Positions 1-64,000 of a stretch of 64,000 nt of DNA are shown piece by piece. The position numbers and the translations under genes are program-made. The notes under the pieces are model-generated. The model saw only the letters and a list, made by a program, of their open reading frames with translations. It was not told the DNA's origin and ran no database searches. The stretch is from Rhizobium sp. RM (GTDB taxonomy: Bacteria; Pseudomonadota; Alphaproteobacteria; Rhizobiales; Rhizobiaceae), in contig NZ_JACAWV010000023.1 in NCBI RefSeq assembly GCF_013390595.1, positions 186,001 through 250,000 on the forward strand, read 5' to 3'. Within the stretch, counting starts at the first letter, position 1; each line of letters begins with the position of its first letter.

Positions 1-230
1 GGTTTGTCGGGTTGATCGGTCCCCATATTGGCCGGTTTCTCATGCCCGGAGGCTCATTTCTCGGTATCACTGTTGGTGCAGGCCTCACCGGCGCTCTTCT
101 GGTAAGCACTGCCGATACGATCGCTCGCACCGCCTTTTCACCCCTAGAGCTACCGACCGGGCTCGTGCTTTCTGCCGTCGGCGCTCCTACCCTCCTTCTC
201 CTTCTCTGGCTCCATCGCCATCGCCTGTAG
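1..230 (+). CDS. FecCD-family siderophore ABC permease, C-terminal fragment
   Basis: This is the last part (about 75 residues) of an inner-membrane permease for ferric siderophores; the gene begins before the window. The visible sequence carries the family's GLIGPHIGR-type loop near its start, then a hydrophobic helix, the LPTGLVLSAVGAP segment typical of the FecCD C-terminus, and a final membrane helix ending in basic residues. The stop codon lies 7 bases before the start of a siderophore-binding protein, so the two are probably one operon. The substrate cannot be told from this fragment. The family call is solid, because this loop and the last helix are the most conserved part of FecCD proteins. 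Confidence 0.85.
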   Translation, partial: FVGLIGPHIGRFLMPGGSFLGITVGAGLTGALLVSTADTIARTAFSPLELPTGLVLSAVGAPTLLLLLWLHRHRL

Positions 231-237
231 GTTAGCC

Positions 238-1200
238 ATGCCCAAGATTTTCTATTCTCTGCTTTTCGTCACTGGCCTGATTTACGGCACGATTGCGGCC
301 AAGGCCGAAGAACCGGCACGGATGTTTACGGATGACTTGGGGCGGTCTGTTTCAGTTCCGGCTCAGCCGAAACGCATCGTAACGCTGCACGACATTGACC
401 TCACGATCCCGCTGATCGAACTTGGCGTAATCCCGGTCGGCAGCCACGGCCGCATGGGTGCAGACGGCAAACCCTATCTGAGATCCAGTGCGATTTTGAC
501 GGGGATAGATTTCGACAATAGTGACATCGCCTATATCGGCTCTATCAATGCCGATCTTGAAGCGATTGTCGCGCTCAAACCCGATCTTATCCTCACCGAA
601 CCCGATCGCCCGACGGCTATTGAAAAGCTAGAGAAAATCGCACCAACTGTTGCCATCGACAACACGAGGGACGGCGCGCCGCACATTTATAAGATGCTTG
701 CGGATTTAACAGGAACTCAGCAGCGTCTTGCAGTACTCGACCGGCGTTACAGGGCGCAGATTGACGCATTGAAGGCCTCGGTCGACACGGACAAGATAAC
801 GGTCTCGGTCATGCAGCCGTTGAACGGCAAGATCAGCGTTTACCACACCTATCGGGCGCTCGGCCGAGTGTTGCGGGATGCGGGTTTCCGTTTCCCGGCG
901 ATTATCGATGCTATTCCCGAGGGGGATCGCCTTGAGATCAGCGCGGAACGTCTGCCAGAACTCGACGCAGATATCATCTTCGACCCCTACCGGTCGGATA
1001 CCGGCGCATCTCCGAAAGAGGAAATCTCCATGATGGAAGCGGTGATGCCGGGATTTTGCGATTTCCTGGAGGCCTGCCGCAAGAGCCGATACATCTTACT
1101 GCCGCGAGAGGAGGCAATATCTAACTCCTATGCGGCACTCAGTCTGATGGTGTCGGCCGTACAATCGCATCTGACAATTCGGCCGGCCACGGCAAACTGA
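238..1200 (+). CDS. Periplasmic iron-siderophore substrate-binding protein (FecB/FepB superfamily)
   Basis: A 320-residue binding protein expected to deliver a ferric siderophore from the periplasm to the FecCD-type permease encoded just upstream. It opens with a signal peptide of about 24 residues ending AKAEE, then shows the class III binding-protein pattern: a DDLGRSVSVPAQPKRIV strand, a long rigid helix, and IVALKPDLILTEP, the usual lobe-closing motif. The length fits the family. The start follows the permease stop after 7 bases, which suggests co-transcription. No ATP-binding subunit is visible in this part of the window; it may lie upstream. The siderophore is not identifiable, and the protein is clearly different from the FepB-like protein at 50381. 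Confidence 0.88.
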   Translation: MPKIFYSLLFVTGLIYGTIAAKAEEPARMFTDDLGRSVSVPAQPKRIVTLHDIDLTIPLIELGVIPVGSHGRMGADGKPYLRSSAILTGIDFDNSDIAYIGSINADLEAIVALKPDLILTEPDRPTAIEKLEKIAPTVAIDNTRDGAPHIYKMLADLTGTQQRLAVLDRRYRAQIDALKASVDTDKITVSVMQPLNGKISVYHTYRALGRVLRDAGFRFPAIIDAIPEGDRLEISAERLPELDADIIFDPYRSDTGASPKEEISMMEAVMPGFCDFLEACRKSRYILLPREEAISNSYAALSLMVSAVQSHLTIRPATAN

Positions 1201-1293
1201 ATACCCCGCCCCATGAAAAAGTCTTGCCTTGAGACTTTACGCGCTGGTAAGCCGGTCAAGACGTGCTGTACGCCCCTCTAGACGGACGGACCC

Positions 1294-2190
1294 ATGCCAT
1301 CAGGCGAAACAAACAGATCCAGACTGCTTCGCGTCGATCGTTTCGGCGAGCAATTGCGCAAACGCCGCGATCGGCTCTCACCGAGCCTTTTGGCAGTCGC
1401 CGAATACATTGACGGTCATCGCCACGCTATTCTCGGAAAATCTGCACTCGAGATTGGGTTTGAAACCGATACATCTGATGCGACCGTCATCCGTGCCATC
1501 CAGGCGCTGGGTTTTCAGGGGTTGGTTGATCTCAAGGAGACGCTCGAAGCGCATCTTGGCGTGACGGATTCGCCGGTAGAGAAGATGGCGGCAACAGCGA
1601 AGTCAATCTCTGGCAATTCCGATGCCGCGATCGACTTCGTTATAGAAAACCAGAAGAACACGCTGGAAATGCTGGCAAATGCAGACAACCGCGCTGCCAT
1701 GGCAACAGCGGTTCGTCTGCTTTCGGAGGCTACCGGCATCGGCGTGCTGGGAATTGGAGCCTCGGGCATCATCGCCAGCTACTCTGCACGCCTTTTCCAG
1801 CGTGCAGGTTTTCGCTCTTATGCACTTAACGCGACCGGCATTGCGCTTGCCGAGCAACTGCTCAACATGGAAAACGGCCATGCCCTCATCATGCTCCTGC
1901 ACGGCCGCCCTCATCGCGAAGCGCTAACCGCCATTACAGAAGCCAACCGGCTCGACATCCCGATCATCATGATGCTTGGACTGGAAGACAGCGTCCTAAG
2001 GCGCGATGCTGCAGCCTGCCTGTTCCTACCTCGCGCGAAGAACGAAGGCGTCGCACTACACGCACCTTCGCTCGTTGCGATGGAAACCTTGGCGCTCGCA
2101 CTCTCAGCGGCAAGGCCAGAGCAAACCCTCGAGACTCTTGAGAGAATGGTCGAGCTCAGGACGTCGATTAGGCCTCATAAAAAAGTGTGA
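1294..2190 (+). CDS. RpiR/MurR-family transcriptional regulator with SIS domain
   Basis: A 298-residue regulator. Residues about 10-85 form the RpiR helix-turn-helix (LSPSLLAVAEYIDGH, then TSDATVIRAIQALGFQG). Residues about 115-275 form a SIS sugar-phosphate-binding domain, with the glycine- and serine-rich stretch GIGVLGIGASGIIASYSARLF. Members normally sense phosphorylated sugars and control carbohydrate genes. Here the neighbours are a siderophore uptake operon (ending at 1200) and the rhamnose operon (from 2391), so the target is unclear. The SIS domain keeps its core, but the paired serines that contact the phosphate in better-known members are not obvious, so the ligand may be unusual. 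The ATG at 1294 is chosen because the helix-turn-helix follows at the usual distance. Confidence 0.88.
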   Translation: MPSGETNRSRLLRVDRFGEQLRKRRDRLSPSLLAVAEYIDGHRHAILGKSALEIGFETDTSDATVIRAIQALGFQGLVDLKETLEAHLGVTDSPVEKMAATAKSISGNSDAAIDFVIENQKNTLEMLANADNRAAMATAVRLLSEATGIGVLGIGASGIIASYSARLFQRAGFRSYALNATGIALAEQLLNMENGHALIMLLHGRPHREALTAITEANRLDIPIIMMLGLEDSVLRRDAAACLFLPRAKNEGVALHAPSLVAMETLALALSAARPEQTLETLERMVELRTSIRPHKKV

Positions 2191-2204
2191 TGTTGCAGGT
2201 GCGC

Positions 2205-2225
2205 GTGATGCACAAGTTTCATCAC
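2205..2225. promoter_or_regulatory. Inverted repeat GTGATG-N9-CATCAC downstream of the RpiR gene
   Basis: Perfect six-base arms (2205-2210 and 2220-2225) are separated by nine bases, 15 bases after the RpiR stop and about 165 bases before the rfb operon. The symmetry resembles a repressor operator, but no binding protein can be assigned. It has no T-run, so it does not look like an intrinsic terminator. Confidence 0.25.
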
Positions 2226-2344
2226 ACCGCCGACCAAAATTCCACGCCGAACGCCTCAAATTGAACATCCTCCGATGGCCCTCACATGCCGTGATCGCCC
2301 GCACTCTCCGTAAGCGTAGAAAGCATTATTGACTGACGGTAACG

Positions 2345-2354
2345 ATGACGTCAT
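2345..2354. promoter_or_regulatory. Ten-base palindrome ATGACGTCAT upstream of rfbC
   Basis: A perfect palindrome whose end lies 36 bases before the rfbC start, where a regulator of the dTDP-rhamnose operon could bind. This is position and symmetry only; a palindrome of this length can arise by chance. Confidence 0.2.
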
Positions 2355-2390
2355 ATCCACGTAAGATTTCGTTCGAATAGGAACCGTTAG

Positions 2391-2960
2391 GTGCACGTAG
2401 AACCCTTAGCTATAGATGCAGTGAAAAAGATCAGTCCCGCCAGATTTGGTGACAGCCGCGGCTACTTCAGCGAGGTTTTCAAGCGGGAATGGTTCCGCGA
2501 AAACGTAGCCGATGTAGAGTTCGTTCAGGACAATGAATCTTTGTCCTCAGAGGCGGGTACGGTACGTGGTCTCCATTTTCAACTGGAGCCGTTTGCTCAA
2601 GGCAAGCTTGTACGCTGCATACGTGGAAAGTTGCTGGATGTAGCTGTGGATATCAGGGTAGGCTCACCGACTTTCGGCAAATGGGTCGCAGCTGAGCTTA
2701 CTCCCGAGAACGGAGAGCAGCTCTGGGTTCCAGCAGGGTTTGCTCATGGATTTATGACACTCGTCAGCGATACGATGATATCGTACAAGGTTACAGCTCC
2801 GTACAGCGCCGCACATGACCGCGGCCTCAAATGGGATGACCCGGCAATAGGGATCACGTGGCCGGAAATGGCTGGCTACGTCCTTTCAGACAAAGACGCT
2901 AAACAGCCAAAACTTGCCGAACTTCCACAATCCTTCATCTACGTGAATCCAGGACTTTAA
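2391..2960 (+). CDS. rfbC: dTDP-4-dehydrorhamnose 3,5-epimerase
   Basis: A 189-residue cupin enzyme that converts dTDP-4-dehydro-6-deoxy-glucose to dTDP-4-dehydro-L-rhamnose, the third step of dTDP-L-rhamnose synthesis. The family signature is complete: [12 protein letters not shown] at residues 18-29, QDNES, and GTVRGLHFQ with His62 as the expected catalytic base, then [10 protein letters not shown]. The length matches RmlC (about 185). The start is GTG, in frame with the conserved N-terminus and with no better ATG. It is the first gene of a tight rfbC-rfbB-rfbD-rfbA operon, with rfbB starting 2 bases after its stop. A second RmlC-like gene at 15612 belongs to the CDP-sugar operon, so the two are not redundant copies in one pathway. 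Confidence 0.95.
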
Positions 2961-2962
2961 CA

Positions 2963-4018
2963 ATGCGAGTTCTTGTCACCGGCGGCGCCGGTTTTATCGG
3001 TTCCGCACTTGTCCGCTATCTCGTAAGCGAGATCGGCGCGGATGTGCTGACAATCGACAAGTTGACCTACGCCGGAAATCTCGCATCTCTGAAGCCGATT
3101 GAAAACGCGCCAAATCATCGGTTTCTTCAAGCAGATATTTGCGACCGCGTCGCCATCAATGACGCTTTTGCAACATTCCAGCCAGACTACGTGATGCATC
3201 TTGCGGCCGAAAGCCACGTCGATCGATCGATAACCGGCGCCGCCGATTTCATCCAGACCAACATCAACGGCACCTTCACAATACTCGAGGCAGCCCGGCA
3301 TTATTGGAATAGCCTTGCAGACGACGCCAAGCCGAACTTTCGAATGCTTCACGTTTCAACGGATGAAGTATATGGTTCGCTTGGAGACACCGGTCTATTC
3401 GAGGAAACAACGCCGTATGATCCGTCTTCCCCTTACTCAGCATCCAAGGCCGCAAGCGATCATCTGGCAACAGCATGGCAGCGGACTTACGGCTTACCGG
3501 TAGTCATTTCCAACTGCTCAAACAACTACGGACCATTCCACTTCCCCGAGAAGCTCATCCCCCTGATTATTCTCAACGCGTTGGAAGGTAAGCCTCTACC
3601 GGTCTATGGGAACGGTGCGAATATACGCGACTGGCTTTATGTCGAGGATCATGCGCGCGCCTTGTGGCTCATCGTTCAAAAGGGACTGCCGGGTGAAAAA
3701 TACAATGTCGGCGGACGTAACGAACAGAAGAACATCGATGTAGTGAACTGCATCTGTTCTATTCTCGATGAGTTGCGCCCACAGTCGAAGCCATACTCTG
3801 AACTTATCAAATACGTCACAGATCGTCCTGGCCACGACGCGCGCTACGCCATTGACGCAACCAAGCTAGAGTCCGAACTCGGATGGAAGGCACAAGAGAA
3901 TTTTGCGACCGGAATTCGTAAGACGGTCTCATGGTATCTTGAAAACGGTTGGTGGTGGCAACCACTACGCGAGGGCGTCTACTCGGGAGAGCGCCTCGGT
4001 GTTCTGACGAAAGGTTAA
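2963..4018 (+). CDS. rfbB: dTDP-glucose 4,6-dehydratase
   Basis: A 351-residue extended short-chain dehydrogenase that turns dTDP-glucose into dTDP-4-dehydro-6-deoxy-glucose in the cytoplasm. The NAD-binding GGAGFIG motif is at residues 7-13. The diagnostic STDEVYG stretch (132-138) supplies the active-site Thr, Asp and Glu of the 4,6-dehydratases. YSASK (158-162) gives the catalytic Tyr and Lys. [14 protein letters not shown] and RDWLYVEDH follow, as in RmlB. The Asp-Glu pair separates true dehydratases from simple epimerases and is used below to show that the CDP-sugar operon lacks one. It is the second gene of the rfbCBDA operon, with rfbD 4 bases downstream. Confidence 0.96.
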
Positions 4019-4022
4019 GCAG

Positions 4023-4916
4023 ATGCGGCTTGCAGTGACCGGAAAGAATGGTCAGGTGGTGAGCGCCCTTCTCGCGCGCGCAAACATCGATCTACAAATC
4101 ATAGCGCTCGGTCGACCGGAGCTTGATCTCTTGCATCCCGAAACGGTGTTGAGCGCACTGCATGACGCGAAGCCGGACGTTGTCGTATCGGCGGCGGCAT
4201 ATACAGCCGTCGACAAGGCCGAGAGCGAGCCCGATGTCGCGTTCGTAATCAACAGGGACGGCGCAAAGGCAGTTGCAGAAGCTGCGAAAAGTCTGGGTCT
4301 TCCTGTCATTCACCTCTCGACGGATTACGTATTCGATGGGGCGAAGGATGGAGCTTATCAGGAAAATGATCCAACCGGGCCGACCTCCGTCTACGGCCGC
4401 TCCAAGCTTGACGGTGAAACAGCGATTACAGAAAGTAACGCAAATCACGCCATCTTACGCACTGCTTGGGTGTACTCCCAATACGGCAATAACTTCGTTA
4501 AAACGATGCTTCGCCTTGCCGAAAGCCGAGACGAGATTAATGTAGTAGCGGACCAAATTGGTTGCCCAACTTGTGCCGATGACATAGCGCAGGCGATCAT
4601 TGTAATCGCGAAAAGGCTCGTTGAAGACCCATCTTCAGACTTGCGCGGCGTTTTCCACCTTTCTGGATCGGGTGAAACGACCTGGGCAGATTTTGCAAAA
4701 CAGATTTTCGCATTCTCCATGGCGGAAGGCGGAAAGCCGATGACCGTCAACGAGATCAAAACAGCACAGTACCCTACACCAGCCAAACGGCCAGCCAATT
4801 CACGGCTCGACTGTAGCAAGTTGGAAAAAACGTACGGAATAAAGCTGCCAGATTGGCAATCATCGACGCAGGCGGTTGTCACCGCTATTGCGCAAAGCAG
4901 AAAGGAAACGCCATGA
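4023..4916 (+). CDS. rfbD: dTDP-4-dehydrorhamnose reductase
   Basis: A 297-residue SDR that carries out the last step to dTDP-L-rhamnose, reducing the 4-keto group with NAD(P)H. The nucleotide-binding motif VTGKNGQV is at residues 5-12. STDYVFDG begins at residue 99, and YGRSK at 124-128 provides the catalytic Tyr and Lys. The ILRTAWVYS and PTCADD segments are typical of RmlD. The stop overlaps the start of rfbA in an ATGA, so translation is probably coupled. The length is the family norm. Confidence 0.95.
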
Positions 4917-5776
4917 AGGGTATTATTCTTGCTGGCGGCAGCGGTACTCGTTTGCACCCGATGACACTGGCGGTATCGAAGCAGATTTTGCCTGTTTACG
5001 ACAAGCCGATGATCTATTACCCGCTTACAACATTGATGTTGGCCGGCATTCGCGAGATCCTCATTATCTCGACACCACACGACATGCCGCTGTTCCAAAA
5101 CCTACTTAAAGATGGATCCCAATGGGGTCTTTCTATCGAGTACGCCGTACAACCAAGCCCAGACGGTCTCGCACAAGCGTATATGATAGGTGCTGACTTT
5201 ATCAACGGCTCACCCTCTTGCCTGATCCTGGGTGACAACATCTACTATGGACACGGATTGCCGGAACTGCTTGAAGCCGGTACGAACGTGGTGGATGGCG
5301 CTACAGTGTTCGCGTATCATGTGAATGACCCAGAGCGCTATGGTGTTGTAGAATTCGATAACGAGATGCGTGCGCTCTCGATTGAAGAAAAGCCAGCAAA
5401 ACCAAAATCAAATTGGGCGGTGACTGGTTTATATTTTTACGATGGCGATGTCGTCGACATTGCGGCCAATCTTAAACCGTCGGCTCGCGGTGAATTCGAG
5501 ATCACTGACATAAACCGCATTTATCTCGAGCGAGGCAATTTAAAGGTCTCCATCATGGGCCGTGGCTACGCGTGGCTCGACACCGGCACCCCAGACAGCC
5601 TCTTGGAAGCCGGTGAATTTGTGCGAACTCTAGAAAAACGGCAGGGGTTCAAAATTGCATGCCCGGAAGAAATTGCTCTAAACAACGGATTCATCAGCAT
5701 GGAGCGCTTTGCAGAGACCGCTGAAAAATTCGGCAAAAGTGACTATGGCGTCTATCTGCGCCGACTGGCCGAATGA
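4913..5776 (+). CDS. rfbA: Glucose-1-phosphate thymidylyltransferase
   Basis: A 288-residue nucleotidyltransferase making dTDP-glucose from dTTP and glucose-1-phosphate, the entry step of the rhamnose pathway. The signature GGSGTRLHP is at residues 8-16, followed by [16 protein letters not shown], the [10 protein letters not shown] metal-binding region, and the [20 protein letters not shown] block. All are standard for RmlA. The ATG at 4913 overlaps the rfbD stop (ATGA). An upstream in-frame ATG at 4853 would add 20 unrelated residues and is not used. With rfbC, rfbB and rfbD it gives a complete dTDP-L-rhamnose pathway. No convincing promoter is seen between the four genes. Confidence 0.96.
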
Positions 5777-5821
5777 TTAGAAGCTCATTTCAAGCTAGCC
5801 TATTGCGGGTACTTGGTGCAC

Positions 5822-5836
5822 GTCCCTGCACGGGAC
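5822..5836 (+). terminator. Small hairpin after rfbA
   Basis: GTCCC and GGGAC arms enclose a five-base loop, 45 bases after the rfbA stop, with a short T-run about 5 bases further on. The stem is only five pairs, so it is a weak candidate terminator or attenuator between the rhamnose genes and the RgpF-like gene. Confidence 0.3.
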
Positions 5837-5930
5837 AGTGTTTTCAGACCTTCCCAAGCGGGTATGCAGAGCCTCATAGACTACTCCTTTACATGAATTG
5901 ATCGAAACCCGCGAATAACTCAGCAACGCA

Positions 5931-7220
5931 GTGGTTTACCGAGGTATACATGGAATTCCAATGCAACGCGTAATGAATGTTCTTATCGAACCCGGCTTCT
6001 ACAAAATCCTCATACAAACGGGAAAAAATATCACAGCAGTCGCGTTCATGGACATTGAAAACAGGAATCGCTGCTGCTTGCTCGACGTGGCAACCAGCGG
6101 CCTTCATTATTATATTCAGGTTAAAAAGCCGCTCAAAAATCTTAGTATCCAAGTTTTTGGAGACGAACAAAAATTTGACTCAGTAGAATTCGATTTCCTA
6201 CCCGTATCGCAGACGTGTTTCCGATTAAAAATGTCTTTTGCTGGGATTTTCAGAAATAGAATTCAGAGTTTCGGCCCAGGTGAAAAGCTACTTTGTTTGG
6301 GCGGCTCTTCAGATGAAGTTGCTGCAATAGCATTTTCCAATGTCGACCACCGACATCTATATCTTTATGGTCTGGATAGCGAATCTATTACAGAGAACAA
6401 CTGGGGTTGGGCAGACGTCGGTTTTGAGGCCGACATTAGTCAACGATCAGCCGGTAAATCCGATACCCGCACATGCATTTATCTTCACATACATTACCTG
6501 CAAACTTGGCCAGAGATACGAGCCATTTTGTCAGCGAATACTTCCGGCATGGACCTCATCATAACGACAACAGTAAATGACGAAGATTTTTACGCCGATG
6601 TCCATGAAAGCTTTCCAAATGCACGAGTGATCCTGATAGAGAACAGGGGCCGCGATATAGGGCCGTTTGTGGAACTTCTGAAACAAGGAGTTTTCAAGCA
6701 GTACGATGCCGTTTGTAAAATTCATGGCAAACTATCGCTCAAAGATGGGAGAGAAACGGTATCCGGCCAACGGATTCGCCGCTATTCTCTCGCGTGCTTG
6801 CTGGCTGACGGCGCTGCTACGAATATCGCCACCATGTTTAAGGACAACCCCGACATCGGACTTGTAGGACCACAAAATCTTTTACTGCCCCCAAAAAATG
6901 AACCAGTAGAGCGGTACATCAAGCATGAGCTAGGTTCGATGAAACGGGTATTGACTTTAGCCGGGGTTAAGTTTGATCCTCAGAATATCCAATTCTTTGT
7001 AGGCACGATGTTTTGGTTTCGTCCCGACGCATTGGATTTGTTAAATCGCACGAACCTTCGCATTATGGATTTTGACGCTGAAAACGGAGCTAAGCGGAAC
7101 ACGCTACAGCACGGGTTAGAGCGGCTATTTTGTGCTTTCGCACAAATAGCCGGATACAAAATCGCTGGCCTTCAACCTCAAGCCCAGCATGACGAAACTA
7201 ACCCATTGGAAGAAAAATAA
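5931..7220 (+). CDS. RgpF-like rhamnan synthesis family protein
   Basis: A 429-residue cytoplasmic protein. The first 180 or so residues are beta-rich and unrecognised. From about residue 185 it matches the RgpF (rhamnan synthesis protein F) family: CIYLHIHYLQTWPEI, the ENRGRDIGPFVELL motif near residue 240, KIHGKLS, and later GLVGPQN and FVGTMFWFRPDAL. In streptococci RgpF acts in assembly of rhamnose-containing cell-wall polysaccharide, and related proteins occur in many O-antigen clusters. Complete dTDP-rhamnose genes immediately upstream fit a role in building a rhamnose-containing glycan. The GTG at 5931 is the longest start and the ATG at 5961 is nearly as plausible. The exact reaction is unproven. 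Confidence 0.8.
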   Translation: MVYRGIHGIPMQRVMNVLIEPGFYKILIQTGKNITAVAFMDIENRNRCCLLDVATSGLHYYIQVKKPLKNLSIQVFGDEQKFDSVEFDFLPVSQTCFRLKMSFAGIFRNRIQSFGPGEKLLCLGGSSDEVAAIAFSNVDHRHLYLYGLDSESITENNWGWADVGFEADISQRSAGKSDTRTCIYLHIHYLQTWPEIRAILSANTSGMDLIITTTVNDEDFYADVHESFPNARVILIENRGRDIGPFVELLKQGVFKQYDAVCKIHGKLSLKDGRETVSGQRIRRYSLACLLADGAATNIATMFKDNPDIGLVGPQNLLLPPKNEPVERYIKHELGSMKRVLTLAGVKFDPQNIQFFVGTMFWFRPDALDLLNRTNLRIMDFDAENGAKRNTLQHGLERLFCAFAQIAGYKIAGLQPQAQHDETNPLEEK

Positions 7221-7221
7221 A

Positions 7222-8082
7222 ATGAAGCCGTTGTCGTCATTCGACGTAACCGTTATCTCGGTCTGCTACAAAAGCGATAACGTCATTAATAACATGATTG
7301 CTTCGGTGCCAGTCACAGTGCCAATAGTCTTAGTCGACAATGGAAATACGAACGAATTTTCACAGCTACCATGCGATCGAACGATCTCAATTTTAAATCT
7401 GGATGAAAATATTGGTTTCGGCCGCGGCTGCAACGCCGGGGCTGCGTTGGCAAAAACGGACTGGTTGCTCTTCCTCAACCCGGACGCTCAACTGCAGGAA
7501 ACGACATTGCAAGCCTTACTAGAGGCTGCATATCGTTATCCACGTGCAGCCGCATTCAATCCAAAAATTTCAAACAGTGACGGTAGCCCATATTTCAAGC
7601 GCCGATCGTGGCTTCTACCACGCAAAAAATATATGCGAAGTGGTTGGCCGTCTTCTGATACTGAAGTGCCGGTACTCAGTGGTGCGGCGATATTTGTCTC
7701 AAAGAAACTCTTTGAAACCATTGGAGGGTTCGACCCGAACATCTTCTTGTATCACGAAGATGACGATTTATCGCTTCGACTCGCGGGATTCGGGCCTCTA
7801 ATGTTCATACACGATGCAGTCGTTTCGCATGCAAGTGGCCACTCGTCAGGCCGCTCTCCCGAAGTGGCGTACTTTAAAGCTTTCCATATGGCGCGTTCAC
7901 GTATCTACACTGGTCGCAAGCATGGCAGACCCTTTCCAGTTACGTCGTCGATAATACAAGCCTTGGGTTTAATACTTTCACCCTCCGTTGTATTCTCTAA
8001 GCGCAGGCGGGCGAAAGCATTTGGTTTCATCAAAGGTATCCGGGCAGGAAGCAGCGAAGTCGTGTCCATTGAAACCTCATAG
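7222..8082 (+). CDS. GT2 family glycosyltransferase, probable rhamnosyltransferase
   Basis: A 286-residue GT-A fold glycosyltransferase. It begins with VTVISVCYKSDN, then VLVDNGNTNEF (where the nucleotide sugar binds), NIGFGRGCNAGA, and LNPDAQL near residue 84, which takes the place of the metal-binding DXD. FLYHEDDDLSLRL near residue 175 carries the acidic catalytic residues. The pattern is that of rhamnosyltransferases such as WbbL, consistent with the dTDP-rhamnose genes upstream. There is no membrane helix, so it should act at the inner face of the membrane on a lipid-linked acceptor. The ATG at 7222 is chosen because it follows the previous stop directly and the fold starts there. Confidence 0.87.
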   Translation: MKPLSSFDVTVISVCYKSDNVINNMIASVPVTVPIVLVDNGNTNEFSQLPCDRTISILNLDENIGFGRGCNAGAALAKTDWLLFLNPDAQLQETTLQALLEAAYRYPRAAAFNPKISNSDGSPYFKRRSWLLPRKKYMRSGWPSSDTEVPVLSGAAIFVSKKLFETIGGFDPNIFLYHEDDDLSLRLAGFGPLMFIHDAVVSHASGHSSGRSPEVAYFKAFHMARSRIYTGRKHGRPFPVTSSIIQALGLILSPSVVFSKRRRAKAFGFIKGIRAGSSEVVSIETS

Positions 8083-8165
8083 ACACCTATAGCCACTCTC
8101 AGGTGAACCCTAATTCACTTACTGGCAAGATAAGAATCACGACCAAGGGAATGATGATATAAACG

Positions 8166-9965
8166 ATGTTTAGCTCTTCCGTGTCTGTAAAGACAATAAA
8201 CAAATATTATATCAGCGTCGTAACGGCAACACCGACCCTTTGTACAGTCGAGATAGAAGCTGGTGGGTTACGAGAAACCTACGTTCTAAAGCTTCAACGT
8301 AAGGTGTCTCATTTCATTCTCCGTTCTATTGCTGGTGAGAACAAACTTACCTTTTCTGCCCCAATCACAATAGAGGCGACCATTGTCAAGCGTCGCCGAC
8401 AGCGTCGGCCAATATCAATAAAGCTGCGTGAGATTTTTGACGATTCTCGCAGAAAAAGAGGGACCTATTGGCCAAGCATTCACACTTTTAATGGCGTCGA
8501 ATTGCGCGAAATAACTTTGGGATGCTTTATGCCTGAGGCGCACTCCAGAGCCGAGAAAAGCATTTTTCATCGATTTCAGTTGGAAAATACGAACTCTGCT
8601 TATCCCAAGGAAGGCTCGGAAAAAAGCAACATGTCCTCCGACATTTTGGGAGACATAATCGACTGGGTTAACGACGAGAACGGTGAGGATCTCGCTTTTT
8701 TCGTCGATAAAAACAGATTTTCACATCAAAATCGCGATGCAGCATGGCATTATTTAGTCCAATACTTTGGTGAAACGACGAGTGGCGATGGTCACGCGCG
8801 GGATGTCATGAAAGCGAATCCCGCACTAGGTATGCTTTGCTTTGACGTCACTGAACACAAGCAATCAAAGCACCCCAACAACAAACGAAACCGCCGTCTT
8901 GCTCAGATGTTCAACGTCAATCTCATGGAACTCGAATCCAGCCCCGCGTTTCCCGCGGCCTGCTTGATACGTAAGTCGTCACTGGCTTGGCTTACTGCGA
9001 TGAACGTTGAGCGTAGAGATCTTGAGAACGGACGATACGATCCGAAGGCGCTACTCCGACTAATACCTATCCTCGTTCGCAACGCGGGTTATGGCGTTTC
9101 AGTCACTCCCGCGTCTAAAAATTCCATCGTACTTGGCGGTCCGGTTACTGACGCCCAGTGGGAAATACATCGGGCGCTCCCAGACCCACTTAATCAAAAC
9201 GTGTGTCTTTTTGTAGGCTTACTAGGAGGTGACGGCGGTTTTGCTCCACACGCGCTGGTATACATGCGCGCATTGAAAGAGCAAGGTCTGTTGGTCTATG
9301 CTCTGGGCGTAAGCCTCACTTCGCCCTTAGTCGTCGCGGATCCAGGCCCATCCTATTGTGATGCGTTTTCCGCGAGGCAGAATGACGGCCATGATTTTGG
9401 CATCTGGGCAGCCGCGTTGAGAAAACACCCCGAGATATGGCGTGCGCAAACTTTACTTTTTGCGAATGATAGCATGATTCCAGGGACAAATTCATTTGAT
9501 GAACTGTTTGGGAAACTTGAGCAGACGCCCTACGATGTAACGGGTCTGACTGACAGCACAATCAGCAATCTCCATCTACAAAGCTATTTCATTCACCTCA
9601 ATCGGAGAGCGTTAGAAACCCCAGAAGTTAAGAAATTCTGGGATTCCGTACTATCGTGGAAAGACAAAAACAGGATCATCAATCTTTATGAGATCGGGAT
9701 GACGAGCAAATTTTCAACGGCTGGCCTCACATGCGGGCCATTGTTCCCTGCTCCAAACACAACGAATATCGGGCCTAGCAATCCCTCGATTTATTGTTGG
9801 AAGGAACTCATTGATAACGGCTTCCCTTTTGTTAAAACCCAGATAATCAAGGATGCGATCGCGTCTGGGACAATCGTAGACGTTATTAGATTCCTAGACC
9901 AGAACGGCTTCGATGCCAGTATCATTCCTGGCATCATCGAAGTTTCTAACTCTGCCAATAGATGA
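8166..9965 (+). CDS. Large RgpF-like protein with two glycan-synthesis modules
   Basis: A 599-residue protein in three parts. Residues 1 to about 165 are basic, beta-rich and unrecognised. Residues about 170-320 resemble the second half of RgpF-type proteins (NRDAAWHYLVQYF, NPALGMLCFDV, PAACLIRKSSLAWL). Residues about 340-590 form a module like the protein at 13548: CLFVGLLGGDGGFAPHALVY, FANDSMIPG, LQSYFIHLNR, and SNPSIYCWKELIDNGFPFVK. This C-terminal module shares motif order and spacing with the minus-strand paralogue (NDSILGP, LQSYFLLF, GHGFPFIKTEL). It probably helps make the same rhamnose-rich polysaccharide. The function is inferred from family and context only, and the codon use is AT-rich like the rest of the island. 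Confidence 0.72.
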   Translation: MFSSSVSVKTINKYYISVVTATPTLCTVEIEAGGLRETYVLKLQRKVSHFILRSIAGENKLTFSAPITIEATIVKRRRQRRPISIKLREIFDDSRRKRGTYWPSIHTFNGVELREITLGCFMPEAHSRAEKSIFHRFQLENTNSAYPKEGSEKSNMSSDILGDIIDWVNDENGEDLAFFVDKNRFSHQNRDAAWHYLVQYFGETTSGDGHARDVMKANPALGMLCFDVTEHKQSKHPNNKRNRRLAQMFNVNLMELESSPAFPAACLIRKSSLAWLTAMNVERRDLENGRYDPKALLRLIPILVRNAGYGVSVTPASKNSIVLGGPVTDAQWEIHRALPDPLNQNVCLFVGLLGGDGGFAPHALVYMRALKEQGLLVYALGVSLTSPLVVADPGPSYCDAFSARQNDGHDFGIWAAALRKHPEIWRAQTLLFANDSMIPGTNSFDELFGKLEQTPYDVTGLTDSTISNLHLQSYFIHLNRRALETPEVKKFWDSVLSWKDKNRIINLYEIGMTSKFSTAGLTCGPLFPAPNTTNIGPSNPSIYCWKELIDNGFPFVKTQIIKDAIASGTIVDVIRFLDQNGFDASIIPGIIEVSNSANR

Positions 9966-10213
9966 AACGTCATTTCGTCCATGAGGGGAAGAGTTGAACG
10001 GCCCACCTAAAAAAGTTCGATATTTATAGGAAAACGAAGCGTTTCCAACAAATGACAGTTGATGACACCTCGGCTTTTTTCGGACGATACCAAATTTAGT
10101 CGATTAACCGTTTCGCGGGTTGACACCGCATGATGGGGGCTCTACGCCGAAAAATAGGCGATATATTGCGCGCTCGCCTGAGCAGGAAACTTTAATGCGT
10201 GCGGGGGCAGGCT

Positions 10214-11863
10214 ATGGTCGAGTTAAAGTGGTACGACGGAAATAGGAACGAAGCGAAGCAGTGTTTGGCCTGTGGCACGACTACAGAGATGCCTTTGATA
10301 GTCAGTACGACACACGTGATTGAACAGCGCGGTGACGTTTTGTTTTACCGCTGCCCGGTGTGCTCGTCATTAAATGCCGAAGGCCAGTTCGCAGACTTCC
10401 TCACTTCCGATGAGGGTTTTATAGATTCGGACAGAAACAAGTACGTTTGGGATCACTATCTTGAAATCGGAGCAGGTATCGATTTCATGGTTCGGCCCAT
10501 AGAGCGGGCGGGAATTATAACAAAAGGCCGGCTACTTGACGTGGGTTGCGGCTATGGTTTTCCTCTAGATTATTGGCAGTTTGTTGCAAATGGCGTAGCT
10601 GTAGGCTTAGAGCCTTCAGAATACGGCGCCCGGGGTGCTCGCGAACTAAACGTTAAAATAATCCCAGAATATTTGTCGGACCAAACAGAACTTGTTGGGC
10701 AAAAATTCGATCGAATTATATCCTCTGAAGTTATAGAACATGTTCCAGATCCCAAAGCGTTTCTGGAAGGCATAAAAACATACCTAGACCAAAACGGTGT
10801 GGCAATATTGACGACCCCTAACGCTGATTTCATCACGCGTCATGGCCCCCTAAGCACATTGATTGCAGCGTTGTCGCCAGGGCTACATCAACTTCTTTTT
10901 AGTAAACTTGCGTTGGAGAAATTGCTCCAAGATGTAGGATTTTCTCATTATGTCGTTGATGTTCACGAAGAAAGATTGATTGCGTACGCCTCAAACGAAC
11001 CAATTTCATTTGAGAATGACGACGCTGAAATCCGAGCGAACTATCTTAAATACCTTCAATCGAAAGCCGTCACAACAGATCCACTTGATGCGCTAGGCGC
11101 AGGTATACGTTACCGGCTTTTTAAAGAGCTTGTGAACGAAGGGCGCTTTGATGAAGCTTTGCCGATCGGCAAAGAAATCGCGTCATCAATAGCTACTAAA
11201 TATCAGTTTGACCCACTTTCGCCTGCAGAAACACTAGCCAAGATTCGCGCATGCGACACGATGCAGGACTACACAAAAGCGGCTCCATTCTTTCTCCCTT
11301 GTTTCGTTTTTTATGCAGCAATGTTGACACGACATGGAAGAGAATTAGGGAGCTTCACGGCTTCGGACCAGTTCTCTTGTGCAGCTGATCTCTGCGCACA
11401 CGCGCAGCGGCACAACGTTATCTTTTCGCAGGAGGCTGGAACTCTGTATTGGGTTTCTGTCTTTGAAGAAGCATTTGCACGATTGGTCGACGGAGATAAA
11501 GAACGCGCTTACCAATTGATGGAGCGAATTCGTAACGGCTCGGAACCCGATGAAAGGTATCTCGAAACTTGCGCTAGACCGCGATCGTTGGTGCTACGCG
11601 CGACGCTTCAGTCGGGTATTGCAAAACTACAGTCGGGAGAACCCGAATGGGCGATGGCAATTTTCCGTAAACTCATGCGTGATATCGAGGGTGATGAAGA
11701 AGCGTTTGCATTGTTTTCGGAAGCGAAATCTGCTTGGGAAACAGCTGTAGAGCAATCTCGAGAAATGCTGCCTTCACAGAACGAAAAGGTGAAAAATCCT
11801 GATAAAAAATTTAGAAAGGATGGTCTTTTGACTTCACTTTTTAAGAACAAAAGAGCCGTATAG
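10214..11863 (+). CDS. Class I SAM-dependent methyltransferase with zinc-ribbon start and helical C-terminus
   Basis: A 549-residue protein. Near the N-terminus there are two CxxC pairs (CLAC and CPVC) about 37 residues apart, which suggests a zinc ribbon. Residues about 100-250 are a class I methyltransferase of the UbiG/Methyltransf_23 type: LLDVGCGYGFPLDYW (SAM motif I), GLEPSEYGAR, FDRIISSEVIEHVPDP, and LTTPNADF. The remaining 280 residues are largely helical, unrecognised and possibly TPR-like. Methylation of a sugar or capping of a growing chain is plausible in a glycan locus. The ATG at 10214 is favoured over a GTG at 10199. The intergenic stretch before it (9966-10213) shows no clear promoter. 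Confidence 0.78.
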   Translation: MVELKWYDGNRNEAKQCLACGTTTEMPLIVSTTHVIEQRGDVLFYRCPVCSSLNAEGQFADFLTSDEGFIDSDRNKYVWDHYLEIGAGIDFMVRPIERAGIITKGRLLDVGCGYGFPLDYWQFVANGVAVGLEPSEYGARGARELNVKIIPEYLSDQTELVGQKFDRIISSEVIEHVPDPKAFLEGIKTYLDQNGVAILTTPNADFITRHGPLSTLIAALSPGLHQLLFSKLALEKLLQDVGFSHYVVDVHEERLIAYASNEPISFENDDAEIRANYLKYLQSKAVTTDPLDALGAGIRYRLFKELVNEGRFDEALPIGKEIASSIATKYQFDPLSPAETLAKIRACDTMQDYTKAAPFFLPCFVFYAAMLTRHGRELGSFTASDQFSCAADLCAHAQRHNVIFSQEAGTLYWVSVFEEAFARLVDGDKERAYQLMERIRNGSEPDERYLETCARPRSLVLRATLQSGIAKLQSGEPEWAMAIFRKLMRDIEGDEEAFALFSEAKSAWETAVEQSREMLPSQNEKVKNPDKKFRKDGLLTSLFKNKRAV

Positions 11864-12277
11864 CGCTTTACTCGGATCAGAGTGATCCCATTGGGAGCCT
11901 CCAAATTTAACTTTCTCACATGTTATTAAAATGCGGAGACACATAAAAGGGAATGAATCTCCCTTTTATGTCGTCTCGATTTTAGGACATATCGTCGACC
12001 ACAACGCGAATGCGCGGCACTTCCGCATAAATACTCAGATGCTTTATGTTCAAAAGTTCGATGAACCAATCAACAAAGTTATCTTCCTCAATCTCACTCA
12101 TGCGAAATTGCCGCTGATCGCGTTTAACTCGGTTATCGGGTATTAAAGCCGCAACCTGGCCCGCAGAGCTGGCCGACCATTCGGTGGACGGGATTTAAAT
12201 CAAACCTTTTCTGTGCAATCCAATGCATGCGAATTTTTTGATCGTTTTTCGCTACAACTTCGGGCTAGACTATTAGT
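11864..12277. other. Intergenic region between convergent glycan operons
   Basis: This 414-base stretch separates the plus-strand block from the minus-strand block. It holds a strong hairpin at 11936-11977. A 71-codon open frame at 11931-12146 starts inside that hairpin, has no ribosome-binding site and resembles nothing known, so no gene is called. Confidence 0.6.
11936..11977. terminator. Bidirectional hairpin terminator between convergent operons
   Basis: Perfect 12-base arms (11941-11952 and 11960-11971) surround a 7-base loop and are extended by GAGAC/GTCTC arms with one bulged base. An A-run and a T-run sit inside the stem, so the structure can work in both directions, as expected between the methyltransferase gene and the facing LhgO-like gene. 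Confidence 0.6.
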
Positions 12278-13384
12278 TCATGAGAACAAAAGAAGATCGT
12301 TGACATAGTCCCCGATTGCGAGAGACGAAGTCAAGCCCGGAGATTCAATACCAAATAACTGTACCACTCCAGGTATCCCGTGCTCTCTCGGCCCTAGGAT
12401 CTGAAAATCTTGCTTCGCTACCTCTGGTGGAACAATCTTCGGTCGGATACCAGAATACGCAGGCTGTAGGCTATCGTCTGGCAGTTCTGGCCAATAACGT
12501 CTTATCGCTTCATAAAACACTCGACTGCGACCAGGATTCACTTCGTACGCAATCTCCTCAATCCACTCGACATCCGGACCAAAACGCGCTTGGCCCATTA
12601 GGTCTAGCGTCAGATGCACACCCAATCCCCCGGCAACGGGCACAGGATAAATCAATCGAGAAAACGGTGCTTTCCCTGAAGCAAGGTTGAAATAGTTTCC
12701 TTTTGCAAAATACGCCTTTGGGACAGAGCTTGTCGGAAATCCTCGCATTAAACCAGCAACGTTAGGTGCGACGAGGCCAGCAGCGTTTATGAGCCAGCGG
12801 CAAGCGAGATTCATCGGTTCAGCGCCACCTACCGAAACGATTGTCCGTTCCCCAAGTTCGGCTGACACAAACGGACTTCTGTACGAAAAAAGTGCGCCGT
12901 TCGCCTCCGCTTGTCCAACCATGGCTAACATGAAGGCATGGCTATCAACGATACCCGTCGATGGAGAATACAATGCAGCCACAACATTAAGGTTGGGCTC
13001 CATTTGAAGAGCCTGTTTCTCCGACAACGTGACAAGATCAGAGACCCCATTCGAGTGGGCGTGCTTTGCTATGCCGGGTAGCCTCGTAGCCTCGTCTTCG
13101 CTTGTTGCGACAATTAGCTTCCCACACCTTCTATGCTCTACATGATGTTCTGAACAAAACTCGTACATCAAATCCCGCCCAGAGACGCAAAAACGCGCCA
13201 TCAGGCTATCTCTCGGATAATAAATTCCGGCATGGATCACTTCGCTATTACGCGAAGAAGTCCCGAACCCAAAACTCGGTTCTGCCTCGAGAACGAGGAC
13301 CTCTTTTCCAGAGAGTGATAGAGACCGCGCAATCGAGATGCCGACTGCACCGGCCCCAACCACAATGCACTCTACTTCATCCAT
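12278..13384 (-). CDS. LhgO-like FAD-dependent oxidoreductase
   Basis: A 368-residue flavoprotein of the DAO family, closest in motif to L-2-hydroxyglutarate oxidase/dehydrogenase. The dinucleotide fold is IVVGAGAVGISIA (residues about 8-20), with VLVLEAE closing the Rossmann unit. The SSRNSEVIHAGIYYP stretch is diagnostic of the L2HGDH group, and the C-terminal YSGIRPKI and GIESPGLTSSLAIG segments complete the FAD site. The ATG at 13384 is chosen because the fold starts there; an upstream in-frame start at 13432 would add 16 unrelated residues. It is the last gene of the minus-strand CDP-sugar operon, 163 bases after the RgpF-like gene. The context suggests oxidation of a sugar-derived hydroxy acid rather than hydroxyglutarate, but this is inference. 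Confidence 0.8.
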   Translation of the reverse strand: MDEVECIVVGAGAVGISIARSLSLSGKEVLVLEAEPSFGFGTSSRNSEVIHAGIYYPRDSLMARFCVSGRDLMYEFCSEHHVEHRRCGKLIVATSEDEATRLPGIAKHAHSNGVSDLVTLSEKQALQMEPNLNVVAALYSPSTGIVDSHAFMLAMVGQAEANGALFSYRSPFVSAELGERTIVSVGGAEPMNLACRWLINAAGLVAPNVAGLMRGFPTSSVPKAYFAKGNYFNLASGKAPFSRLIYPVPVAGGLGVHLTLDLMGQARFGPDVEWIEEIAYEVNPGRSRVFYEAIRRYWPELPDDSLQPAYSGIRPKIVPPEVAKQDFQILGPREHGIPGVVQLFGIESPGLTSSLAIGDYVNDLLLFS

Positions 13385-13547
13385 AGACCTATAGCCTCGC
13401 AAACTGCCCTGAATACCAAATGGATCGCCCAACTCTTCCTAAATACCGCATGCTGAACATCGGACGCCTAGGAAAACCAATGCGTTTGCAAAACCCATTT
13501 GGGGAAGATTAAACGAACTTTGAGGACGACGTTGCTTCCTCCGCAAG

Positions 13548-14687
13548 CTATGATCCACTCACGACCAAATTTATATGATCTTCAATATCTTGGATAGACA
13601 CTGGTGATCCATCGCATATGACGTCGCGCCAATCAGCCGCGTCGAACACGTAAGACGGATTTGATGTGACAAGCTCGGTTTTAATGAATGGAAAGCCGTG
13701 TCCCAGAACGAGATGCCGCCAAAAATAATGAGTTGGATTAAACGCAGTCCCCCAGAACCTGGCTTTCATCCTCATCCTAATCCAGCTAAACCCAGCGCCT
13801 CCACCCGTTACATCATCCGCAAACAAAAGTTTCTCTTCATTCTGGGATAGGTCTTTGAGTAAGTGAGGTGAGGACGCCAACAACTCGCGAAGACGGTCGC
13901 GGTTATTGAGATAATCTGCTTCGAGTTCATCGTAGCTAAAAAGTGTGTAGAGCGGAACTCGCTTTCCAACTAGAAAAGTCGACAAGGCTAGTTCACCGCG
14001 CTCAATCATAACTTTCTTGCTGAACGAACAACGTAATTGTTCAAAAAAAGCATCCAAGGACAAAATTGCATTTCGCCCGCGGAAGAGAAGAAAGTACGAT
14101 TGAAGATGTGGAACGTGATCAGGACTATCAGTTAGGCCCAGCACACCGTGATCGACAGTACGTAGCGCCGCCAAAATTGGAGGGAATGGTCTGACTGGTC
14201 CAAGGATACTATCATTCGTCAAAAGGATCTCGGGAGCCGCCAACAGCTCCGTTTGACATTGCGTCCACGCATCTTTCCAAGCACCCAAATCCCGACCGAA
14301 CGACCGCCGTTCGAACCCAATGCTGACAAAGCCCTCGATATTTCGCACAGATTCCTGAGAGACAGGTGACATAGTCACAAAGATAACTTCGAAGCCTTGA
14401 TCGTTCAAAGCTCGTAATTGCTCTACAACCATGCGCGAAACCGTAGCCGCAGGGTTGAAATGTGCATAGATTGCTACAGCCTTGCCAATTTGCAACGGTT
14501 TACGAATAAAAAAGTTCGTAACTCGGGATTCCCAGCCCGCAGCATTCTCTTCGTTATCCCGCGATGTCGGCTGAGACCGAATCTTATGGCGGATATAGCG
14601 TTCAAGGCGTTTTGCCAAACCCCGCTCACGTCGCACAAACGGCGTGACTTTACGTGTCGTAATTCTCTTAGGCACTAACAGCGTCAT
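13548..14687 (-). CDS. RgpF-like rhamnan synthesis family protein (minus-strand copy)
   Basis: A 379-residue protein with a basic N-terminus of about 70 residues, followed by the RgpF-type module: VAIYAHFNPAATVSRMV, FVTMSPVSQESV, FGRDLGAWKDAW, LLTNDSILGPVRPFP, DHVPHLQSYFLLFRG and HYFWRHLVLGHGFPFIK. The last two motifs match the C-terminal module of the protein at 8166-9965, so the two are paralogues in one gene cluster. The ATG at 14687 follows the SDR stop by 4 bases; a longer start at 14747 would overlap that gene. The predicted role is assembly or transfer of a glycan unit at the cytoplasmic face. The reaction is not established. Confidence 0.78.
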   Translation of the reverse strand: MTLLVPKRITTRKVTPFVRRERGLAKRLERYIRHKIRSQPTSRDNEENAAGWESRVTNFFIRKPLQIGKAVAIYAHFNPAATVSRMVVEQLRALNDQGFEVIFVTMSPVSQESVRNIEGFVSIGFERRSFGRDLGAWKDAWTQCQTELLAAPEILLTNDSILGPVRPFPPILAALRTVDHGVLGLTDSPDHVPHLQSYFLLFRGRNAILSLDAFFEQLRCSFSKKVMIERGELALSTFLVGKRVPLYTLFSYDELEADYLNNRDRLRELLASSPHLLKDLSQNEEKLLFADDVTGGGAGFSWIRMRMKARFWGTAFNPTHYFWRHLVLGHGFPFIKTELVTSNPSYVFDAADWRDVICDGSPVSIQDIEDHINLVVSGS

Positions 14688-14691
14688 GTGA

Positions 14692-15615
14692 TCACCGATA
14701 TGAATCCGCGAGTTCCCTCCAAGCACTGTTTTCATCCCAAGCGCCAACGTAATGTGCAGCTGATTGAGTATTCACTCGCATTAACGGCTCACTAAAGTCG
14801 TTTTGCACGCCCAACTCAAGCGCACAGTCGAGTTGCAGCCTGTCGCGCATCGAATTGGCAAATCTTTGGGCGAATGCTCCTTGGGTTTCGACATATCCAC
14901 TGGGGTTCAGGCTCAGTTCCGCATTGGTTATGACCGCGACTTGAGATACAAACTTTGCATAAGCAGATGCCAGAAGCCTTACATGAATATTGTCTCGCAC
15001 ATAGTCTGGCGTATTGACACGGGCAACCTCTCCCTGTTTCCAAGTCCTCATTAAGTACGCAGCAAACCGAGGTTCCTCGAGCGGACCAAAAGGATTTGGG
15101 ATAACGAATTTCCCAAACGCTAAATCGAACTCACGACAATGGTACTTCACAAGTTCAGACGTGAGCCCCTTTGAAAGGCCATAGGGAGAAAAAGCAAGCA
15201 AGGGCTGATTTCCAGCACCCTCATTTTGCTCGAACACGCTACCGGTCAAAACCACGCTTTTGAGCCCATTACGTCGCAGCGTAGTTAAAACGCCCCGCAG
15301 ATTATGGGTGTTTTCGCCGACGGCAGCGACGACATCGAATTCTGGACTACGATAATTCGCAACCTGCGCTGCATGGTGGCAAAGGATGTCGAACCCACCC
15401 GCAGCAATGCGCTGAAAATTCTCCGACCCGAAAGGTGCGGATTCTATGACTTCAGCCACATTCAGCAAGCGTCGCACACGCTCGGCGCGAACTCCTTCAT
15501 TGTACGAAGACAGACTGCCTCGCAGTGGAGCTACCACCTTAAATCCTGAGGATACAAGCATCTCGGCGAACCAATATCCAGTGAAGGAACTGGCCCCTGT
15601 AAGCAAAACCTTCAT
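14692..15615 (-). CDS. NAD(P)-dependent SDR, sugar-nucleotide epimerase/reductase type
   Basis: A 307-residue extended SDR. It has TGASSFTG at residues 6-13 for cofactor binding, an LTGSVFEQ stretch in the place of the active-site serine segment, and YGLSK supplying the catalytic Tyr and Lys, then FVIPNPFGPLE and YVRDNIHV, which usually border the sugar-nucleotide site. In this operon it would be the final 4-ketoreductase or an epimerase acting on a CDP-activated 6-deoxy sugar. Its start overlaps the stop of the RmlC-like gene (ATGA). No Asp-Glu dehydratase pair is present, so it is not the 4,6-dehydratase. Confidence 0.78.
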   Translation of the reverse strand: MKVLLTGASSFTGYWFAEMLVSSGFKVVAPLRGSLSSYNEGVRAERVRRLLNVAEVIESAPFGSENFQRIAAGGFDILCHHAAQVANYRSPEFDVVAAVGENTHNLRGVLTTLRRNGLKSVVLTGSVFEQNEGAGNQPLLAFSPYGLSKGLTSELVKYHCREFDLAFGKFVIPNPFGPLEEPRFAAYLMRTWKQGEVARVNTPDYVRDNIHVRLLASAYAKFVSQVAVITNAELSLNPSGYVETQGAFAQRFANSMRDRLQLDCALELGVQNDFSEPLMRVNTQSAAHYVGAWDENSAWRELADSYR

Positions 15616-16178
15616 TTGAGCCCTCGCATGAGTTCCATACCATGAAACTCGGCGTTAAGATCTGGCCAAGATTTGTCTTTCTCCGATATTTCGATCGGTT
15701 CAATTGGCCATTCTATACCTATCGCGGGATCGTTATATCGGACGCCTCGTTCGCAATCGGGAGCATAGAAATCGCTGACAAGATACAGGGCCTCCGTGTC
15801 GTCAGTGAGGGTAATAAATGCATGACCAAAACCTCTTGGTACATACATCATCATTCTATTCTCTGCGGACAGTTCGGCACCAAACCATTTGCCAAATGAC
15901 GGAGACCCTGCGCGCAAGTCGACGATCACATCAAATAGAGCGCCGCGGATTGCGCGAACAATCTTCACCTCACCTGAGGGCGGAAGCTGATAGTGTAACC
16001 CTCGTAGCGTGCCCTTTTTAGAGCTTAGTGAGTTGTTGATTTGTACAAACCGAGTCTCGAGCCCTTCAGCTGCGAACTCTTTCTCACAAAAAAAACGAGC
16101 GAAAAAGCCACGGTCGTCGCCGCGTTTTTCAAGCTCAATCAAACGAGCACCATCAAGCGGAGTCTTATGAAAAATCAT
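15612..16178 (-). CDS. RmlC-like sugar-nucleotide 3,5-epimerase (CDP-sugar operon)
   Basis: A 188-residue cupin of the dTDP-4-dehydrorhamnose 3,5-epimerase family. It keeps RGDDRGFFARFF, VQINNSLSSKKGTLRGLHYQ with the catalytic-type His, and YVPRGFGHAFITL. It differs clearly from the rfbC at 2391 and lies inside an operon headed by a cytidylyltransferase, so it probably epimerises a CDP-linked 4-keto sugar. The ATG at 16178 is preferred, because the longer frame from 16235 would run into the upstream SDR gene. Epimerases of this type need a 4-keto substrate, which raises the question of where the keto group is made. Confidence 0.85.
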   Translation of the reverse strand: MIFHKTPLDGARLIELEKRGDDRGFFARFFCEKEFAAEGLETRFVQINNSLSSKKGTLRGLHYQLPPSGEVKIVRAIRGALFDVIVDLRAGSPSFGKWFGAELSAENRMMMYVPRGFGHAFITLTDDTEALYLVSDFYAPDCERGVRYNDPAIGIEWPIEPIEISEKDKSWPDLNAEFHGMELMRGLK

Positions 16179-16194
16179 TTCGCACCTTAACCGA

Positions 16195-17244
16195 TTAAGA
16201 CCTGAGCCAACGGAGATCTTTGCCCATCCGGCCACTATCGATATGTCGTTCGAGCGTCTTCAGGCGAATGAAGGGAGAGTTTCGGAAATCCTGATCTCGG
16301 AACCCCATCCTGGTTAGATTCACAATAAGCCGTTCAATCGACTGATCCAATGAAACTTGAGGAATGAAATCAGGCGCCAACGACTTAAAGAGATTGAAAT
16401 CGACTTGGTATGAACGCTTATCAGGCGGCGCATTCAGATTAATACTGACCGTCGTCCCGGGCACCTGTCGGGCTACAGCCTCAGCGAGATCACGAACTTG
16501 GTAATTGTTCTCGTCTCGTCCAGCGTTAACGGCAAGAAATTGACCGCCATTTTCCGCTTCACGCGCCACGGCCCAAGATATTGCCCGCGCCATATCCTCA
16601 ACGTCAATTAGTGGTCGCCACGGAGAACCATCGCTCAAGACAGTTATTTCACCTGAAGTAAGCGCTCCTGCCACAAAGTCGTTTAGAACTAGGTCAAGCC
16701 GTATTCTATCGGATGCACCACAAGCCGTTGCGAAACGAAGGCTCGTGGTGGTCATCCCCTTCAGGTCGCTCTGTTTCAAGCGCTCTTCTGTCCCAATCTT
16801 TGAGCGGGCATAGGCAGTCAGCGGGTTAGTAGGATCGGTCTCTTTTCGCGCCCCACCTTCAGCAAAACCATACATGCTGCAACTAGAAGCAAAAACAAAG
16901 TTCTTTACGCCAGCATCAGCTGCAAGTTCCGCAATTCGAACACTAGCCGTCTGATTGATATCCTCGGTCACCTTTTCGAACTGATTTCCCATAGGATCGT
17001 TCGAAACGGCGGCAAGATGGACAACCGCATCCACGCCGTTCAAGATCTCCCGTGGAAACTCGCGGACATCACCAAAATATTGGCGATCAAGGACTGATTC
17101 CGGCAAGTCTTCAGCTCCCGTGAGCGACTGACCGAAATATCCTGCGTCAAATCCAACCAATTGTACGGCCGGAATGTTCTTTTTCAGGAATCGAGAAAGA
17201 ACGGGACCTACGTAACCCATATTTCCAGTAATCAGAATTTTCAT
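16195..17244 (-). CDS. NAD-dependent epimerase/dehydratase (extended SDR) of unknown sugar
   Basis: A 349-residue extended SDR. The cofactor site is ITGNMGYVGPVLSR at the N-terminus, and the active site has ASSCSMYGFAEG and YARSK (catalytic Tyr and Lys). RFATACG and WRPLIDVEDMARAI resemble UDP-hexose 4-epimerases and related proteins often found beside RfbF. It lacks both the GHTGFKG start of CDP-glucose 4,6-dehydratase and the TDE triad of RmlB, so the usual dehydratase is not obvious. It may be a 4-epimerase, or a dehydratase of an unrecognised type. ATG 17244 is chosen; a GTG three bases upstream is possible. It follows rfbF almost directly. Confidence 0.8.
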   Translation of the reverse strand: MKILITGNMGYVGPVLSRFLKKNIPAVQLVGFDAGYFGQSLTGAEDLPESVLDRQYFGDVREFPREILNGVDAVVHLAAVSNDPMGNQFEKVTEDINQTASVRIAELAADAGVKNFVFASSCSMYGFAEGGARKETDPTNPLTAYARSKIGTEERLKQSDLKGMTTTSLRFATACGASDRIRLDLVLNDFVAGALTSGEITVLSDGSPWRPLIDVEDMARAISWAVAREAENGGQFLAVNAGRDENNYQVRDLAEAVARQVPGTTVSINLNAPPDKRSYQVDFNLFKSLAPDFIPQVSLDQSIERLIVNLTRMGFRDQDFRNSPFIRLKTLERHIDSGRMGKDLRWLRS

Positions 17245-17248
17245 CACA

Positions 17249-18019
17249 TCACCACTTCTTCCAAGGAGCCTTGTTGTCTACCCAGAGTTTCTCCAACATA
17301 TTTTTCTCTCGGAGAGTATCCATAGGTTGCCAAAACCCCTGGTGTTCAAATGCCATTAATTCCCCGTCTTTGGCGATTGTCATCAGAGGATCGACTTCCC
17401 ACGAGGTAGAATCACCTTCGATGTAATCAATTGCCTTCGGAGACAGAACAAAAAAGCCGCCATTAATAAGGCCCACCTCACCTTTTGGTTTTTCCAAAAA
17501 GCTTCTGACAGAACCATCTTCAATTTGAAGTGCACCATAACGGCCTGGTGGTGTCACGGCTGTAACTGTTGCCAACTTGCCATGCTTTTTGTGAAACGCG
17601 ATGCTTTCCGTGATGTCTACATCCGAAACTCCATCACCATAGGTAAAACAGAACGCCTCTTCGTCTTTTAGATATGGAGCTACACGCTTCAACCGACCGC
17701 CGGTCATAGTCTCATCACCGGTGTCGATCAGCGTCACCTTCCACGGCTCTGCTTTGCGGTCGTGGACTTCCATCGAATTCGACGTCATATCAAACGTGAC
17801 ATCCGACATATGAAGGAAGTAATTCGCGAAGTATTCTTTTATAACGTAGCCCTTGTACCCACAGCAAATGATGAAGTCATTCACGCCGTGCGACGCATAA
17901 ATTTTCATGATGTGCCAGAGGATTGGCTTACCTCCGATCTCAACCATCGGCTTAGGTCGCAGATGCGTCTCCTCCGATATTCTGGTTCCAAGCCCGCCAG
18001 CCAAAATCACAGCCTTCAT
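17249..18019 (-). CDS. rfbF: Glucose-1-phosphate cytidylyltransferase
   Basis: A 256-residue nucleotidyltransferase forming CDP-glucose from CTP and glucose-1-phosphate. The signature [20 protein letters not shown] is at the N-terminus, followed by [29 protein letters not shown] and [10 protein letters not shown]. This pattern and the length (Salmonella RfbF, 257) separate it from thymidylyl- and uridylyltransferases. It is the first gene of the six-gene minus-strand operon and commits glucose-1-phosphate to a CDP-activated sugar, in parallel to the dTDP-rhamnose branch that starts from the same metabolite. The ATG at 18019 fits the family start; an in-frame start three codons upstream is possible. 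Confidence 0.93.
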
Positions 18020-18919
18020 TGAGATCACACCTCGATTATTTATCCACTACGGTGGTCAATGCAGTATTCAGGCCAAAATGGCAACCCTAAGCATCTACCA
18101 GCTAATACGGGAATACAAAGGATACACCATCTCAATCAACCATGAATCGAGAGAAGCCACAGCATTTATAAACGCACCCGCTAAAATAACTCACGCCAGC
18201 CCACACAAAGAGTAGCAAGCGATTGTGAAATATATGTTTTTAGAAATTTAGGGTATCGATGTTTTCCGCGAAGTCACCGGCCTTGGATCGTTAGTGTTGA
18301 ATACTTCAACTTGTAGGTTGCAGATTGCACTAACCCCGGAAATCAAGGCCGTCAAAAGGTTAGATTTGCCGAATCACTACCCTGGGTTGATGGCGCCTTA
18401 GGATCACTCGATGAGCTCCTTGTTTCCCGCCCAGAGACACTTGCGTTTGGCATCCCGTCAAAGGTTCATGCAGAGCAAACTGCGTCGTAACCTCACCTCG
18501 CTGATTGTTGCCTCCGTCGTTTAGCCTAAGCATCGTCGGAGAATCTGCCCAGAGCCATAAAGCTCGCACACGCCACCGGCGAAACCCATAGCAAAGTTAT
18601 CTACTAAAATTACAAATCGAACCGTTGAAAAGCCTACTAGCCCACTTTCCGTGACAGCAGTTGCGATACACCCCACAATGGAATATGGCCACATCCTTAT
18701 AAATGGGAAACTCCAGATCGGATCTTTGAGGGCTACAAAGCAGTCAATATTGACAGTTGTTGAATGTGACATTAATTGCTGCGACGAAGTTAGCTTGTGG
18801 CGCTATTGGCTGATACATCCTAAATGCAGCCACAAAGCCATAACGTGGGAACAGGTCTCGATTACGAAAAGTCTTAAGGGCCGGTCGTATGTTTAAGATC
18901 AACCTCACGCCTCCCTCAA
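18020..18919. other. Long intergenic region, no supported gene
   Basis: About 900 AT-rich bases lie between rfbF (reading left) and the ABC exporter (reading right). It must hold both divergent promoters. Open frames of 60-83 codons exist on both strands but have no ribosome-binding sites, no recognisable motifs and no common frame. It could be a decayed gene or an extended regulatory region. I saw no insertion-sequence ends, tRNA or long repeats. Confidence 0.55.
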
Positions 18920-20716
18920 GTGGGTGTCGAAACTAAAATTAAGGATGTTTCGGTGATCGGATCGTTTTTGTCGCCAAACGACAAAAAGCTGTTGACTCGG
19001 CTTTTCAAAGAGAATTTCAAGAAACACGTTGGCTGGTACTCAGCAGCAATAGCGGCAATGTTTGTTGTTGCGGGAACCACATCCTTAAGCGCGTGGATAA
19101 TGCGCGACATTGTCAACAGCGTCTATTTGAAGAAGGGATTCGACGTTGTTCTTGAAATTGCCTTCGCAGTTGCCGCTATCTTCATTGTCAAAGGCCTAGC
19201 GACTTTTGTACAGAGCTTCTACCTTAGCAAAGCTGGGAATAGCATCGTAGCCGAGCAACAGCGTAAGATATACGATCGCCTTCTCAAGCAAGGCGTATCA
19301 TTTTTTCAAAATCTCCCCTCGTCCGAACTGCTCATACGCGTAACCTACAATGCACAGGCGGCACGTAGTGTCATTGATACGATTGTTACGTCATTCGTTC
19401 GGGACCTGTTCTCGCTAATCGGCTTGATCATAGTGATGTTTGCGCAGAATTTCCTTCTGAGCGCGATTTCCATGATAATCGGTCCAATTGCGATCTTTAG
19501 CGTTCGTCTTGTTCTTCGTCGGGTTCGTAAGATCATGGAGGCCGAACTCGCCTCTCTCGGCGAGATCGTCAACGTTGTACAAGAAACGAGTATCGGTGTT
19601 CGTGTCATCAAGGCGTTTTCGCTTGAAAAGCTAATGAGCCAGCGGATGAACAAGGCAGTGTCTGATGTGGAGCAGCGTGCCAATGGTATCGCCAAGCTTG
19701 AGGCTGCGACCAGTCCGATCATGGAAACGCTGTCCGGACTTGCGATTGCGGTCGTCATTGCCGTCTCCGGTTACACTGTTCTCGAAAAAGGCGGTTCGCC
19801 TGGCGATTTGATGGCATTTATCACCGCCCTGCTCCTTGCCTACGAACCAGCCAAGCGTCTCGCGCGCATGCGTGTTCAGATCGAAGGCGGAATGATTGGC
19901 GTCCGGATGATGTTCGAGGTTCTCGATGCGCCATTGACCCTCACCGAGAAAAACGATGCATTGCCTCTTCCTAAGAAAAGCGGTGATGTCGCTCTCAAGA
20001 ACGTCAGCTTCGAATACGTTTCTGGACAGCCTGTCCTCAAGGACGTCAGCGTCCTCTTCGAAGGTGGAAAGATGACGGCTCTCGTCGGACCGTCTGGCAG
20101 TGGTAAGTCGACAATCATTAATTTGATGATGCGTCTCTACGATCCACAAAGCGGTTCCGTTGAGATCAACGGCATGGATTTGCGCGACGCGTCTTTCGCA
20201 AGCCTGCGCGAGCAGGTCTCGTATGTTGGCCAGGAAACGTTCCTGTTCTCCGGAACTGTTCGACACAATATTTCTGTCGGCCGGGACAATGCGACCGAAG
20301 AGGAAATCATCGAAGCAGCGAAGGCGGCCAACGCGCATGACTTCATCATGAAGATGCCGCAGGGTTATGACACAAGGCTCGGTGAAAACGGTTCTGGTCT
20401 TTCGGGTGGTCAGCGTCAGCGTGTCGCCATTGCCCGTGCCATGCTCCGCGATGCCGACATTCTGATCCTTGATGAAGCGACGAGCGCGCTGGACTCCGAG
20501 TCTGAAGCTCTCGTTCGTGACGCTCTTGAGCGCCTGACACTGAACAAGACCTCGATCGTGATTGCTCACCGTCTTTCGACGATCAATCGCGCTGACAAGA
20601 TCGTCGTGATGGACAACGGTCAAGTTGTTGAAGAGGGCAGCCGCCGCGAGTTGCTTGCTACCGATGGCCTCTACAAGCGCCTTCACAGCATCCAGTTCGA
20701 CGCAGACGTCGCGTAA
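18920..20716 (+). CDS. MsbA-type ABC exporter (fused permease and ATPase)
   Basis: A 598-residue half-transporter that should act as a homodimer in the inner membrane. The first 330 residues carry six membrane helices with the exporter-type loops (SFFQNLPSSELLIRV). The nucleotide-binding domain follows, with Walker A GPSGSGKST near residue 391, the signature LSGGQRQRVAIARAML near 494, Walker B ILILDEATSALD, and the switch His in IVIAHRLST. The sequence is closest to the MsbA/lipid-flippase group, so it may flip a lipid or lipid-linked glycan, but the substrate is not proven. The start is a GTG and the coding region is G+C-richer towards its 3' end. It sits at the edge of the glycan island and has its own terminator. 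Confidence 0.88.
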   Translation: MGVETKIKDVSVIGSFLSPNDKKLLTRLFKENFKKHVGWYSAAIAAMFVVAGTTSLSAWIMRDIVNSVYLKKGFDVVLEIAFAVAAIFIVKGLATFVQSFYLSKAGNSIVAEQQRKIYDRLLKQGVSFFQNLPSSELLIRVTYNAQAARSVIDTIVTSFVRDLFSLIGLIIVMFAQNFLLSAISMIIGPIAIFSVRLVLRRVRKIMEAELASLGEIVNVVQETSIGVRVIKAFSLEKLMSQRMNKAVSDVEQRANGIAKLEAATSPIMETLSGLAIAVVIAVSGYTVLEKGGSPGDLMAFITALLLAYEPAKRLARMRVQIEGGMIGVRMMFEVLDAPLTLTEKNDALPLPKKSGDVALKNVSFEYVSGQPVLKDVSVLFEGGKMTALVGPSGSGKSTIINLMMRLYDPQSGSVEINGMDLRDASFASLREQVSYVGQETFLFSGTVRHNISVGRDNATEEEIIEAAKAANAHDFIMKMPQGYDTRLGENGSGLSGGQRQRVAIARAMLRDADILILDEATSALDSESEALVRDALERLTLNKTSIVIAHRLSTINRADKIVVMDNGQVVEEGSRRELLATDGLYKRLHSIQFDADVA

Positions 20717-20723
20717 TTTTAAT

Positions 20724-20746
20724 TCGGGCGGCATATTGCCGCCCGA
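20724..20746 (+). terminator. Intrinsic terminator after the ABC exporter
   Basis: Perfect nine-base G+C-rich arms (20724-20732 and 20738-20746) enclose a five-base loop, 7 bases after the stop codon. The following T-run is poor, so termination may be partial. Confidence 0.6.
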
Positions 20747-20913
20747 TTACCTTGGCTATGCTCTATGGGAAATTTGATTGCGTGCTTCTTTAGTGAAGAG
20801 CTTTTCCACTACACGCCTCCAATTCGCATCTTCGATACTTCGGCCTGGCCCTTTCAGGGCCTTGGCAAACATAGCCAAATCGTGACAGCTTCCGCCCGTA
20901 ATCAGGAGAGAGG

Positions 20914-21708
20914 ATGATGACGGGAATGGCAATGATTGATGAGCTTGCTCGGAATTTCGCAGCAGCGGATAGCGAAGGAACGAAAATCCCCCTCGCGACG
21001 CTCGAGACCAAAGGGCTTGTCCCCGACAATTTTGAGCAGTCCATGGACGCTCAGCGCGCGTTCGTGACCGCCACCGGTAAAAGCGTGGGCGGCTGGAAAC
21101 TGGCGATCCGACCGGATGGCACCGCGATTGGGGCACCGATGGTCGATTGCTACAGCGTCACAGACGACAATCTCGCAACATTTCCTGCTAGAGGGATCGA
21201 AGGGCTTGAGGTGGAGATCTGTGTCACGCTTGCAGCCGATATTCCCGCATCAGGCGAAACCCCACTGACCAGAGACGAGATCCTTCGCTATGTTGACAAG
21301 GTCTACCTTGGTGCGGAACTCCTTAGCTATCGTTTGGTCGAGAAAAACCAGGTCCCCTTCCCGCTTTTCCTCGCGGATCGTCTCGCCAACCAGGGATTTG
21401 TGATCGGGCCTGAAATCGACGCGACTGTGATCGACAATTTTGCGCGGGAGAGCGCGCCTTTCTCACAGCTCACAATCACCGAAGGCACAACCACTCTGTT
21501 TGACGCAAAGGTAAAGCATCCCAATATCGATCCGCTGGCGCCGCTCGTCGCCTTTGCCAATGCGCCCCTGAACAAAGGTGGCATGCTCAATCGCGGACAG
21601 GTGATCACTACCGGCAGTCTTTGTGGAGCTATCCCGACCGCTCTCACCGCTTTGACCGCCATCGACCTCGCATCGGTCGGCAGCTTCGTCCTTAAGACGA
21701 AACACTGA
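20914..21708 (+). CDS. 2-keto-4-pentenoate hydratase / oxaloacetate-decarboxylase-family enzyme
   Basis: A 264-residue protein of the hydratase/decarboxylase group used in meta-cleavage pathways. It has VGGWKLAIRPDGTAIGAPM near residues 52-70, a central GLEVEICVTLAADIP stretch where the metal-binding Glu of the fold should be, and a C-terminal GQVITTGSLCGAIP motif typical of these enzymes. A good ribosome-binding site (GGAGAG) precedes the two adjacent ATG codons; either may start it. No other meta-cleavage gene is nearby, so the substrate cannot be assigned and a role outside aromatic breakdown is possible. It is flanked by a terminator on the left and an iron-regulated operon on the right, and it appears to be transcribed alone. 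Confidence 0.8.
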   Translation: MMTGMAMIDELARNFAAADSEGTKIPLATLETKGLVPDNFEQSMDAQRAFVTATGKSVGGWKLAIRPDGTAIGAPMVDCYSVTDDNLATFPARGIEGLEVEICVTLAADIPASGETPLTRDEILRYVDKVYLGAELLSYRLVEKNQVPFPLFLADRLANQGFVIGPEIDATVIDNFARESAPFSQLTITEGTTTLFDAKVKHPNIDPLAPLVAFANAPLNKGGMLNRGQVITTGSLCGAIPTALTALTAIDLASVGSFVLKTKH

Positions 21709-21816
21709 AACTTACCCGCAAAGGTTTGATGCAATCGCGCAACATTCATCACGGAAACGTGAGCTCCGTTTGCTGACCGTGTTTTCCGCGGTTGGCATGC
21801 AATGCTCACACGCTGT

Positions 21817-21841
21817 AAATATGACTTGAATTGTCATATTT
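21817..21841. promoter_or_regulatory. RirA-type iron-responsive operator upstream of the ECF sigma gene
   Basis: A perfect inverted repeat with nine-base arms (AAATATGAC and GTCATATTT) and a seven-base centre. It contains TGA-N9-TCA, the published core of the rhizobial iron-responsive operator bound by RirA. Its end is 71 bases before the ECF sigma start, where it could cover the promoter. Iron-dependent repression of the sigma-FecR-receptor operon is the simple inference. Confidence 0.65.
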
Positions 21842-21912
21842 CGCATATGAAGGGATGCCGGCCAAGTCGGTACTCGCCATGTGAAACGCGACCGCACCGA
21901 TCAGGGTGATTG

Positions 21913-22419
21913 ATGAGCAAAACGCTGTTGCAGGTTTTTGATGCTAAGGAGGAAAACCGCCTCATGCGGTTTTTCCGCCGGCGTCTGGGCAACCGGGATG
22001 ATGCTGCCGATGCGTTACAGGAAACCCTGGTGCGGGCGCTCGAAGTATCGCACGCGACGCTGATCGAAAATCCTCAGGCATACCTCTTCCAGATCGCCAA
22101 ATCCGTCGCCCACGTAACGACGAAGCGCCAGTCACGTGAACGGCCGTTACTTGCGCCTCCAGAGGCAGGTCTTGCCGTTCCTTGCGACCAGCCCGATCCG
22201 GAGCGGATTGTCGCCGGTCGTCAACATCTAATCCTGATGGCCCGCTCAATCGAGGCTTTGCCCAAGCGCTGCCAGCAAGTCTTCGTGCTCAGTCGCCTGC
22301 ACGGCCACTCCAATGGCGAGATAGCGGCTAGGCTCGGTATTTCCCGTAATATGGTCGAAAAACACATCATCAAGGCATTACTTCACTGCCGACAGGTCCG
22401 TGCACAAATAAAAATGTAA
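21913..22419 (+). CDS. FecI-like ECF sigma factor
   Basis: A 168-residue extracytoplasmic-function sigma factor. Region 2 is seen as RRRLGNRDDAADALQETLVRALE (residues about 19-42). Region 4 is seen as ALPKRCQQVFVLSRLHGHSNGEIAARLGISRNMVEKHI, with the helix-turn-helix typical of the FecI group. It should direct RNA polymerase to the downstream receptor gene when the FecR partner signals siderophore binding. It lies just downstream of a RirA-like box and 94 bases before the fecR-like gene, so sigma, regulator, receptor and permease probably respond together to low iron. ATG 21913 is used; TTG 21910 is unlikely. Confidence 0.92.
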   Translation: MSKTLLQVFDAKEENRLMRFFRRRLGNRDDAADALQETLVRALEVSHATLIENPQAYLFQIAKSVAHVTTKRQSRERPLLAPPEAGLAVPCDQPDPERIVAGRQHLILMARSIEALPKRCQQVFVLSRLHGHSNGEIAARLGISRNMVEKHIIKALLHCRQVRAQIKM

Positions 22420-22513
22420 ACGGACATCAGGTGCTGGCATCCTTTTCCACTCTAGAAGTAGAAAAGGATGTAATGCGGCATCAATAACTTCATCAGGAAC
22501 GGCAGTGCAGGAT

Positions 22514-23467
22514 ATGAACGAGCGCCCGGAGGGTCTCATTGATGACCGTTTGGCTGAAGAGGCAGCTCTCTGGCTCGCACGCATGCAATCCAGCGATGCG
22601 ACAGAGGACGATCGTCAGCGCTTCCAGAACTGGCTGAAAGCGGATCCTGCCCATGTGACCGCTTTTGAGGAGATGCGCGCGCTCTGGAGCGACCTTGGTA
22701 ACATAGAGCTTCTGCCAGCCACGGACAAAAAACGCGGCGGCTCGGGTCGAGCGATCCTGGCAGGTCTGGCGTGTATCGGCGTTATCGGGCTTGCGGCACT
22801 CTATGCGCATCAGAGCGGTTTCATCGATCAGTGGCAAGCCGACTACTATACCGAAGTCGGCGAAACGAGACTGTTGAAACTGGAAGACGGCACGAACATC
22901 AGCATGAACACCGACACAGCTATCACCGTTCACTACTCGGACAGGGAACGCCGGATAACCCTGCTGCGCGGTGAGGCCTATTTCGATGTGGCCAAAAACC
23001 CTTCCCGGAAGTTCGTCGTTGACGATGGATCGCTCACTGCCAAAGCGCTCGGCACCCATTATTCGGTCCGTACCGCCGGTGGAGCTTTACCGCAGGAAGT
23101 TCAGGTCGAGGAAGGCCGGGTTGAAGTCGCAACCGGCGACGATGTCACTGTTCTCACGCCCGGCGAGGCAGCAACCCTCGGCAAAGACGGGAAACTGCTC
23201 CGCAGTCGCAAAGATGTGGCAAACAGCATGGCATGGCGTGAGGGCAAGCTGGTTTTTTCCGGTCAGCCCCTGCGCGAGGTTCTCGAGGTGCTCGCACAAT
23301 ATCGTCGCGGCCGAATTCTCGTTCTTGATGACAGGGCAGCAGAGCAACGTGTCTCCGGTATCTTCGATCTCAAGAATACGGATCAGGCTTTAAACATTCT
23401 CGAAGACAGCCTGCCAGTAACGGTATCACGGCTGTCCGGCATGCTGATTATCGTCCGTTCGCGATAA
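22514..23467 (+). CDS. FecR-like transmembrane regulator of the ECF sigma factor
   Basis: A 317-residue signal transducer. Residues 10-60 form the cytoplasmic DUF4880-type domain (EEAALWLARMQSSDATEDDRQ) that holds the sigma factor. One membrane helix lies near residues 80-100 (ILAGLACIGVIGLAALYA), followed by the periplasmic FecR domain (LEDGTNISMNTDTAI, LLRGEAYFDV). A C-terminal STN-like segment (REVLEVLAQYRRGRI) should meet the signalling domain of the TonB receptor. ATG 22514 is preferred to GTG 22505. The order sigma, FecR, receptor is the classic surface-signalling unit. Confidence 0.92.
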   Translation: MNERPEGLIDDRLAEEAALWLARMQSSDATEDDRQRFQNWLKADPAHVTAFEEMRALWSDLGNIELLPATDKKRGGSGRAILAGLACIGVIGLAALYAHQSGFIDQWQADYYTEVGETRLLKLEDGTNISMNTDTAITVHYSDRERRITLLRGEAYFDVAKNPSRKFVVDDGSLTAKALGTHYSVRTAGGALPQEVQVEEGRVEVATGDDVTVLTPGEAATLGKDGKLLRSRKDVANSMAWREGKLVFSGQPLREVLEVLAQYRRGRILVLDDRAAEQRVSGIFDLKNTDQALNILEDSLPVTVSRLSGMLIIVRSR

Positions 23468-23574
23468 TTTTTTCAGAAAGTACGTCAGGAGGCGCGCTCC
23501 CTATTCACTCTATCCCATCAGAAACCGCTGCGGCTTTGCCCGGCGGCCTGACATCATGAGTGAGAGGGAATGAT

Positions 23575-26013
23575 ATGAGATTTGGCAAGCACGGTCGCGG
23601 CCGGTTCTGGCTGACGACGACGGCGGTCGCAGGTGGCATGGCCGCATTCGGTCTTGGTGGTGCAGGGATCACGACCGCCAGGGCACAAACGGCAGCACCT
23701 CAACCGGCGGCCACATCGAAGACGGTCACGGTCTCCGTTCCCGCTGGGCCCCTCGAAAATGCCATCCTTTCATTTGGCCGACAGGCGAACCTGCGCATGG
23801 TCTATCCCTCGACCATTACCCGGGGGCGCAATACCTCCGGCGTCAATGGCACATTGAGCATCGCTTCCGCGGTGAACAGCCTCCTTGCAGGGACCGGCTT
23901 GAATTACACTCTTGCAGACGGCAATACGGTTCGAATTTTTGATCCTGCCAATCGATCCCTTCAGATGGGGTCTGCTGCCCCCGGTTCGACCGTTCTCTCG
24001 CCGATCACCGTTCAGGGAACGGGGGTTGAAGGCGCCAAGGGGGTACTTGAAACCAATGGCTACGTCGGAAAATCCGGGCGTACCGCGACCAAAACCGATA
24101 CACCGATCGCGGAGACGGCCCAGTCGATCTCCACTGTCAGCCGTAAACAGCTTGACGATATCAAACCGCAAAACCTCTCCGAAGCGCTGAACTACACCCC
24201 TGGCGCGCGCATCGGCCAATATGGCGCCGAGCCACGTTTCGATGCCTTCAAGGTACGCGGCACCGATCTCAGCACGACAGGCATTTTTCGTGATGGCCTG
24301 CGCCAGGTCAGCAGCCAGAACGGCAGTGCGCGGCTTGAGCCCTATGGCGTAGAAGCCGTCTCAATCCTGCGCGGTCCAGCCGCTTCCGTTTACGGCGCAA
24401 GCAGTTCCGGAGGCATCGTCGACATCATTTCGAAGCGTCCGACCGAGGAGACCTTGCGCGAGGTTGAATTCCAATATGGCTCCTTCGGCCGTGTACAGGG
24501 AGCGTTCGATTTTTCAGGCGCCGTCAACGATGAAAAGACCATGCTTTATCGTCTGACCGGTGTCGCACGCGACGGCAGGAACGAAATCAGTGCCATCAAG
24601 GATGACCGGCTCTTCATTGCGCCAGCGTTCACCTTCCAGCCGGATGCGGGAACGAAGCTGACACTTCTCGGCGAATACATGGACGGGACCTCGGGCGGCA
24701 CGTGGGGTTTCATCAACAACTATGGCGCCAGCGGCACATCGATCGGCGCGACACCGGTTTATGGCGGTGACGCGCGGTTTAATGATTTCGAGCAAAAACA
24801 ATGGCGTATCGGCTACGAATTCGAGCATCAACTGAACGACAATGTGACCTTCTACAGCAAGGCGAGGTACTCTGGGCTTTCGGCAGACCAGCAATGGGTC
24901 TTTGCCGATTATCCGGGCATCACAATCGAGGACAATGAGGGCGTTTCTGCCGACAATTACCTGAAGACCGAGTTCGACACGGGCCCTGCCAAACACACGC
25001 TCTTGACGGGTGTCGACTTCAGCCACATGACCTACACCTCAAAACAGGGCAGTGGCACCGCTCCGTTCACTGACACCTTTACCTATGTTCCCGATGTCTC
25101 GCTGGTTCTGAACCAGCGCATGAACACGTTCGGCATCTACGCCCAGGACCAGATCGAAATCGACCGTTGGCGATTGACGGCGGGTATTCGGCATGACTGG
25201 CTGGATACCGCCTATCAGGCTCAGACAGTGGGCGCGGCAGCCGCCCCAACCTATGATGGCGACGACACAAAAACCACCGGACGCGCCAGCCTCGGTTATG
25301 TGTTCGACAGTGGCCTGATGCCCTATGTGAGCTATGGCACATCCTTCGTCGCCAATCCCGGTGTCATCATCACCACGGGAACCGTCACGGGTCAGGCGCA
25401 ACCGACCGTGGGCAAACAATATGAAGTCGGCGTTAAATATGCCCTTCCGGAATACAATGCTCTTCTCAGTGCAGCTTTCTTCAATCTCGACCAGGACAAC
25501 GCCACGATCTATGAGACCTCGTCCGGTATCAATCTCTTGCGCCAGCTTGACCTCAGATCGCGCGGTATCGAGCTTGAAGCCACGGCATCGCTTGATAACG
25601 GCTGGAGCGTTATCGCCTCCTATTCCTACAATGATGTCGAGATCACGCGCCTTACCCCCGAAACTCTAGGCAACCAGTTGAACTCGTCGCCTTACCACAC
25701 CTTCTCGCTCTGGGCGGATTACGAGTTCCAAGCCGGAGCACTTGAAGGTCTCGGCGTTGGTGCAGGCGTGCGTTACGTTGGATCGAGCTTCGGTGACAAC
25801 CAGCATACGCCGATCCTCGATAATGAGGCACGCACGTTCCTCGACGCGTCGCTGCGCTATGATCTCGGCAAGGCTGTGCCATCGCTTGAGGGCGTGCGCC
25901 TGCAAATCAATGCGACGAACCTGCTCGATGACGTCAAACAGGTCTGCACCACAGGCTTCTGCTACTTTGATGAAGGACGTAAGATCGTCGGCAGCATCCG
26001 GTACCGGTTCTGA
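23575..26013 (+). CDS. TonB-dependent siderophore receptor with STN signalling domain
   Basis: An 812-residue outer-membrane receptor. It has a signal peptide (residues about 1-38, ending TARAQ), an STN domain (about 50-125, PLENAILSFGRQANLRMVYP) that talks to FecR, a plug (TDTPIAETAQSISTVSRKQLDD, VSILRGPAASVYGASSSGG), and a 22-strand-type barrel ending in GSIRYRF with the terminal aromatic needed for insertion. The plug and barrel resemble FhuE/FoxA/FpvA-type receptors for hydroxamate or mixed siderophores. Its stop overlaps the MFS permease start by one base (TGATG), so receptor and inner-membrane permease are co-translated. ATG 23575 follows GAGAGGGA. Confidence 0.94.
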   Translation: MRFGKHGRGRFWLTTTAVAGGMAAFGLGGAGITTARAQTAAPQPAATSKTVTVSVPAGPLENAILSFGRQANLRMVYPSTITRGRNTSGVNGTLSIASAVNSLLAGTGLNYTLADGNTVRIFDPANRSLQMGSAAPGSTVLSPITVQGTGVEGAKGVLETNGYVGKSGRTATKTDTPIAETAQSISTVSRKQLDDIKPQNLSEALNYTPGARIGQYGAEPRFDAFKVRGTDLSTTGIFRDGLRQVSSQNGSARLEPYGVEAVSILRGPAASVYGASSSGGIVDIISKRPTEETLREVEFQYGSFGRVQGAFDFSGAVNDEKTMLYRLTGVARDGRNEISAIKDDRLFIAPAFTFQPDAGTKLTLLGEYMDGTSGGTWGFINNYGASGTSIGATPVYGGDARFNDFEQKQWRIGYEFEHQLNDNVTFYSKARYSGLSADQQWVFADYPGITIEDNEGVSADNYLKTEFDTGPAKHTLLTGVDFSHMTYTSKQGSGTAPFTDTFTYVPDVSLVLNQRMNTFGIYAQDQIEIDRWRLTAGIRHDWLDTAYQAQTVGAAAAPTYDGDDTKTTGRASLGYVFDSGLMPYVSYGTSFVANPGVIITTGTVTGQAQPTVGKQYEVGVKYALPEYNALLSAAFFNLDQDNATIYETSSGINLLRQLDLRSRGIELEATASLDNGWSVIASYSYNDVEITRLTPETLGNQLNSSPYHTFSLWADYEFQAGALEGLGVGAGVRYVGSSFGDNQHTPILDNEARTFLDASLRYDLGKAVPSLEGVRLQINATNLLDDVKQVCTTGFCYFDEGRKIVGSIRYRF

Positions 26014-27236
26014 TGTTGCAGCAGAACCCAACCGCAACCAAGCCCTCCCCAACCGCCGTTTTTGTGGCGGTTGGGGGACTTTATATCGGGCAAAGCGTCA
26101 TCGGTGGCCTCACCTTCCTCGGCCTGCCAGCAGTTCTGCGAAGTGCTGGACTGCCGCTCGATCAGATTGGCCTTCTCTACCTGACTGTATTGCCCTGGAC
26201 GCTTAAGTTCCTCTGGTCGCCTCACATTGAACGTTATCGCCTTCCGCCGGTCGGGAAAAACCGATCCCGTGTCATCGTCGGCTCGGGAATCACTGTCTGC
26301 GCTGCCGGTCTTGCCGTGCTCGCTTTTACGGGCCCCACTCCCGTAAGCATAGCAATCGCGATCCTTTCGGCGATCGCGCTCGTGACGGCTACGGTCGATA
26401 TCGCCTGTGACGGTTATGCGGTCGAGACATTGGCAGAGGAGCATCACGGCTGGGGCAATGCCGCCCAGGTTGGAGGTTCCTACCTCGGCTCGGCCATTGG
26501 CGCCGGTCTCTTTCTGGTGCTGGTGGAACGCTCCGGCTGGACGAACGCCACTCTTGTCATGAGTGGTCTTGTCATTCTGCTCGCACTGCCATTTCTATTC
26601 GGGCCTGCTTCAAAGACGAGCGTACAGACCCGTGACCATCTGCCATCGATCAGAAATGCACTCAAAAGACCACAGGTCCGCACCGGTCTCATCGTCGCCG
26701 CCGTCTATGTCGCTGCGCAGAAATGGGGGCTCTCGATGCTCGGGCCGTTTCTGGTCGATTATGGCTTTGACCTTGCAACCATCGGCGCGCTGAACGGGGT
26801 TGGCAGTATGGTCGTCGGTTTCGCCGGTGCCTTGCTCGGCGGGACACTGGTGAGGCTTTATGGTGCCTCACGCGTCCTGCTAATCGCGATTTTCGTGCAA
26901 ACGGCCCTTCTTTGCGTCTTTGCCTATCTCAGCGTCCACCGCGACATCTCGCAATGGATCGTCATGACGGTTGCGGTCGCAAGTTCATCCGGCATCATGT
27001 CCATCGGCTTTGTCGCACTTTATGCCTGCTTCATGGGCTGGTCAGACCCACGCCAGGCGGGTGTGGACTTTACACTCTTCCAGTGCATGGACGGTATTGT
27101 CAGCATGGCGGGAGGTCTTGGTGCGGGAGCAATCGCAGAGCGCTTCGGTTATCAGGCATCGTTCGGCCTGGCCGCTATCGTTTCAGTGCTCGCAGCACCG
27201 GTCATCTTTCTGCTGATGCGACGGCAGAACGGCTGA
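26013..27236 (+). CDS. RhtX/FptX-family MFS siderophore permease
   Basis: A 407-residue membrane protein with 12 predicted helices. The N-terminus (LYIGQSVIGGLTFLGLPAVL, then TVLPWTLKFLWSPHIERYR) is the hallmark of the RhtX/FptX family, single-protein inner-membrane importers that take up rhizobactin 1021 or pyochelin without an ABC transporter. The charged residues DIACDGYAVETLAEEHHGWGN lie in the central loop. It overlaps the receptor gene by one base, so receptor and permease probably share one siderophore. No ABC components for this siderophore are seen nearby, which supports a one-component step across the inner membrane. The siderophore itself is not identifiable. Confidence 0.9.
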   Translation: MLQQNPTATKPSPTAVFVAVGGLYIGQSVIGGLTFLGLPAVLRSAGLPLDQIGLLYLTVLPWTLKFLWSPHIERYRLPPVGKNRSRVIVGSGITVCAAGLAVLAFTGPTPVSIAIAILSAIALVTATVDIACDGYAVETLAEEHHGWGNAAQVGGSYLGSAIGAGLFLVLVERSGWTNATLVMSGLVILLALPFLFGPASKTSVQTRDHLPSIRNALKRPQVRTGLIVAAVYVAAQKWGLSMLGPFLVDYGFDLATIGALNGVGSMVVGFAGALLGGTLVRLYGASRVLLIAIFVQTALLCVFAYLSVHRDISQWIVMTVAVASSSGIMSIGFVALYACFMGWSDPRQAGVDFTLFQCMDGIVSMAGGLGAGAIAERFGYQASFGLAAIVSVLAAPVIFLLMRRQNG

Positions 27237-27252
27237 GGATTATAGGATTGCT

Positions 27253-27278
27253 GGGCGCGTCTTATTGAGGACGCGCCC
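27253..27278. terminator. Hairpin terminator between convergent genes
   Basis: Perfect nine-base arms (27253-27261 and 27270-27278) enclose an eight-base loop in the 55-base space between the permease gene and the phosphatase gene. The stem is G+C-rich and T-runs are poor, so it may serve both directions weakly. Confidence 0.55.
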
Positions 27279-27291
27279 TGCACGTTCATGG

Positions 27292-29223
27292 TTATTCGAC
27301 AACGACAGACAGTGTCGAACCGGTGTAAACCGGGCGTAGCTTCACATCACCACTGTCGATCGATGCAAAGGTTCCGGCAAGACCGTCCGTTCTCAAAACC
27401 TCGAACCGGGTTCCGGCAGATGGCGCTGCACCATCAAACTTAAGGTGGAGGCTTCCACCGTCGATTTGCGCGTGGCCCTTGATCTCAACAGGGCCGTTAG
27501 AGAGATCAACAGCAAGCGTTCCGCTCGTGATGACAAGGCTGCCGGCACCAAGGGCATTGGCTGATGCTGCGACCAGCGTTCCCTCGTTCAGCACAGTTCC
27601 GCCGCTATAGCTGTTGTTGCCGCTCAGTGTGAGGGCGCCGCTTCCCGATTTGACGAGGCGCCCTGCCCCCGAAATGTCATTTGTCCAGCGATCTGCCGCG
27701 TTGAAGCCACCGGCAGCAGCATCCATGGTGACGTGGACGTCGCCGTCAAACGAACCGTAACCGGCAGCGGCAGCAACGAGATTGATGCGACCCCAGCCAT
27801 TGCTGTCATCGAGCAATGGATAACCGGCCTCGATACCCGTCGAGAAAAGAACTGCCCGGCGCTGGGCAACGTCGAGATAGGGCAACCGCGTTTCAAGAAG
27901 AACCTCTGCGCCCTTCGGAACAACCATCGTCGTATTACCAACGCCTGCCTTACGGCTGAAGGAGAATGTCATCCGTTCGCGGTAATCGGCCTTGTTGGCC
28001 GTTTCATCTACGAAACGATCAAGGCTTGCGTCCTGGCTGTGGGCGAAGACCAGCAAAGATTGTCCCTCCGGCAGGCGCTTCTTGAAATAGGTCTGCAACT
28101 CGTCATAAGCCGCCTTCTTGGCGTCTGCATTTTTGGGGTCCTGCAGCATTGCGGCAGCCATGGCGGTTGCCGAGATCCTGCCACCGATGACATCGAGAGG
28201 CGAATGCATGCCAGCGACAACCCGGCTCTCACCCAGTTCGGAAGCCATCGTCAGCAACTCGGAAAACCGCTCCGGCACTGCATAGGCGTAGGCGATGGCA
28301 GCGAGATAAGCGGCATTGGTGTGACCGCTCGGAAAACCGCCGTCTTTCGGGCGTCCGCGATTTTCGCGGGCATATTTCAGTGCCGGGACAATCACGCCTG
28401 GATCATTCTCGTAAGCCTCGAACTTGCGGTCACCGATCGTCTCGGTCCCGGTCTCGTTGACCTCACCCTTGTCATTCATGCGCCAGGGACGTGGTGAGGA
28501 ATAGAAATATTTGGCCGGCGAAGTGGTCCCTTCAGGGCCTCTCATCACCTTCATGAATGCAACGAAGTTCTTGAGTTCGGAATCAGGCGCGCCGGCTTCC
28601 GTACCCTTGTCGTCTTCCTTTCGTTCGATAACCTCGTTCGGATTGAAATCCGCAAGCGTGTGATTGATCGTTGTCGTCGCACCGGCACCCTCGCGATACC
28701 ATTGAGCAAGTGGGCCCATGCCCTCGATCACGCTGTAACCCTGCGAACGGCGGTCATTCATATAGGCCGCAAAAGCTCTCTCGGGTGTTCTGTTCTTGCC
28801 GGTTACAGAGAGAACGTAACGCATGTTCTCTTCCCAGACTGCGGGATCGACGATCCTGACGTGACTGAAGTCGGTCGGGCCGTCGCCATTCGCACCACCA
28901 TCAGCCCATTTTTCATCGCCCAGTGTCCAGATCCGGTTAAAGCCTGAGAGGATGTCGATGACCGGGTTATCCTTGTCATCATAGGCCCTGACATCCTTGC
29001 CCTCGGCGTTTTTGCCGGTCTGGTTGCGGTAGTTATCCGCGAAGGGCAACGGGTACTGGGTGGCCGGCTCCGGCACCAAAATCGAATAGCCCTGGCCTTG
29101 TGGTGCGCTATTATCGAATGCACCGGCACCTGCAACAGTGGTCAGGAGAGAGACGGTGGCAAGCAAGGTTAGCCGCAGGGGCGGAAAATACGAGTTCAGT
29201 CTGGCCATGATGTTGAATCCCAT
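27292..29223 (-). CDS. PAP2/class A acid phosphatase fused to an autotransporter-associated repeat
   Basis: A 643-residue exported protein. After a signal peptide of about 35 residues the enzyme domain shows the complete class A acid phosphatase pattern: K-x6-R-P (KYFYSSPRP, near residue 236), FPSGHTNAAYL, and SRVVAGMHSPLD, with the usual Lys, Arg, Ser, Gly, His, Arg and Asp ligands. Residues after about 515 form a PATR-type beta-strand repeat (GRLVKSGSGALTLSGNNSYSG, then LNEGTLVAASANALG), and the protein ends without an autotransporter beta-barrel. It should release phosphate from organic phosphates in the periplasm or at the cell surface. ATG 29223 and ATG 29208 are both possible starts. 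It stands alone on its strand. Confidence 0.88.
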   Translation of the reverse strand: MGFNIMARLNSYFPPLRLTLLATVSLLTTVAGAGAFDNSAPQGQGYSILVPEPATQYPLPFADNYRNQTGKNAEGKDVRAYDDKDNPVIDILSGFNRIWTLGDEKWADGGANGDGPTDFSHVRIVDPAVWEENMRYVLSVTGKNRTPERAFAAYMNDRRSQGYSVIEGMGPLAQWYREGAGATTTINHTLADFNPNEVIERKEDDKGTEAGAPDSELKNFVAFMKVMRGPEGTTSPAKYFYSSPRPWRMNDKGEVNETGTETIGDRKFEAYENDPGVIVPALKYARENRGRPKDGGFPSGHTNAAYLAAIAYAYAVPERFSELLTMASELGESRVVAGMHSPLDVIGGRISATAMAAAMLQDPKNADAKKAAYDELQTYFKKRLPEGQSLLVFAHSQDASLDRFVDETANKADYRERMTFSFSRKAGVGNTTMVVPKGAEVLLETRLPYLDVAQRRAVLFSTGIEAGYPLLDDSNGWGRINLVAAAAGYGSFDGDVHVTMDAAAGGFNAADRWTNDISGAGRLVKSGSGALTLSGNNSYSGGTVLNEGTLVAASANALGAGSLVITSGTLAVDLSNGPVEIKGHAQIDGGSLHLKFDGAAPSAGTRFEVLRTDGLAGTFASIDSGDVKLRPVYTGSTLSVVVE

Positions 29224-29461
29224 GATTTTTTAAGCGTTACGCAATCTACTAAGACAGCCGGAATCAATCTCCGGTTTGCAGCCGGGAGCTCTAGTTCGTC
29301 GAGATTGCAGTTTTGAGACAAAAGGACAGGAAGCGCTTGTGCACTTACATTCGCCCGGCGAGCCACCCCAAATGGGTTGCCCGGCGAGACCGCGAACAGT
29401 CCCGCCGTATGTGATCTAGAATTAAGACGGCACCGTAGCACCGCCTTAAGCCCCGAAGAGT

Positions 29462-30742
29462 TTATTTTTTGACGGCAACGGCTTCGTTGATCTTTGCCAC
29501 GTCGTCTTCCAGAACCTTGTAGGTCTGGTCGAGCGTCAGCTCACCGACGATAAGCTGGCTCATGCGCTGCACGATCTGCTGGTAGACGGCAGTGCTACCC
29601 TTCGAATGTTCGAATTCGCGTGCGGCCTGGGGTACGTTCTTCTGATTGTCGAGGAAGACCTTCATCGCTGCCTTGGCATCTTCGCTCTTCAGCTTGTATT
29701 GCGGATCGGTGATTTCGGCGCCCGTCAGGACCACGTAGTTTTCAGCGATTTCACGCTGTACCTTTTCGGAGCCGAGGAACTCGATGAAGTGTGCCACGTC
29801 CTCAGGATATTTGGTGCGCTTGAAACCGACAACCGCTGTGCCACCCGACATGGTGTAGCAACCGGCCTCGCCGCAAGGCGCACTAAGGGCAGCCCACTCG
29901 AATGCATCGCCGATCTTGTTCTGGAAGGGGTTCACCATCCAGTTGCCGGCAAGATAGGTCACGACGTTTCCGTTGACGAATTCATCGCCCATGTTCTTGT
30001 ACTGGGAACCGCCGGCAGCGCCCCACATCTCCTTGGGGAAGCTTCCGTTCTGCGTCCAGGAATAGACGTCGGCGATATATTTTTTCGTCGCATCGTCAGG
30101 GAAGCTGAACTTGCCATCCTTCACGTAGGATGCCCCATAGGAAAAGGCACCGCCGGAAAACCGGTGGCCGGAACGGTCCATGGTGAAGGGGATCTGTACG
30201 CCGGTTGCTTTTGCAACACGAGCTGACGCCTCGACGATCTCACTGAATTTGGCCGTTGGTCCAGGTACCGGCTCGCCGGCCTGCTCGAACAATGTCTTGT
30301 TGACGAATGGCAGATTGAAGGTCTGCGAGGCGATATAGCCATTGAGCGACTGCGGATCGTTGATGCCTTTCAGGCGAAGACGGTCGAGGCTCGTTCCATG
30401 CAGCTTTGCAAAACCTTCCGGGTCTTTCATGTAGGGCCGCATGTCGAGATAGAAAGGTGCGAGCTGCCAATCGGTGATCTTGGCAACGTCAGGTCCTTCG
30501 CCGACGGCCAATTGTACGGGCAACTGCTTGGAGACAGCGTCATAACCCGACGACACAAAATTCACTTTAACGTCCGGATTGGCCGCCTCGAACTCCTTGC
30601 TGAGTGCAGCCATCCGTTGCACATAGCCCTGATCGTCATCGGTGAATAGAAACGTGATCGTTCTGGTTTCCGCCTGCGCTGCAGACAAGCTCGCGAGCGT
30701 AACAAAAGCAAGGGCGCTGACGCCCGAAAACAACTTCAGCAT
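29462..30742 (-). CDS. Sugar ABC transporter substrate-binding protein (UgpB-like)
   Basis: A 426-residue family 1 extracellular solute-binding protein. It has a signal peptide ending SAAQAE, TITFLFTDDDQGYVQRMAALSKEFEAANPDVKVNF, and later GGTAVVGFKRTKYPEDVAHFIEFL, typical of CUT1 binding proteins. It is divergent from the operon that encodes the matching ATPase and permeases, so it is the probable receptor for the oligosaccharides those genes degrade. The start is ATG 30742, preceded by GGGAGG. Pectin-derived (rhamnogalacturonan or unsaturated oligogalacturonide) fragments are the likely ligands from gene context; the ligand is not readable from the sequence. Confidence 0.88.
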   Translation of the reverse strand: MLKLFSGVSALAFVTLASLSAAQAETRTITFLFTDDDQGYVQRMAALSKEFEAANPDVKVNFVSSGYDAVSKQLPVQLAVGEGPDVAKITDWQLAPFYLDMRPYMKDPEGFAKLHGTSLDRLRLKGINDPQSLNGYIASQTFNLPFVNKTLFEQAGEPVPGPTAKFSEIVEASARVAKATGVQIPFTMDRSGHRFSGGAFSYGASYVKDGKFSFPDDATKKYIADVYSWTQNGSFPKEMWGAAGGSQYKNMGDEFVNGNVVTYLAGNWMVNPFQNKIGDAFEWAALSAPCGEAGCYTMSGGTAVVGFKRTKYPEDVAHFIEFLGSEKVQREIAENYVVLTGAEITDPQYKLKSEDAKAAMKVFLDNQKNVPQAAREFEHSKGSTAVYQQIVQRMSQLIVGELTLDQTYKVLEDDVAKINEAVAVKK

Positions 30743-30821
30743 GCACAACCTCCCAATGAAAACTTTTTCACAAATCGAACCGAAGCTCCTCTGATCAATT
30801 CGATTTCGGATGTTTTGCGAC

Positions 30822-30842
30822 TTGACAGAACAAACGTCAAGC
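30822..30842. promoter_or_regulatory. Divergent-promoter palindrome CTTGAC-N9-GTCAAG
   Basis: Six-base arms (30822-30827 and 30837-30842) separated by nine bases sit between the binding-protein gene and the divergent glycan operon. A TTGAC-like -35 element lies in each direction within it. The position fits an operator for one of the two LacI regulators encoded downstream, but no binding evidence exists. A further near-palindrome (TGAAA to TTTCA, 30897-30910) lies closer to the plus-strand start. Confidence 0.35.
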
Positions 30843-30936
30843 TGTTTCTTCCCAATAAATTCGACAGTTCGGACCGCAATCGCAAATTCCGCTCTGTGAA
30901 ATTATTTTCATAATGATCGACGGGAGGCGATCCACT

Positions 30937-33459
30937 ATGACTGATGAGCCCTTTGTGGCGACACGTTCGGCACCCACATATACAGTTGAAAAAGGTGACA
31001 CCGTCACGGCCTGGGTGGTCTCGAAGCTGATCGAGACCGCATTTCCCGGGATTGCTGCGCCGGCCGAAGACCGCGTCAACTATCGTTTCATCAACGGCTT
31101 CGTCGATGTCGGTGACCTGCCCTGCCGCAAGGCCTTTCAAAGCACAATGATCGGCCGCAACATCGCGCCCGACGCAGACTGGGCCCATTCTCATCTCAAC
31201 CTGCCGGGTTCGAACCGCCGCGTCGAGTTTACCGGCTTCTGGCATGTCCCGACCCATGTCCGCCGCTGGCTGAAGGGAACGTTTCGTACCGAAACGGCCC
31301 GTACCGTTGATCTGCGGCTTGCGACCTGCGGGGGCGTTCGGATCTGGGTCAACGGGGTCGAACAGGTTCGGTTTGAACCCTTCATCCGTAACGTCGAAAA
31401 CAAATGCGATATCAGCCTTCGCCTTGAGGCTGGAGACAACGAGATCCTCCTTCATTGCGAGGATCTGGCCGAGCGCGACATCATCTGGTTCTTCGAACTG
31501 GAGGTCATCGACAACCATGCCCTGACGGTTGTGCTTCCTGTTGCTCTCGACAGGGACGAGACGAGCCGGCTTGCCGCTCTGGTGCGCGACATCAGGCCGG
31601 CGCTCGATGTCTTTGTCGACACGCCGCTCGAACTTGTCTTCGACGCAGCGACCGACAAGCCATTACCAATCCAAGTCGCCGTCACAAGTCATGGTCATGA
31701 CCGCGCCGTTCTCGCCAGCATCGAAACCGTACTGACGCCCGGGCAGACCTCGCTCAAAATACCCCAGACTGTCGGCATTGCGGATGGCTATCATGGCGTG
31801 AAGGTCACGATCGGCTCGGGCACAGGGACTGTCACCCGGTCGATCGACGCTGCATTCATGAGCAATCTCGACCCGGTCGACGCAGGCGACGAGATCGAGG
31901 CGAGAAAGGCAGCAGCCCTCTCATTCAGCGCACGGTACGGCGCCTGGCGCATCGGACGGGCGCTTGCGATGGTCGCGACCGGTAGCGATGACAACGAGAC
32001 GATCGACGGAATCATCGCATCGACGCTTCATTCGATCGACGCGCGAGAAGATTGCTCGGACTTTGTCCTTGTGCCGCTTCTATGGCTTGTGCGCGCCTAT
32101 GGCGACCGGCTGCCGGTCGAGACCGTGGCAAGGATCAATCGGTCAATCGTCAATTACCGCTACTGGGTTGATGAACCCGGCAATGATGTCATGTGGTTCT
32201 GGAGCGAGAACCACGTGTTGTGCTTCCACACCAGCCAGTTGCTGGCAGGTGATTATTTGCCTGATGCCATATTCACCGCCTCCGGCCGCACCGGACGCCA
32301 GCAGGCTGCGCTTGCTTCCGAGCGCCTCGCCCGCTGGTTCGAAAGTGTGGAGGGGCATGGTCTCGCCGAATGGAATTCGGCCGCCTACTACCCGGTGGAC
32401 TTCATCGGGCTGCTTGCCATCGAACATTGGGCTCATCCGGAGCTTGCCGCCCGTGCGCGCCATCAGCTTGATCTCATCTTCGAGATGATCGCGCTCCACA
32501 CCTTGAATGGCGTCCCCTCGGGATCTCAGGGCCGCGCCTACGACAAAGAGTTGCGCGCCGGTCCTCTCACCGAGCTTGCGCCTTTTGCCCAGGTCGCATT
32601 CGGCAAGGGCTGGCTGAATGGTGGCGTTGCATCGCTTCCGATGTTTTGCTGCGGCGGCTATCTGCCACCTGCAAGGCTGACCTCTCTCGCTGCACTTGAT
32701 GAAAACCGAGTGATTGAGGCGAGGTACGCGCAGGGTCTCGAGGCCGGCAAACTTGTGCTCTTCAAGAACGAGGCGGCACAGCTCTCAACCGTGGTGGACC
32801 ACAAGACCGGGCGTAAGGGCCACCAGCAGCACGTGATGGACATCAAGCTTGCCGGCCACCCGATGGCGCGGCTCTGGGTCAACCATCCCGGCGAAGACGA
32901 TCCCTGGGGAACACAGCGCCCATCCTACTGGGCCGGAAGCGGCATTCTGCCCCGCGTTGCCCAACACCGTGATCTGGCAATGCTGATTTTCGATACGGCC
33001 GATCATCGTAACGACTGGACACACGCCTATCTCGGGCGCGACGGACTGGATGAGACAATCCAGGACGGCAACTGGCTGATTACCCGTGCTGGCCGCGGCT
33101 TTGCCGCTCTTTATGCAAGCAATGGCCTTGAAGCGATCATGACTGGCGCGACCGCCGGACGCGAAGTTCGCTCCCATGGGAAACGATGCGGCTGGATCGG
33201 CACTATCGGATGCGGCGATCAAGAGGATTTCTCGCGCTTCCGCGCCAGGGTGCTTGCAACGGAGGTGGCCTTTGATCCCGACCGTCGCGTGTTGACGGCG
33301 ACCCCGCCCGGCAGCCCTCAAATCAGTCTTTCATGGGACGGCGTATTCACCATTGGCGAAAAGGCAATGGCTTTTAATCACGAGCAACCCCAGCCCGAAC
33401 TGACGCTCGACAGCAACAAGACCGCTGCGAGCAATGCCCACCAGCTTTTCTATTCATGA
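30937..33459 (+). CDS. Unrecognised 840-residue protein of a pectin-utilisation operon
   Basis: I do not recognise a named family. The protein has no signal peptide and should be cytoplasmic. Residues about 30-200 look like a beta-sandwich (the GGVRIWVNGVEQVRF stretch resembles carbohydrate-binding folds). Residues about 330-560 are helix-rich with aromatic and acidic patches, including MWFWSENHVLCFHTSQLLAGD and LAEWNSAAYYPVDF, which suggests an alpha/alpha-barrel with Glu, Asn and His at an active-site-like position. The C-terminal third is beta-rich. This layout is seen in several polysaccharide lyases and hydrolases. It heads the operon that continues with GH105 and GH28 enzymes and an ABC transporter, so it probably acts on imported pectic oligosaccharides. 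The ATG at 30937 follows GGGAGG; an earlier ATG at 30913 is less likely. Confidence 0.7.
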   Translation: MTDEPFVATRSAPTYTVEKGDTVTAWVVSKLIETAFPGIAAPAEDRVNYRFINGFVDVGDLPCRKAFQSTMIGRNIAPDADWAHSHLNLPGSNRRVEFTGFWHVPTHVRRWLKGTFRTETARTVDLRLATCGGVRIWVNGVEQVRFEPFIRNVENKCDISLRLEAGDNEILLHCEDLAERDIIWFFELEVIDNHALTVVLPVALDRDETSRLAALVRDIRPALDVFVDTPLELVFDAATDKPLPIQVAVTSHGHDRAVLASIETVLTPGQTSLKIPQTVGIADGYHGVKVTIGSGTGTVTRSIDAAFMSNLDPVDAGDEIEARKAAALSFSARYGAWRIGRALAMVATGSDDNETIDGIIASTLHSIDAREDCSDFVLVPLLWLVRAYGDRLPVETVARINRSIVNYRYWVDEPGNDVMWFWSENHVLCFHTSQLLAGDYLPDAIFTASGRTGRQQAALASERLARWFESVEGHGLAEWNSAAYYPVDFIGLLAIEHWAHPELAARARHQLDLIFEMIALHTLNGVPSGSQGRAYDKELRAGPLTELAPFAQVAFGKGWLNGGVASLPMFCCGGYLPPARLTSLAALDENRVIEARYAQGLEAGKLVLFKNEAAQLSTVVDHKTGRKGHQQHVMDIKLAGHPMARLWVNHPGEDDPWGTQRPSYWAGSGILPRVAQHRDLAMLIFDTADHRNDWTHAYLGRDGLDETIQDGNWLITRAGRGFAALYASNGLEAIMTGATAGREVRSHGKRCGWIGTIGCGDQEDFSRFRARVLATEVAFDPDRRVLTATPPGSPQISLSWDGVFTIGEKAMAFNHEQPQPELTLDSNKTAASNAHQLFYS

Positions 33460-33472
33460 GCGGACACACCAG

Positions 33473-34567
33473 ATGAACCAGACACAGACGAATAACGACG
33501 CCCTTAAGACCACGATAGACAAGGTCGCGGTCGCCTTCAGTCGCCTCAAGGGTATTCAGGAGGGCTTGGTCAACGGCAGTGCCGACGGCAAGATCCAGTT
33601 CGATGAGTGGGACTGGGAGGTCGGCGTCGGCCTTTACGGCTTCCTGCGCCGGGCATTGGCAGCTAACGACCGCAAGGCCATCGATGACCTCGTCACATGG
33701 TATAGCTGGCAGATCGAGCGCGGTATTCCGCCACGCCAGATCAACAGCTCCGCACCGATGCTGCCCCTCGTCATCCTGACCGAACATGTCGACCGGCCGG
33801 ATTTCCGCGCGCTCGTCGAAGACTGGGCAGACTGGCTGGTCCACAAATTGCCGAAGACCGAAGACGGTGGATTTCAGCATGTCGTCAAAGAGCGCCTGAA
33901 TGACGGCGAACTGTGGGATGACACGCTCTTTATGGCATGCCTGTTCCTCGCTCGCGCCGGCGTTGTCTGCAAGCGGCAGGACTGGATCGACGAGGCCGTC
34001 TACCAGTTCGTCATTCACGCCCGTTATCTGTCCGATCCTGTCACGGGCCTCTGGTACCACGGCTGGACCTTCAATGGCCGTCACAACTTTGCAAACGCCT
34101 TCTGGGCACGTGGCAATTCCTGGATCACGGTCGCCATCCCGGAACTTTTCGAACTCGTGCCTTCACTCGCAGAGAAGGACAAGCGGTTCCTGGCAAATGT
34201 TCTGGCCAGCCAGGTGAAATCCTTGCGCCGGTTTCAGCGCGAGGACGGCATGTTCCACACGCTCCTCGATGACCCGACGTCACCGGTCGAAACCTCGGCA
34301 ACGGCCGGCATCGCCTATGGCATCCTGCGCGGTATCGAGGCCGGCATCCTCAGCAATGACAATCGCCCCCTTGCAGACGATGCTTTGAAGGCAGTGCTTG
34401 GCAATATCGATGCCGATGGCGTCGTCCACGGTGTCTCCGATGGGACTCCGATGGGACATGACCTCGATTTTTACCGCCGCATTCCAAATCTGCCGACACC
34501 CTACGGACAGGCTTTGACGATGCTCCTCCTGATCGACGTCTCCCTTGAAGAGGACAAGGCAGCATGA
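33473..34567 (+). CDS. GH105/GH88-family unsaturated (rhamno)galacturonyl hydrolase
   Basis: A 364-residue alpha/alpha-barrel enzyme, like YteR, expected to remove the unsaturated uronic acid from the non-reducing end of oligosaccharides produced by pectate or rhamnogalacturonan lyases, by hydrating the 4,5 double bond. The motif ELWDDTLFM carries the catalytic-type Asp, and GLWYHGWTFNGRHNFANAFWARGNSW follows in family order. The length matches the family. There is no signal peptide, so it acts after import. ATG 33473 is chosen; it lies 13 bases after the 840-residue protein, and the gene overlaps the next by ATGA. Confidence 0.9.
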   Translation: MNQTQTNNDALKTTIDKVAVAFSRLKGIQEGLVNGSADGKIQFDEWDWEVGVGLYGFLRRALAANDRKAIDDLVTWYSWQIERGIPPRQINSSAPMLPLVILTEHVDRPDFRALVEDWADWLVHKLPKTEDGGFQHVVKERLNDGELWDDTLFMACLFLARAGVVCKRQDWIDEAVYQFVIHARYLSDPVTGLWYHGWTFNGRHNFANAFWARGNSWITVAIPELFELVPSLAEKDKRFLANVLASQVKSLRRFQREDGMFHTLLDDPTSPVETSATAGIAYGILRGIEAGILSNDNRPLADDALKAVLGNIDADGVVHGVSDGTPMGHDLDFYRRIPNLPTPYGQALTMLLLIDVSLEEDKAA

Positions 34568-35913
34568 CCAGGCTGGCCTTCGACATCTTAGCGACCGGCA
34601 GCGAGGCTACCGAAGACATCCAGACGGCGATCGATAACGTTAGCAACGCTGGCGGCGGACGCGTCACACTCAAAGCTGGACGCCACATCACCTCTGGCCT
34701 GACATTGAAGAGTGGTGTCGAGTTGCATCTTGAAGAAGGAGCGGTTCTCGCCCCCCTTCCCGATTATGAGGCTTATCGATCAACCTCCGTATCCGTGATT
34801 GCCGAAAGCTCTGACCGCGGCATGATCGTTGCAAAGAACGCGCACGATATCGCCATCACTGGCCCAGGCGCCATTGAGGCCGGCAGCGAGCATTTCATTA
34901 TCGGCGATGATCAGGCCATGGGAACCTGGATCCCGGCGGCCCTTCGCCCGCGTGTCGTGGTTTTCGAGGGATGCAGCAATGTGCGCCTTGAAAACCTCGA
35001 TGTGGCGGGATCGCCGATGTGGTCGCTCCACATGATCGATTGTGAAGACATTCTCTTCAAAAATGTCACTGTTACCAATGATCGCCGCCTGCCCAACACC
35101 GATGGCATCGTACTTGATGCATGCCGTCGGGCGCTGATTGAGGATTGCAGGATATTCACTGCAGACGACGGCGTGGTGCTGAAGACCAGCGCCGGGCCTG
35201 ATGGAGAGGCTGTCGGGCGCTGCGAAGACATCATCGTTCGCCGATGCGATGTTTCCAGCATGAGCTGCGCGCTGAAGCTCGGCACCGAATCCTTCGGTGA
35301 TTTCGCCAATATCACCTTTGAAGATTGCAGGGTTACGCAATCCAACCGGGCGCTTGGCCTGTTCTCGCGCGATGGCGGTGCACTCAGCAATATCCGGTTT
35401 GCGCGCATTGATGTGGACTGCCAGGAAACGCCGGGCGGTTTCTGGGGATCAGGGGAAGCCTTAACGGTCACTGTTGTCGATCGCAGGCTGGAGCGACCGG
35501 CAGGACGGGTCGAAAATCTGACCGTCGAGGATCTGACCGGCCGCATGGAAGGTGCGATTAATCTGGTCTCCGTTTCTGAGGCTGGTATCCACAACGTCAA
35601 GCTTGAGCGGGTTCGCCTCTCCCAGGAAAAGGGCAAGCTTGGAACGGGTACGCAATACGACATTCGCCCCACCAATGCCGATCTCGCCCCAAGCCCAGAG
35701 GCGGCAGGACGGGCTAACGCCTGGACATGCGACGAGGACGGCAAGATCGTCGGGCTCGAAGACTACCCTGGCGGAATGCCAGGTATTTATCTCGAAGGCG
35801 TGCACGGCTTTTCCGCTGAGAGCGTCGACATCACAAGAACAATGCCCTTGCCAGAGGGCTGGAATGCAAAAGAGCTCGTCGAAGCGGCGAACTCGCCTGA
35901 AGGGAGCAGGTAA
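34564..35913 (+). CDS. GH28-family polygalacturonase-like protein
   Basis: A 449-residue right-handed beta-helix protein. The N-terminus (ATEDIQTAIDNVSNAGGGRVTL) is the usual helix cap. The active-site block NTDGIVLDACRRALIEDC and the TADDGVVLK pair supply the catalytic aspartates of GH28. The usual GHG and RIK motifs are not clear; LGTESFGDF stands where the former is expected, as in some rhamnogalacturonan-type or exo-acting relatives. No signal peptide is seen, so it is probably an intracellular exo-enzyme on imported galacturonides. Its start overlaps the GH105 stop and its stop overlaps the ATPase start by one base. Confidence 0.85.
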   Translation: MTRLAFDILATGSEATEDIQTAIDNVSNAGGGRVTLKAGRHITSGLTLKSGVELHLEEGAVLAPLPDYEAYRSTSVSVIAESSDRGMIVAKNAHDIAITGPGAIEAGSEHFIIGDDQAMGTWIPAALRPRVVVFEGCSNVRLENLDVAGSPMWSLHMIDCEDILFKNVTVTNDRRLPNTDGIVLDACRRALIEDCRIFTADDGVVLKTSAGPDGEAVGRCEDIIVRRCDVSSMSCALKLGTESFGDFANITFEDCRVTQSNRALGLFSRDGGALSNIRFARIDVDCQETPGGFWGSGEALTVTVVDRRLERPAGRVENLTVEDLTGRMEGAINLVSVSEAGIHNVKLERVRLSQEKGKLGTGTQYDIRPTNADLAPSPEAAGRANAWTCDEDGKIVGLEDYPGGMPGIYLEGVHGFSAESVDITRTMPLPEGWNAKELVEAANSPEGSR

Positions 35914-37019
35914 TGGGAAGTCTTAAACTTGCAAACCTCAACAAGGCATTTGGTGCCGTACATGTTCTGCATGACATCGATCTCGACATCAACGACGGGG
36001 AGTTCGTTGTGTTCGTCGGCCCGTCGGGCTGCGGAAAATCGACGCTTCTGCGCATCATTGCCGGCCTTGAGGACATTTCATCGGGCAATATTTCGATCAG
36101 CGACCGTGATGTGAGCGCGCTTTCACCAGCCGAGCGCAAGATCGCCATGGTCTTCCAATCCTATGCGCTTTACCCGCATATGAGTGTCCGCAAAAACCTT
36201 GCCTTCGGCCTCGAAAATCTTCGTTTCAAACGCGCCGAAATCGAAAGCCGGATCAACGAAGCAGCCCGCATGCTGGCAATCGAGCCCTATCTCGACCGCA
36301 AGCCGCGTCAGCTCTCCGGGGGCCAGCGCCAGCGCGTTGCGATCGGCCGCGCCATTGTGCGAGAACCGGATATCTTCCTGTTCGATGAACCGCTTTCCAA
36401 CCTCGATGCGGCGTTGCGCGTCCAGACACGTGCCGAAATCACCAGGCTGCATCGCGACATCAAAACGACGATGATCTACGTTACCCACGACCAGGTCGAA
36501 GCCATGACAATGGCAGACAAGATCGTGGTGCTGCGTGCCGGACGCGTCGAACAAGTCGGCAGCCCGCTCGAACTTTTCGACAATCCACGCAATCTTTTTG
36601 TGGCCGGCTTCCTCGGATCGCCGCGCATGAACATCATCAAGGGACGCGTGGTGACATCAAGCGATGGCACGATAGCAATCGATGCGGGTTATGGCGCACC
36701 GTTGCCTTGCCTTGTCGACCCTTCCGCCGTGACGGTTGGTCAGGAGGTTATGGCCGGTATCAGGCCATCGCATTTTGCCATTTCACAGGATGGCGGCCTG
36801 CCGTTCGAGGTCCAGTACTACGAGAGCCTCGGGACAGAAACCTATATCTACGGTAACCTTCAAGGCCAGAAGGATCCGATCATCATCCATCAGGCAGGCC
36901 ATTTCGCCCCCGTATCCGGTTCAATCCTGAAGATTGCCCCGGCGCGCGAACGCGTCCATGTCTTCGATCCGGTCACGGAGCTGGCCTTGCCGCGCCTTGC
37001 CGACCAGGGGAGAGGTTAG
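35913..37019 (+). CDS. Sugar ABC transporter ATP-binding protein (MalK/UgpC-like)
   Basis: A 368-residue ATPase of the CUT1 sugar importers. Walker A GPSGCGKST begins near residue 36, the Q-loop follows in MVFQSYALYPHM, the signature is LSGGQRQRVAIGRAI, Walker B is DIFLFDEPLSNLDA, and the switch His is in VTHDQVEAMTMA. The C-terminal 130 residues form the regulatory OB-type domain of MalK-like proteins. It is translationally linked to the GH28 gene (TAATG) and lies 1 base before the first permease gene, so it drives uptake for this operon. Confidence 0.93.
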   Translation: MGSLKLANLNKAFGAVHVLHDIDLDINDGEFVVFVGPSGCGKSTLLRIIAGLEDISSGNISISDRDVSALSPAERKIAMVFQSYALYPHMSVRKNLAFGLENLRFKRAEIESRINEAARMLAIEPYLDRKPRQLSGGQRQRVAIGRAIVREPDIFLFDEPLSNLDAALRVQTRAEITRLHRDIKTTMIYVTHDQVEAMTMADKIVVLRAGRVEQVGSPLELFDNPRNLFVAGFLGSPRMNIIKGRVVTSSDGTIAIDAGYGAPLPCLVDPSAVTVGQEVMAGIRPSHFAISQDGGLPFEVQYYESLGTETYIYGNLQGQKDPIIIHQAGHFAPVSGSILKIAPARERVHVFDPVTELALPRLADQGRG

Positions 37020-37020
37020 G

Positions 37021-38016
37021 ATGGTTGCTCCCAATATATCAGGAATTGCCGATCGGGCCCTCGAAGCGGCAATGGCGCTGATCGAGCGCCCGCTCAACGT
37101 TCTGGAACGAGTGATCGGCAGAAAGCGCATGCCGTACCTCTTCCTGATGCCTAACCTCGTCCTTTTTGGCATCTTCACATTCCTGCCAATCGCAATCGCC
37201 GTCGGTTATGCCTTTACAGGCGGCACCGAACTTCTGATCTCGGATCGTCCCTTCGTCGGTCTCGACAATTTCAGCAAATTGCTGGATTGCACGAGCTACA
37301 TGGACCCGGGAAGCTGCCGTGAATCGCTCTTCTGGACGGCGATCTGGAACACGCTGTGGTTTGTTGCCTTCAATGTCATCGCGACCCTTTTCGTTGCCCT
37401 GGTCACAGCGCTGATCCTCAACCGGGCGATTGCCGCGCGCGGTTTCTTCCGGGCCATGTTCTTCTACCCCGTTTTGCTTTCGCCTGTAGTCATCGGCCTG
37501 ATCTGGAAGTGGTTCCTCGATCGTAACGGGCTGCTCAATGCGTTCTTCCAGATGCTCGGTGTTCCCCCTGAGATTTTCCTTCTGGACGTCGGCTGGTCGC
37601 GCTTCTTTGTCGTCGTTGTATCTGTCTGGTTCCATATGGGCTTTTACACACTGATCCTGCTGGCTGGCCTTCAGGCCATTCCAAAGGATCTTTATGAAGC
37701 GGCCGCGATTGACGCTGCCTCGCCGCGACACACTCTGTTTCGGATCACGTTGCCGCTGCTCGGGCCCAACCTTCTTGTCGTGCTGATCCTTCTCATGATC
37801 CGCTCGGTACAGATCTTCGATGAGGCCTGGGTGCTGACCAATGGCGGCGGGCCCGGTACCGCCAACACCTTTGTCGTTCAATATATCTACCAGATGGCAT
37901 TCGGCAGCGATCTGAGGCTGTTTGGCCTTGCCTCCGCCGCGTCCGTGCTGATGGGCCTTGTGCTCCTCGTCCTGACACTCGTGCAGCTACGCCTCGGTAA
38001 GAAAATGGAGTCCTGA
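37021..38016 (+). CDS. Sugar ABC transporter permease, MalF-like
   Basis: A 331-residue inner-membrane protein with six predicted helices and the EAA loop EAAAIDAASPRHTLFRITLPL near residue 230, which contacts the ATPase. The first helix (YLFLMPNLVLFGIFTF) and the large periplasmic loop fit the MalF/UgpA group. The ATG at 37021 is used; the same frame runs upstream into the ATPase gene without a real start. It pairs with the MalG-like protein 2 bases downstream. Confidence 0.9.
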   Translation: MVAPNISGIADRALEAAMALIERPLNVLERVIGRKRMPYLFLMPNLVLFGIFTFLPIAIAVGYAFTGGTELLISDRPFVGLDNFSKLLDCTSYMDPGSCRESLFWTAIWNTLWFVAFNVIATLFVALVTALILNRAIAARGFFRAMFFYPVLLSPVVIGLIWKWFLDRNGLLNAFFQMLGVPPEIFLLDVGWSRFFVVVVSVWFHMGFYTLILLAGLQAIPKDLYEAAAIDAASPRHTLFRITLPLLGPNLLVVLILLMIRSVQIFDEAWVLTNGGGPGTANTFVVQYIYQMAFGSDLRLFGLASAASVLMGLVLLVLTLVQLRLGKKMES

Positions 38017-38018
38017 TC

Positions 38019-39077
38019 ATGTCCGGCAATCTCAATGCAATCGGGTTCCTCACCAGAACCCGCCGCCCGGGACGGGTCGGTCTGACCGACATCCTCTCCT
38101 GGGTTTGGCTGATCGGCGGGACGTTGGCCGTCCTCGTCCCCGTGGTGTGGGCCGCCATGTCCTCGATGAAACCGGAAGCGGAAATCACCCGTTTTCCGCC
38201 AAGCCTTCTGCCGCGCACTGCAGTTCAGGTGGAGGTTCAGGGTTATGACAAACCGTTGAGCCTCTGGAACGTCACCATCAATGGTGAAGCGCGTGAAATG
38301 GCGATGGTCCGCCGCATCGGCATCAAGGCTCAGATGGTCGATCCGAATACGCCCGGTGAGCCTGTCAGCGTCGACACCCGCGAAATTTCGCCCGTTCAGC
38401 GCCTGACCATTGCAACCGAAAACTTCACCGACCCCCTCACGCAGTTCAGCTTTCTAACCTTTCTCAAAAACTCCGTCTTCGTCACGACAGTGGCAACGAT
38501 CCTCACCCTGATCGTCAACGCCATGGCAGCCTTCGCGCTTTCGAAATACAAGTTCCGTGGCGACAAGGCGATTTTCGTGCTGATCATCTCGACCCTGATG
38601 ATCCCGCTCACCGTCGTCATGGTCCCGGCTTATCTGGTGGTTGTCGGTGTTGGTCTCGTGGACAATCTCTGGGGCGTCATCATTCCGACCGTCGCCACGC
38701 CGACAGGCGTTTTCCTGCTACGACAATATATGCTGACTATTCCAGATGAGTTGATCGAGGCGGCCCGCGTCGATGCCGCCAGTGAATTCAGGATTTTCTG
38801 GCGTATCATCTTGCCTTTGACCGCACCGGCACTTGCAGTGCTTGCGATCTTCTCGGTTCTATGGCGCTGGAACGACTTTCTCTGGCCGTTGATCGTGCTT
38901 TCCAGCCGCGAGAACTTCACGTTGCAGGTAGGCCTCAATTCGTTCCAGGGCGAGTTTTCGGTACAATGGCACTATATTCTCGCCATGACCTTCCTCAGCC
39001 TTGCGCCTGTTACGCTCGTGTTCCTGTTCCTGCAGCGTTACATCACCACCGGTATTGCCGGCACGGGAATGAAATAA
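38019..39077 (+). CDS. Sugar ABC transporter permease, MalG-like, with long periplasmic loop
   Basis: A 352-residue permease. Helix 1 (VWLIGGTLAVLVPVVWAAM) is followed by about 110 residues of mostly hydrophilic sequence before helix 2. This is a longer external loop than most MalG-like proteins have and could contact the binding protein. The EAA loop is EAARVDAASEFRIFWRIILPL, and the last helices end with YITTGIAGTGMK. It completes the importer; no terminator is seen directly after it. Confidence 0.9.
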   Translation: MSGNLNAIGFLTRTRRPGRVGLTDILSWVWLIGGTLAVLVPVVWAAMSSMKPEAEITRFPPSLLPRTAVQVEVQGYDKPLSLWNVTINGEAREMAMVRRIGIKAQMVDPNTPGEPVSVDTREISPVQRLTIATENFTDPLTQFSFLTFLKNSVFVTTVATILTLIVNAMAAFALSKYKFRGDKAIFVLIISTLMIPLTVVMVPAYLVVVGVGLVDNLWGVIIPTVATPTGVFLLRQYMLTIPDELIEAARVDAASEFRIFWRIILPLTAPALAVLAIFSVLWRWNDFLWPLIVLSSRENFTLQVGLNSFQGEFSVQWHYILAMTFLSLAPVTLVFLFLQRYITTGIAGTGMK

Positions 39078-39087
39078 GAGCGTAAGG

Positions 39088-40134
39088 CTATTTCGGGGGC
39101 GGCGCGATGCTGCCCCTGAGAATGAGACGACAGCCCAGTTCCAGCCTGTGTGCCGGGCGTGACGGATCGGCAGCCACAAGTCGTTGCTCGAGCAGGGAAA
39201 GGGCAGCACCTCCGAGCCTGTCGGCCGGCAGCTGTATGGTGCTCAAAGGCGGCGCGCTGAAAGTCGCCGGCATGATGTCATCAAAACCCAGGACGGAAAC
39301 GTCCTCGGGGACCCGAAGCCCCGCTTCCGTCAGGGCCTTGAGACAGCCGAGTGCCAGATTGTCTGCCGCACAGAAGATCGCCGTCGCATTGCGCAACGGC
39401 GGATTTTCCTGAAGGAGGGCCTGAATTGTCCGTTCACCGCATTCAGGCTCGTAGCTTTCTGCCTCGACAATCATATCCGCGGGGACGGGTAGACCTGCAG
39501 CAAAGAACGCGTCGCTATAACCATCGTAGCGGCGGCGGATTGTTGTGCGGCCTTTCCAGGTGATGTGCAGAACCTTGCGATGTCCGAGAGACAGAAGGTG
39601 CTCGATACCGAGCCTGGCGCCAAAACGGTTTTCAGCCGTCACCGTATCGACGACCATGGCCGGGTCCTCGCCATTGATGAGGACGACGGGCTTGTGCAAT
39701 GCAGCCAGTGCCTGGACGAGTTCCTGACGGTCGTCGTTCAAGACGACGATACCATCGACATTTGAGGCCGCAGCAACCTCTCCCACCTCGGCGGGATCGA
39801 GCCGGTTGCTCGCACTGACGAAGGGCACGATGCGAATTCCACGCCTTTCGCATTCACGCCGAAAACCATTCAGCATGGTCCAGCTTACCATGTTGAGATC
39901 GCTTTGGGGCGCTGCGTCATTGGTCATTGCCAAGAGCACGACACGCAAAGTCGCAATGGTTGCTTTCTGTCGCCGGTTTTCGAGATAACCGAGAGAGCGG
40001 GCCGCCTCAAGGACGCGCTCGCGAACCTCGACTGTCAGCGGTGCTGTTCCGTTGATGGCATGGGACGCCGTGCTCAGCGAAACATTCGCCTCACGCGCCA
40101 CATCCTTGAGTGTCGGTTTCCTGTCGACTCTCAT
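39088..40134 (-). CDS. LacI-family transcriptional regulator (first)
   Basis: A 348-residue repressor-type regulator. The N-terminal helix-turn-helix (TLKDVAREANVSLSTASHAIN) and hinge (VLEAARSLGYLEN) are followed by a periplasmic-binding-protein-like sensor domain (LGIEHLLSLGHRKVLHIT, VLGFDDI). It is convergent with the permease gene, with only 10 bases between stops. It probably controls the pectin-oligosaccharide operon in response to a sugar product. The start ATG 40134 is the one that places the helix-turn-helix at the usual distance. Confidence 0.88.
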   Translation of the reverse strand: MRVDRKPTLKDVAREANVSLSTASHAINGTAPLTVEVRERVLEAARSLGYLENRRQKATIATLRVVLLAMTNDAAPQSDLNMVSWTMLNGFRRECERRGIRIVPFVSASNRLDPAEVGEVAAASNVDGIVVLNDDRQELVQALAALHKPVVLINGEDPAMVVDTVTAENRFGARLGIEHLLSLGHRKVLHITWKGRTTIRRRYDGYSDAFFAAGLPVPADMIVEAESYEPECGERTIQALLQENPPLRNATAIFCAADNLALGCLKALTEAGLRVPEDVSVLGFDDIMPATFSAPPLSTIQLPADRLGGAALSLLEQRLVAADPSRPAHRLELGCRLILRGSIAPPPK

Positions 40135-40345
40135 GCGGCAGAGCCGGTCAACCACTGGTCTGCGGATGGCGCGGGCGGCATGCAACTCAACTCCCTGCAG
40201 AAGGCTTCTGAAACATCCGACGTCTGTATCGGAATATTTCCAAGACTATAACATCGCCTGCAAAAGCGGAATCGATTTCTGTGCTTTGCTCGCCTTTGTG
40301 TACACTCATCACGAGGTGACTATATTGACCGGCTTGTTTGCCCTT

Positions 40346-41365
40346 TCAGGAATCGAAGTCCTGAAGATTGGCCGCGCAGAACAGCCGCAATTCAGGCCTC
40401 TTGACTGTCGAGAACTTCGAGCCGGCGACGCCGAGTTGGGAGAGGATGTGCCGCATAGCCCATCTTGCCTGCCGGTCCGGGTCCTGGTCGAGCACGAAAT
40501 CCAGCAAGCCCTCGCGCATCAACTGGTCATGAGCAGCGTTCCTTTCGTGCCCGATCCAGATCGGCCTGTTTTCCATCCCGCGTAAAAGGGTAGCGATCTC
40601 ATCGCCTGAATCGCCGGTTTCATAAATCGCGTCGGGCACGCGGTCTTGCGCCAGCATCTCGTTGACGATCCTCCATGACGCGCCTGGCATTTCATGGGTC
40701 ATTACGATGTCGATGGAAAAGCGCTGTCCGATTGTCGTGGTGAAGCCTTCTATCCTGTCGCGATGCGATTGCAGCGTCGAGTTTGCCTGAAGGATGAGCA
40801 CCTTGCTTTTCCGTCCGCTCCTCGCAAAATTGATGAGTGAGGCCGCTGTTCGCCCGGCGGCGACGTTATCGACACCACTGAACGTTTGCACCGGAAGTTC
40901 AGGCAACTTCGATGACACGAGGACGACGATTTCGCCCTGTCTGGCGACCGAAGCGAGTGTGCCGGCAATCTCATCGTTTACCTCAGCGGCAACGATCAAG
41001 GCACTTCGCCTCATCTTGGAGGCTGCAATCGCCCGTATCATTGCCGGTGGATCATTTTCGGGAACGAAGGTTCTGTAAAGAGCGATACCGCGCGGCAGAA
41101 GTTTTGCTGCATTTTTCAAGCCGGCTGAAAGCTTTGCCCAATAAGGCGTTGGATTTTTGGGCAAAATTGCCTCAATCCGCAAGTTCCCATAGTCGGGGCT
41201 AGGCAAGACGCGCCTGAGCTGCAAACGCTCGGCCGCCTCCAGGACCTTCATGCGGGTCTGTGGTGAAACACTTCCGCGCTCGTTGAGAACACGCTCCACG
41301 GTCGTAACACTGACGCCGGCCTGATCTGCGACATCACGAAAACCGGGTGTTTTGAGTGGGCTCAT
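40346..41365 (-). CDS. LacI-family transcriptional regulator (second)
   Basis: A 339-residue regulator. The recognition region reads FRDVADQAGVSVTTVERVLNERGSVS; the usual S-R-V-L-N is E-R-V-L-N, a small change in the DNA-recognition helix. The sensor domain follows (AILPKNPTPYWAKLSAGLKNAA). It lies 211 bases upstream of the first LacI gene on the same strand, and its own upstream region contains a strong inverted repeat. Either or both could regulate the locus; the change suggests different operator preferences. It could also control the glucose dehydrogenase gene divergent from it. Confidence 0.87.
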   Translation of the reverse strand: MSPLKTPGFRDVADQAGVSVTTVERVLNERGSVSPQTRMKVLEAAERLQLRRVLPSPDYGNLRIEAILPKNPTPYWAKLSAGLKNAAKLLPRGIALYRTFVPENDPPAMIRAIAASKMRRSALIVAAEVNDEIAGTLASVARQGEIVVLVSSKLPELPVQTFSGVDNVAAGRTAASLINFARSGRKSKVLILQANSTLQSHRDRIEGFTTTIGQRFSIDIVMTHEMPGASWRIVNEMLAQDRVPDAIYETGDSGDEIATLLRGMENRPIWIGHERNAAHDQLMREGLLDFVLDQDPDRQARWAMRHILSQLGVAGSKFSTVKRPELRLFCAANLQDFDS

Positions 41366-41811
41366 AGAAAATCTTCCCCAAGATCATCCTCCCTCCCAAC
41401 TGCAATTTAACTCCACCCCACCGTGACTGACAAAGGAAGTATCGCTTGATGTCAACGCTTCCTTTGACGTGAATCCGTCCAGGTCACCCGTGGTGACGAC
41501 TTGTCGCATCCGACACGCCGATATTATAGAAAGGCCTTCCTCCCAAGGAAACCTTTACCACGTTGAAAACGCGACAATTATTCCGTCTCTCCCACGGAGT
41601 TTTTGGCGTGCGCGTGGCCATTGGCAAACAGGCTGGCCGCTCTTTCATTATGACACGCGGCCATCAATCCGGAGTGGGTTTCGATGCGCAAGTGGCTTTT
41701 GACGATTGCCTGGCACTGGGTTGCTGTCACCCACCAGGAGCCCGCCTCGACACCCTGCCTCCACTGTCGGAACGCTTTCTGACGTTCCTGTCGATCAACT
41801 GGAATTTTAAC
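41366..41811. other. Divergent intergenic region between the second LacI gene and gcd
   Basis: This 446-base stretch must hold the promoters of both genes. It contains the inverted repeat at 41431-41466. The gcd frame stays open back to a TTG at 41563, but the added sequence is not hydrophobic and looks non-coding, so it is left out of the gene. Confidence 0.5.
41431..41466. promoter_or_regulatory. Inverted repeat CAAAGGAAG-N18-CTTCCTTTG, likely LacI operator
   Basis: Perfect nine-base arms (41431-41439 and 41458-41466) sit 66 bases upstream of the second LacI gene. A TTGACA-like -35 element on the minus strand (41450-41455) lies between them. The placement suits autorepression, and control of gcd is also possible. 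There is no binding data. Confidence 0.45.
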
Positions 41812-44238
41812 ATGACCAATGTTTTAACCTGGATACTTCGTATCCTTGGAGCAGTCGTTGCGCTGCTCGGTCTCGGCCTAGCCGCAGGCGGCCTCAAGCT
41901 CATCTCGCTGAGTGGCTCGTGGTTTTATCTTTTTGCCGGCGTCGTGATGATTGCCATCGGCTATTTTGCTGTGCGGCGCCATTCCGCCACAGTCTGGACG
42001 GCGCTTGGCCTCTTCGCAGTCAGTCTCATCTGGGCGCTCTGGGAAGTCGGATTTGACTTCTGGCAGCTCGTCCCGCGTACCGTCACCTTTCTGGTGATTG
42101 CACTTGGCGCTGCGCTGATATCGCCCTTCCTGCTTCGGAAATCCGGTGCGCCCGCCCTATCTGGCAAAGTCGCAGCCGGCATTTCGGTCGTGCTTGCTGC
42201 TGCATTCGTAGCAACGATTGCCGGCATGTTCCGGCCGCACCCAACTGTGGTTGCCGCAAACGGCAACCCTGCCCCTGTCGTTGATGCTGATGCCGGCAAG
42301 GACAGCGGCGACGATTGGCCAGCCTGGGGGCGCAACACCGGCGGCAATCGTTTTGCCCAGTTCGATCAGATCAACAAGTCGAACGTCAAAAACCTTGAGG
42401 TGGCATGGACCTACCGGACCGGCGACCTCGCGGTCGATGGCAAGGAGTATCAGGTTACGCCGCTAAAGGTCGATGACACGGTCTACCTTTGCACACCCTC
42501 GAATATCGTGATCGCAATTGAGGCCACCTCCGGCAAGGAGCGCTGGAGGTTCGATCCTCAGGCGAAGATTTCCGAGAGCACCAAGGGCTGGCGTCGTTGC
42601 CGCGGTGTCGGTTATGCCGATCTCACCAAGTTGACCGCGCCGGCGACAGATAACGATGGCTCGAACGATACCGCGACTGAGGCTGCTCTTCCTGACGTTT
42701 GCCGCAAACGCATCCTGACCTCGACAACCGACGCGCGCCTGCTCGCAATCGATGCCGAAACCGGCAAACTTTGCGATGGCTTCGGCGTCAATGGCGCGGT
42801 CGATCTCAGCATTGGCCTCACACCCGATCCTGTCGGCGGCCAGCAGGGCTCCTATAACGTCACCTCCGCCCCCCTTGTGGCCGATGGTGTCGTCATGGTT
42901 GGCGGCCGCCTCAACGACAACCTCACGGTTGGCGAACCCTCAGGTGTTGTTCGTGGCTTCGATGTCCGCACCGGCGAGATCCTCTGGGCCTGGGATGCGG
43001 CACGCGGTGCAACAGACAGCACGCCCTTGCCGGCCGGACAGACCTACGCGCCCGAAACCCCGAATTTCTGGGGCACGGCGGCATATGACCCGCAACTTGG
43101 TCTCGCCTTCTTCCCGACAGGCAACCAGACACCGGACTTCTGGACCGGAAACCGCCACCCCTATTCCGATGAATACAACGATGCGATCGTTGCGGTTGAT
43201 ATGAAGACCGGCAAGGAACGCTGGCATTTCCGCACCGCCAATATCGATCAGTTCGATTATGACGTATCCGCGCAACCGATCCTGTTCGATCTTCCGAAGG
43301 CCGATGGGACAAAAACGCCTGTCATCATCCAGTTGACGAAACGAGGTCAGATCTTCGTTCTTGATCGTCGGACAGGTGAGCCAGTTGTGCCAGTCGAACA
43401 ACGGCCGGTATCCACGGATTCCATGGCTGGCATGAATGTCGCGCCGACGCAGCCCGTTTCGGCGATCTCCGTGGGTGCCGACAAGCTTGGCGAACGCGAC
43501 ATGTGGGGCGCGACGATCTTCGATCAGCTCTATTGCCGCATTGAGTTCATGGACATGCGTTGGGAGGGCGAGTTCACGCCACTTTCCGATAAAAAGCGCA
43601 CCCTGATCTACCCGGGCTATTATGGTGGTTTCAACTGGGGTGGGGGCGCGATCGATGCCTCGACGGGCACGCTTATCGTCAATGATATCCGCATGGCGCA
43701 GTGGGGCCGGTTTATCAAGCAGGACGAAGCCAAACGGATCGGTCTAAAGCCCTCCACCGAAGGTGAATACTCCGAACAGCTCGGGACACCCTGGGGCGTA
43801 GAGCGTTCGATGTTCGTCTCCCCACTCGGTATTCCCTGCTTCAAACCACCTTTCGGCTCGATGACAGCCATCGATCTCGCCACCGGCAAGACGAAATGGC
43901 AGGTGCCGATGGGTTCGATCCAGGACGCACCGGTTCGCGGCGTCGTTCCAGGCGTCGTCATCCCACTGGGCATGCCCACCATGGGTGGCCCGCTGGTGAC
44001 AAAGGGCGGGCTGACGTTCTTCCACGGCACGCTCGACTACTACACCCGCGCACTCGACAGCGACACGGGTGAGGAACTGTGGCGTGGACGCCTGCCTGTT
44101 GGTGGCCAGGGCGCTCCGATGAGCTACGTCGGCAAGGATGGCAAGCAGTACATCGTGGTCGTAGCCGGTGGTGCAACCCGCACCGGCACGAACGACAATC
44201 GCGGTGACTACGTGATCGCCTATTCACTGCCGAACTAA
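41812..44238 (+). CDS. gcd: Membrane-bound PQQ-dependent glucose dehydrogenase
   Basis: An 808-residue quinoprotein dehydrogenase of the glucose/quinate/shikimate family, close to the usual length of about 796. The first 150 residues carry five membrane helices (VLTWILRILGAVVALLGLGL at the start). The eight-bladed propeller then begins at GDDWPAWGRNTGGNRFAQ, with propeller motifs such as NVTSAPLVADGVVMVGG and GTAAYDPQLGLAFFPTGNQTPD, and ends VVVAGGATRTGTNDNRGDYV. It oxidises glucose (or a related polyol acid) in the periplasm and passes electrons to ubiquinone. No PQQ-synthesis genes are in the window. ATG 41812 is used because the first helix starts there. Confidence 0.9.
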   Translation: MTNVLTWILRILGAVVALLGLGLAAGGLKLISLSGSWFYLFAGVVMIAIGYFAVRRHSATVWTALGLFAVSLIWALWEVGFDFWQLVPRTVTFLVIALGAALISPFLLRKSGAPALSGKVAAGISVVLAAAFVATIAGMFRPHPTVVAANGNPAPVVDADAGKDSGDDWPAWGRNTGGNRFAQFDQINKSNVKNLEVAWTYRTGDLAVDGKEYQVTPLKVDDTVYLCTPSNIVIAIEATSGKERWRFDPQAKISESTKGWRRCRGVGYADLTKLTAPATDNDGSNDTATEAALPDVCRKRILTSTTDARLLAIDAETGKLCDGFGVNGAVDLSIGLTPDPVGGQQGSYNVTSAPLVADGVVMVGGRLNDNLTVGEPSGVVRGFDVRTGEILWAWDAARGATDSTPLPAGQTYAPETPNFWGTAAYDPQLGLAFFPTGNQTPDFWTGNRHPYSDEYNDAIVAVDMKTGKERWHFRTANIDQFDYDVSAQPILFDLPKADGTKTPVIIQLTKRGQIFVLDRRTGEPVVPVEQRPVSTDSMAGMNVAPTQPVSAISVGADKLGERDMWGATIFDQLYCRIEFMDMRWEGEFTPLSDKKRTLIYPGYYGGFNWGGGAIDASTGTLIVNDIRMAQWGRFIKQDEAKRIGLKPSTEGEYSEQLGTPWGVERSMFVSPLGIPCFKPPFGSMTAIDLATGKTKWQVPMGSIQDAPVRGVVPGVVIPLGMPTMGGPLVTKGGLTFFHGTLDYYTRALDSDTGEELWRGRLPVGGQGAPMSYVGKDGKQYIVVVAGGATRTGTNDNRGDYVIAYSLPN

Positions 44239-44252
44239 AGTCACACAAGGAC

Positions 44253-44283
44253 TATGCCGGCCTGTCACACGCAGGCCGGCATA
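44253..44283 (+). terminator. Hairpin terminator after gcd
   Basis: Perfect 12-base G+C-rich arms (44253-44264 and 44272-44283) enclose a seven-base loop, 14 bases after the gcd stop. The stem is strong. The T-run is poor, but the position suggests termination. Confidence 0.65.
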
Positions 44284-44466
44284 TACCGAGGTCCCAATTA
44301 TGCCGCACCGAGCCTTGCACCGGTGTCCCTGACGAGGCGAATGGCAAAAGGTACCGGCTGAGAATGAAGCTTTAAAACGCGGCCGCTCACATCCTGCGCG
44401 GCGATTTCGGGCAATCAGCCCATATTGGAGGTTGCGTCATCCACGAATACACGTTTTCATACTTCG

Positions 44467-45642
44467 ATGATCGAAGACCTACAGCAAATAGTGAAAACGG
44501 TCCTGCCGGTTGACCCCAGCTTCCGATCGATTGGACGCGAGGAACTGGATCGTCACATCAACGAGGCCCGTGAGAGAGCGCTCGCGAACTCGAAGGATGA
44601 TTTCCTGCTTTCGCTGATGCGCCTTCTCGCACTTCCGGCGAACGGGCATACACGACTGATCCCAAACGATGCCATTTCGGTTCTCCCCCTGCGGTTCGTG
44701 GCAATCGGCACCGCTACACGCCTGCTCGATGCCACGTCAGAGTATTCAGAAGCGATAGGGGGCGAGTTGATATCCATCAATGGCGTTCCCGCAGGCGAGA
44801 TCGAACGATCTGCAGAGACATATCTGGCGGGGACACCGCAACGAAAACGCGTTATCGGCGCCATCCTTTTCGCCTGGCCAGGCGCATTGCAGCGCCTGGG
44901 CGTTTCTTCGGGTAGCGACAAAATCACGTACAAGATACGCGACATTGCCGGACGGATGAGCGAGCTGTCTCTCGACGCCGCAAATCTGGTTCGTACATCC
45001 ACATTCTACCCGCGAAATGAGCATGGGAAAGCCGAGGCAACCTGGCTGCCCAGGCCCTATTGCAGGGTCAAAGACTTTGGCCAACCCGGGATGCTCATGA
45101 TCCTCCCGAGTTTTTTCGATCCCGGAGAAACTGAACTTTCGGGTGCGATGGCCGAGGCGGCAGAACGCGTCAGTTCGCGCCCAGGCAGCCCCCTGCTCAT
45201 TGACATTCGCGGAAATACCGGCGGCGACTTTCTTCGCACCATGCCTTTGATCGACGCGATCTCGCGCGGGTCTGAAGATCGCCGGGTCGGTTTGCTTGTC
45301 GACAAATTCACCTTCTCCGCCGCGGTCGTCTTTGCCGCTATCTTGAAGGACCGTCTGGGAGAGCGTCTCGTGCTTATCGGGGAAGAGATGGGGGACGGGC
45401 TGACATTCTTTGCAGAAGGTGGAACAATCGACCTGCCTTCAAGTGGAGCGGTCGTTCGATATTCTACAGCCTTTCATGATTGGGCGAGTGGTCGCATTGA
45501 CGAGACGACTCCGGCCGACATCGCTCAACGAATTGTCTCTATCGGAGACCTAAAACTGGACCATCCCTGGGTCGCGAATTCGGATGATACTGAAACGCTC
45601 GAGCGGTTCTGCCTGAAGGTTTTCGACGGTCTGAACACCTGA
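44467..45642 (+). CDS. S41-family peptidase-like protein
   Basis: A 391-residue protein. Its C-terminal 200 residues match the S41 (tail-specific protease) fold: LLIDIRGNTGGDFLRTMPLI and a KFTFSAAVVFAAIL segment with the expected nucleophile Ser, then LGERLVLIGEEMGDGLTFF. The first 170 residues (with ANGHTRLIP and ELISINGVPAGEIE) resemble the N-terminal and PDZ-like regions. No signal peptide or membrane helix is visible. ATG 44467 is chosen; a TTG at 44425 in the same frame is possible. It stands alone between gcd and the siderophore locus and has no assigned role here. Confidence 0.75.
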   Translation: MIEDLQQIVKTVLPVDPSFRSIGREELDRHINEARERALANSKDDFLLSLMRLLALPANGHTRLIPNDAISVLPLRFVAIGTATRLLDATSEYSEAIGGELISINGVPAGEIERSAETYLAGTPQRKRVIGAILFAWPGALQRLGVSSGSDKITYKIRDIAGRMSELSLDAANLVRTSTFYPRNEHGKAEATWLPRPYCRVKDFGQPGMLMILPSFFDPGETELSGAMAEAAERVSSRPGSPLLIDIRGNTGGDFLRTMPLIDAISRGSEDRRVGLLVDKFTFSAAVVFAAILKDRLGERLVLIGEEMGDGLTFFAEGGTIDLPSSGAVVRYSTAFHDWASGRIDETTPADIAQRIVSIGDLKLDHPWVANSDDTETLERFCLKVFDGLNT

Positions 45643-45946
45643 ACGGCCGCTTGATCCAGCATTGCTTCCGCCCGTCCCCCGGCATTATTTGCGTCATTCC
45701 GACATCGGCATAACGCACAGAGTCGGTACACGGTCTGGATGCGCGAAGAGTAACAGGGAGGTGACACCAAAGGGCGTTTCAGACGCTTTGCCTCGCTCTC
45801 AATCCGCAGTGTAAAACTGCTAACTTCGATAAACAGAAAGATATCATAACCCACTGATCTCTGATAGGTTTTGGCCAAAACCGGCTCGGTCGGACTTTGT
45901 CTGCCTGGGCCAGTCTAGGACACCAGATCGGACGAAGATTAGCGCG
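45643..45946. other. Intergenic region before the siderophore esterase, nothing recognised
   Basis: About 300 bases with no open frame supported by motif or ribosome-binding site, and no strong hairpin or iron box. It should hold the promoter of the esterase gene. Confidence 0.4.
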
Positions 45947-46801
45947 ATGATGCAAGACATGGGCGAATGGCAACCGGTTCAGCTTCCGGCTGCACGAACC
46001 TTCGAAATCCGCTCGCGGCGCACCGGTGAAACCTATCGCGTGCTTGTGCGCCTTCCATCCGAGCCACCTCCCCCATCCGGCTATCCCACTTTGTGGATGC
46101 TTGACGGCGACGCAAGCTTCCCGCTCATCTTCAGCCAACCGGCGCACGGCCTGTTTCCCAAAACGTCAGCCGGCGACAGGCGCGGTCTTACAGTTGCAAT
46201 CGGCTTTCCCGGAGGCGCGCCCTTCGACGCCCCGGCAAGATCGCGCAATTACACGCCGAAACCTGATCAAGAGACGGGCGATCTTGTCTCGAGCGGATTT
46301 GGTGGCGCCGATGATTTCCTGCATTTCCTTACAGAAGAGCTCAGACCTGCCCTTTGCGAGCACTATCCGCTGGATCCAGCGCGGCACACGCTGTTCGGAT
46401 TTTCCTACGGTGGGCTGTTCACCGTCCATACGCTGCTCCACTGTCCATTCTATTTCCAGCGTTATTGGGCAGCCAGTCCATCGCTCTGGTTCAGCGATGC
46501 GATGATGATGCGCCGTTTAAGGCAAGATGCAGGATCGTTGACAGCAGAGCGCGTGGTTCTCACTGTAGGCAAGGACGAGCAATATGCGACACATGCCTTG
46601 CCGGCGGGAAGGCAGGATCACCTGTCCAAACGGGCCATGGTCGACAATATTTCTGAGGCTGCCGAGCTGATCCGCAAGGCCAACCCCGCCTTGAAAGTTG
46701 AGCTTACCGTTGCTGCCGATCACGACCATTTCGACATGCTCTTGCACGGCGTCAGGCGCGTAAAGGCGATGGCATTCGGCGAAAGCGAGATCGACGGATA
46801 A
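45947..46801 (+). CDS. Siderophore esterase-like alpha/beta hydrolase (IroE/BesA type)
   Basis: A 284-residue alpha/beta hydrolase. The N-terminus (RTGETYRVLVRLP, then YPTLWMLDGDASFPL) and the nucleophile elbow FGFSYGGLFTVHTLL are typical of the esterase D/IroE group that opens trilactone catecholate siderophores; an acidic residue (VGKDEQYA) and a His (DHDHFDML) complete the triad. No signal peptide is seen, so it probably works in the cytoplasm to release iron. It faces a TonB receptor across a shared terminator, and FepBDGC genes follow, which supports the assignment. Other esters are possible. Confidence 0.8.
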   Translation: MMQDMGEWQPVQLPAARTFEIRSRRTGETYRVLVRLPSEPPPPSGYPTLWMLDGDASFPLIFSQPAHGLFPKTSAGDRRGLTVAIGFPGGAPFDAPARSRNYTPKPDQETGDLVSSGFGGADDFLHFLTEELRPALCEHYPLDPARHTLFGFSYGGLFTVHTLLHCPFYFQRYWAASPSLWFSDAMMMRRLRQDAGSLTAERVVLTVGKDEQYATHALPAGRQDHLSKRAMVDNISEAAELIRKANPALKVELTVAADHDHFDMLLHGVRRVKAMAFGESEIDG

Positions 46802-46822
46802 AGTTTGGATATTGAAAGCAAA

Positions 46823-46848
46823 CGACCCGAAACCTTGGTTCCGGGTCG
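46823..46848. terminator. Bidirectional terminator between esterase and receptor genes
   Basis: Twelve-base arms (46823-46834 and 46837-46848) with a single G-T wobble lie in the 75-base gap between two converging genes. An A-rich and a T-rich flank support function in both directions. Confidence 0.65.
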
Positions 46849-46876
46849 CTTTATTTCAGCTTCGCTTCTGATGAAA

Positions 46877-49033
46877 TCAGAAGGTCGTACCGATCTTGAA
46901 GACGAAGCTGCGCGGTTCACCGTAGAAGTTGAACACCGAGGTACCGCCGACACGTTCGTAATAGGTCTTGTTGAAGACGTTATTGACCGTCAAGCTCGCC
47001 GTGACATGGTCGTTGAACTTGTATCCGGCCTGCAGATCAACCACGCCATAGCCCGGAGCATTGATGGTGGTTGCGCCGCCTGCAGCAGTTCGCGACACGT
47101 TTTTGAATGACGAGAAGAGCTTCACACCACCGCCAACAAAGAAACCATCTGTCCAGTTACCCGTGCCTTCAAATGTGTATTTGGTGAAGAGCTGTACCAT
47201 GTGCTCAGGTGTGTAATATTCGGAACCTGCTGCGCGTGTCGTGTTCTTGTATTCTGTATCCGTATAGGTGTAACCGGCCATCGCTTCCCAATTCGGAAGG
47301 ATTTCGCCATTGACCTCGAATTCGATGCCGCGCATGTGCGCTTTACCGAGGGCGAGGTAATAGTTGGTATTGTTCGGATCGGTGACGGCACGGTTTTCAT
47401 CCGTCAGATCGAACCAGGCAAGCGAAGCATTCAGACCATCGGTCAGTTCTGCCTTCAGGCCGACTTCATACTGTTCGCCGGTACGGGGATCGATGATCGC
47501 ACCGGACGCGTCGACTGCCGACTGTGGCTGGAAGATCTGGGTATAGCTCGCATAGGCCGACAGACGGTCGGTCAGATCGTAGACAATACCGGCATAAGGT
47601 GTGAACTCGCCGTTGACCTTGACCTCGCTGCTACCAGACTGCGCGTCATACCAGCTAAAGCGACCGCCACCGATCAAAGTCAGCCTGTCGATTGGCTTGA
47701 TACGCCATTGGCCGTAAATGCCGTACTGATCGCTCTCGGTTTCCGTCGCGCTGCCGAACGTGACTGTCGGCTTGGCCAGATGGGTGTTCCAGTTATAAAG
47801 GTTTTGAGCGCCGGCAATCACGCCTGTCGCTGATCGCAGGCTGTCATCGCTGCCGCGATAGTCAACACCGGCAATGATGTTGTTTTCCAGACCAAAGACT
47901 TCGAATGGGCGGCTGATGTGGGCGTCGAGCGAAACCGAATCCTGCTCATAATCGCGTGCCAGCCAGCGCGTGCCGGTGCTGACGACGCCAGATGCGTTTG
48001 CTGCACCGGCCGCATAGGCATAAAGGAAATCGACATCGACGTGCGAATAAAGGGCTGAAACCTTTGCATGGCCGCCATCTTCAAAGCGGTGTTCGATTTC
48101 AGCGATGTACTGCGTGACGTTGTTTTCGAAGGTGTTCCAATCCGCTCCGGTGTAGGTCGAGCGCGGCAAATCGAGCAGTGTGCCGTTCGCCAGTGTCGGC
48201 AATCCGTTAAACGGCGAGATGTCACGTTGCGTATGATTGATACTGAGCGTTGCTGTCGTATTTTCCGTCAGATCGGCCTGGATCGTGCCGTAGAGGACAC
48301 CAACCTTGTTATCGACGCCATCGACAAAGCTGTCCTTGCCCGAGAGCACGCCGACGAGGCGACCGCGGACACGGCCGGACTTCGTCAGGGGTCCGGTGAT
48401 GTCACCTTCGACGCGTTTGCCGTCCCATGAGCTCATGATCGTATTGATGCTTGCCTTGTACTCGTCCGACGCCTGTTTCAGACGCATATTGACGGCACCG
48501 GCCGGTTCGCCTGCACCACCAAACAGACCCGAGGGGCCACGCAGGATCTCGATGTGATCAACAACCGCCATGTCAGGCTGCGTGCCATAGATCGAAGAAA
48601 CCGGTGTCGACAGGCCGTTCATGTAGAGCGTGTCAAATTCGAAACCACGCGAATAGAGGCTGGAACGGCCGTCATCGTTGGTCAGAACGACGACGCCGGG
48701 CGTCTTGCGCATGACAGTATCGAGCGAAGAGAAGTTTCCATCATCCAGGCGCTCACGGGTGAGGACCGTTGTTGATTGCGGAACCTCGCGCAGGGTGCGG
48801 GTATCCTTGTCGCCGACGCTGATCTGTTTGGTCGTATAGCTGTTCGTGCCTTCAGTCTCGTATGTCGCACCCTCGAGCACAATCGGCGCAAGTTCGGTGG
48901 TGTCGCTCTGGCTGCTCGTGGCATCCTGCGCACTCGCACCTGCTGCCATTCCCGTTAGCACGGTGGTTGCCATGAGAATGTGTGCCAGCCGCTTCATGGT
49001 TGGCCGTTGCACGCTGATCTTAGTTCCGTTCAT
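46877..49033 (-). CDS. TonB-dependent siderophore receptor (no signalling domain)
   Basis: A 718-residue outer-membrane receptor. A signal peptide ends at ASAQ, then comes the plug (QISVGDKDTRTLREVPQSTTVL; VDHIEILRGPSGLFGG) and a beta-barrel that ends FVFKIGTTF with the terminal Phe. It lacks the STN domain found in the receptor at 23575, so it does not signal through FecR. The FepB/FepD/FepG and esterase neighbours suggest a catecholate siderophore such as an enterobactin-like compound. The ATG at 49033 has an AGGGG ribosome-binding site; ATG 48997 does not. A RirA-like box lies upstream, between it and the divergent regulator. Confidence 0.92.
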   Translation of the reverse strand: MNGTKISVQRPTMKRLAHILMATTVLTGMAAGASAQDATSSQSDTTELAPIVLEGATYETEGTNSYTTKQISVGDKDTRTLREVPQSTTVLTRERLDDGNFSSLDTVMRKTPGVVVLTNDDGRSSLYSRGFEFDTLYMNGLSTPVSSIYGTQPDMAVVDHIEILRGPSGLFGGAGEPAGAVNMRLKQASDEYKASINTIMSSWDGKRVEGDITGPLTKSGRVRGRLVGVLSGKDSFVDGVDNKVGVLYGTIQADLTENTTATLSINHTQRDISPFNGLPTLANGTLLDLPRSTYTGADWNTFENNVTQYIAEIEHRFEDGGHAKVSALYSHVDVDFLYAYAAGAANASGVVSTGTRWLARDYEQDSVSLDAHISRPFEVFGLENNIIAGVDYRGSDDSLRSATGVIAGAQNLYNWNTHLAKPTVTFGSATETESDQYGIYGQWRIKPIDRLTLIGGGRFSWYDAQSGSSEVKVNGEFTPYAGIVYDLTDRLSAYASYTQIFQPQSAVDASGAIIDPRTGEQYEVGLKAELTDGLNASLAWFDLTDENRAVTDPNNTNYYLALGKAHMRGIEFEVNGEILPNWEAMAGYTYTDTEYKNTTRAAGSEYYTPEHMVQLFTKYTFEGTGNWTDGFFVGGGVKLFSSFKNVSRTAAGGATTINAPGYGVVDLQAGYKFNDHVTASLTVNNVFNKTYYERVGGTSVFNFYGEPRSFVFKIGTTF

Positions 49034-49122
49034 TTCATACCCCTGGACGACTGGCTATTTCCACACGATTGTCGCGCCTGGAGCGCCAAAGAGTACCGGA
49101 CGTCCCCCGTCGCGGCTATTCT

Positions 49123-49137
49123 TGAGTGTGTATTTCA
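49123..49137. promoter_or_regulatory. RirA-type iron-responsive operator in the receptor/regulator divergent region
   Basis: A TGA-N9-TCA core lies between the TonB receptor and the AraC-type regulator. Its arms are shorter than those of the box upstream of the ECF sigma gene. It could repress both genes in high iron. It matches the consensus core only. Confidence 0.5.
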
Positions 49138-49208
49138 TGTATTCGTATAGGCGGTTTTGAAAGTGCCCGCTTTCGTTAACCGCGCATAAACTTATGCAGG
49201 AGACCTCT

Positions 49209-50234
49209 GTGAACAGAGCCATTGCCCCTCTTCCGCCCGTAGCAGCAGATCCAAACCCCATCCTGACGCGACGCGAATTGCGCAAAAACGGCGTACGCGT
49301 GCTTGATGGCGGCGACCAGGGTGACGCCGTTGTTGCTTGCGGCCTCGTTGGAAAGGTGCGGATGGACGGCATTCATGCCAATTTCGGGCGTCGTATGCAG
49401 GTCGATGACCTGGAGATGGAAGTTGCAGTTGATGCGCAGGTTTCGATCAAGATATTCCTCGAAGGCTTTGTCGAGGCATCGTTGAACGGTGTGCCTATGC
49501 CAATGCCGCAACGGACCGAACAGGGCCGGTGGCAGTCCTCTGCAATTATCGTTTCCCATGGAAATGGAGCGAGGCTGCGCCGGCGTGCACGCAAGGGCCA
49601 ATATCTTGACAAGATGGTCATCGGAATGTCGCGCGAATGGTTGCAGCGGTTTTCCGAAAGTGCTGAAACGCCGGAAAATTTCAGGGCCCTTCTGTGCGGA
49701 GAACCTGGCTTCTGGCAGTGGCAGCCGAACCGAAAGGTCGAGTTTCTGGCCCGGCAGATGTTTGATATTGCCGCACGCAAGCCGCCGTTTTCATCCGTAC
49801 TTCTGGAGAGCCATACTCTTGCCATTGTCTACGAGGCCTTGACGACCGCGTTTGGCACAAGCCCGGAGGCAGTGATGCCACCGACCAATCTGACTGCTGC
49901 GGAGCAACAGCGGATCTATGCACTGGTGCGCTACATTGACCGCCATTCGGCACAGGAGCTCTCCGTGACGGACATGGCAAGCGAACTCGGCGCCAGTCAG
50001 GCAACATTACAGCGGCTGGTGCGCAAAGCGCATAATTGCTCTCTCAACGAGTTCATCCGCAATCGTTGGCTTGATGAAGCGCGTCAGGCGCTTCTCTTCA
50101 GCAGCCGCAGTATTTCCGACATCGCCTTCGAAGCCGGATATGTTCACCTTTCGAATTTCACCGCAGCCTTTCGCAAGCGCTTCGGCTATCCACCGTCGTC
50201 GCTTCGCAGGCACGCGGGTCCAGCCGAAGGCTGA
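49209..50234 (+). CDS. AraC-family regulator of siderophore uptake
   Basis: A 341-residue regulator. The N-terminal two-thirds is a sensor region; the C-terminal 100 residues have the two helix-turn-helix units of AraC proteins (LSVTDMASELGASQATLQRLVRKA, then RSISDIAFEAGYVHLSNFTAAF). The length and layout resemble siderophore-sensing activators such as PchR. The GTG at 49209 has a GGAG site 6 bases before it; an ATG at 49194 lacks one. It is divergent from the receptor gene and 146 bases upstream of the fepB-like gene, so it probably activates both when the ferric siderophore is present. This is inference from context. Confidence 0.88.
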   Translation: MNRAIAPLPPVAADPNPILTRRELRKNGVRVLDGGDQGDAVVACGLVGKVRMDGIHANFGRRMQVDDLEMEVAVDAQVSIKIFLEGFVEASLNGVPMPMPQRTEQGRWQSSAIIVSHGNGARLRRRARKGQYLDKMVIGMSREWLQRFSESAETPENFRALLCGEPGFWQWQPNRKVEFLARQMFDIAARKPPFSSVLLESHTLAIVYEALTTAFGTSPEAVMPPTNLTAAEQQRIYALVRYIDRHSAQELSVTDMASELGASQATLQRLVRKAHNCSLNEFIRNRWLDEARQALLFSSRSISDIAFEAGYVHLSNFTAAFRKRFGYPPSSLRRHAGPAEG

Positions 50235-50380
50235 GGCGCGCCATCGGATTTATCCTGCCGGTCGCACTCATATTTTTGTTGGCGAGCCTCTGTCAGCGAT
50301 GCTAATGCTGCCGCCCGCACGGGCCAGGAGCAGACGGTAAAGCCCCTGCCCCTTTTACGCCGTCAGCGGAGAATTCAGCC

Positions 50381-51331
50381 ATGGGCATTGCGAAATCAGG
50401 CCGTCTCGCAGCGAAATTCATCACCGCGGCGATTGCATGCCTCCTGTTTTGCTCAGTTGCCACGGCAGCCGAAAGCTGGCCGCGCAGCTTTACCAATGTC
50501 GATGGCAGCAAGACGGAAATTCCTGCGAAACCGCAAAAAATCCTCTCAACCTCGGTATCGCTGACGGGAACGCTTCTCGCGATCCATGCACCCGTCGCTG
50601 CCAGTGGTTCGGCAGCAAACGGCAAGTTTTTTGCACAATGGGCAGACGTGGCCCGCGAACGCAAGGTCGAGAACGCATGGCCGGCCGGCAAGGTCGATCT
50701 CGAAGCCGTCTATGCGGCACAACCCGATCTGATCGTTGTGACGGCAAGTGGTGCCGGTTCGGTCAAGGACCAACTAGACGCATTCCGTCAGATCGCCCCG
50801 ACCATACTCGTCGACGACGGTGCACTCTCCTGGCAGGATCTGGCGACCGAGCTCGGGCGCGCGACCGGCCTTGAAGCGGATGCGGCCGCATCGATCGCAG
50901 ATTTCGACGCTTACGTCGGATCAGCACGCGCAAAGATCAAAATCCCTGCCGGAAAGGCCAACATCATCAGCTTCAATGGTGCCGGCCAGAGCAACCCTAT
51001 TGGCCGCGTCACGGGTCCGCACGCAGCCCTTCTTGCCTCGCTCGGCTTTGACATCGAAGACCCAAATCCGGCGTGGCATACGCAGGCAGAAAGCCGCGAC
51101 GATTTTGTCTGGGCAAATTACGAACATCTGGTCGATCTCAAAGCCGAGACCACCTTTATCCTGCGTGTGGATGACGCCAAGGCCGCCGCCTTCCGCAATG
51201 ATCCGGTTCTTGCCAACGTCCCCTCGGTAAAAAGCGGCCGCGTCTACGGACTTGGTGCCAACTCCTTCCGCATCGACTACTACAGCGGCAAGGAAATCGT
51301 CGATGGCGTTGTTGCCAATTTTGGACACTGA
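50381..51331 (+). CDS. fepB: Ferric-enterobactin-type periplasmic binding protein
   Basis: A 316-residue class III binding protein. A signal peptide of about 30 residues ends VATAAE. The strand ILSTSVSLTGTLLAIHAPVAASG matches E. coli FepB closely in order and spacing, and DLEAVYAAQPDLIVVTASG and TFRIDYYSGKEIVD continue the match. It should carry the ferric catecholate across the periplasm to the FepD/FepG permease. Its stop lies 5 bases before fepD. The call to FepB rather than a general siderophore binder rests on these segments and on gene order. Confidence 0.88.
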   Translation: MGIAKSGRLAAKFITAAIACLLFCSVATAAESWPRSFTNVDGSKTEIPAKPQKILSTSVSLTGTLLAIHAPVAASGSAANGKFFAQWADVARERKVENAWPAGKVDLEAVYAAQPDLIVVTASGAGSVKDQLDAFRQIAPTILVDDGALSWQDLATELGRATGLEADAAASIADFDAYVGSARAKIKIPAGKANIISFNGAGQSNPIGRVTGPHAALLASLGFDIEDPNPAWHTQAESRDDFVWANYEHLVDLKAETTFILRVDDAKAAAFRNDPVLANVPSVKSGRVYGLGANSFRIDYYSGKEIVDGVVANFGH

Positions 51332-51336
51332 CGCCG

Positions 51337-52377
51337 TTGCAGGACCAGGTGGATGCCAGAGCGACACTGAACCGCACAACCGGGCGTAACCGGTTGATCG
51401 GGCTTGGGACGCTTTTCCTTTTGCTTGGTTTGGCCATCATTCTTGGCATCGCCGCCGGAGCGCGACCGATCCCTCTTGCGACCACATGGGATGCGATCAC
51501 CAATTTCAATCCGTCAAACAGCGATCATCTCCTGGTGCGCCTGCTGCGCATCCCGCGCACACTGCTCGCCATCGTGGTCGGCGCAGCACTTGGCGTTGCC
51601 GGCACCATCATGCAGGCCCTGACGCGCAATCCGCTTTCCGATCCAGGGATCCTCGGCATCAATGCTGGAGCGGCGGTGGCAATCACCTGTGCTATCGCTC
51701 TTTTCGGGATCACGTCAGTCACGGCCTATATGGCGCTTGGCATGGCCGGTGCTGCTTTTGTCGGTGCGGCCGTTTACCTGCTTGGAAATCTTTCACGCGG
51801 CGGCAATCCGGTCCGCGTCGTGCTTGCCGGTGCAGCCCTTTCCGTCGTGTTGATGTCGCTGACGCAGATCGTGCTGGTGAACAGCGAGGAGCATGTCTTC
51901 GACCAGTTTCGCAACTGGTCGGTCGGTTCGCTGCAAGGTCGTGGCTACGGGGTATTGTTCCCGGTCCTAGCGGTCGCATCACTTGGCATTGCCATTGCGT
52001 TCACACTCACAAAGGCGCTCGATACGGCAGCCCTTGGAGCCGATCTGGCCAAGGCACTGGGTGGCAATCCACTTCGCATCTGGGGTCTATCGGCGCTCGC
52101 CGTCATCATCCTTTCGGGGGCCGCGACGGCAGGGGCTGGGCCGATCGGTTTCGTCGGGTTGACAGCACCGCACATTGCCCGCCTGATAACCGGCCCCGGC
52201 CATCGCTGGCTGTTACCCTATGCGATGCTGATCGCGGCCCTTCTTACTGTAAGTGCCGATGCGCTGGGGCGCATTATAGCGCCGCCCGGTGAAGTCAGCG
52301 TTGGCATCATGCTGGCACTCATCGGTGGTCCGTTCTTCATAGCACTTGTTCGCCACCACCGGATATCAAAGCTGTGA
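51337..52377 (+). CDS. fepD: Ferric-siderophore ABC permease (FepD-like)
   Basis: A 346-residue FecCD-family permease with about ten helices. RLLRIPRTLLAIVVGAALGVAG, then ALTRNPLSDPGILGINAGAA, is the family signature, and TAGAGPIGFVGLTAPHIARL is the loop that meets the ATPase. A TTG at 51337 and a GTG at 51349 are both possible starts; the ribosome-binding site is not decisive. The stop overlaps the fepG start (GTGA), so the two permease subunits are co-translated. It pairs with FepG to form the channel. Confidence 0.92.
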   Translation: MQDQVDARATLNRTTGRNRLIGLGTLFLLLGLAIILGIAAGARPIPLATTWDAITNFNPSNSDHLLVRLLRIPRTLLAIVVGAALGVAGTIMQALTRNPLSDPGILGINAGAAVAITCAIALFGITSVTAYMALGMAGAAFVGAAVYLLGNLSRGGNPVRVVLAGAALSVVLMSLTQIVLVNSEEHVFDQFRNWSVGSLQGRGYGVLFPVLAVASLGIAIAFTLTKALDTAALGADLAKALGGNPLRIWGLSALAVIILSGAATAGAGPIGFVGLTAPHIARLITGPGHRWLLPYAMLIAALLTVSADALGRIIAPPGEVSVGIMLALIGGPFFIALVRHHRISKL

Positions 52378-53435
52378 CCCGCCCTGCACGCCTTGCGTCC
52401 TCTCGTCCACGGCGCCTTGTCTGGCGCAGCCAGCGCATGTCATTTGCGCTTGAGACGCGTCCCGTCACGGTCTGCCTGCTCCTTCTCGTAGCAACGCTTG
52501 TCGCAGCCGTTTTCGCGATGACCCTTGGACGTGTTCCAGTCCCCTTCGTGGACGTCATCGGCGCGGTGCTGGGAAATGGAGAAGGTGGTATGCGCCAGCA
52601 GATCGTCTTTAACCTGCGTCTGCCTCGGGTACTCGTTGCTCTGTTTGCTGGAGCCTCGCTTGGTGTTTCAGGCTCAGTGTTCCAGTCCGTGTCGCGCAAT
52701 GCGCTTGGTTCCCCCGATGTTATCGGTTTTACCACCGGCGCTGCGACGGGTGCGTTGGCACAGATCGTGATCTTCGGCGGCGGGCCGCTTGCGGTTGCTT
52801 TGTCTGCGATGCTCGGCGGACTGATAACGGCAACACTCGTCTACCTCCTGTCGTTCAAGCAGGGCGTCACGGGTGGTTATCGGCTGGTTCTGACCGGTAT
52901 TGGTGCTGGAGCAACGCTCAACGCGCTCAACGGCCTGATGCTGGTCAAGGGTAGTCTCGACAACGCCATCTCCGCCAATCTCTGGCTTGCCGGTTCACTT
53001 GATGCACGCAGCTGGGATCACGCCTTGACCGTCATGGCTGGCGCATCATTCCTGATCCCGATTTCCGCTTTTGCAGTAAACAGGCTCAGGATGATCGAGA
53101 TGGGCGACGATATTGCCCGCCAGCTCGGTGTCCAGGTCGAACGGACAAGATTTGGGATGATTGCCTGTGCGGTGCTGCTTGCTGGTGTCGCGACCGGTGC
53201 GGCTGGGCCGATCGCCTTCCTGGCACTCGCCGCTCCGCAACTTGCAAGCCGGCTGACATCAACCCGTGGCATACCGGTTTTGAGCTCGGCGATCATGGGC
53301 GCCTTCCTGCTGGTTTCAGCAGATCTGCTCACCCAGCTCTTTGCCAATGATCTGGTGCTACCGATCGGCCGGACGACGGGTCTCGTCGGCGGTCTCTATC
53401 TTCTCTGGCTATTGACCCGCTCGAAACAAAAATGA
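52374..53435 (+). CDS. fepG: Ferric-siderophore ABC permease (FepG-like)
   Basis: A 353-residue second permease. NLRLPRVLVALFAGASLGVSGS and SRNALGSPDVIGFTTGA give the FecCD signature, and TGAAGPIAFLALAAPQLA is the ATPase contact. The GTG start at 52374 overlaps the fepD stop. Its stop is 7 bases from the stop of the fepC-like gene on the other strand, so the ATPase cannot be in the same transcript. FepG and FepD are expected to form a heterodimer. Confidence 0.92.
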   Translation: MTRPARLASSRPRRLVWRSQRMSFALETRPVTVCLLLLVATLVAAVFAMTLGRVPVPFVDVIGAVLGNGEGGMRQQIVFNLRLPRVLVALFAGASLGVSGSVFQSVSRNALGSPDVIGFTTGAATGALAQIVIFGGGPLAVALSAMLGGLITATLVYLLSFKQGVTGGYRLVLTGIGAGATLNALNGLMLVKGSLDNAISANLWLAGSLDARSWDHALTVMAGASFLIPISAFAVNRLRMIEMGDDIARQLGVQVERTRFGMIACAVLLAGVATGAAGPIAFLALAAPQLASRLTSTRGIPVLSSAIMGAFLLVSADLLTQLFANDLVLPIGRTTGLVGGLYLLWLLTRSKQK

Positions 53436-53442
53436 TGCGGCT

Positions 53443-54276
53443 TCAAGCGGATGGAGCGGGATCGTCAAGCGGTACGACCATGGGATCGCCGGTCACCGGA
53501 TCGTCAATCACGACGGCCGCAAGCCCGAAGACTGTCTGCACGAGATCAGCCGTCATCACGCTGCGCGGATCTCCCTCCGTGATGATACGTCCATCGCGCA
53601 TTGCAACGATATGATCGGCGTAGCGGCACGCCTGATTGAGGTCGTGCAGCACGGCAACAACGGTATTGCCCTGGCGCCGGTTGAGGTCTCTGAGCAGGTT
53701 AAGCAGCTCAATCTGATGCGCGATATCGAGAAATGTGGTTGGCTCATCGAGAAGGAGAAGCGGCGTTTCCTGTGCCAGGACCATCGCAATCCAGACACGT
53801 TGGCGCTGCCCGCCCGAAAGTTCGTCAACCGCCCGCGATGCGATTTCTTCCACCCGAGCCGTTTTCATAGCCCAGGCGACGGCGTCTTCATCCGCCTGGC
53901 TCCAGCGCTGCAGGAACGACTGGTGTGGATAGCGACCGCGAGCAACCAGATCGGCTACGGTAATGCCGTCGGGTGCGACCGAACTTTGCGGAAGAAGGCC
54001 AAGTGTGCGCGCAACTTCGCGCGCCGGTATGCGCTCGATCTGCTTGCCATCGAGAACGACATGACCGTTATTGGGCCGGATGATACGTGCAAGCGCCCTC
54101 AAGAGCGTGGATTTTCCGCAGGCATTGGGACCGACAATCACGGTGAAGAGGCCATCAGGCACCTTGAAGGTCAGATCACGGGAAATCGTCCGTTCGCCGT
54201 AGACCAGCGTCACGTCCCGCGCTTCGAGCCGCGCTTGCTCGCCTTGCGGCACTGATTTTGAAACAGGCGCGACCAT
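53443..54276 (-). CDS. fepC: Siderophore ABC transporter ATPase (FepC-like), inverted relative to fepBDG
   Basis: A 277-residue ATPase. Walker A GPNACGKSTLL, Q-loop LLPQSSVAPDGITV, signature LSGGQRQRVWIAM, Walker B LLLLDEPTTFLD and switch His in VLHDLNQACRYADH are all present. It belongs to the FepC/FecE group and is the only siderophore ATPase seen with fepBDG, so it should energise that importer. It is transcribed toward fepG, with a 7-base gap between stops, an uncommon arrangement that lets it be expressed separately. It could also serve other FecCD permeases. Confidence 0.92.
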   Translation of the reverse strand: MVAPVSKSVPQGEQARLEARDVTLVYGERTISRDLTFKVPDGLFTVIVGPNACGKSTLLRALARIIRPNNGHVVLDGKQIERIPAREVARTLGLLPQSSVAPDGITVADLVARGRYPHQSFLQRWSQADEDAVAWAMKTARVEEIASRAVDELSGGQRQRVWIAMVLAQETPLLLLDEPTTFLDIAHQIELLNLLRDLNRRQGNTVVAVLHDLNQACRYADHIVAMRDGRIITEGDPRSVMTADLVQTVFGLAAVVIDDPVTGDPMVVPLDDPAPSA

Positions 54277-54393
54277 GAAACCTCCAGCTTTGCGTCGGCT
54301 CCTTTTGGCCGAGTGGCCGAAACATCGTCAAGTACAAATGCCGGTTTCAGAAAAATCTGCCGGACGCAATCGGACCGGCGACAGATGTCAAAA

Positions 54394-54419
54394 AAGGGCG
54401 AGGCTCTAGCCTCGCCCTT
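54394..54419 (-). terminator. Intrinsic terminator of the amidohydrolase gene
   Basis: Eleven-base G+C-rich arms with a four-base loop (perfect 12-base arms if the loop is taken as two) lie 4 bases after the stop on the minus strand, followed on that strand by six T. This is a textbook intrinsic terminator. It also separates the catabolic cluster from fepC. Confidence 0.8.
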
Positions 54420-54423
54420 CAAT

Positions 54424-55815
54424 TCAACGGAGACGTTGCGGGAGAGTGTCCGCCGGTATCAGCGGTATGTAACTCTCGCCACCAAGCTGCTCCAGGTGTT
54501 CTTTCCTCGCGACAGCAATCAGCTCCGGGTCCGTCAGTGCCCTCACCGCGGATGCCGCCAGCACCTTTCCGGCCTGCAGCATGCCCTTGTGGGCATAACC
54601 CGATGTGCCCTGAGACACCATCTGCCAGGTGTGCGGCGGCGTTCCATAGGCCTCTGTTGCGACATAGACCTGACCGGTCGGCACGAGCCAGCTCACATCA
54701 CCGACATCGGTGGATCCGTGCAAGAACGTCGGCACCTCTTCAAACGCATTCAGGTCTTCGGAGAGGATTTTTCCGCGCTTGGCGATCCTCGCCTGCACTT
54801 CACTTGAGAACGTCTTCTGAATACTTCCTGCGAAGTCCTTCTCACTGTTGGAGAAATTGGCAACGCCGAACTTCTCGAACTCCTGGTGCATCATGCGAGC
54901 AAGGGTGACATTGGGAACGAGGTCGGCGGAAGCCGCATCGAAGGTAATTTCGAGTTCCGTCCCGGTCATCAGGGCCGCACCTCGGGCAACATCCTTCACC
55001 CGCTCGGTAATGTCACGAACCTGATCCATTCTGGGGGCTCGCACCTTGTAGAGCACCTGCGCCTGCGACTGCACGACATTGGGCGCTCGACCACCGGTAT
55101 CGGTGATCGCATAGTGGATGCGGCCATCCTGGATGATGTGCTCACGCAAGTAATTGCAGCCCACATTGGTCAGTTCGACGGCATCGAGTGCCGAGCGTCC
55201 AAGGTGCGGTTCAAACCCTGCATGGGCGCTTGTCCCCTTGAAGGTGAAATAGAGCTGGTTGGTAGCCAACATCCGGGCATTATAGGCAAGGTTCTCATCC
55301 CAGGGGTGCCACGTGAAGGCAACGTCGACATCCGAAAACAGACCTTCGCGGGCCATGTACGCCTTGCCACCACCGCCTTCTTCGGCTGGGCAGCCGTAAA
55401 AGCGGATCGTGCCGGTAAGACCCAGTTCATCCTTGCATGCCTTCAGCGCCAGAATGGCGGCAAGTGCGCCTGTTCCAAGGAGGTTGTGGCCACAGCCATG
55501 GCCGTTACCGCCAGCAACAATTGGATCGTGTTGGGTTACACCACTCTTCTGGCTCAACCCTGTCAGCGCATCGAATTCACCAAGGATTGCAACGACGGGC
55601 TGGCCTTCTCCGTAGCTTGCGACGAAGGCGGTTTCGATGTTGCCGGCATTGCGCGTGACATCAAAGCCGGCCTTTTCCAGTTCATCGGCCAGAAGGGCTG
55701 CAGACTGCGTTTCTTCATAGCGGATTTCGGCAAATGACCAGATTGCGTCGGAGACCGATTTCAGATTGTCGGATTGGGACGCGACTGTCCGTTCGATGAT
55801 ATCGAGATAAGTCAT
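54424..55815 (-). CDS. M20-family amidohydrolase, AbgB-like
   Basis: A 463-residue metallopeptidase of the M20D group, resembling the B subunit of p-aminobenzoyl-glutamate hydrolase. NGHGCGHNLLGTGA and PAEEGGGGKAYMA carry metal ligands, with TWHPWDE, and GTSAHAGFEPHLGRSALDAVEL marks the lid domain. It hydrolyses an amide bond in an N-acyl or aryl-amide substrate in the cytoplasm. It starts 9 bases after the MFS gene and has GGAATATT before its ATG, so it is co-transcribed with the transporter. An A subunit is not seen nearby, so it may work alone. Confidence 0.87.
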   Translation of the reverse strand: MTYLDIIERTVASQSDNLKSVSDAIWSFAEIRYEETQSAALLADELEKAGFDVTRNAGNIETAFVASYGEGQPVVAILGEFDALTGLSQKSGVTQHDPIVAGGNGHGCGHNLLGTGALAAILALKACKDELGLTGTIRFYGCPAEEGGGGKAYMAREGLFSDVDVAFTWHPWDENLAYNARMLATNQLYFTFKGTSAHAGFEPHLGRSALDAVELTNVGCNYLREHIIQDGRIHYAITDTGGRAPNVVQSQAQVLYKVRAPRMDQVRDITERVKDVARGAALMTGTELEITFDAASADLVPNVTLARMMHQEFEKFGVANFSNSEKDFAGSIQKTFSSEVQARIAKRGKILSEDLNAFEEVPTFLHGSTDVGDVSWLVPTGQVYVATEAYGTPPHTWQMVSQGTSGYAHKGMLQAGKVLAASAVRALTDPELIAVARKEHLEQLGGESYIPLIPADTLPQRLR

Positions 55816-55824
55816 AATATTCCT

Positions 55825-57048
55825 TCAGGCGGTCTGTTCGACAGGCTTTTTGCCGTGGACGGCGGGAAAGGTTGTGGCGATGGCGCAGACAATGACAGCG
55901 CAGCCGACGATCACGGAAAACGCGATACCGTAATTCTGGTTGGTTGCCGAAAGGACAGCACCGATCAGCATCGGAGATGCGAAGGAACCGAGCTGTGCAA
56001 GCGAGTTGATCAGGCCGGTCGCGGTTCCAACCGTATTCTGCGGGAAATGCTTCATGATGCTGACGAAGACGCTGATCGAGATCGCATTCAGGAAGACGTT
56101 TGAGACGGAGAGATAGGCGAAGGCGAGCGGAATGGATTCCTCATTGGCCATGAGGTAGATGAAAACAGCCGAGACAGCCGAGCCAATGCAGATGAGGTAT
56201 TTTTCCTTCTGGTGGAAAAATCGGTCGAGCAGCCAGCCGCAGGTCAGGAACGAAATGAAGCCAAGGGCCGGCGGGATCATCGAATAGGCTCCCATCTGCA
56301 CCATGCTCATACCCTTCACCTTCACCCAGTAAGATGGCAGCCAGGACTGAAGACCCCAGAAGACGATATTGGTGAAGAAGTAGACCAGCGTGATTTTCCA
56401 GGTCAGCGAATTCTTGAGCAGTGCGCCGATGCGCTTCTTTTCTGAGACCTTTTCGACCTTTTCCTTGACGACAGGCTGATCGTTCGTCGGTTTCATGACG
56501 TAGAAGAGAGCAACCGAGAGCAGCAGTCCCACTGCGCCGAGGACATAGAACATCATTTGCCAGCTATGAGCGGCGATCAGCGCGGTGATGACGATCGAGC
56601 CGACGGCAAAGCCCACGGAGGCACCCGATTGCAGGACTGACTTGGCGCGGGCCATCTGCGATTTTTCGAAGTGCTCGGTAATGGCCACGGATCCACCGGC
56701 AGGAAAGACTGCCTCACCTGCACCAGTGACAGCACGTGCGGCTGCCAGCCCAACGGCATTGCTGACGGCGCCCGAGACGGCGGTCCCCAACGACCAGACG
56801 GCAACTGCAGAGCTCAGGACGCGACGGGCACCAAAACGGTCTACCAGATAACCACCGATAAGCTGTGTCATCGAATAGGCGAGAAAGAAGGCGCTGATGA
56901 TCATGCCCTGATGGTCGGGGCTAAGACCAAACTCTTCACTGATCGGGATGATTGCGATGTTGATTGCCGTCTTGTCGATAAAGCCGACGACCCAGCATAT
57001 GAATAGCATTCCTATGATGACGTGGCGACGTTGTATGTTTGAAAACAT
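55825..57048 (-). CDS. MFS transporter of the anion:cation symporter type
   Basis: A 407-residue permease with 12 predicted helices. The first segments (FIDKTAINIAIIPISEEFGLS, then AYSMTQLIGGYLVDRFGARR) resemble the ACS family that imports organic acids such as phthalate, hexuronates and N-acyl compounds. A ribosome-binding site AGGGGAA precedes ATG 57048. The gene is divergent from the PucR-type regulator and in one operon with the AbgB-like enzyme, so it probably imports that enzyme's substrate. Confidence 0.87.
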   Translation of the reverse strand: MFSNIQRRHVIIGMLFICWVVGFIDKTAINIAIIPISEEFGLSPDHQGMIISAFFLAYSMTQLIGGYLVDRFGARRVLSSAVAVWSLGTAVSGAVSNAVGLAAARAVTGAGEAVFPAGGSVAITEHFEKSQMARAKSVLQSGASVGFAVGSIVITALIAAHSWQMMFYVLGAVGLLLSVALFYVMKPTNDQPVVKEKVEKVSEKKRIGALLKNSLTWKITLVYFFTNIVFWGLQSWLPSYWVKVKGMSMVQMGAYSMIPPALGFISFLTCGWLLDRFFHQKEKYLICIGSAVSAVFIYLMANEESIPLAFAYLSVSNVFLNAISISVFVSIMKHFPQNTVGTATGLINSLAQLGSFASPMLIGAVLSATNQNYGIAFSVIVGCAVIVCAIATTFPAVHGKKPVEQTA

Positions 57049-57114
57049 GTCGGAAGTTCCCCTTGTTTAGACTTTCCTCTTTTGTCGCACCGCTTCCGAA
57101 GAATGATATGGTGA

Positions 57115-57155
57115 TTGCCACATCTTTGATTGAATTTTTATATGCGTTGCCACAT
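57115..57155. promoter_or_regulatory. Two direct repeats TTGCCACAT 32 bases apart in the divergent promoter
   Basis: Identical nine-base repeats (57115-57123 and 57147-57155) are spaced close to three helical turns apart between the MFS gene and the regulator gene. The first is part of an imperfect palindrome (GATATGG ... CCACATC, 57105-57124). Their placement fits binding sites for the PucR-type regulator. They also favour the regulator start at 57166, since a start at 57142 would put one repeat inside the gene. Confidence 0.45.
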
Positions 57156-57165
57156 AGTTTCTAAC

Positions 57166-59088
57166 ATGAAGATTGATTTCTTTTCGAATTCTGCGTTTCG
57201 CGAGTTGGCCCAGTCTGGCGTTGTCAGTTGGGAGGACCGGCAGATCGCACCAACTGGATCGACAGGCGAGATTGGCCACACGATCGTCAGCTATGATCAC
57301 AGCCTGCAGCTTATCGTCGATCATTCGCATTTCACGGCTCACCAGAGCGAATTCCGCATTCGGGGCGATGATCGGCAGAGCGTGGCTGATCTGGTGTTGC
57401 GATCGGTCGAGGCCTCGATCATCGCACTGCAGTCCCGTACCATTACGAAACTTGGATCGGTCAATGCGGCCGTCATCAACTCTCTCGATGACAACGAGAT
57501 CGTCCATAACGTTTTGCGCGAAGTCATGAACGTCCTACCGCATTCGGACGCTGGCGTGTTCAGGCTTTTTGACGAAAAGACTGGCCTTCTGATCCCCGTC
57601 TCCTATGACGGACTGCCAGAGGATTATGCGCATTATCGGCTTCAACCGAACGAATCCGTATCAGGCGAGGTGTTTTCGACTGGTCAGCCTGCCATCCATA
57701 ACGGACGGCAGAACATCATTGATGCTCACAGGGTCATGCGGCCCGAAAGCCAATCCTTCATGGAGCGGTCCAATATTGCCAATGCCCTGCTCTGTGTGCC
57801 CGTGATGGCAGAGGGACGGCGTCTTGGAACATTGACCACGCTGTCCTTTTCGCCTGACGGGGCCTTCTCGTTGTTCGATCAGACCATTCTCGAACTTCTG
57901 GCGAGCCAGGTGGCCGTCGCATACCAGCGTTCACTGACCTATCAGAACACCCTTGCCGCATCCCGCCGGCTCGAGCAGATGCGCAGTGATCTTGCCGACA
58001 AGAATAGAGAGCTCGATCGCGCAGTCGATCTACATGAGAGCCTGTTGCGCATCTTCTCGACCGGTAGCAGCCAGAGCGAGCAGCTTGAGGCCGTATCCAG
58101 ACTTTACCACGCCGAATTCATATTCGAGAACGTGCTCGGCCAGGATCATCGTTCATCTGGCTGGAATGAAGACGGCGATGTCGTGCGACAAGCCGTAGAG
58201 GTTGCAGAAGTCAGCGTCGGGCACTTCCGTTATGATGGCTCCGTCGACACCGCCTTCCGGCGCGCACTCTTTGGAACACTTGCCGCCTTTGTCGCCCTCG
58301 ACTTTGTTCGCGACATGTCCCGGATTGATGCCATGAATGTCCGGAAAAAGGCCTATTTCGACACGCTTTTCTCAGCGGGAGACACCAGAGACCGCCGCGC
58401 CAATTATGGCTTCCGACCAGACAGGTTCAACCAGATCTTCGTCGCATTGACGCCTGGGGGTGAAGCAACTGCGAATGCCAGCCTCACCCGCCAGAAGACA
58501 ATTCTTGATCTGCAGAAGGTGATGACACTCCCCAATGCCCTGATCTTCCACGAAGATGATGAGATCGTTGTCCTTGTTTCCGCTCCGACCTCTGCAGCAC
58601 TCGAGCGCAATCGTCAGGTTATGGCAGAGGCCATATCACGACTGGATATTCGCGTCGGCGCAAGCAACCCCTACGAAGAGGCGGCAAGCCATCAGCAGGC
58701 GCGAGCCAAGGCAAAACAGGCTGCAGAGGCGCTCCAGCGCCGTGGGAAGGCCGGCCTGCTTCAACATGCGCAGATGGGGCTCGACCTGCTTTTAGGCGGA
58801 CAGGGTCGCGATGAGGTGCTTGATTTCGCGACGCAGGTCCTTCAACCGCTGCTTCAGGACCCGAAACATCTCGTTCTATTCGAGACGTTCGCACACTATA
58901 TGCTCGCAGGAAAATCACCTGCAAAAACGGCTGACGCACTGAGTATCCACCCGAATACCCTCTATCAGCGTCTCGCAAAGGTGGAGAAGCTGACCGGCCG
59001 CGATCTTGACGATGCGGCCGATTACACGTTGCTCTGCGTCGCAAGCCAACTCTACCGCACCTATACGTCTGGCAAGCCGGACGGCTAG
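57166..59088 (+). CDS. PucR-family regulator with GAF domain
   Basis: A 640-residue regulator. Residues about 105-265 resemble a GAF sensor domain (LREVMNVLPHSDAGVFRLFD, then ALLCVPVMAEGRRLGTLT). A middle section has two predicted coiled stretches, and the C-terminal 70 residues form the HTH_30 domain (AKTADALSIHPNTLYQRLAKVE) of PucR/CdaR-type activators. Family members sense purines, hydantoin-like compounds or diacids. It is divergent from the MFS and M20 genes and convergent on the HpcH gene, so it probably controls both operons. ATG 57166 is chosen over 57142 because of the repeats upstream. Confidence 0.85.
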   Translation: MKIDFFSNSAFRELAQSGVVSWEDRQIAPTGSTGEIGHTIVSYDHSLQLIVDHSHFTAHQSEFRIRGDDRQSVADLVLRSVEASIIALQSRTITKLGSVNAAVINSLDDNEIVHNVLREVMNVLPHSDAGVFRLFDEKTGLLIPVSYDGLPEDYAHYRLQPNESVSGEVFSTGQPAIHNGRQNIIDAHRVMRPESQSFMERSNIANALLCVPVMAEGRRLGTLTTLSFSPDGAFSLFDQTILELLASQVAVAYQRSLTYQNTLAASRRLEQMRSDLADKNRELDRAVDLHESLLRIFSTGSSQSEQLEAVSRLYHAEFIFENVLGQDHRSSGWNEDGDVVRQAVEVAEVSVGHFRYDGSVDTAFRRALFGTLAAFVALDFVRDMSRIDAMNVRKKAYFDTLFSAGDTRDRRANYGFRPDRFNQIFVALTPGGEATANASLTRQKTILDLQKVMTLPNALIFHEDDEIVVLVSAPTSAALERNRQVMAEAISRLDIRVGASNPYEEAASHQQARAKAKQAAEALQRRGKAGLLQHAQMGLDLLLGGQGRDEVLDFATQVLQPLLQDPKHLVLFETFAHYMLAGKSPAKTADALSIHPNTLYQRLAKVEKLTGRDLDDAADYTLLCVASQLYRTYTSGKPDG

Positions 59089-59097
59089 AGCGGGCGC

Positions 59098-59808
59098 TCA
59101 CGCGTGGTGCGCGACAAGCGTCTGTTTCACACTCGCAATACCGCGGCGCAGGAACGGGTCTGTGTGAATGTAAAAATACTGCACCCCCTTCTCGAGCCAA
59201 TAGGGAAGTTCGTCAGCCGTCACCAATGTGCCGGCAATCTTGCCTGCTGCACGTATTTTCTCCACGGCAACGGCCACCTTCTCCATCACTACGGCCGGGC
59301 GCGGTTCGCCGAACGGCGGCGCAGGCGGATAGCCCATGTCCTGCGAGAGGTCGCCAGGGCCGATGAAGAACACATCGATACCTTCGACCTTCAGCATATC
59401 TTCCAGCCGGTCGATGGCATCAGCCGTCTCGATCATTGCAACAACAAGGCGTTTTTCGTAATCGGCCGGCAGCGCATAACGCACGGCATCGACAACCGCC
59501 CGTGCCTGATCGGCATTGTCGATCATCGGCACCATGATGCCGTCAGCACCGGCGTTCAGATAACGGATAATCACCGGCCGTTCGTGAGAATGGGGGCGCA
59601 CGATTGCAGCGCCGCCGACGGAGCGAACGATCTGACCGGTTTCCCGGACATCTTCAAAACTCCAGGTGCCATGTTCGCAATCGACGAAGACGCAGTCACC
59701 GCCAAGTTCGATCAGGCGCCCGGCGAGACCTGATGAAACATGATGCGTGTTGTACATGGTGACAGCCTCGCCAGCCAAAAGCCGAGCGCGTAGCTTCGTT
59801 CCGTTCAT
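59098..59808 (-). CDS. HpcH/HpaI-family aldolase
   Basis: A 236-residue class II aldolase of the HpcH/HpaI family, which cleaves 2-keto-4-hydroxy acids to pyruvate and an aldehyde. FVDCEHGTWSFED holds the expected catalytic His, RPHSHERPVIIRYLNAGADGIMVPM the substrate loop, AMIETADAIDRLE the metal ligand Glu and GPGDLSQDMG the Asp. The start overlaps the SDR stop by one base (TGATG) with GGAGGAAG before it, so it is the last gene of the hyuA-hyuB-SDR-aldolase operon. It would split the product made by the enzymes ahead of it. Confidence 0.9.
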   Translation of the reverse strand: MNGTKLRARLLAGEAVTMYNTHHVSSGLAGRLIELGGDCVFVDCEHGTWSFEDVRETGQIVRSVGGAAIVRPHSHERPVIIRYLNAGADGIMVPMIDNADQARAVVDAVRYALPADYEKRLVVAMIETADAIDRLEDMLKVEGIDVFFIGPGDLSQDMGYPPAPPFGEPRPAVVMEKVAVAVEKIRAAGKIAGTLVTADELPYWLEKGVQYFYIHTDPFLRRGIASVKQTLVAHHA

Positions 59809-60620
59809 CACTTCCTCCTATGTTCCGGCAGATCCGGAGTATCAGCAGGCGCTCCCACCCAGCGTGCGATCTCGATGTCAGCGGACGTATCGCGCATGTA
59901 GGTCGGGCAGATATGGAGCTCCGGGATGACGGCGCTCTTGTTGAGGCTTGCGCAGAGCGCTATGGCACGTGCGACGTCAATCGGGTCCATCATCACCGCA
60001 CGCTCCTCCTCAAGTGGCGGGCGGGCACGGTTATCCATGATGGGCGTGTTGGTTTCGCCAGGCAAAATGGTGGTCGCGCGAATGCCCTGATTGCGATAGG
60101 TGTTGTGCAGGAACGTCATGAAGTTCTTCACGCCTGCCTTGGCCGCCCCGTAAGCGGCTCCCCCTAAGAGATTGGGATTGACCGCGGCGAGTGACGACAC
60201 GGTGATAACGGTGCCATCACCTCTGGCGATCATGTCTGGAAGAACCGCCTGGGTCAGGTTGAACACGGCTGTCAGGTTGACATTGAGGGTAGAGTTCCAC
60301 TCTTCCTCGCTAAGAAAACGGGCATTCAGCACCTTGCTGGCGCTCCCGGCATTGTTGACGAGGATGTCAACAGGACCAATACCGTCCTTGATCCACTTCA
60401 CCGTTTCGAAGATGTCATCGCGCTCTTCGATATTCAGAGCGCGGGCAAATGCCCGCCCTTTTGCCTTTTCGATCAGTTTTGCAACATCACGAAGCGGCTC
60501 CAAGCGACGCCCCGTCAGGACGACGGTCGCGCCGTCCCTGGCCAGAAGCAGCGCGGTCTCGCGGCCAATGCCCGAACCCGCGCCCGTGACCAATGCGATC
60601 TTTCCTTCAAGACGTCCCAT
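59808..60620 (-). CDS. Short-chain dehydrogenase/reductase
   Basis: A 270-residue classical SDR. The cofactor motif VTGAGSGIGRETA lies at residues about 12-24, NNAG is in the middle, and the catalytic Ser (VSSLAAVNP), Tyr and Lys (AAYGAAKAG) are all present. An Arg following GRR in the second strand suggests NADP. It lies 9 bases after hyuB. In this operon it would oxidise or reduce a hydroxy/keto group between ring opening and aldol cleavage. Its specific substrate cannot be read from the sequence. Confidence 0.88.
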   Translation of the reverse strand: MGRLEGKIALVTGAGSGIGRETALLLARDGATVVLTGRRLEPLRDVAKLIEKAKGRAFARALNIEERDDIFETVKWIKDGIGPVDILVNNAGSASKVLNARFLSEEEWNSTLNVNLTAVFNLTQAVLPDMIARGDGTVITVSSLAAVNPNLLGGAAYGAAKAGVKNFMTFLHNTYRNQGIRATTILPGETNTPIMDNRARPPLEEERAVMMDPIDVARAIALCASLNKSAVIPELHICPTYMRDTSADIEIARWVGAPADTPDLPEHRRK

Positions 60621-60629
60621 GTCTCTTCC

Positions 60630-62306
60630 CTATTCCGCTGCAACTGCCGGTGATCCGGTATAGCCATAGATATCCTTGGCTGCCTTCGCCGTAACCAGAT
60701 TTTCCGACAGATCGTGCGTTATGAGCTCTTGAGCGCGCTCGGACGCACGGCCCCAGCCGCCGCCGCCGGGCGTTTCGACTTCCAGCTTTTCACCGGTTTT
60801 CAGGACAACCTTGCCCTTGGGGAAATGCGGTTTGCCTTCCTTGAGGACCTTGCCGGCCGATCCACTCTGACCTTCGACGACACCGAAGCAGGGATGGCGA
60901 ACACGTTCGGAGGCAAGGTAGATATTCATCGGGTTCTTGCCGAGATTGCGCAGGATGACCCGCTGGCCGAGACCACCGCGATATTTGCCCGCACCGCCGG
61001 AATCGGCGATCAGTTCCTTGCATTCGGTGAGCGCCGGAACAGCAACTTCGAACATTTCGATCGCAGTAACCTTGCAGTTTGACGGGAAGCTCAACGTGTC
61101 GAGCCCGTCGAATTCCGCGCGTGCACCCTGCCCGCCGTGGAAATTCTGCACCGAACCATATTGAGAACCGTCGTTCCTCTGGCCGACGCAGTTTGCGGCC
61201 CAGATCGGAGCTCCACCGCTGTCCCCCATCACCTTGTCAGGCACAACACCTTCAAGAGCCTTGAAGATCAATGAGGGAATGACGTGACCGATCAGGTTGC
61301 GCGAATTTCCTGCCGTCCATTGTTGCGGATTGAGGATCGATCCGAGTGGCGCTTCATCGGTGATCGGAATGATGCAGCCTTCATTGTTGGGGGTTTCAGG
61401 ATCAAGAAGGCACTTCAGCGCATAGACAGAATGCGCATAGCGATAGTTGGTGCGGCAATTGATCGAATGCAGGACCTGATCCGATGTCCCGGTATAATCC
61501 ACATGGACCGAGTCATCCTTGACGATGACAGATGCCTTCAGGGTCACGTCGACATCGTAGCCATCAAGCAGAACCTCGGCGCTATAGGTGCCATTTGGCC
61601 ACTCACGAATCGCATTACGGGTCTGCGCTTCCGAGCGAGAATGGATCGCCTCAGCCAGCCCTTCAACATCGTCCAAGCCGTATTCATCGAGGAATTTGAC
61701 GAGCTCTCGCCCCATGACATTGTTGGCAGCAATCATCGATTCCAGATCGCCGCGAACTTCGGTTGGGAGGCGGACCGATGCTTCTATGATGTCGAAGACG
61801 TCCTCGTTCGGAACGCCCGCGTTCAACAATTTGACGATTGGGAAGCGGATACCTTCTGCGAAGATGTCGCTTGCTTCCGAATGCAGTGGCGCACCACCAA
61901 TATCAGGCAGGTGGGCGATGGAGCCAGCATAGGCAACAACCTTGCCGTTCTTGAAGATCGGGGTGATCATTGTGACGTCTGGCAGGTGACCCGTGCCGAT
62001 TTCCGGGTCGTTGGTCGCCAGGACATCGCCCTCCACCAGCTTTTCCGCCGGGAATTTCGGCAGAAAATACTTCTGGGCCGCAGCCGGAAGAGAGGTGATG
62101 AATACCGGTATGGACCAAGTGCATTGCGCGAGCGCTTGGCCCTTGGCATCCAGGAGCACCGTCACATAGTCGTGGTTTTCCCGAACAATCGGCGAAAAGG
62201 CGGTTTTTCCGAGAACGTTATCTGCCTGATCAGCGATGAAAATCAGGCGATTCCACATGACCTGCAGATTGATCGGGTCGTTGAAATCGGTAGCGGGTTT
62301 CGACAT
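60630..62306 (-). CDS. hyuB: Hydantoinase/oxoprolinase subunit B
   Basis: A 558-residue HyuB-family subunit. It begins DPINLQVMWNRLIFIADQAD, typical of the family, with DVLATNDPEIGTGHLPDVTM, DYTGTSDQVLHSINC and GGAGKYRGGLGQRV in order. The family opens cyclic amides, hydantoins or oxoprolines with ATP, or carboxylates ketones (acetone carboxylase relatives), and needs subunit A. ATG 62306 has GAGGG before it; the longer frame from 62369 overlaps hyuA and is not used. The ORF is complete and of normal length. Confidence 0.9.
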   Translation of the reverse strand: MSKPATDFNDPINLQVMWNRLIFIADQADNVLGKTAFSPIVRENHDYVTVLLDAKGQALAQCTWSIPVFITSLPAAAQKYFLPKFPAEKLVEGDVLATNDPEIGTGHLPDVTMITPIFKNGKVVAYAGSIAHLPDIGGAPLHSEASDIFAEGIRFPIVKLLNAGVPNEDVFDIIEASVRLPTEVRGDLESMIAANNVMGRELVKFLDEYGLDDVEGLAEAIHSRSEAQTRNAIREWPNGTYSAEVLLDGYDVDVTLKASVIVKDDSVHVDYTGTSDQVLHSINCRTNYRYAHSVYALKCLLDPETPNNEGCIIPITDEAPLGSILNPQQWTAGNSRNLIGHVIPSLIFKALEGVVPDKVMGDSGGAPIWAANCVGQRNDGSQYGSVQNFHGGQGARAEFDGLDTLSFPSNCKVTAIEMFEVAVPALTECKELIADSGGAGKYRGGLGQRVILRNLGKNPMNIYLASERVRHPCFGVVEGQSGSAGKVLKEGKPHFPKGKVVLKTGEKLEVETPGGGGWGRASERAQELITHDLSENLVTAKAAKDIYGYTGSPAVAAE

Positions 62307-62316
62307 CGTAGAGCCC

Positions 62317-64000
62317 TCAGAGAATGTTGATGACGAGATTGCCATGGGCGTCCACATGGAAGACGCCACTTGGGCCGACCACTGCGGTCGATTCGCGCTG
62401 TTCGACGATTGCGGGGCCCTTCACAGCCTCGCCGACGGGAAGCTTGTAGTGATCGTAGACCGATGTCTCCACGTAGCCACCGGCTTCCTGGAAAAACACC
62501 TGCCGGCTTCCCTTACGGGCATCGGCAACCACGGTTTCATGCGGGCGCGTGACCTGATCCTTGTCGCCACTGGCGCGCAGGCGCCAAGTGATGACTTCAA
62601 GGGGCGCCGCAACCGTACGGCCGAAGAGCTCGCGGTAAAGCTTGAAAAAGGCATCACGTAGTTCCTGAAGGAACGTCTCCTTCGGCAAGGAGCGATCCGG
62701 CAGGACAACCGTGATTTCGTGGCCCTGACCGACATGGCGCATGTCGACGGTGTAACGGTTGGTGATTGTGTCCTTCGGCACGCCTGCAGCAGACACAACC
62801 TCCGCACCCTGTGCGGCGAGGTCATCGAGCAGGCGGTTCATGGCATCGATATCCCAGCTCTCAAGTCCCATCGGATGACTTGCGGAGAGATCGACCGCAA
62901 CCGGCGCGATCAGCAGACCGATTGCCGAGCTGACGCCTGCGCCTGTCGGGCAGATGATGCGATTGATGCCGAGCTTGCGAGCGATGCCGTAGGCGTGAAC
63001 CGGACCTGCTCCACCGAAGGCAACCATAGGCAGGGACCGTGGATCGACGCCAAGGTCGGTCGCATGCATGGCCGCAGCCTTGCTCATCGATTCATTGACG
63101 AGATCGTGGATGCCCCAGGCGCATCGTTCGACAGAAACGTCGAGCGATGTCGCGAGTTTGGCCATGGCATCGCGTGCGGCATCCTTGGAGACCTTGAATG
63201 AACCGCCAACGAAGGAGCCCGTTCCCATGTAGCCGAGAAGGATATCCGCGTCGGTCACGGTCGGCTGGGTGCCGCCACGCTGGTAGGCCGCAGGTCCTGG
63301 CATGGCACCGGCAGAATGTGGACCGACGTCAAGCAGACCAAGCGGGTTCTTGGCGGCAATGGAACCGCCGCCAGCACCGATCTCAATCATCTGGATTGAC
63401 TGAATTTTCAGAGGGAAGCCGGAGCCCTTGCGGAAACGCTGGTAATGGGCGACCTCGAGGTCCGTTCCGACATTCGGCTCACCATTCGGGATCAGGCAAA
63501 GCTTGGCGGTTGTTCCACCCATATCGAACGAAAGAACACTGTTTTCACCGGCGGTCCGTCCAAATTCCGCAGCAGCGACCGCGCCGGCCGCAGGACCTGA
63601 TTCAATCAGACGCACCGGCAATTCAGCGGCGCGACGGCTCGGTACAAGGCCACCCGACGAGGTCATCCACAGGACCTGGCGATCAATGCCCTTGGCCGAG
63701 AATTCGCGCTGCAAATGCGCCACGTGACCCGCCATTTGCGGGCGGGTATAGGCATTTACCACAGTGGTCGACGCACGGTCGAACTCCCGCATTTCCGGGC
63801 ACACTTCAGAAGACAGCGAAACGAAGACGTCGGGATATTCTTCGCGAAGCAACGCGGCAACGCGCTGTTCGTGCTGTGGGTACTTGTAGGCGTGCAAGAG
63901 GCACACGGCCACTGAGCGGATACCCTTTTCCTTCAATCGCACGGCGATATCTCGAACTGTCTCTTCCTTGAGTTCGGTCATGACCGATCCGTCGGCGGCG
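62317..64000 (-). CDS. hyuA: Hydantoinase/oxoprolinase subunit A (5' end outside window)
   Basis: The last 560 residues of a HyuA-family ATPase-like subunit; the gene starts beyond position 64000. FDMGGTTAKLCL is the phosphate-binding motif of the ASKHA fold. ASTTVVNAYTRP, SSGGLVPSRRAAE and FGGAGPVHAYGIA are conserved HyuA segments. It is directly upstream of hyuB (10-base gap), so the two subunits form one enzyme. As the N-terminus is missing, the start and any preceding genes of the operon are unknown. Confidence 0.92.
   Translation of the reverse strand, partial: AADGSVMTELKEETVRDIAVRLKEKGIRSVAVCLLHAYKYPQHEQRVAALLREEYPDVFVSLSSEVCPEMREFDRASTTVVNAYTRPQMAGHVAHLQREFSAKGIDRQVLWMTSSGGLVPSRRAAELPVRLIESGPAAGAVAAAEFGRTAGENSVLSFDMGGTTAKLCLIPNGEPNVGTDLEVAHYQRFRKGSGFPLKIQSIQMIEIGAGGGSIAAKNPLGLLDVGPHSAGAMPGPAAYQRGGTQPTVTDADILLGYMGTGSFVGGSFKVSKDAARDAMAKLATSLDVSVERCAWGIHDLVNESMSKAAAMHATDLGVDPRSLPMVAFGGAGPVHAYGIARKLGINRIICPTGAGVSSAIGLLIAPVAVDLSASHPMGLESWDIDAMNRLLDDLAAQGAEVVSAAGVPKDTITNRYTVDMRHVGQGHEITVVLPDRSLPKETFLQELRDAFFKLYRELFGRTVAAPLEVITWRLRASGDKDQVTRPHETVVADARKGSRQVFFQEAGGYVETSVYDHYKLPVGEAVKGPAIVEQRESTAVVGPSGVFHVDAHGNLVINIL

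Follow-up and report, generated by a model that had tools for sequence, protein, structure and literature searches.

The 840-residue protein encoded at positions 30937-33459 on the forward strand of the window (the whole 64,000-nucleotide stretch analysed here) is rather likely to be a cytosolic enzyme of the polysaccharide-lyase type, which would cleave an imported uronate oligosaccharide by β-elimination and feed the neighbouring GH105 protein and KduI/KduD. On the predicted models its lyase chemistry is moderately well supported; its action is probably exo, and the neighbouring genes alone indicate, weakly, what it acts on, which in the Rhizobiaceae branch would be pectic.

The open reading frame and its distribution

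Positions 30937-33459 form an exact open reading frame of 840 codons starting at ATG 30937. A longer in-frame ORF of 848 aa starts at ATG 30913; the shorter one is preferred because the GGGAGGC preceding ATG 30937 is unchanged in 12 of 12 aligned sequences and because ATG 30913 directly adjoins the lyase-side operator-like site (30895..30911). The ORF is real and under purifying selection, with dN/dS values of 0.11-0.16 in five of six comparisons and a saturated dS in the sixth, and its reading as an artefact is rejected. An ORF of the same length in another locus (L068:11581-14100, 840 aa, no Pfam match) is unrelated by BLAST and perhaps spurious.

The gene is widespread in plant-associated Rhizobiaceae. 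Orthologs with 73-80% identity occur in 20 of 36 genomes of the same genus (own genome excluded), and matches were obtained in one of 24 order-level genomes (G041, 48% identity, with no GH105 match there), in nine of 398 genomes of an even phylum sample (own genome included) and in 200 of 72,556 plasmid records, three of them haloarchaeal. Relatives are present in marine Rhodobacterales and a haloarchaeon. The plasmid matches listed carry the product name 'hypothetical protein' where they are named, the others being without annotation. Our search of the open-access literature yielded no paper that we recognised as describing the protein, and a description may exist in print.

For the comparison of loci, 80 of the 168 relatives were surveyed. 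Alignment A1 comprises 38 of these 80 loci, after omission of near-duplicates, unclear starts, the truncated L057 and L099 (internal stop), and alignment A3 retains 37 of the 38, L072 being omitted for an insertion. Alignment A2 holds 24 diverse homologs, near-duplicates omitted: the window protein and 23 loci, of which 10 came from the survey of relatives, eight from the phylum sample and five from plasmids.

Predicted fold

The predicted model of the full-length protein (pLDDT 86.3, pTM 0.88) comprises a jelly-roll or sugar-binding-like domain (residues 18-194; 30988..31518), an FnIII/Ig-like domain (residues 211-308; 31567..31860), an (α/α) toroid (residues 317-585; 31885..32691) and a C-terminal β-sandwich (residues 593-806; 32713..33354), all encoded on the forward strand and the last two with edges taken from secondary structure. 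The preliminary description had proposed a β-sandwich, a helical barrel and a β-rich part, a layout that the models bear out. The first domain shows a weak PA14 signal (found by Pfam in 12 of the 39 homologs, with E down to 3.1e-5) and matches 3cmg in the VIA comparison (Z 9.4, rmsd 2.8, 119 residues aligned), and the second matches 4gh7 (Z 9.5, rmsd 2.5, 87 aligned); in the model this N-terminal part resembles the jelly-roll domains of GH2 enzymes and FnIII domains. Since the haloarchaeal relative, of 661 aa, aligns only from residue 349 on, the front domains seem to be separable.

GH2 enzymes dominate the Foldseek matches of the whole model because of its two N-terminal domains, and folding the C-terminal 530 residues alone (AlphaFold model, pLDDT 86.7, pTM 0.89) resolved this. 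With the latter model, all 18 PDB chains at E ≤ 0.001 were toroid lyases (17 chains of PL12, PL15, PL17, PL35 and PL39) or dermatan-sulfate epimerase (one chain), at Foldseek probabilities of 0.98-1.00. The TMq of the lyase-clan matches is modest (0.35-0.46) and the rmsd large (9.5-13.9), which can arise if the two domains hinge differently. The best VIA match was the PL35 chain 8khw (Z 11.6, rmsd 5.5, 381 aligned), followed by PL17, PL12, PL39, PL8 and the epimerase at Z 8-10.4; the lyase alignments take in 375-441 residues and both domains, whereas those with glycoside hydrolases and glucuronate dehydratase (Z 8.0-9.0) take in 213-241 residues and the toroid only. With helical folds, a shared arrangement alone can give Z values up to about 13; despite this, we assign the fold to the lyase clan because both domains match together and the Foldseek list is clean.

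The predicted model therefore has the toroid and the antiparallel β-sandwich of the clan that includes PL8, PL12, PL15, PL17, PL21, PL23, PL33, PL35 and PL39; that is, its fold is modelled as the (α/α)6-toroid plus antiparallel β-sandwich of the heparinase/alginate-lyase clan, which favours a lyase over a hydrolase. PL21, PL26 and PL33 are absent among the fold matches listed, an absence that carries no weight for or against these families. Confidence in the domain model is lowest at 414-422, 531-539, 658-662 and near 831, segments that include highly conserved motifs.

Sequence comparison with known families

Searches of Pfam, NCBIfam and PDB sequences returned no convincing relative of the protein, in agreement with its earlier description as belonging to an unknown family. 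A profile of 39 homologs gave two matches at E ≤ 10 against the PDB, neither of them a lyase; as a control, the PL15 protein of the same genome, used alone, finds PL35 chains in the same database with E values of 2e-9 to 4e-7. A stray BamB match appeared for one of 24 members (E 0.0028). Pfam holds models for the PL26 exo-rhamnogalacturonan lyases, and no lyase model was among the nine families listed at E ≤ 1 for the 39 members. Comparison by hhalign with 12 PL15-type sequences was not significant (prob 0.6-0.8, P 0.07-0.10), the control of heparinase against PL15 reaching prob 32.2 and P 4.8e-4, and the sets of PL15 and heparinase II/III gave nothing significant; a first series of shallower templates was too weak even for its own control (prob 3.0). 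Sequence profiles do not place the protein in PL15, and sequence similarity does not place it with the PL8, PL12, PL17, PL21, PL23, PL35 or PL39 members that have PDB entries. Given that no sequence match to the PL families tested was found while the controls do match, the protein is therefore likely to represent a new lyase family on a known fold, apart from those families; a CAZy family may already hold it. Structure prediction with a Foldseek search, which the preliminary description had named as a check, gave a confident match to characterised families at the level of fold and none at the level of sequence.

Two other assignments were rejected. A GH105 function does not apply to the 840-aa protein itself, PF07470 not being listed for it at E ≤ 1 and matching its neighbour, and a simple pectate-lyase homolog is likewise rejected; no PL1, PL22 or PL11 Pfam model matches the protein.

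Conserved residues and candidate active site

Across the 24 diverse homologs, whose identity goes down to 26%, 35 columns are invariant. These include W420, E424, N425 and H426, so that the WFWSENH motif (residues 420-426; 32194..32214, forward strand), which the preliminary description considered conserved from its appearance, is confirmed as such, together with H431, E478, S481, Y484 (32386..32388, forward strand) and D488, and further on R533, Y535, Q630, W665 and H696. The catalytic Asn/His and Tyr of PL8, PL12, PL15, PL17, PL21, PL23, PL35 and PL39 are tabulated in Table 4 of PMC12088678, and those of PL33 are described in PMC11848413. From the residue numbers in these two sources we computed an Asn/His-to-Tyr spacing of 53-63 residues for the clan, 2Q1F being excluded because its neutraliser is an Asp. 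The same order and spacing are found in the sequence of the 840-aa protein, where Y484 follows N425 by 59, H426 by 58 and H431 by 53 residues; in the model a helix spans residues 424-440 and Y484 lies just ahead of helix 490-498. We propose on this sequence pattern that N425/H426 (or the downstream H431) and Y484 correspond to the clan's catalytic Asn/His and Tyr. Which residue takes the Asn/His place is uncertain, because the non-significant profile alignment with PL15 pairs H311 of that family with H431 and not with H426. The clan's β-sandwich His does not clearly have a counterpart in the homolog alignment: H629 is conserved in 13, H632 in 15, H650 in 23 and H696 in 24 of 24 homologs. All 12 sequences of the PL15 set have H311, Y365 and H531.

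Among characterised enzymes, the PL15 oligosaccharide (oligo-alginate) lyase Atu3025 (3A0O/3AFL), an ortholog of which is also encoded in this genome (L120), shares the predicted two-domain fold (Foldseek E 4.9e-6, prob 1.00), and its H311 and Y365 are 54 residues apart, against 53 (H431) or 58 (H426) to Y484 here. However, the profile similarity between the two is not significant, their N-terminal modules differ, and no invariant counterpart of the β-sandwich His H531 was identified in the 840-aa protein. The PL35 enzymes (GAGase VII 8KHW, GAGase II 8KHV, and 9O3Q) are the best structural match and have the Asn-then-Tyr order in common with it, but they act on glycosaminoglycans, show 8% identity in the structural alignment and give no sequence match. 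The fold is likewise common to PL17 (Alg17c, 4NEI/4OJZ) and PL39 (Dp0100, 6JP4), with VIA Z of 9.0-10.4. Both have an Asn-His followed by a Tyr, as in the 840-aa protein: N201 (PMC12088678, Table 4) and H202 (title of 4OK4) with Y258 in PL17, and N186-H187 with Y239 in PL39. These two families are alginate lyases, and no sequence similarity between them and the protein was found.

Operon and pathway genes

As first described, the gene is the first of a pectin-type operon that also encodes GH105, GH28 and a CUT1 importer, and it ends 13 bp upstream of the gene for a GH105/GH88-family unsaturated uronyl hydrolase-like protein (33473..34567; PF07470, E=1.6e-102). The nearest PDB entries of the latter include 3qwt, a 'putative GH105' (E=3.3e-86, the nearest), and 3pmm. 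On the same strand follow a GH28 of the PglB-type polygalacturonase family (34564..35913; Pfam E=1e-14; NF051861 with 714 bits, above the PglB model cut-off of 600), a UgpC/MalK-type ATPase (35913..37019) and two CUT1 permeases, the first at 37021..38016 (PF00528, E=2.3e-11; start chosen from the reading frame) and the second at 38019..39077; the ATPase and both permeases are so annotated in the R. johnstonii counterpart. A LacI-family regulator (39088..40185; PF00356/PF13377) and a divergent substrate-binding protein (29462..30742; SBP_bac_1, E=3.3e-18) lie on the reverse strand. By simple hydropathy, the N-terminus of this binding protein is signal-like and a strongly hydrophobic N-terminus is absent from the lyase at either start, in line with the earlier view that it lacks a signal peptide. 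NCBIfam NF051900 labels the 33473-34567 product 'beta-galactosidase BglB', at odds with Pfam GH88, and is possibly a misleading product name for a GH88/GH105-family protein. Beyond the binding protein, the product of 27292-29223 (reverse strand) has a PAP2 acid-phosphatase domain and one passenger-associated transport repeat, with no autotransporter barrel among its Pfam matches.

The full set of seven genes is found in 44 of the 80 related loci, and GH28 is present in only 44 of them. Among the 46 closest loci (L021-L066, lyase identity at least 55%), the gene leads this same uptake operon in 44, with GH28 and GH105 next to it; of the remaining two, L057 lies on a cut contig and L063 has GH105 alone. 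GH105/GH88 was detected by tblastn at E ≤ 1e-15, a cut-off at which divergent copies may be missed, in 61 of the 80 loci, in 60 of them on the same strand and 13-141 bp away; of the 19 loci without it, at least two (L057 and L069) are truncated by the end of a contig. The whole 5.59-Mb genome has two GH88-family genes only. Of the 36 same-genus genomes, the 20 that have the lyase, and no others, have a GH105 ortholog (at least 84% identity); some of the remaining 16 have just a distant paralog (26-31%).

KduI (44% identity to a Shinella KduI) is encoded on the same contig, along with KduD-like SDR, uronate-dehydrogenase-like and DHDPS-type genes, the roles of the last three being read from family and context; with these genes the use of 5-keto-4-deoxyuronate is plausible. 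In the five remote plasmid homologs inspected, kduI adjoins the gene in three (L115, L116 and L118) and lies in the same cluster in L114; none is listed for the haloarchaeal locus L117. The pectin lyases PL1, PL22 and PL11 would fill the same kind of pathway job, and searches of the genome with their models found none, the controls being detected.

A second GH88-GH28-CUT1 operon, without the lyase, was observed in the genome (G000:C22:58000-88000; L163, L164) near TRAP-type, KduI, KduD-like and uronate-oxidation-type genes, and because of it GH88/105 does not need the lyase as a partner. This operon resembles the picA/pglA region of C58 in PMC6683767 and may be its counterpart. PglB (Atu4560 in C58), to whose region the present operon is likened by its GH28, has been linked to polygalacturonate degradation (PMC6683767); the account given there of the C58 region covers PglA, PglB and picA, and a lyase-like neighbour is not part of that account. 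The maltose-type transport gene atu4559 (KEGG naming) is reported as up in the tea group versus the tobacco group (PMC9138961) and, going by its gene number alone, may belong to the C58 counterpart of the lyase operon.

Proposed function and alternatives

In the mechanism we propose, the CUT1 transporter would import an oligosaccharide that contains uronate and, in the Rhizobiaceae branch, would be pectic, and the 840-aa enzyme, with its sugar-binding-like jelly roll and FnIII module in front, would cleave it by β-elimination. The N425/H426/H431 cluster would neutralise the carboxylate and perhaps act as base, Y484 would serve as acid/base, possibly with a β-sandwich His or Tyr, and after cleavage the new non-reducing end would carry a 4,5-unsaturated uronate. 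The GH105 next door would take off this residue, GH28 would trim saturated galacturonate, and the released 5-keto-4-deoxyuronate would pass to KduI/KduD elsewhere in the genome. If the protein is a lyase, it supplies the step that would make the substrate of GH105 inside the cell, and it takes a fold familiar from alginate and glycosaminoglycan enzymes to the sugars of the plant cell wall. More tentatively, and short of what we would call probable, the protein could be the founding member of a new PL family in which an alginate/glycosaminoglycan-lyase fold acts on galacturonate (axial O4); it would then account for the cytosolic lyase reaction that is missing from the use of pectin oligosaccharides by Agrobacterium, Rhizobium and Sinorhizobium.

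A lyase of the same fold might instead act on a uronate glycan other than pectin (glucuronate in arabinogalactan, glucuronoxylan, a bacterial exopolysaccharide or an algal glycan), with GH28 as a partner in Rhizobiaceae only. This would suit the limited presence of GH28 over the 80 loci, the marine and haloarchaeal relatives, and toroid lyases described in PMC12088678 and PMC11848413, which act on glycosaminoglycans, alginate and gellan and not on galacturonan. It would also suit five Devosia loci in which no GH105 was detected and where Pfam, run on 18 proteins (17 ORFs of selected loci and one of the window), places near the homolog a GH29 α-L-fucosidase (L096:11466-13046, L098:11709-12989) or a GH38 α-mannosidase (L093:11480-14587, L083:4802-7849, L099:5871-8453), hinting at substrates that differ across the family. 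We nevertheless regard it as unlikely: both GH28 and GH105 accompany the gene in all but two of the 46 closest loci, and a Thioclava relative has rhamnose-uptake and kdu genes in its vicinity.

A glycoside hydrolase with an (α/α)6 barrel, newly related to GH127/GH146/GH92-type enzymes, is improbable: the acidic residues E424, E478 and D488 are invariant and the GH127 structure 6ex6 was matched (Foldseek E=5.7e-3, prob 0.63), but hydrolases rank below all 18 lyase-clan chains, with probabilities of at most 0.84 among the 50 matches listed, and in the VIA comparison they cover the toroid only. Of the lyase-or-hydrolase architecture initially suggested, then, the lyase part agrees with the heparinase/alginate-lyase fold matches and the hydrolase part is disfavoured by them. 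It is very improbable that the lyase fold here serves a uronate C5-epimerase, as in dermatan-sulfate epimerase, or another uronate enzyme that does not cleave: 6hzn does figure in the list of 18 top fold matches (VIA Z 10.3, rmsd 6.0, 441 aligned), but the neighbouring GH105/GH88 and kduI/kduD genes suggest that the products are unsaturated.

Promoter-region palindromes

Both ends of the divergent promoter region carry the operator-like palindrome TGTGAAANNNTTTTCAT, at 30756..30772 (reverse strand) on the side of the substrate-binding protein and at 30895..30911 (forward strand) on the side of the lyase. Its core is exact in 12 of 12 aligned sequences on the former side and, on the latter, exact in four and with one mismatch in eight. 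The pattern was derived from the two window sites, whose own match is by construction; shuffles of the window give an expected core count of 0.04. The genome scan found no third exact copy and one site with one mismatch, the reversed control giving none. This putative operator pair points to a dedicated regulon, perhaps controlled by the LacI-family regulator encoded at the end of the operon.
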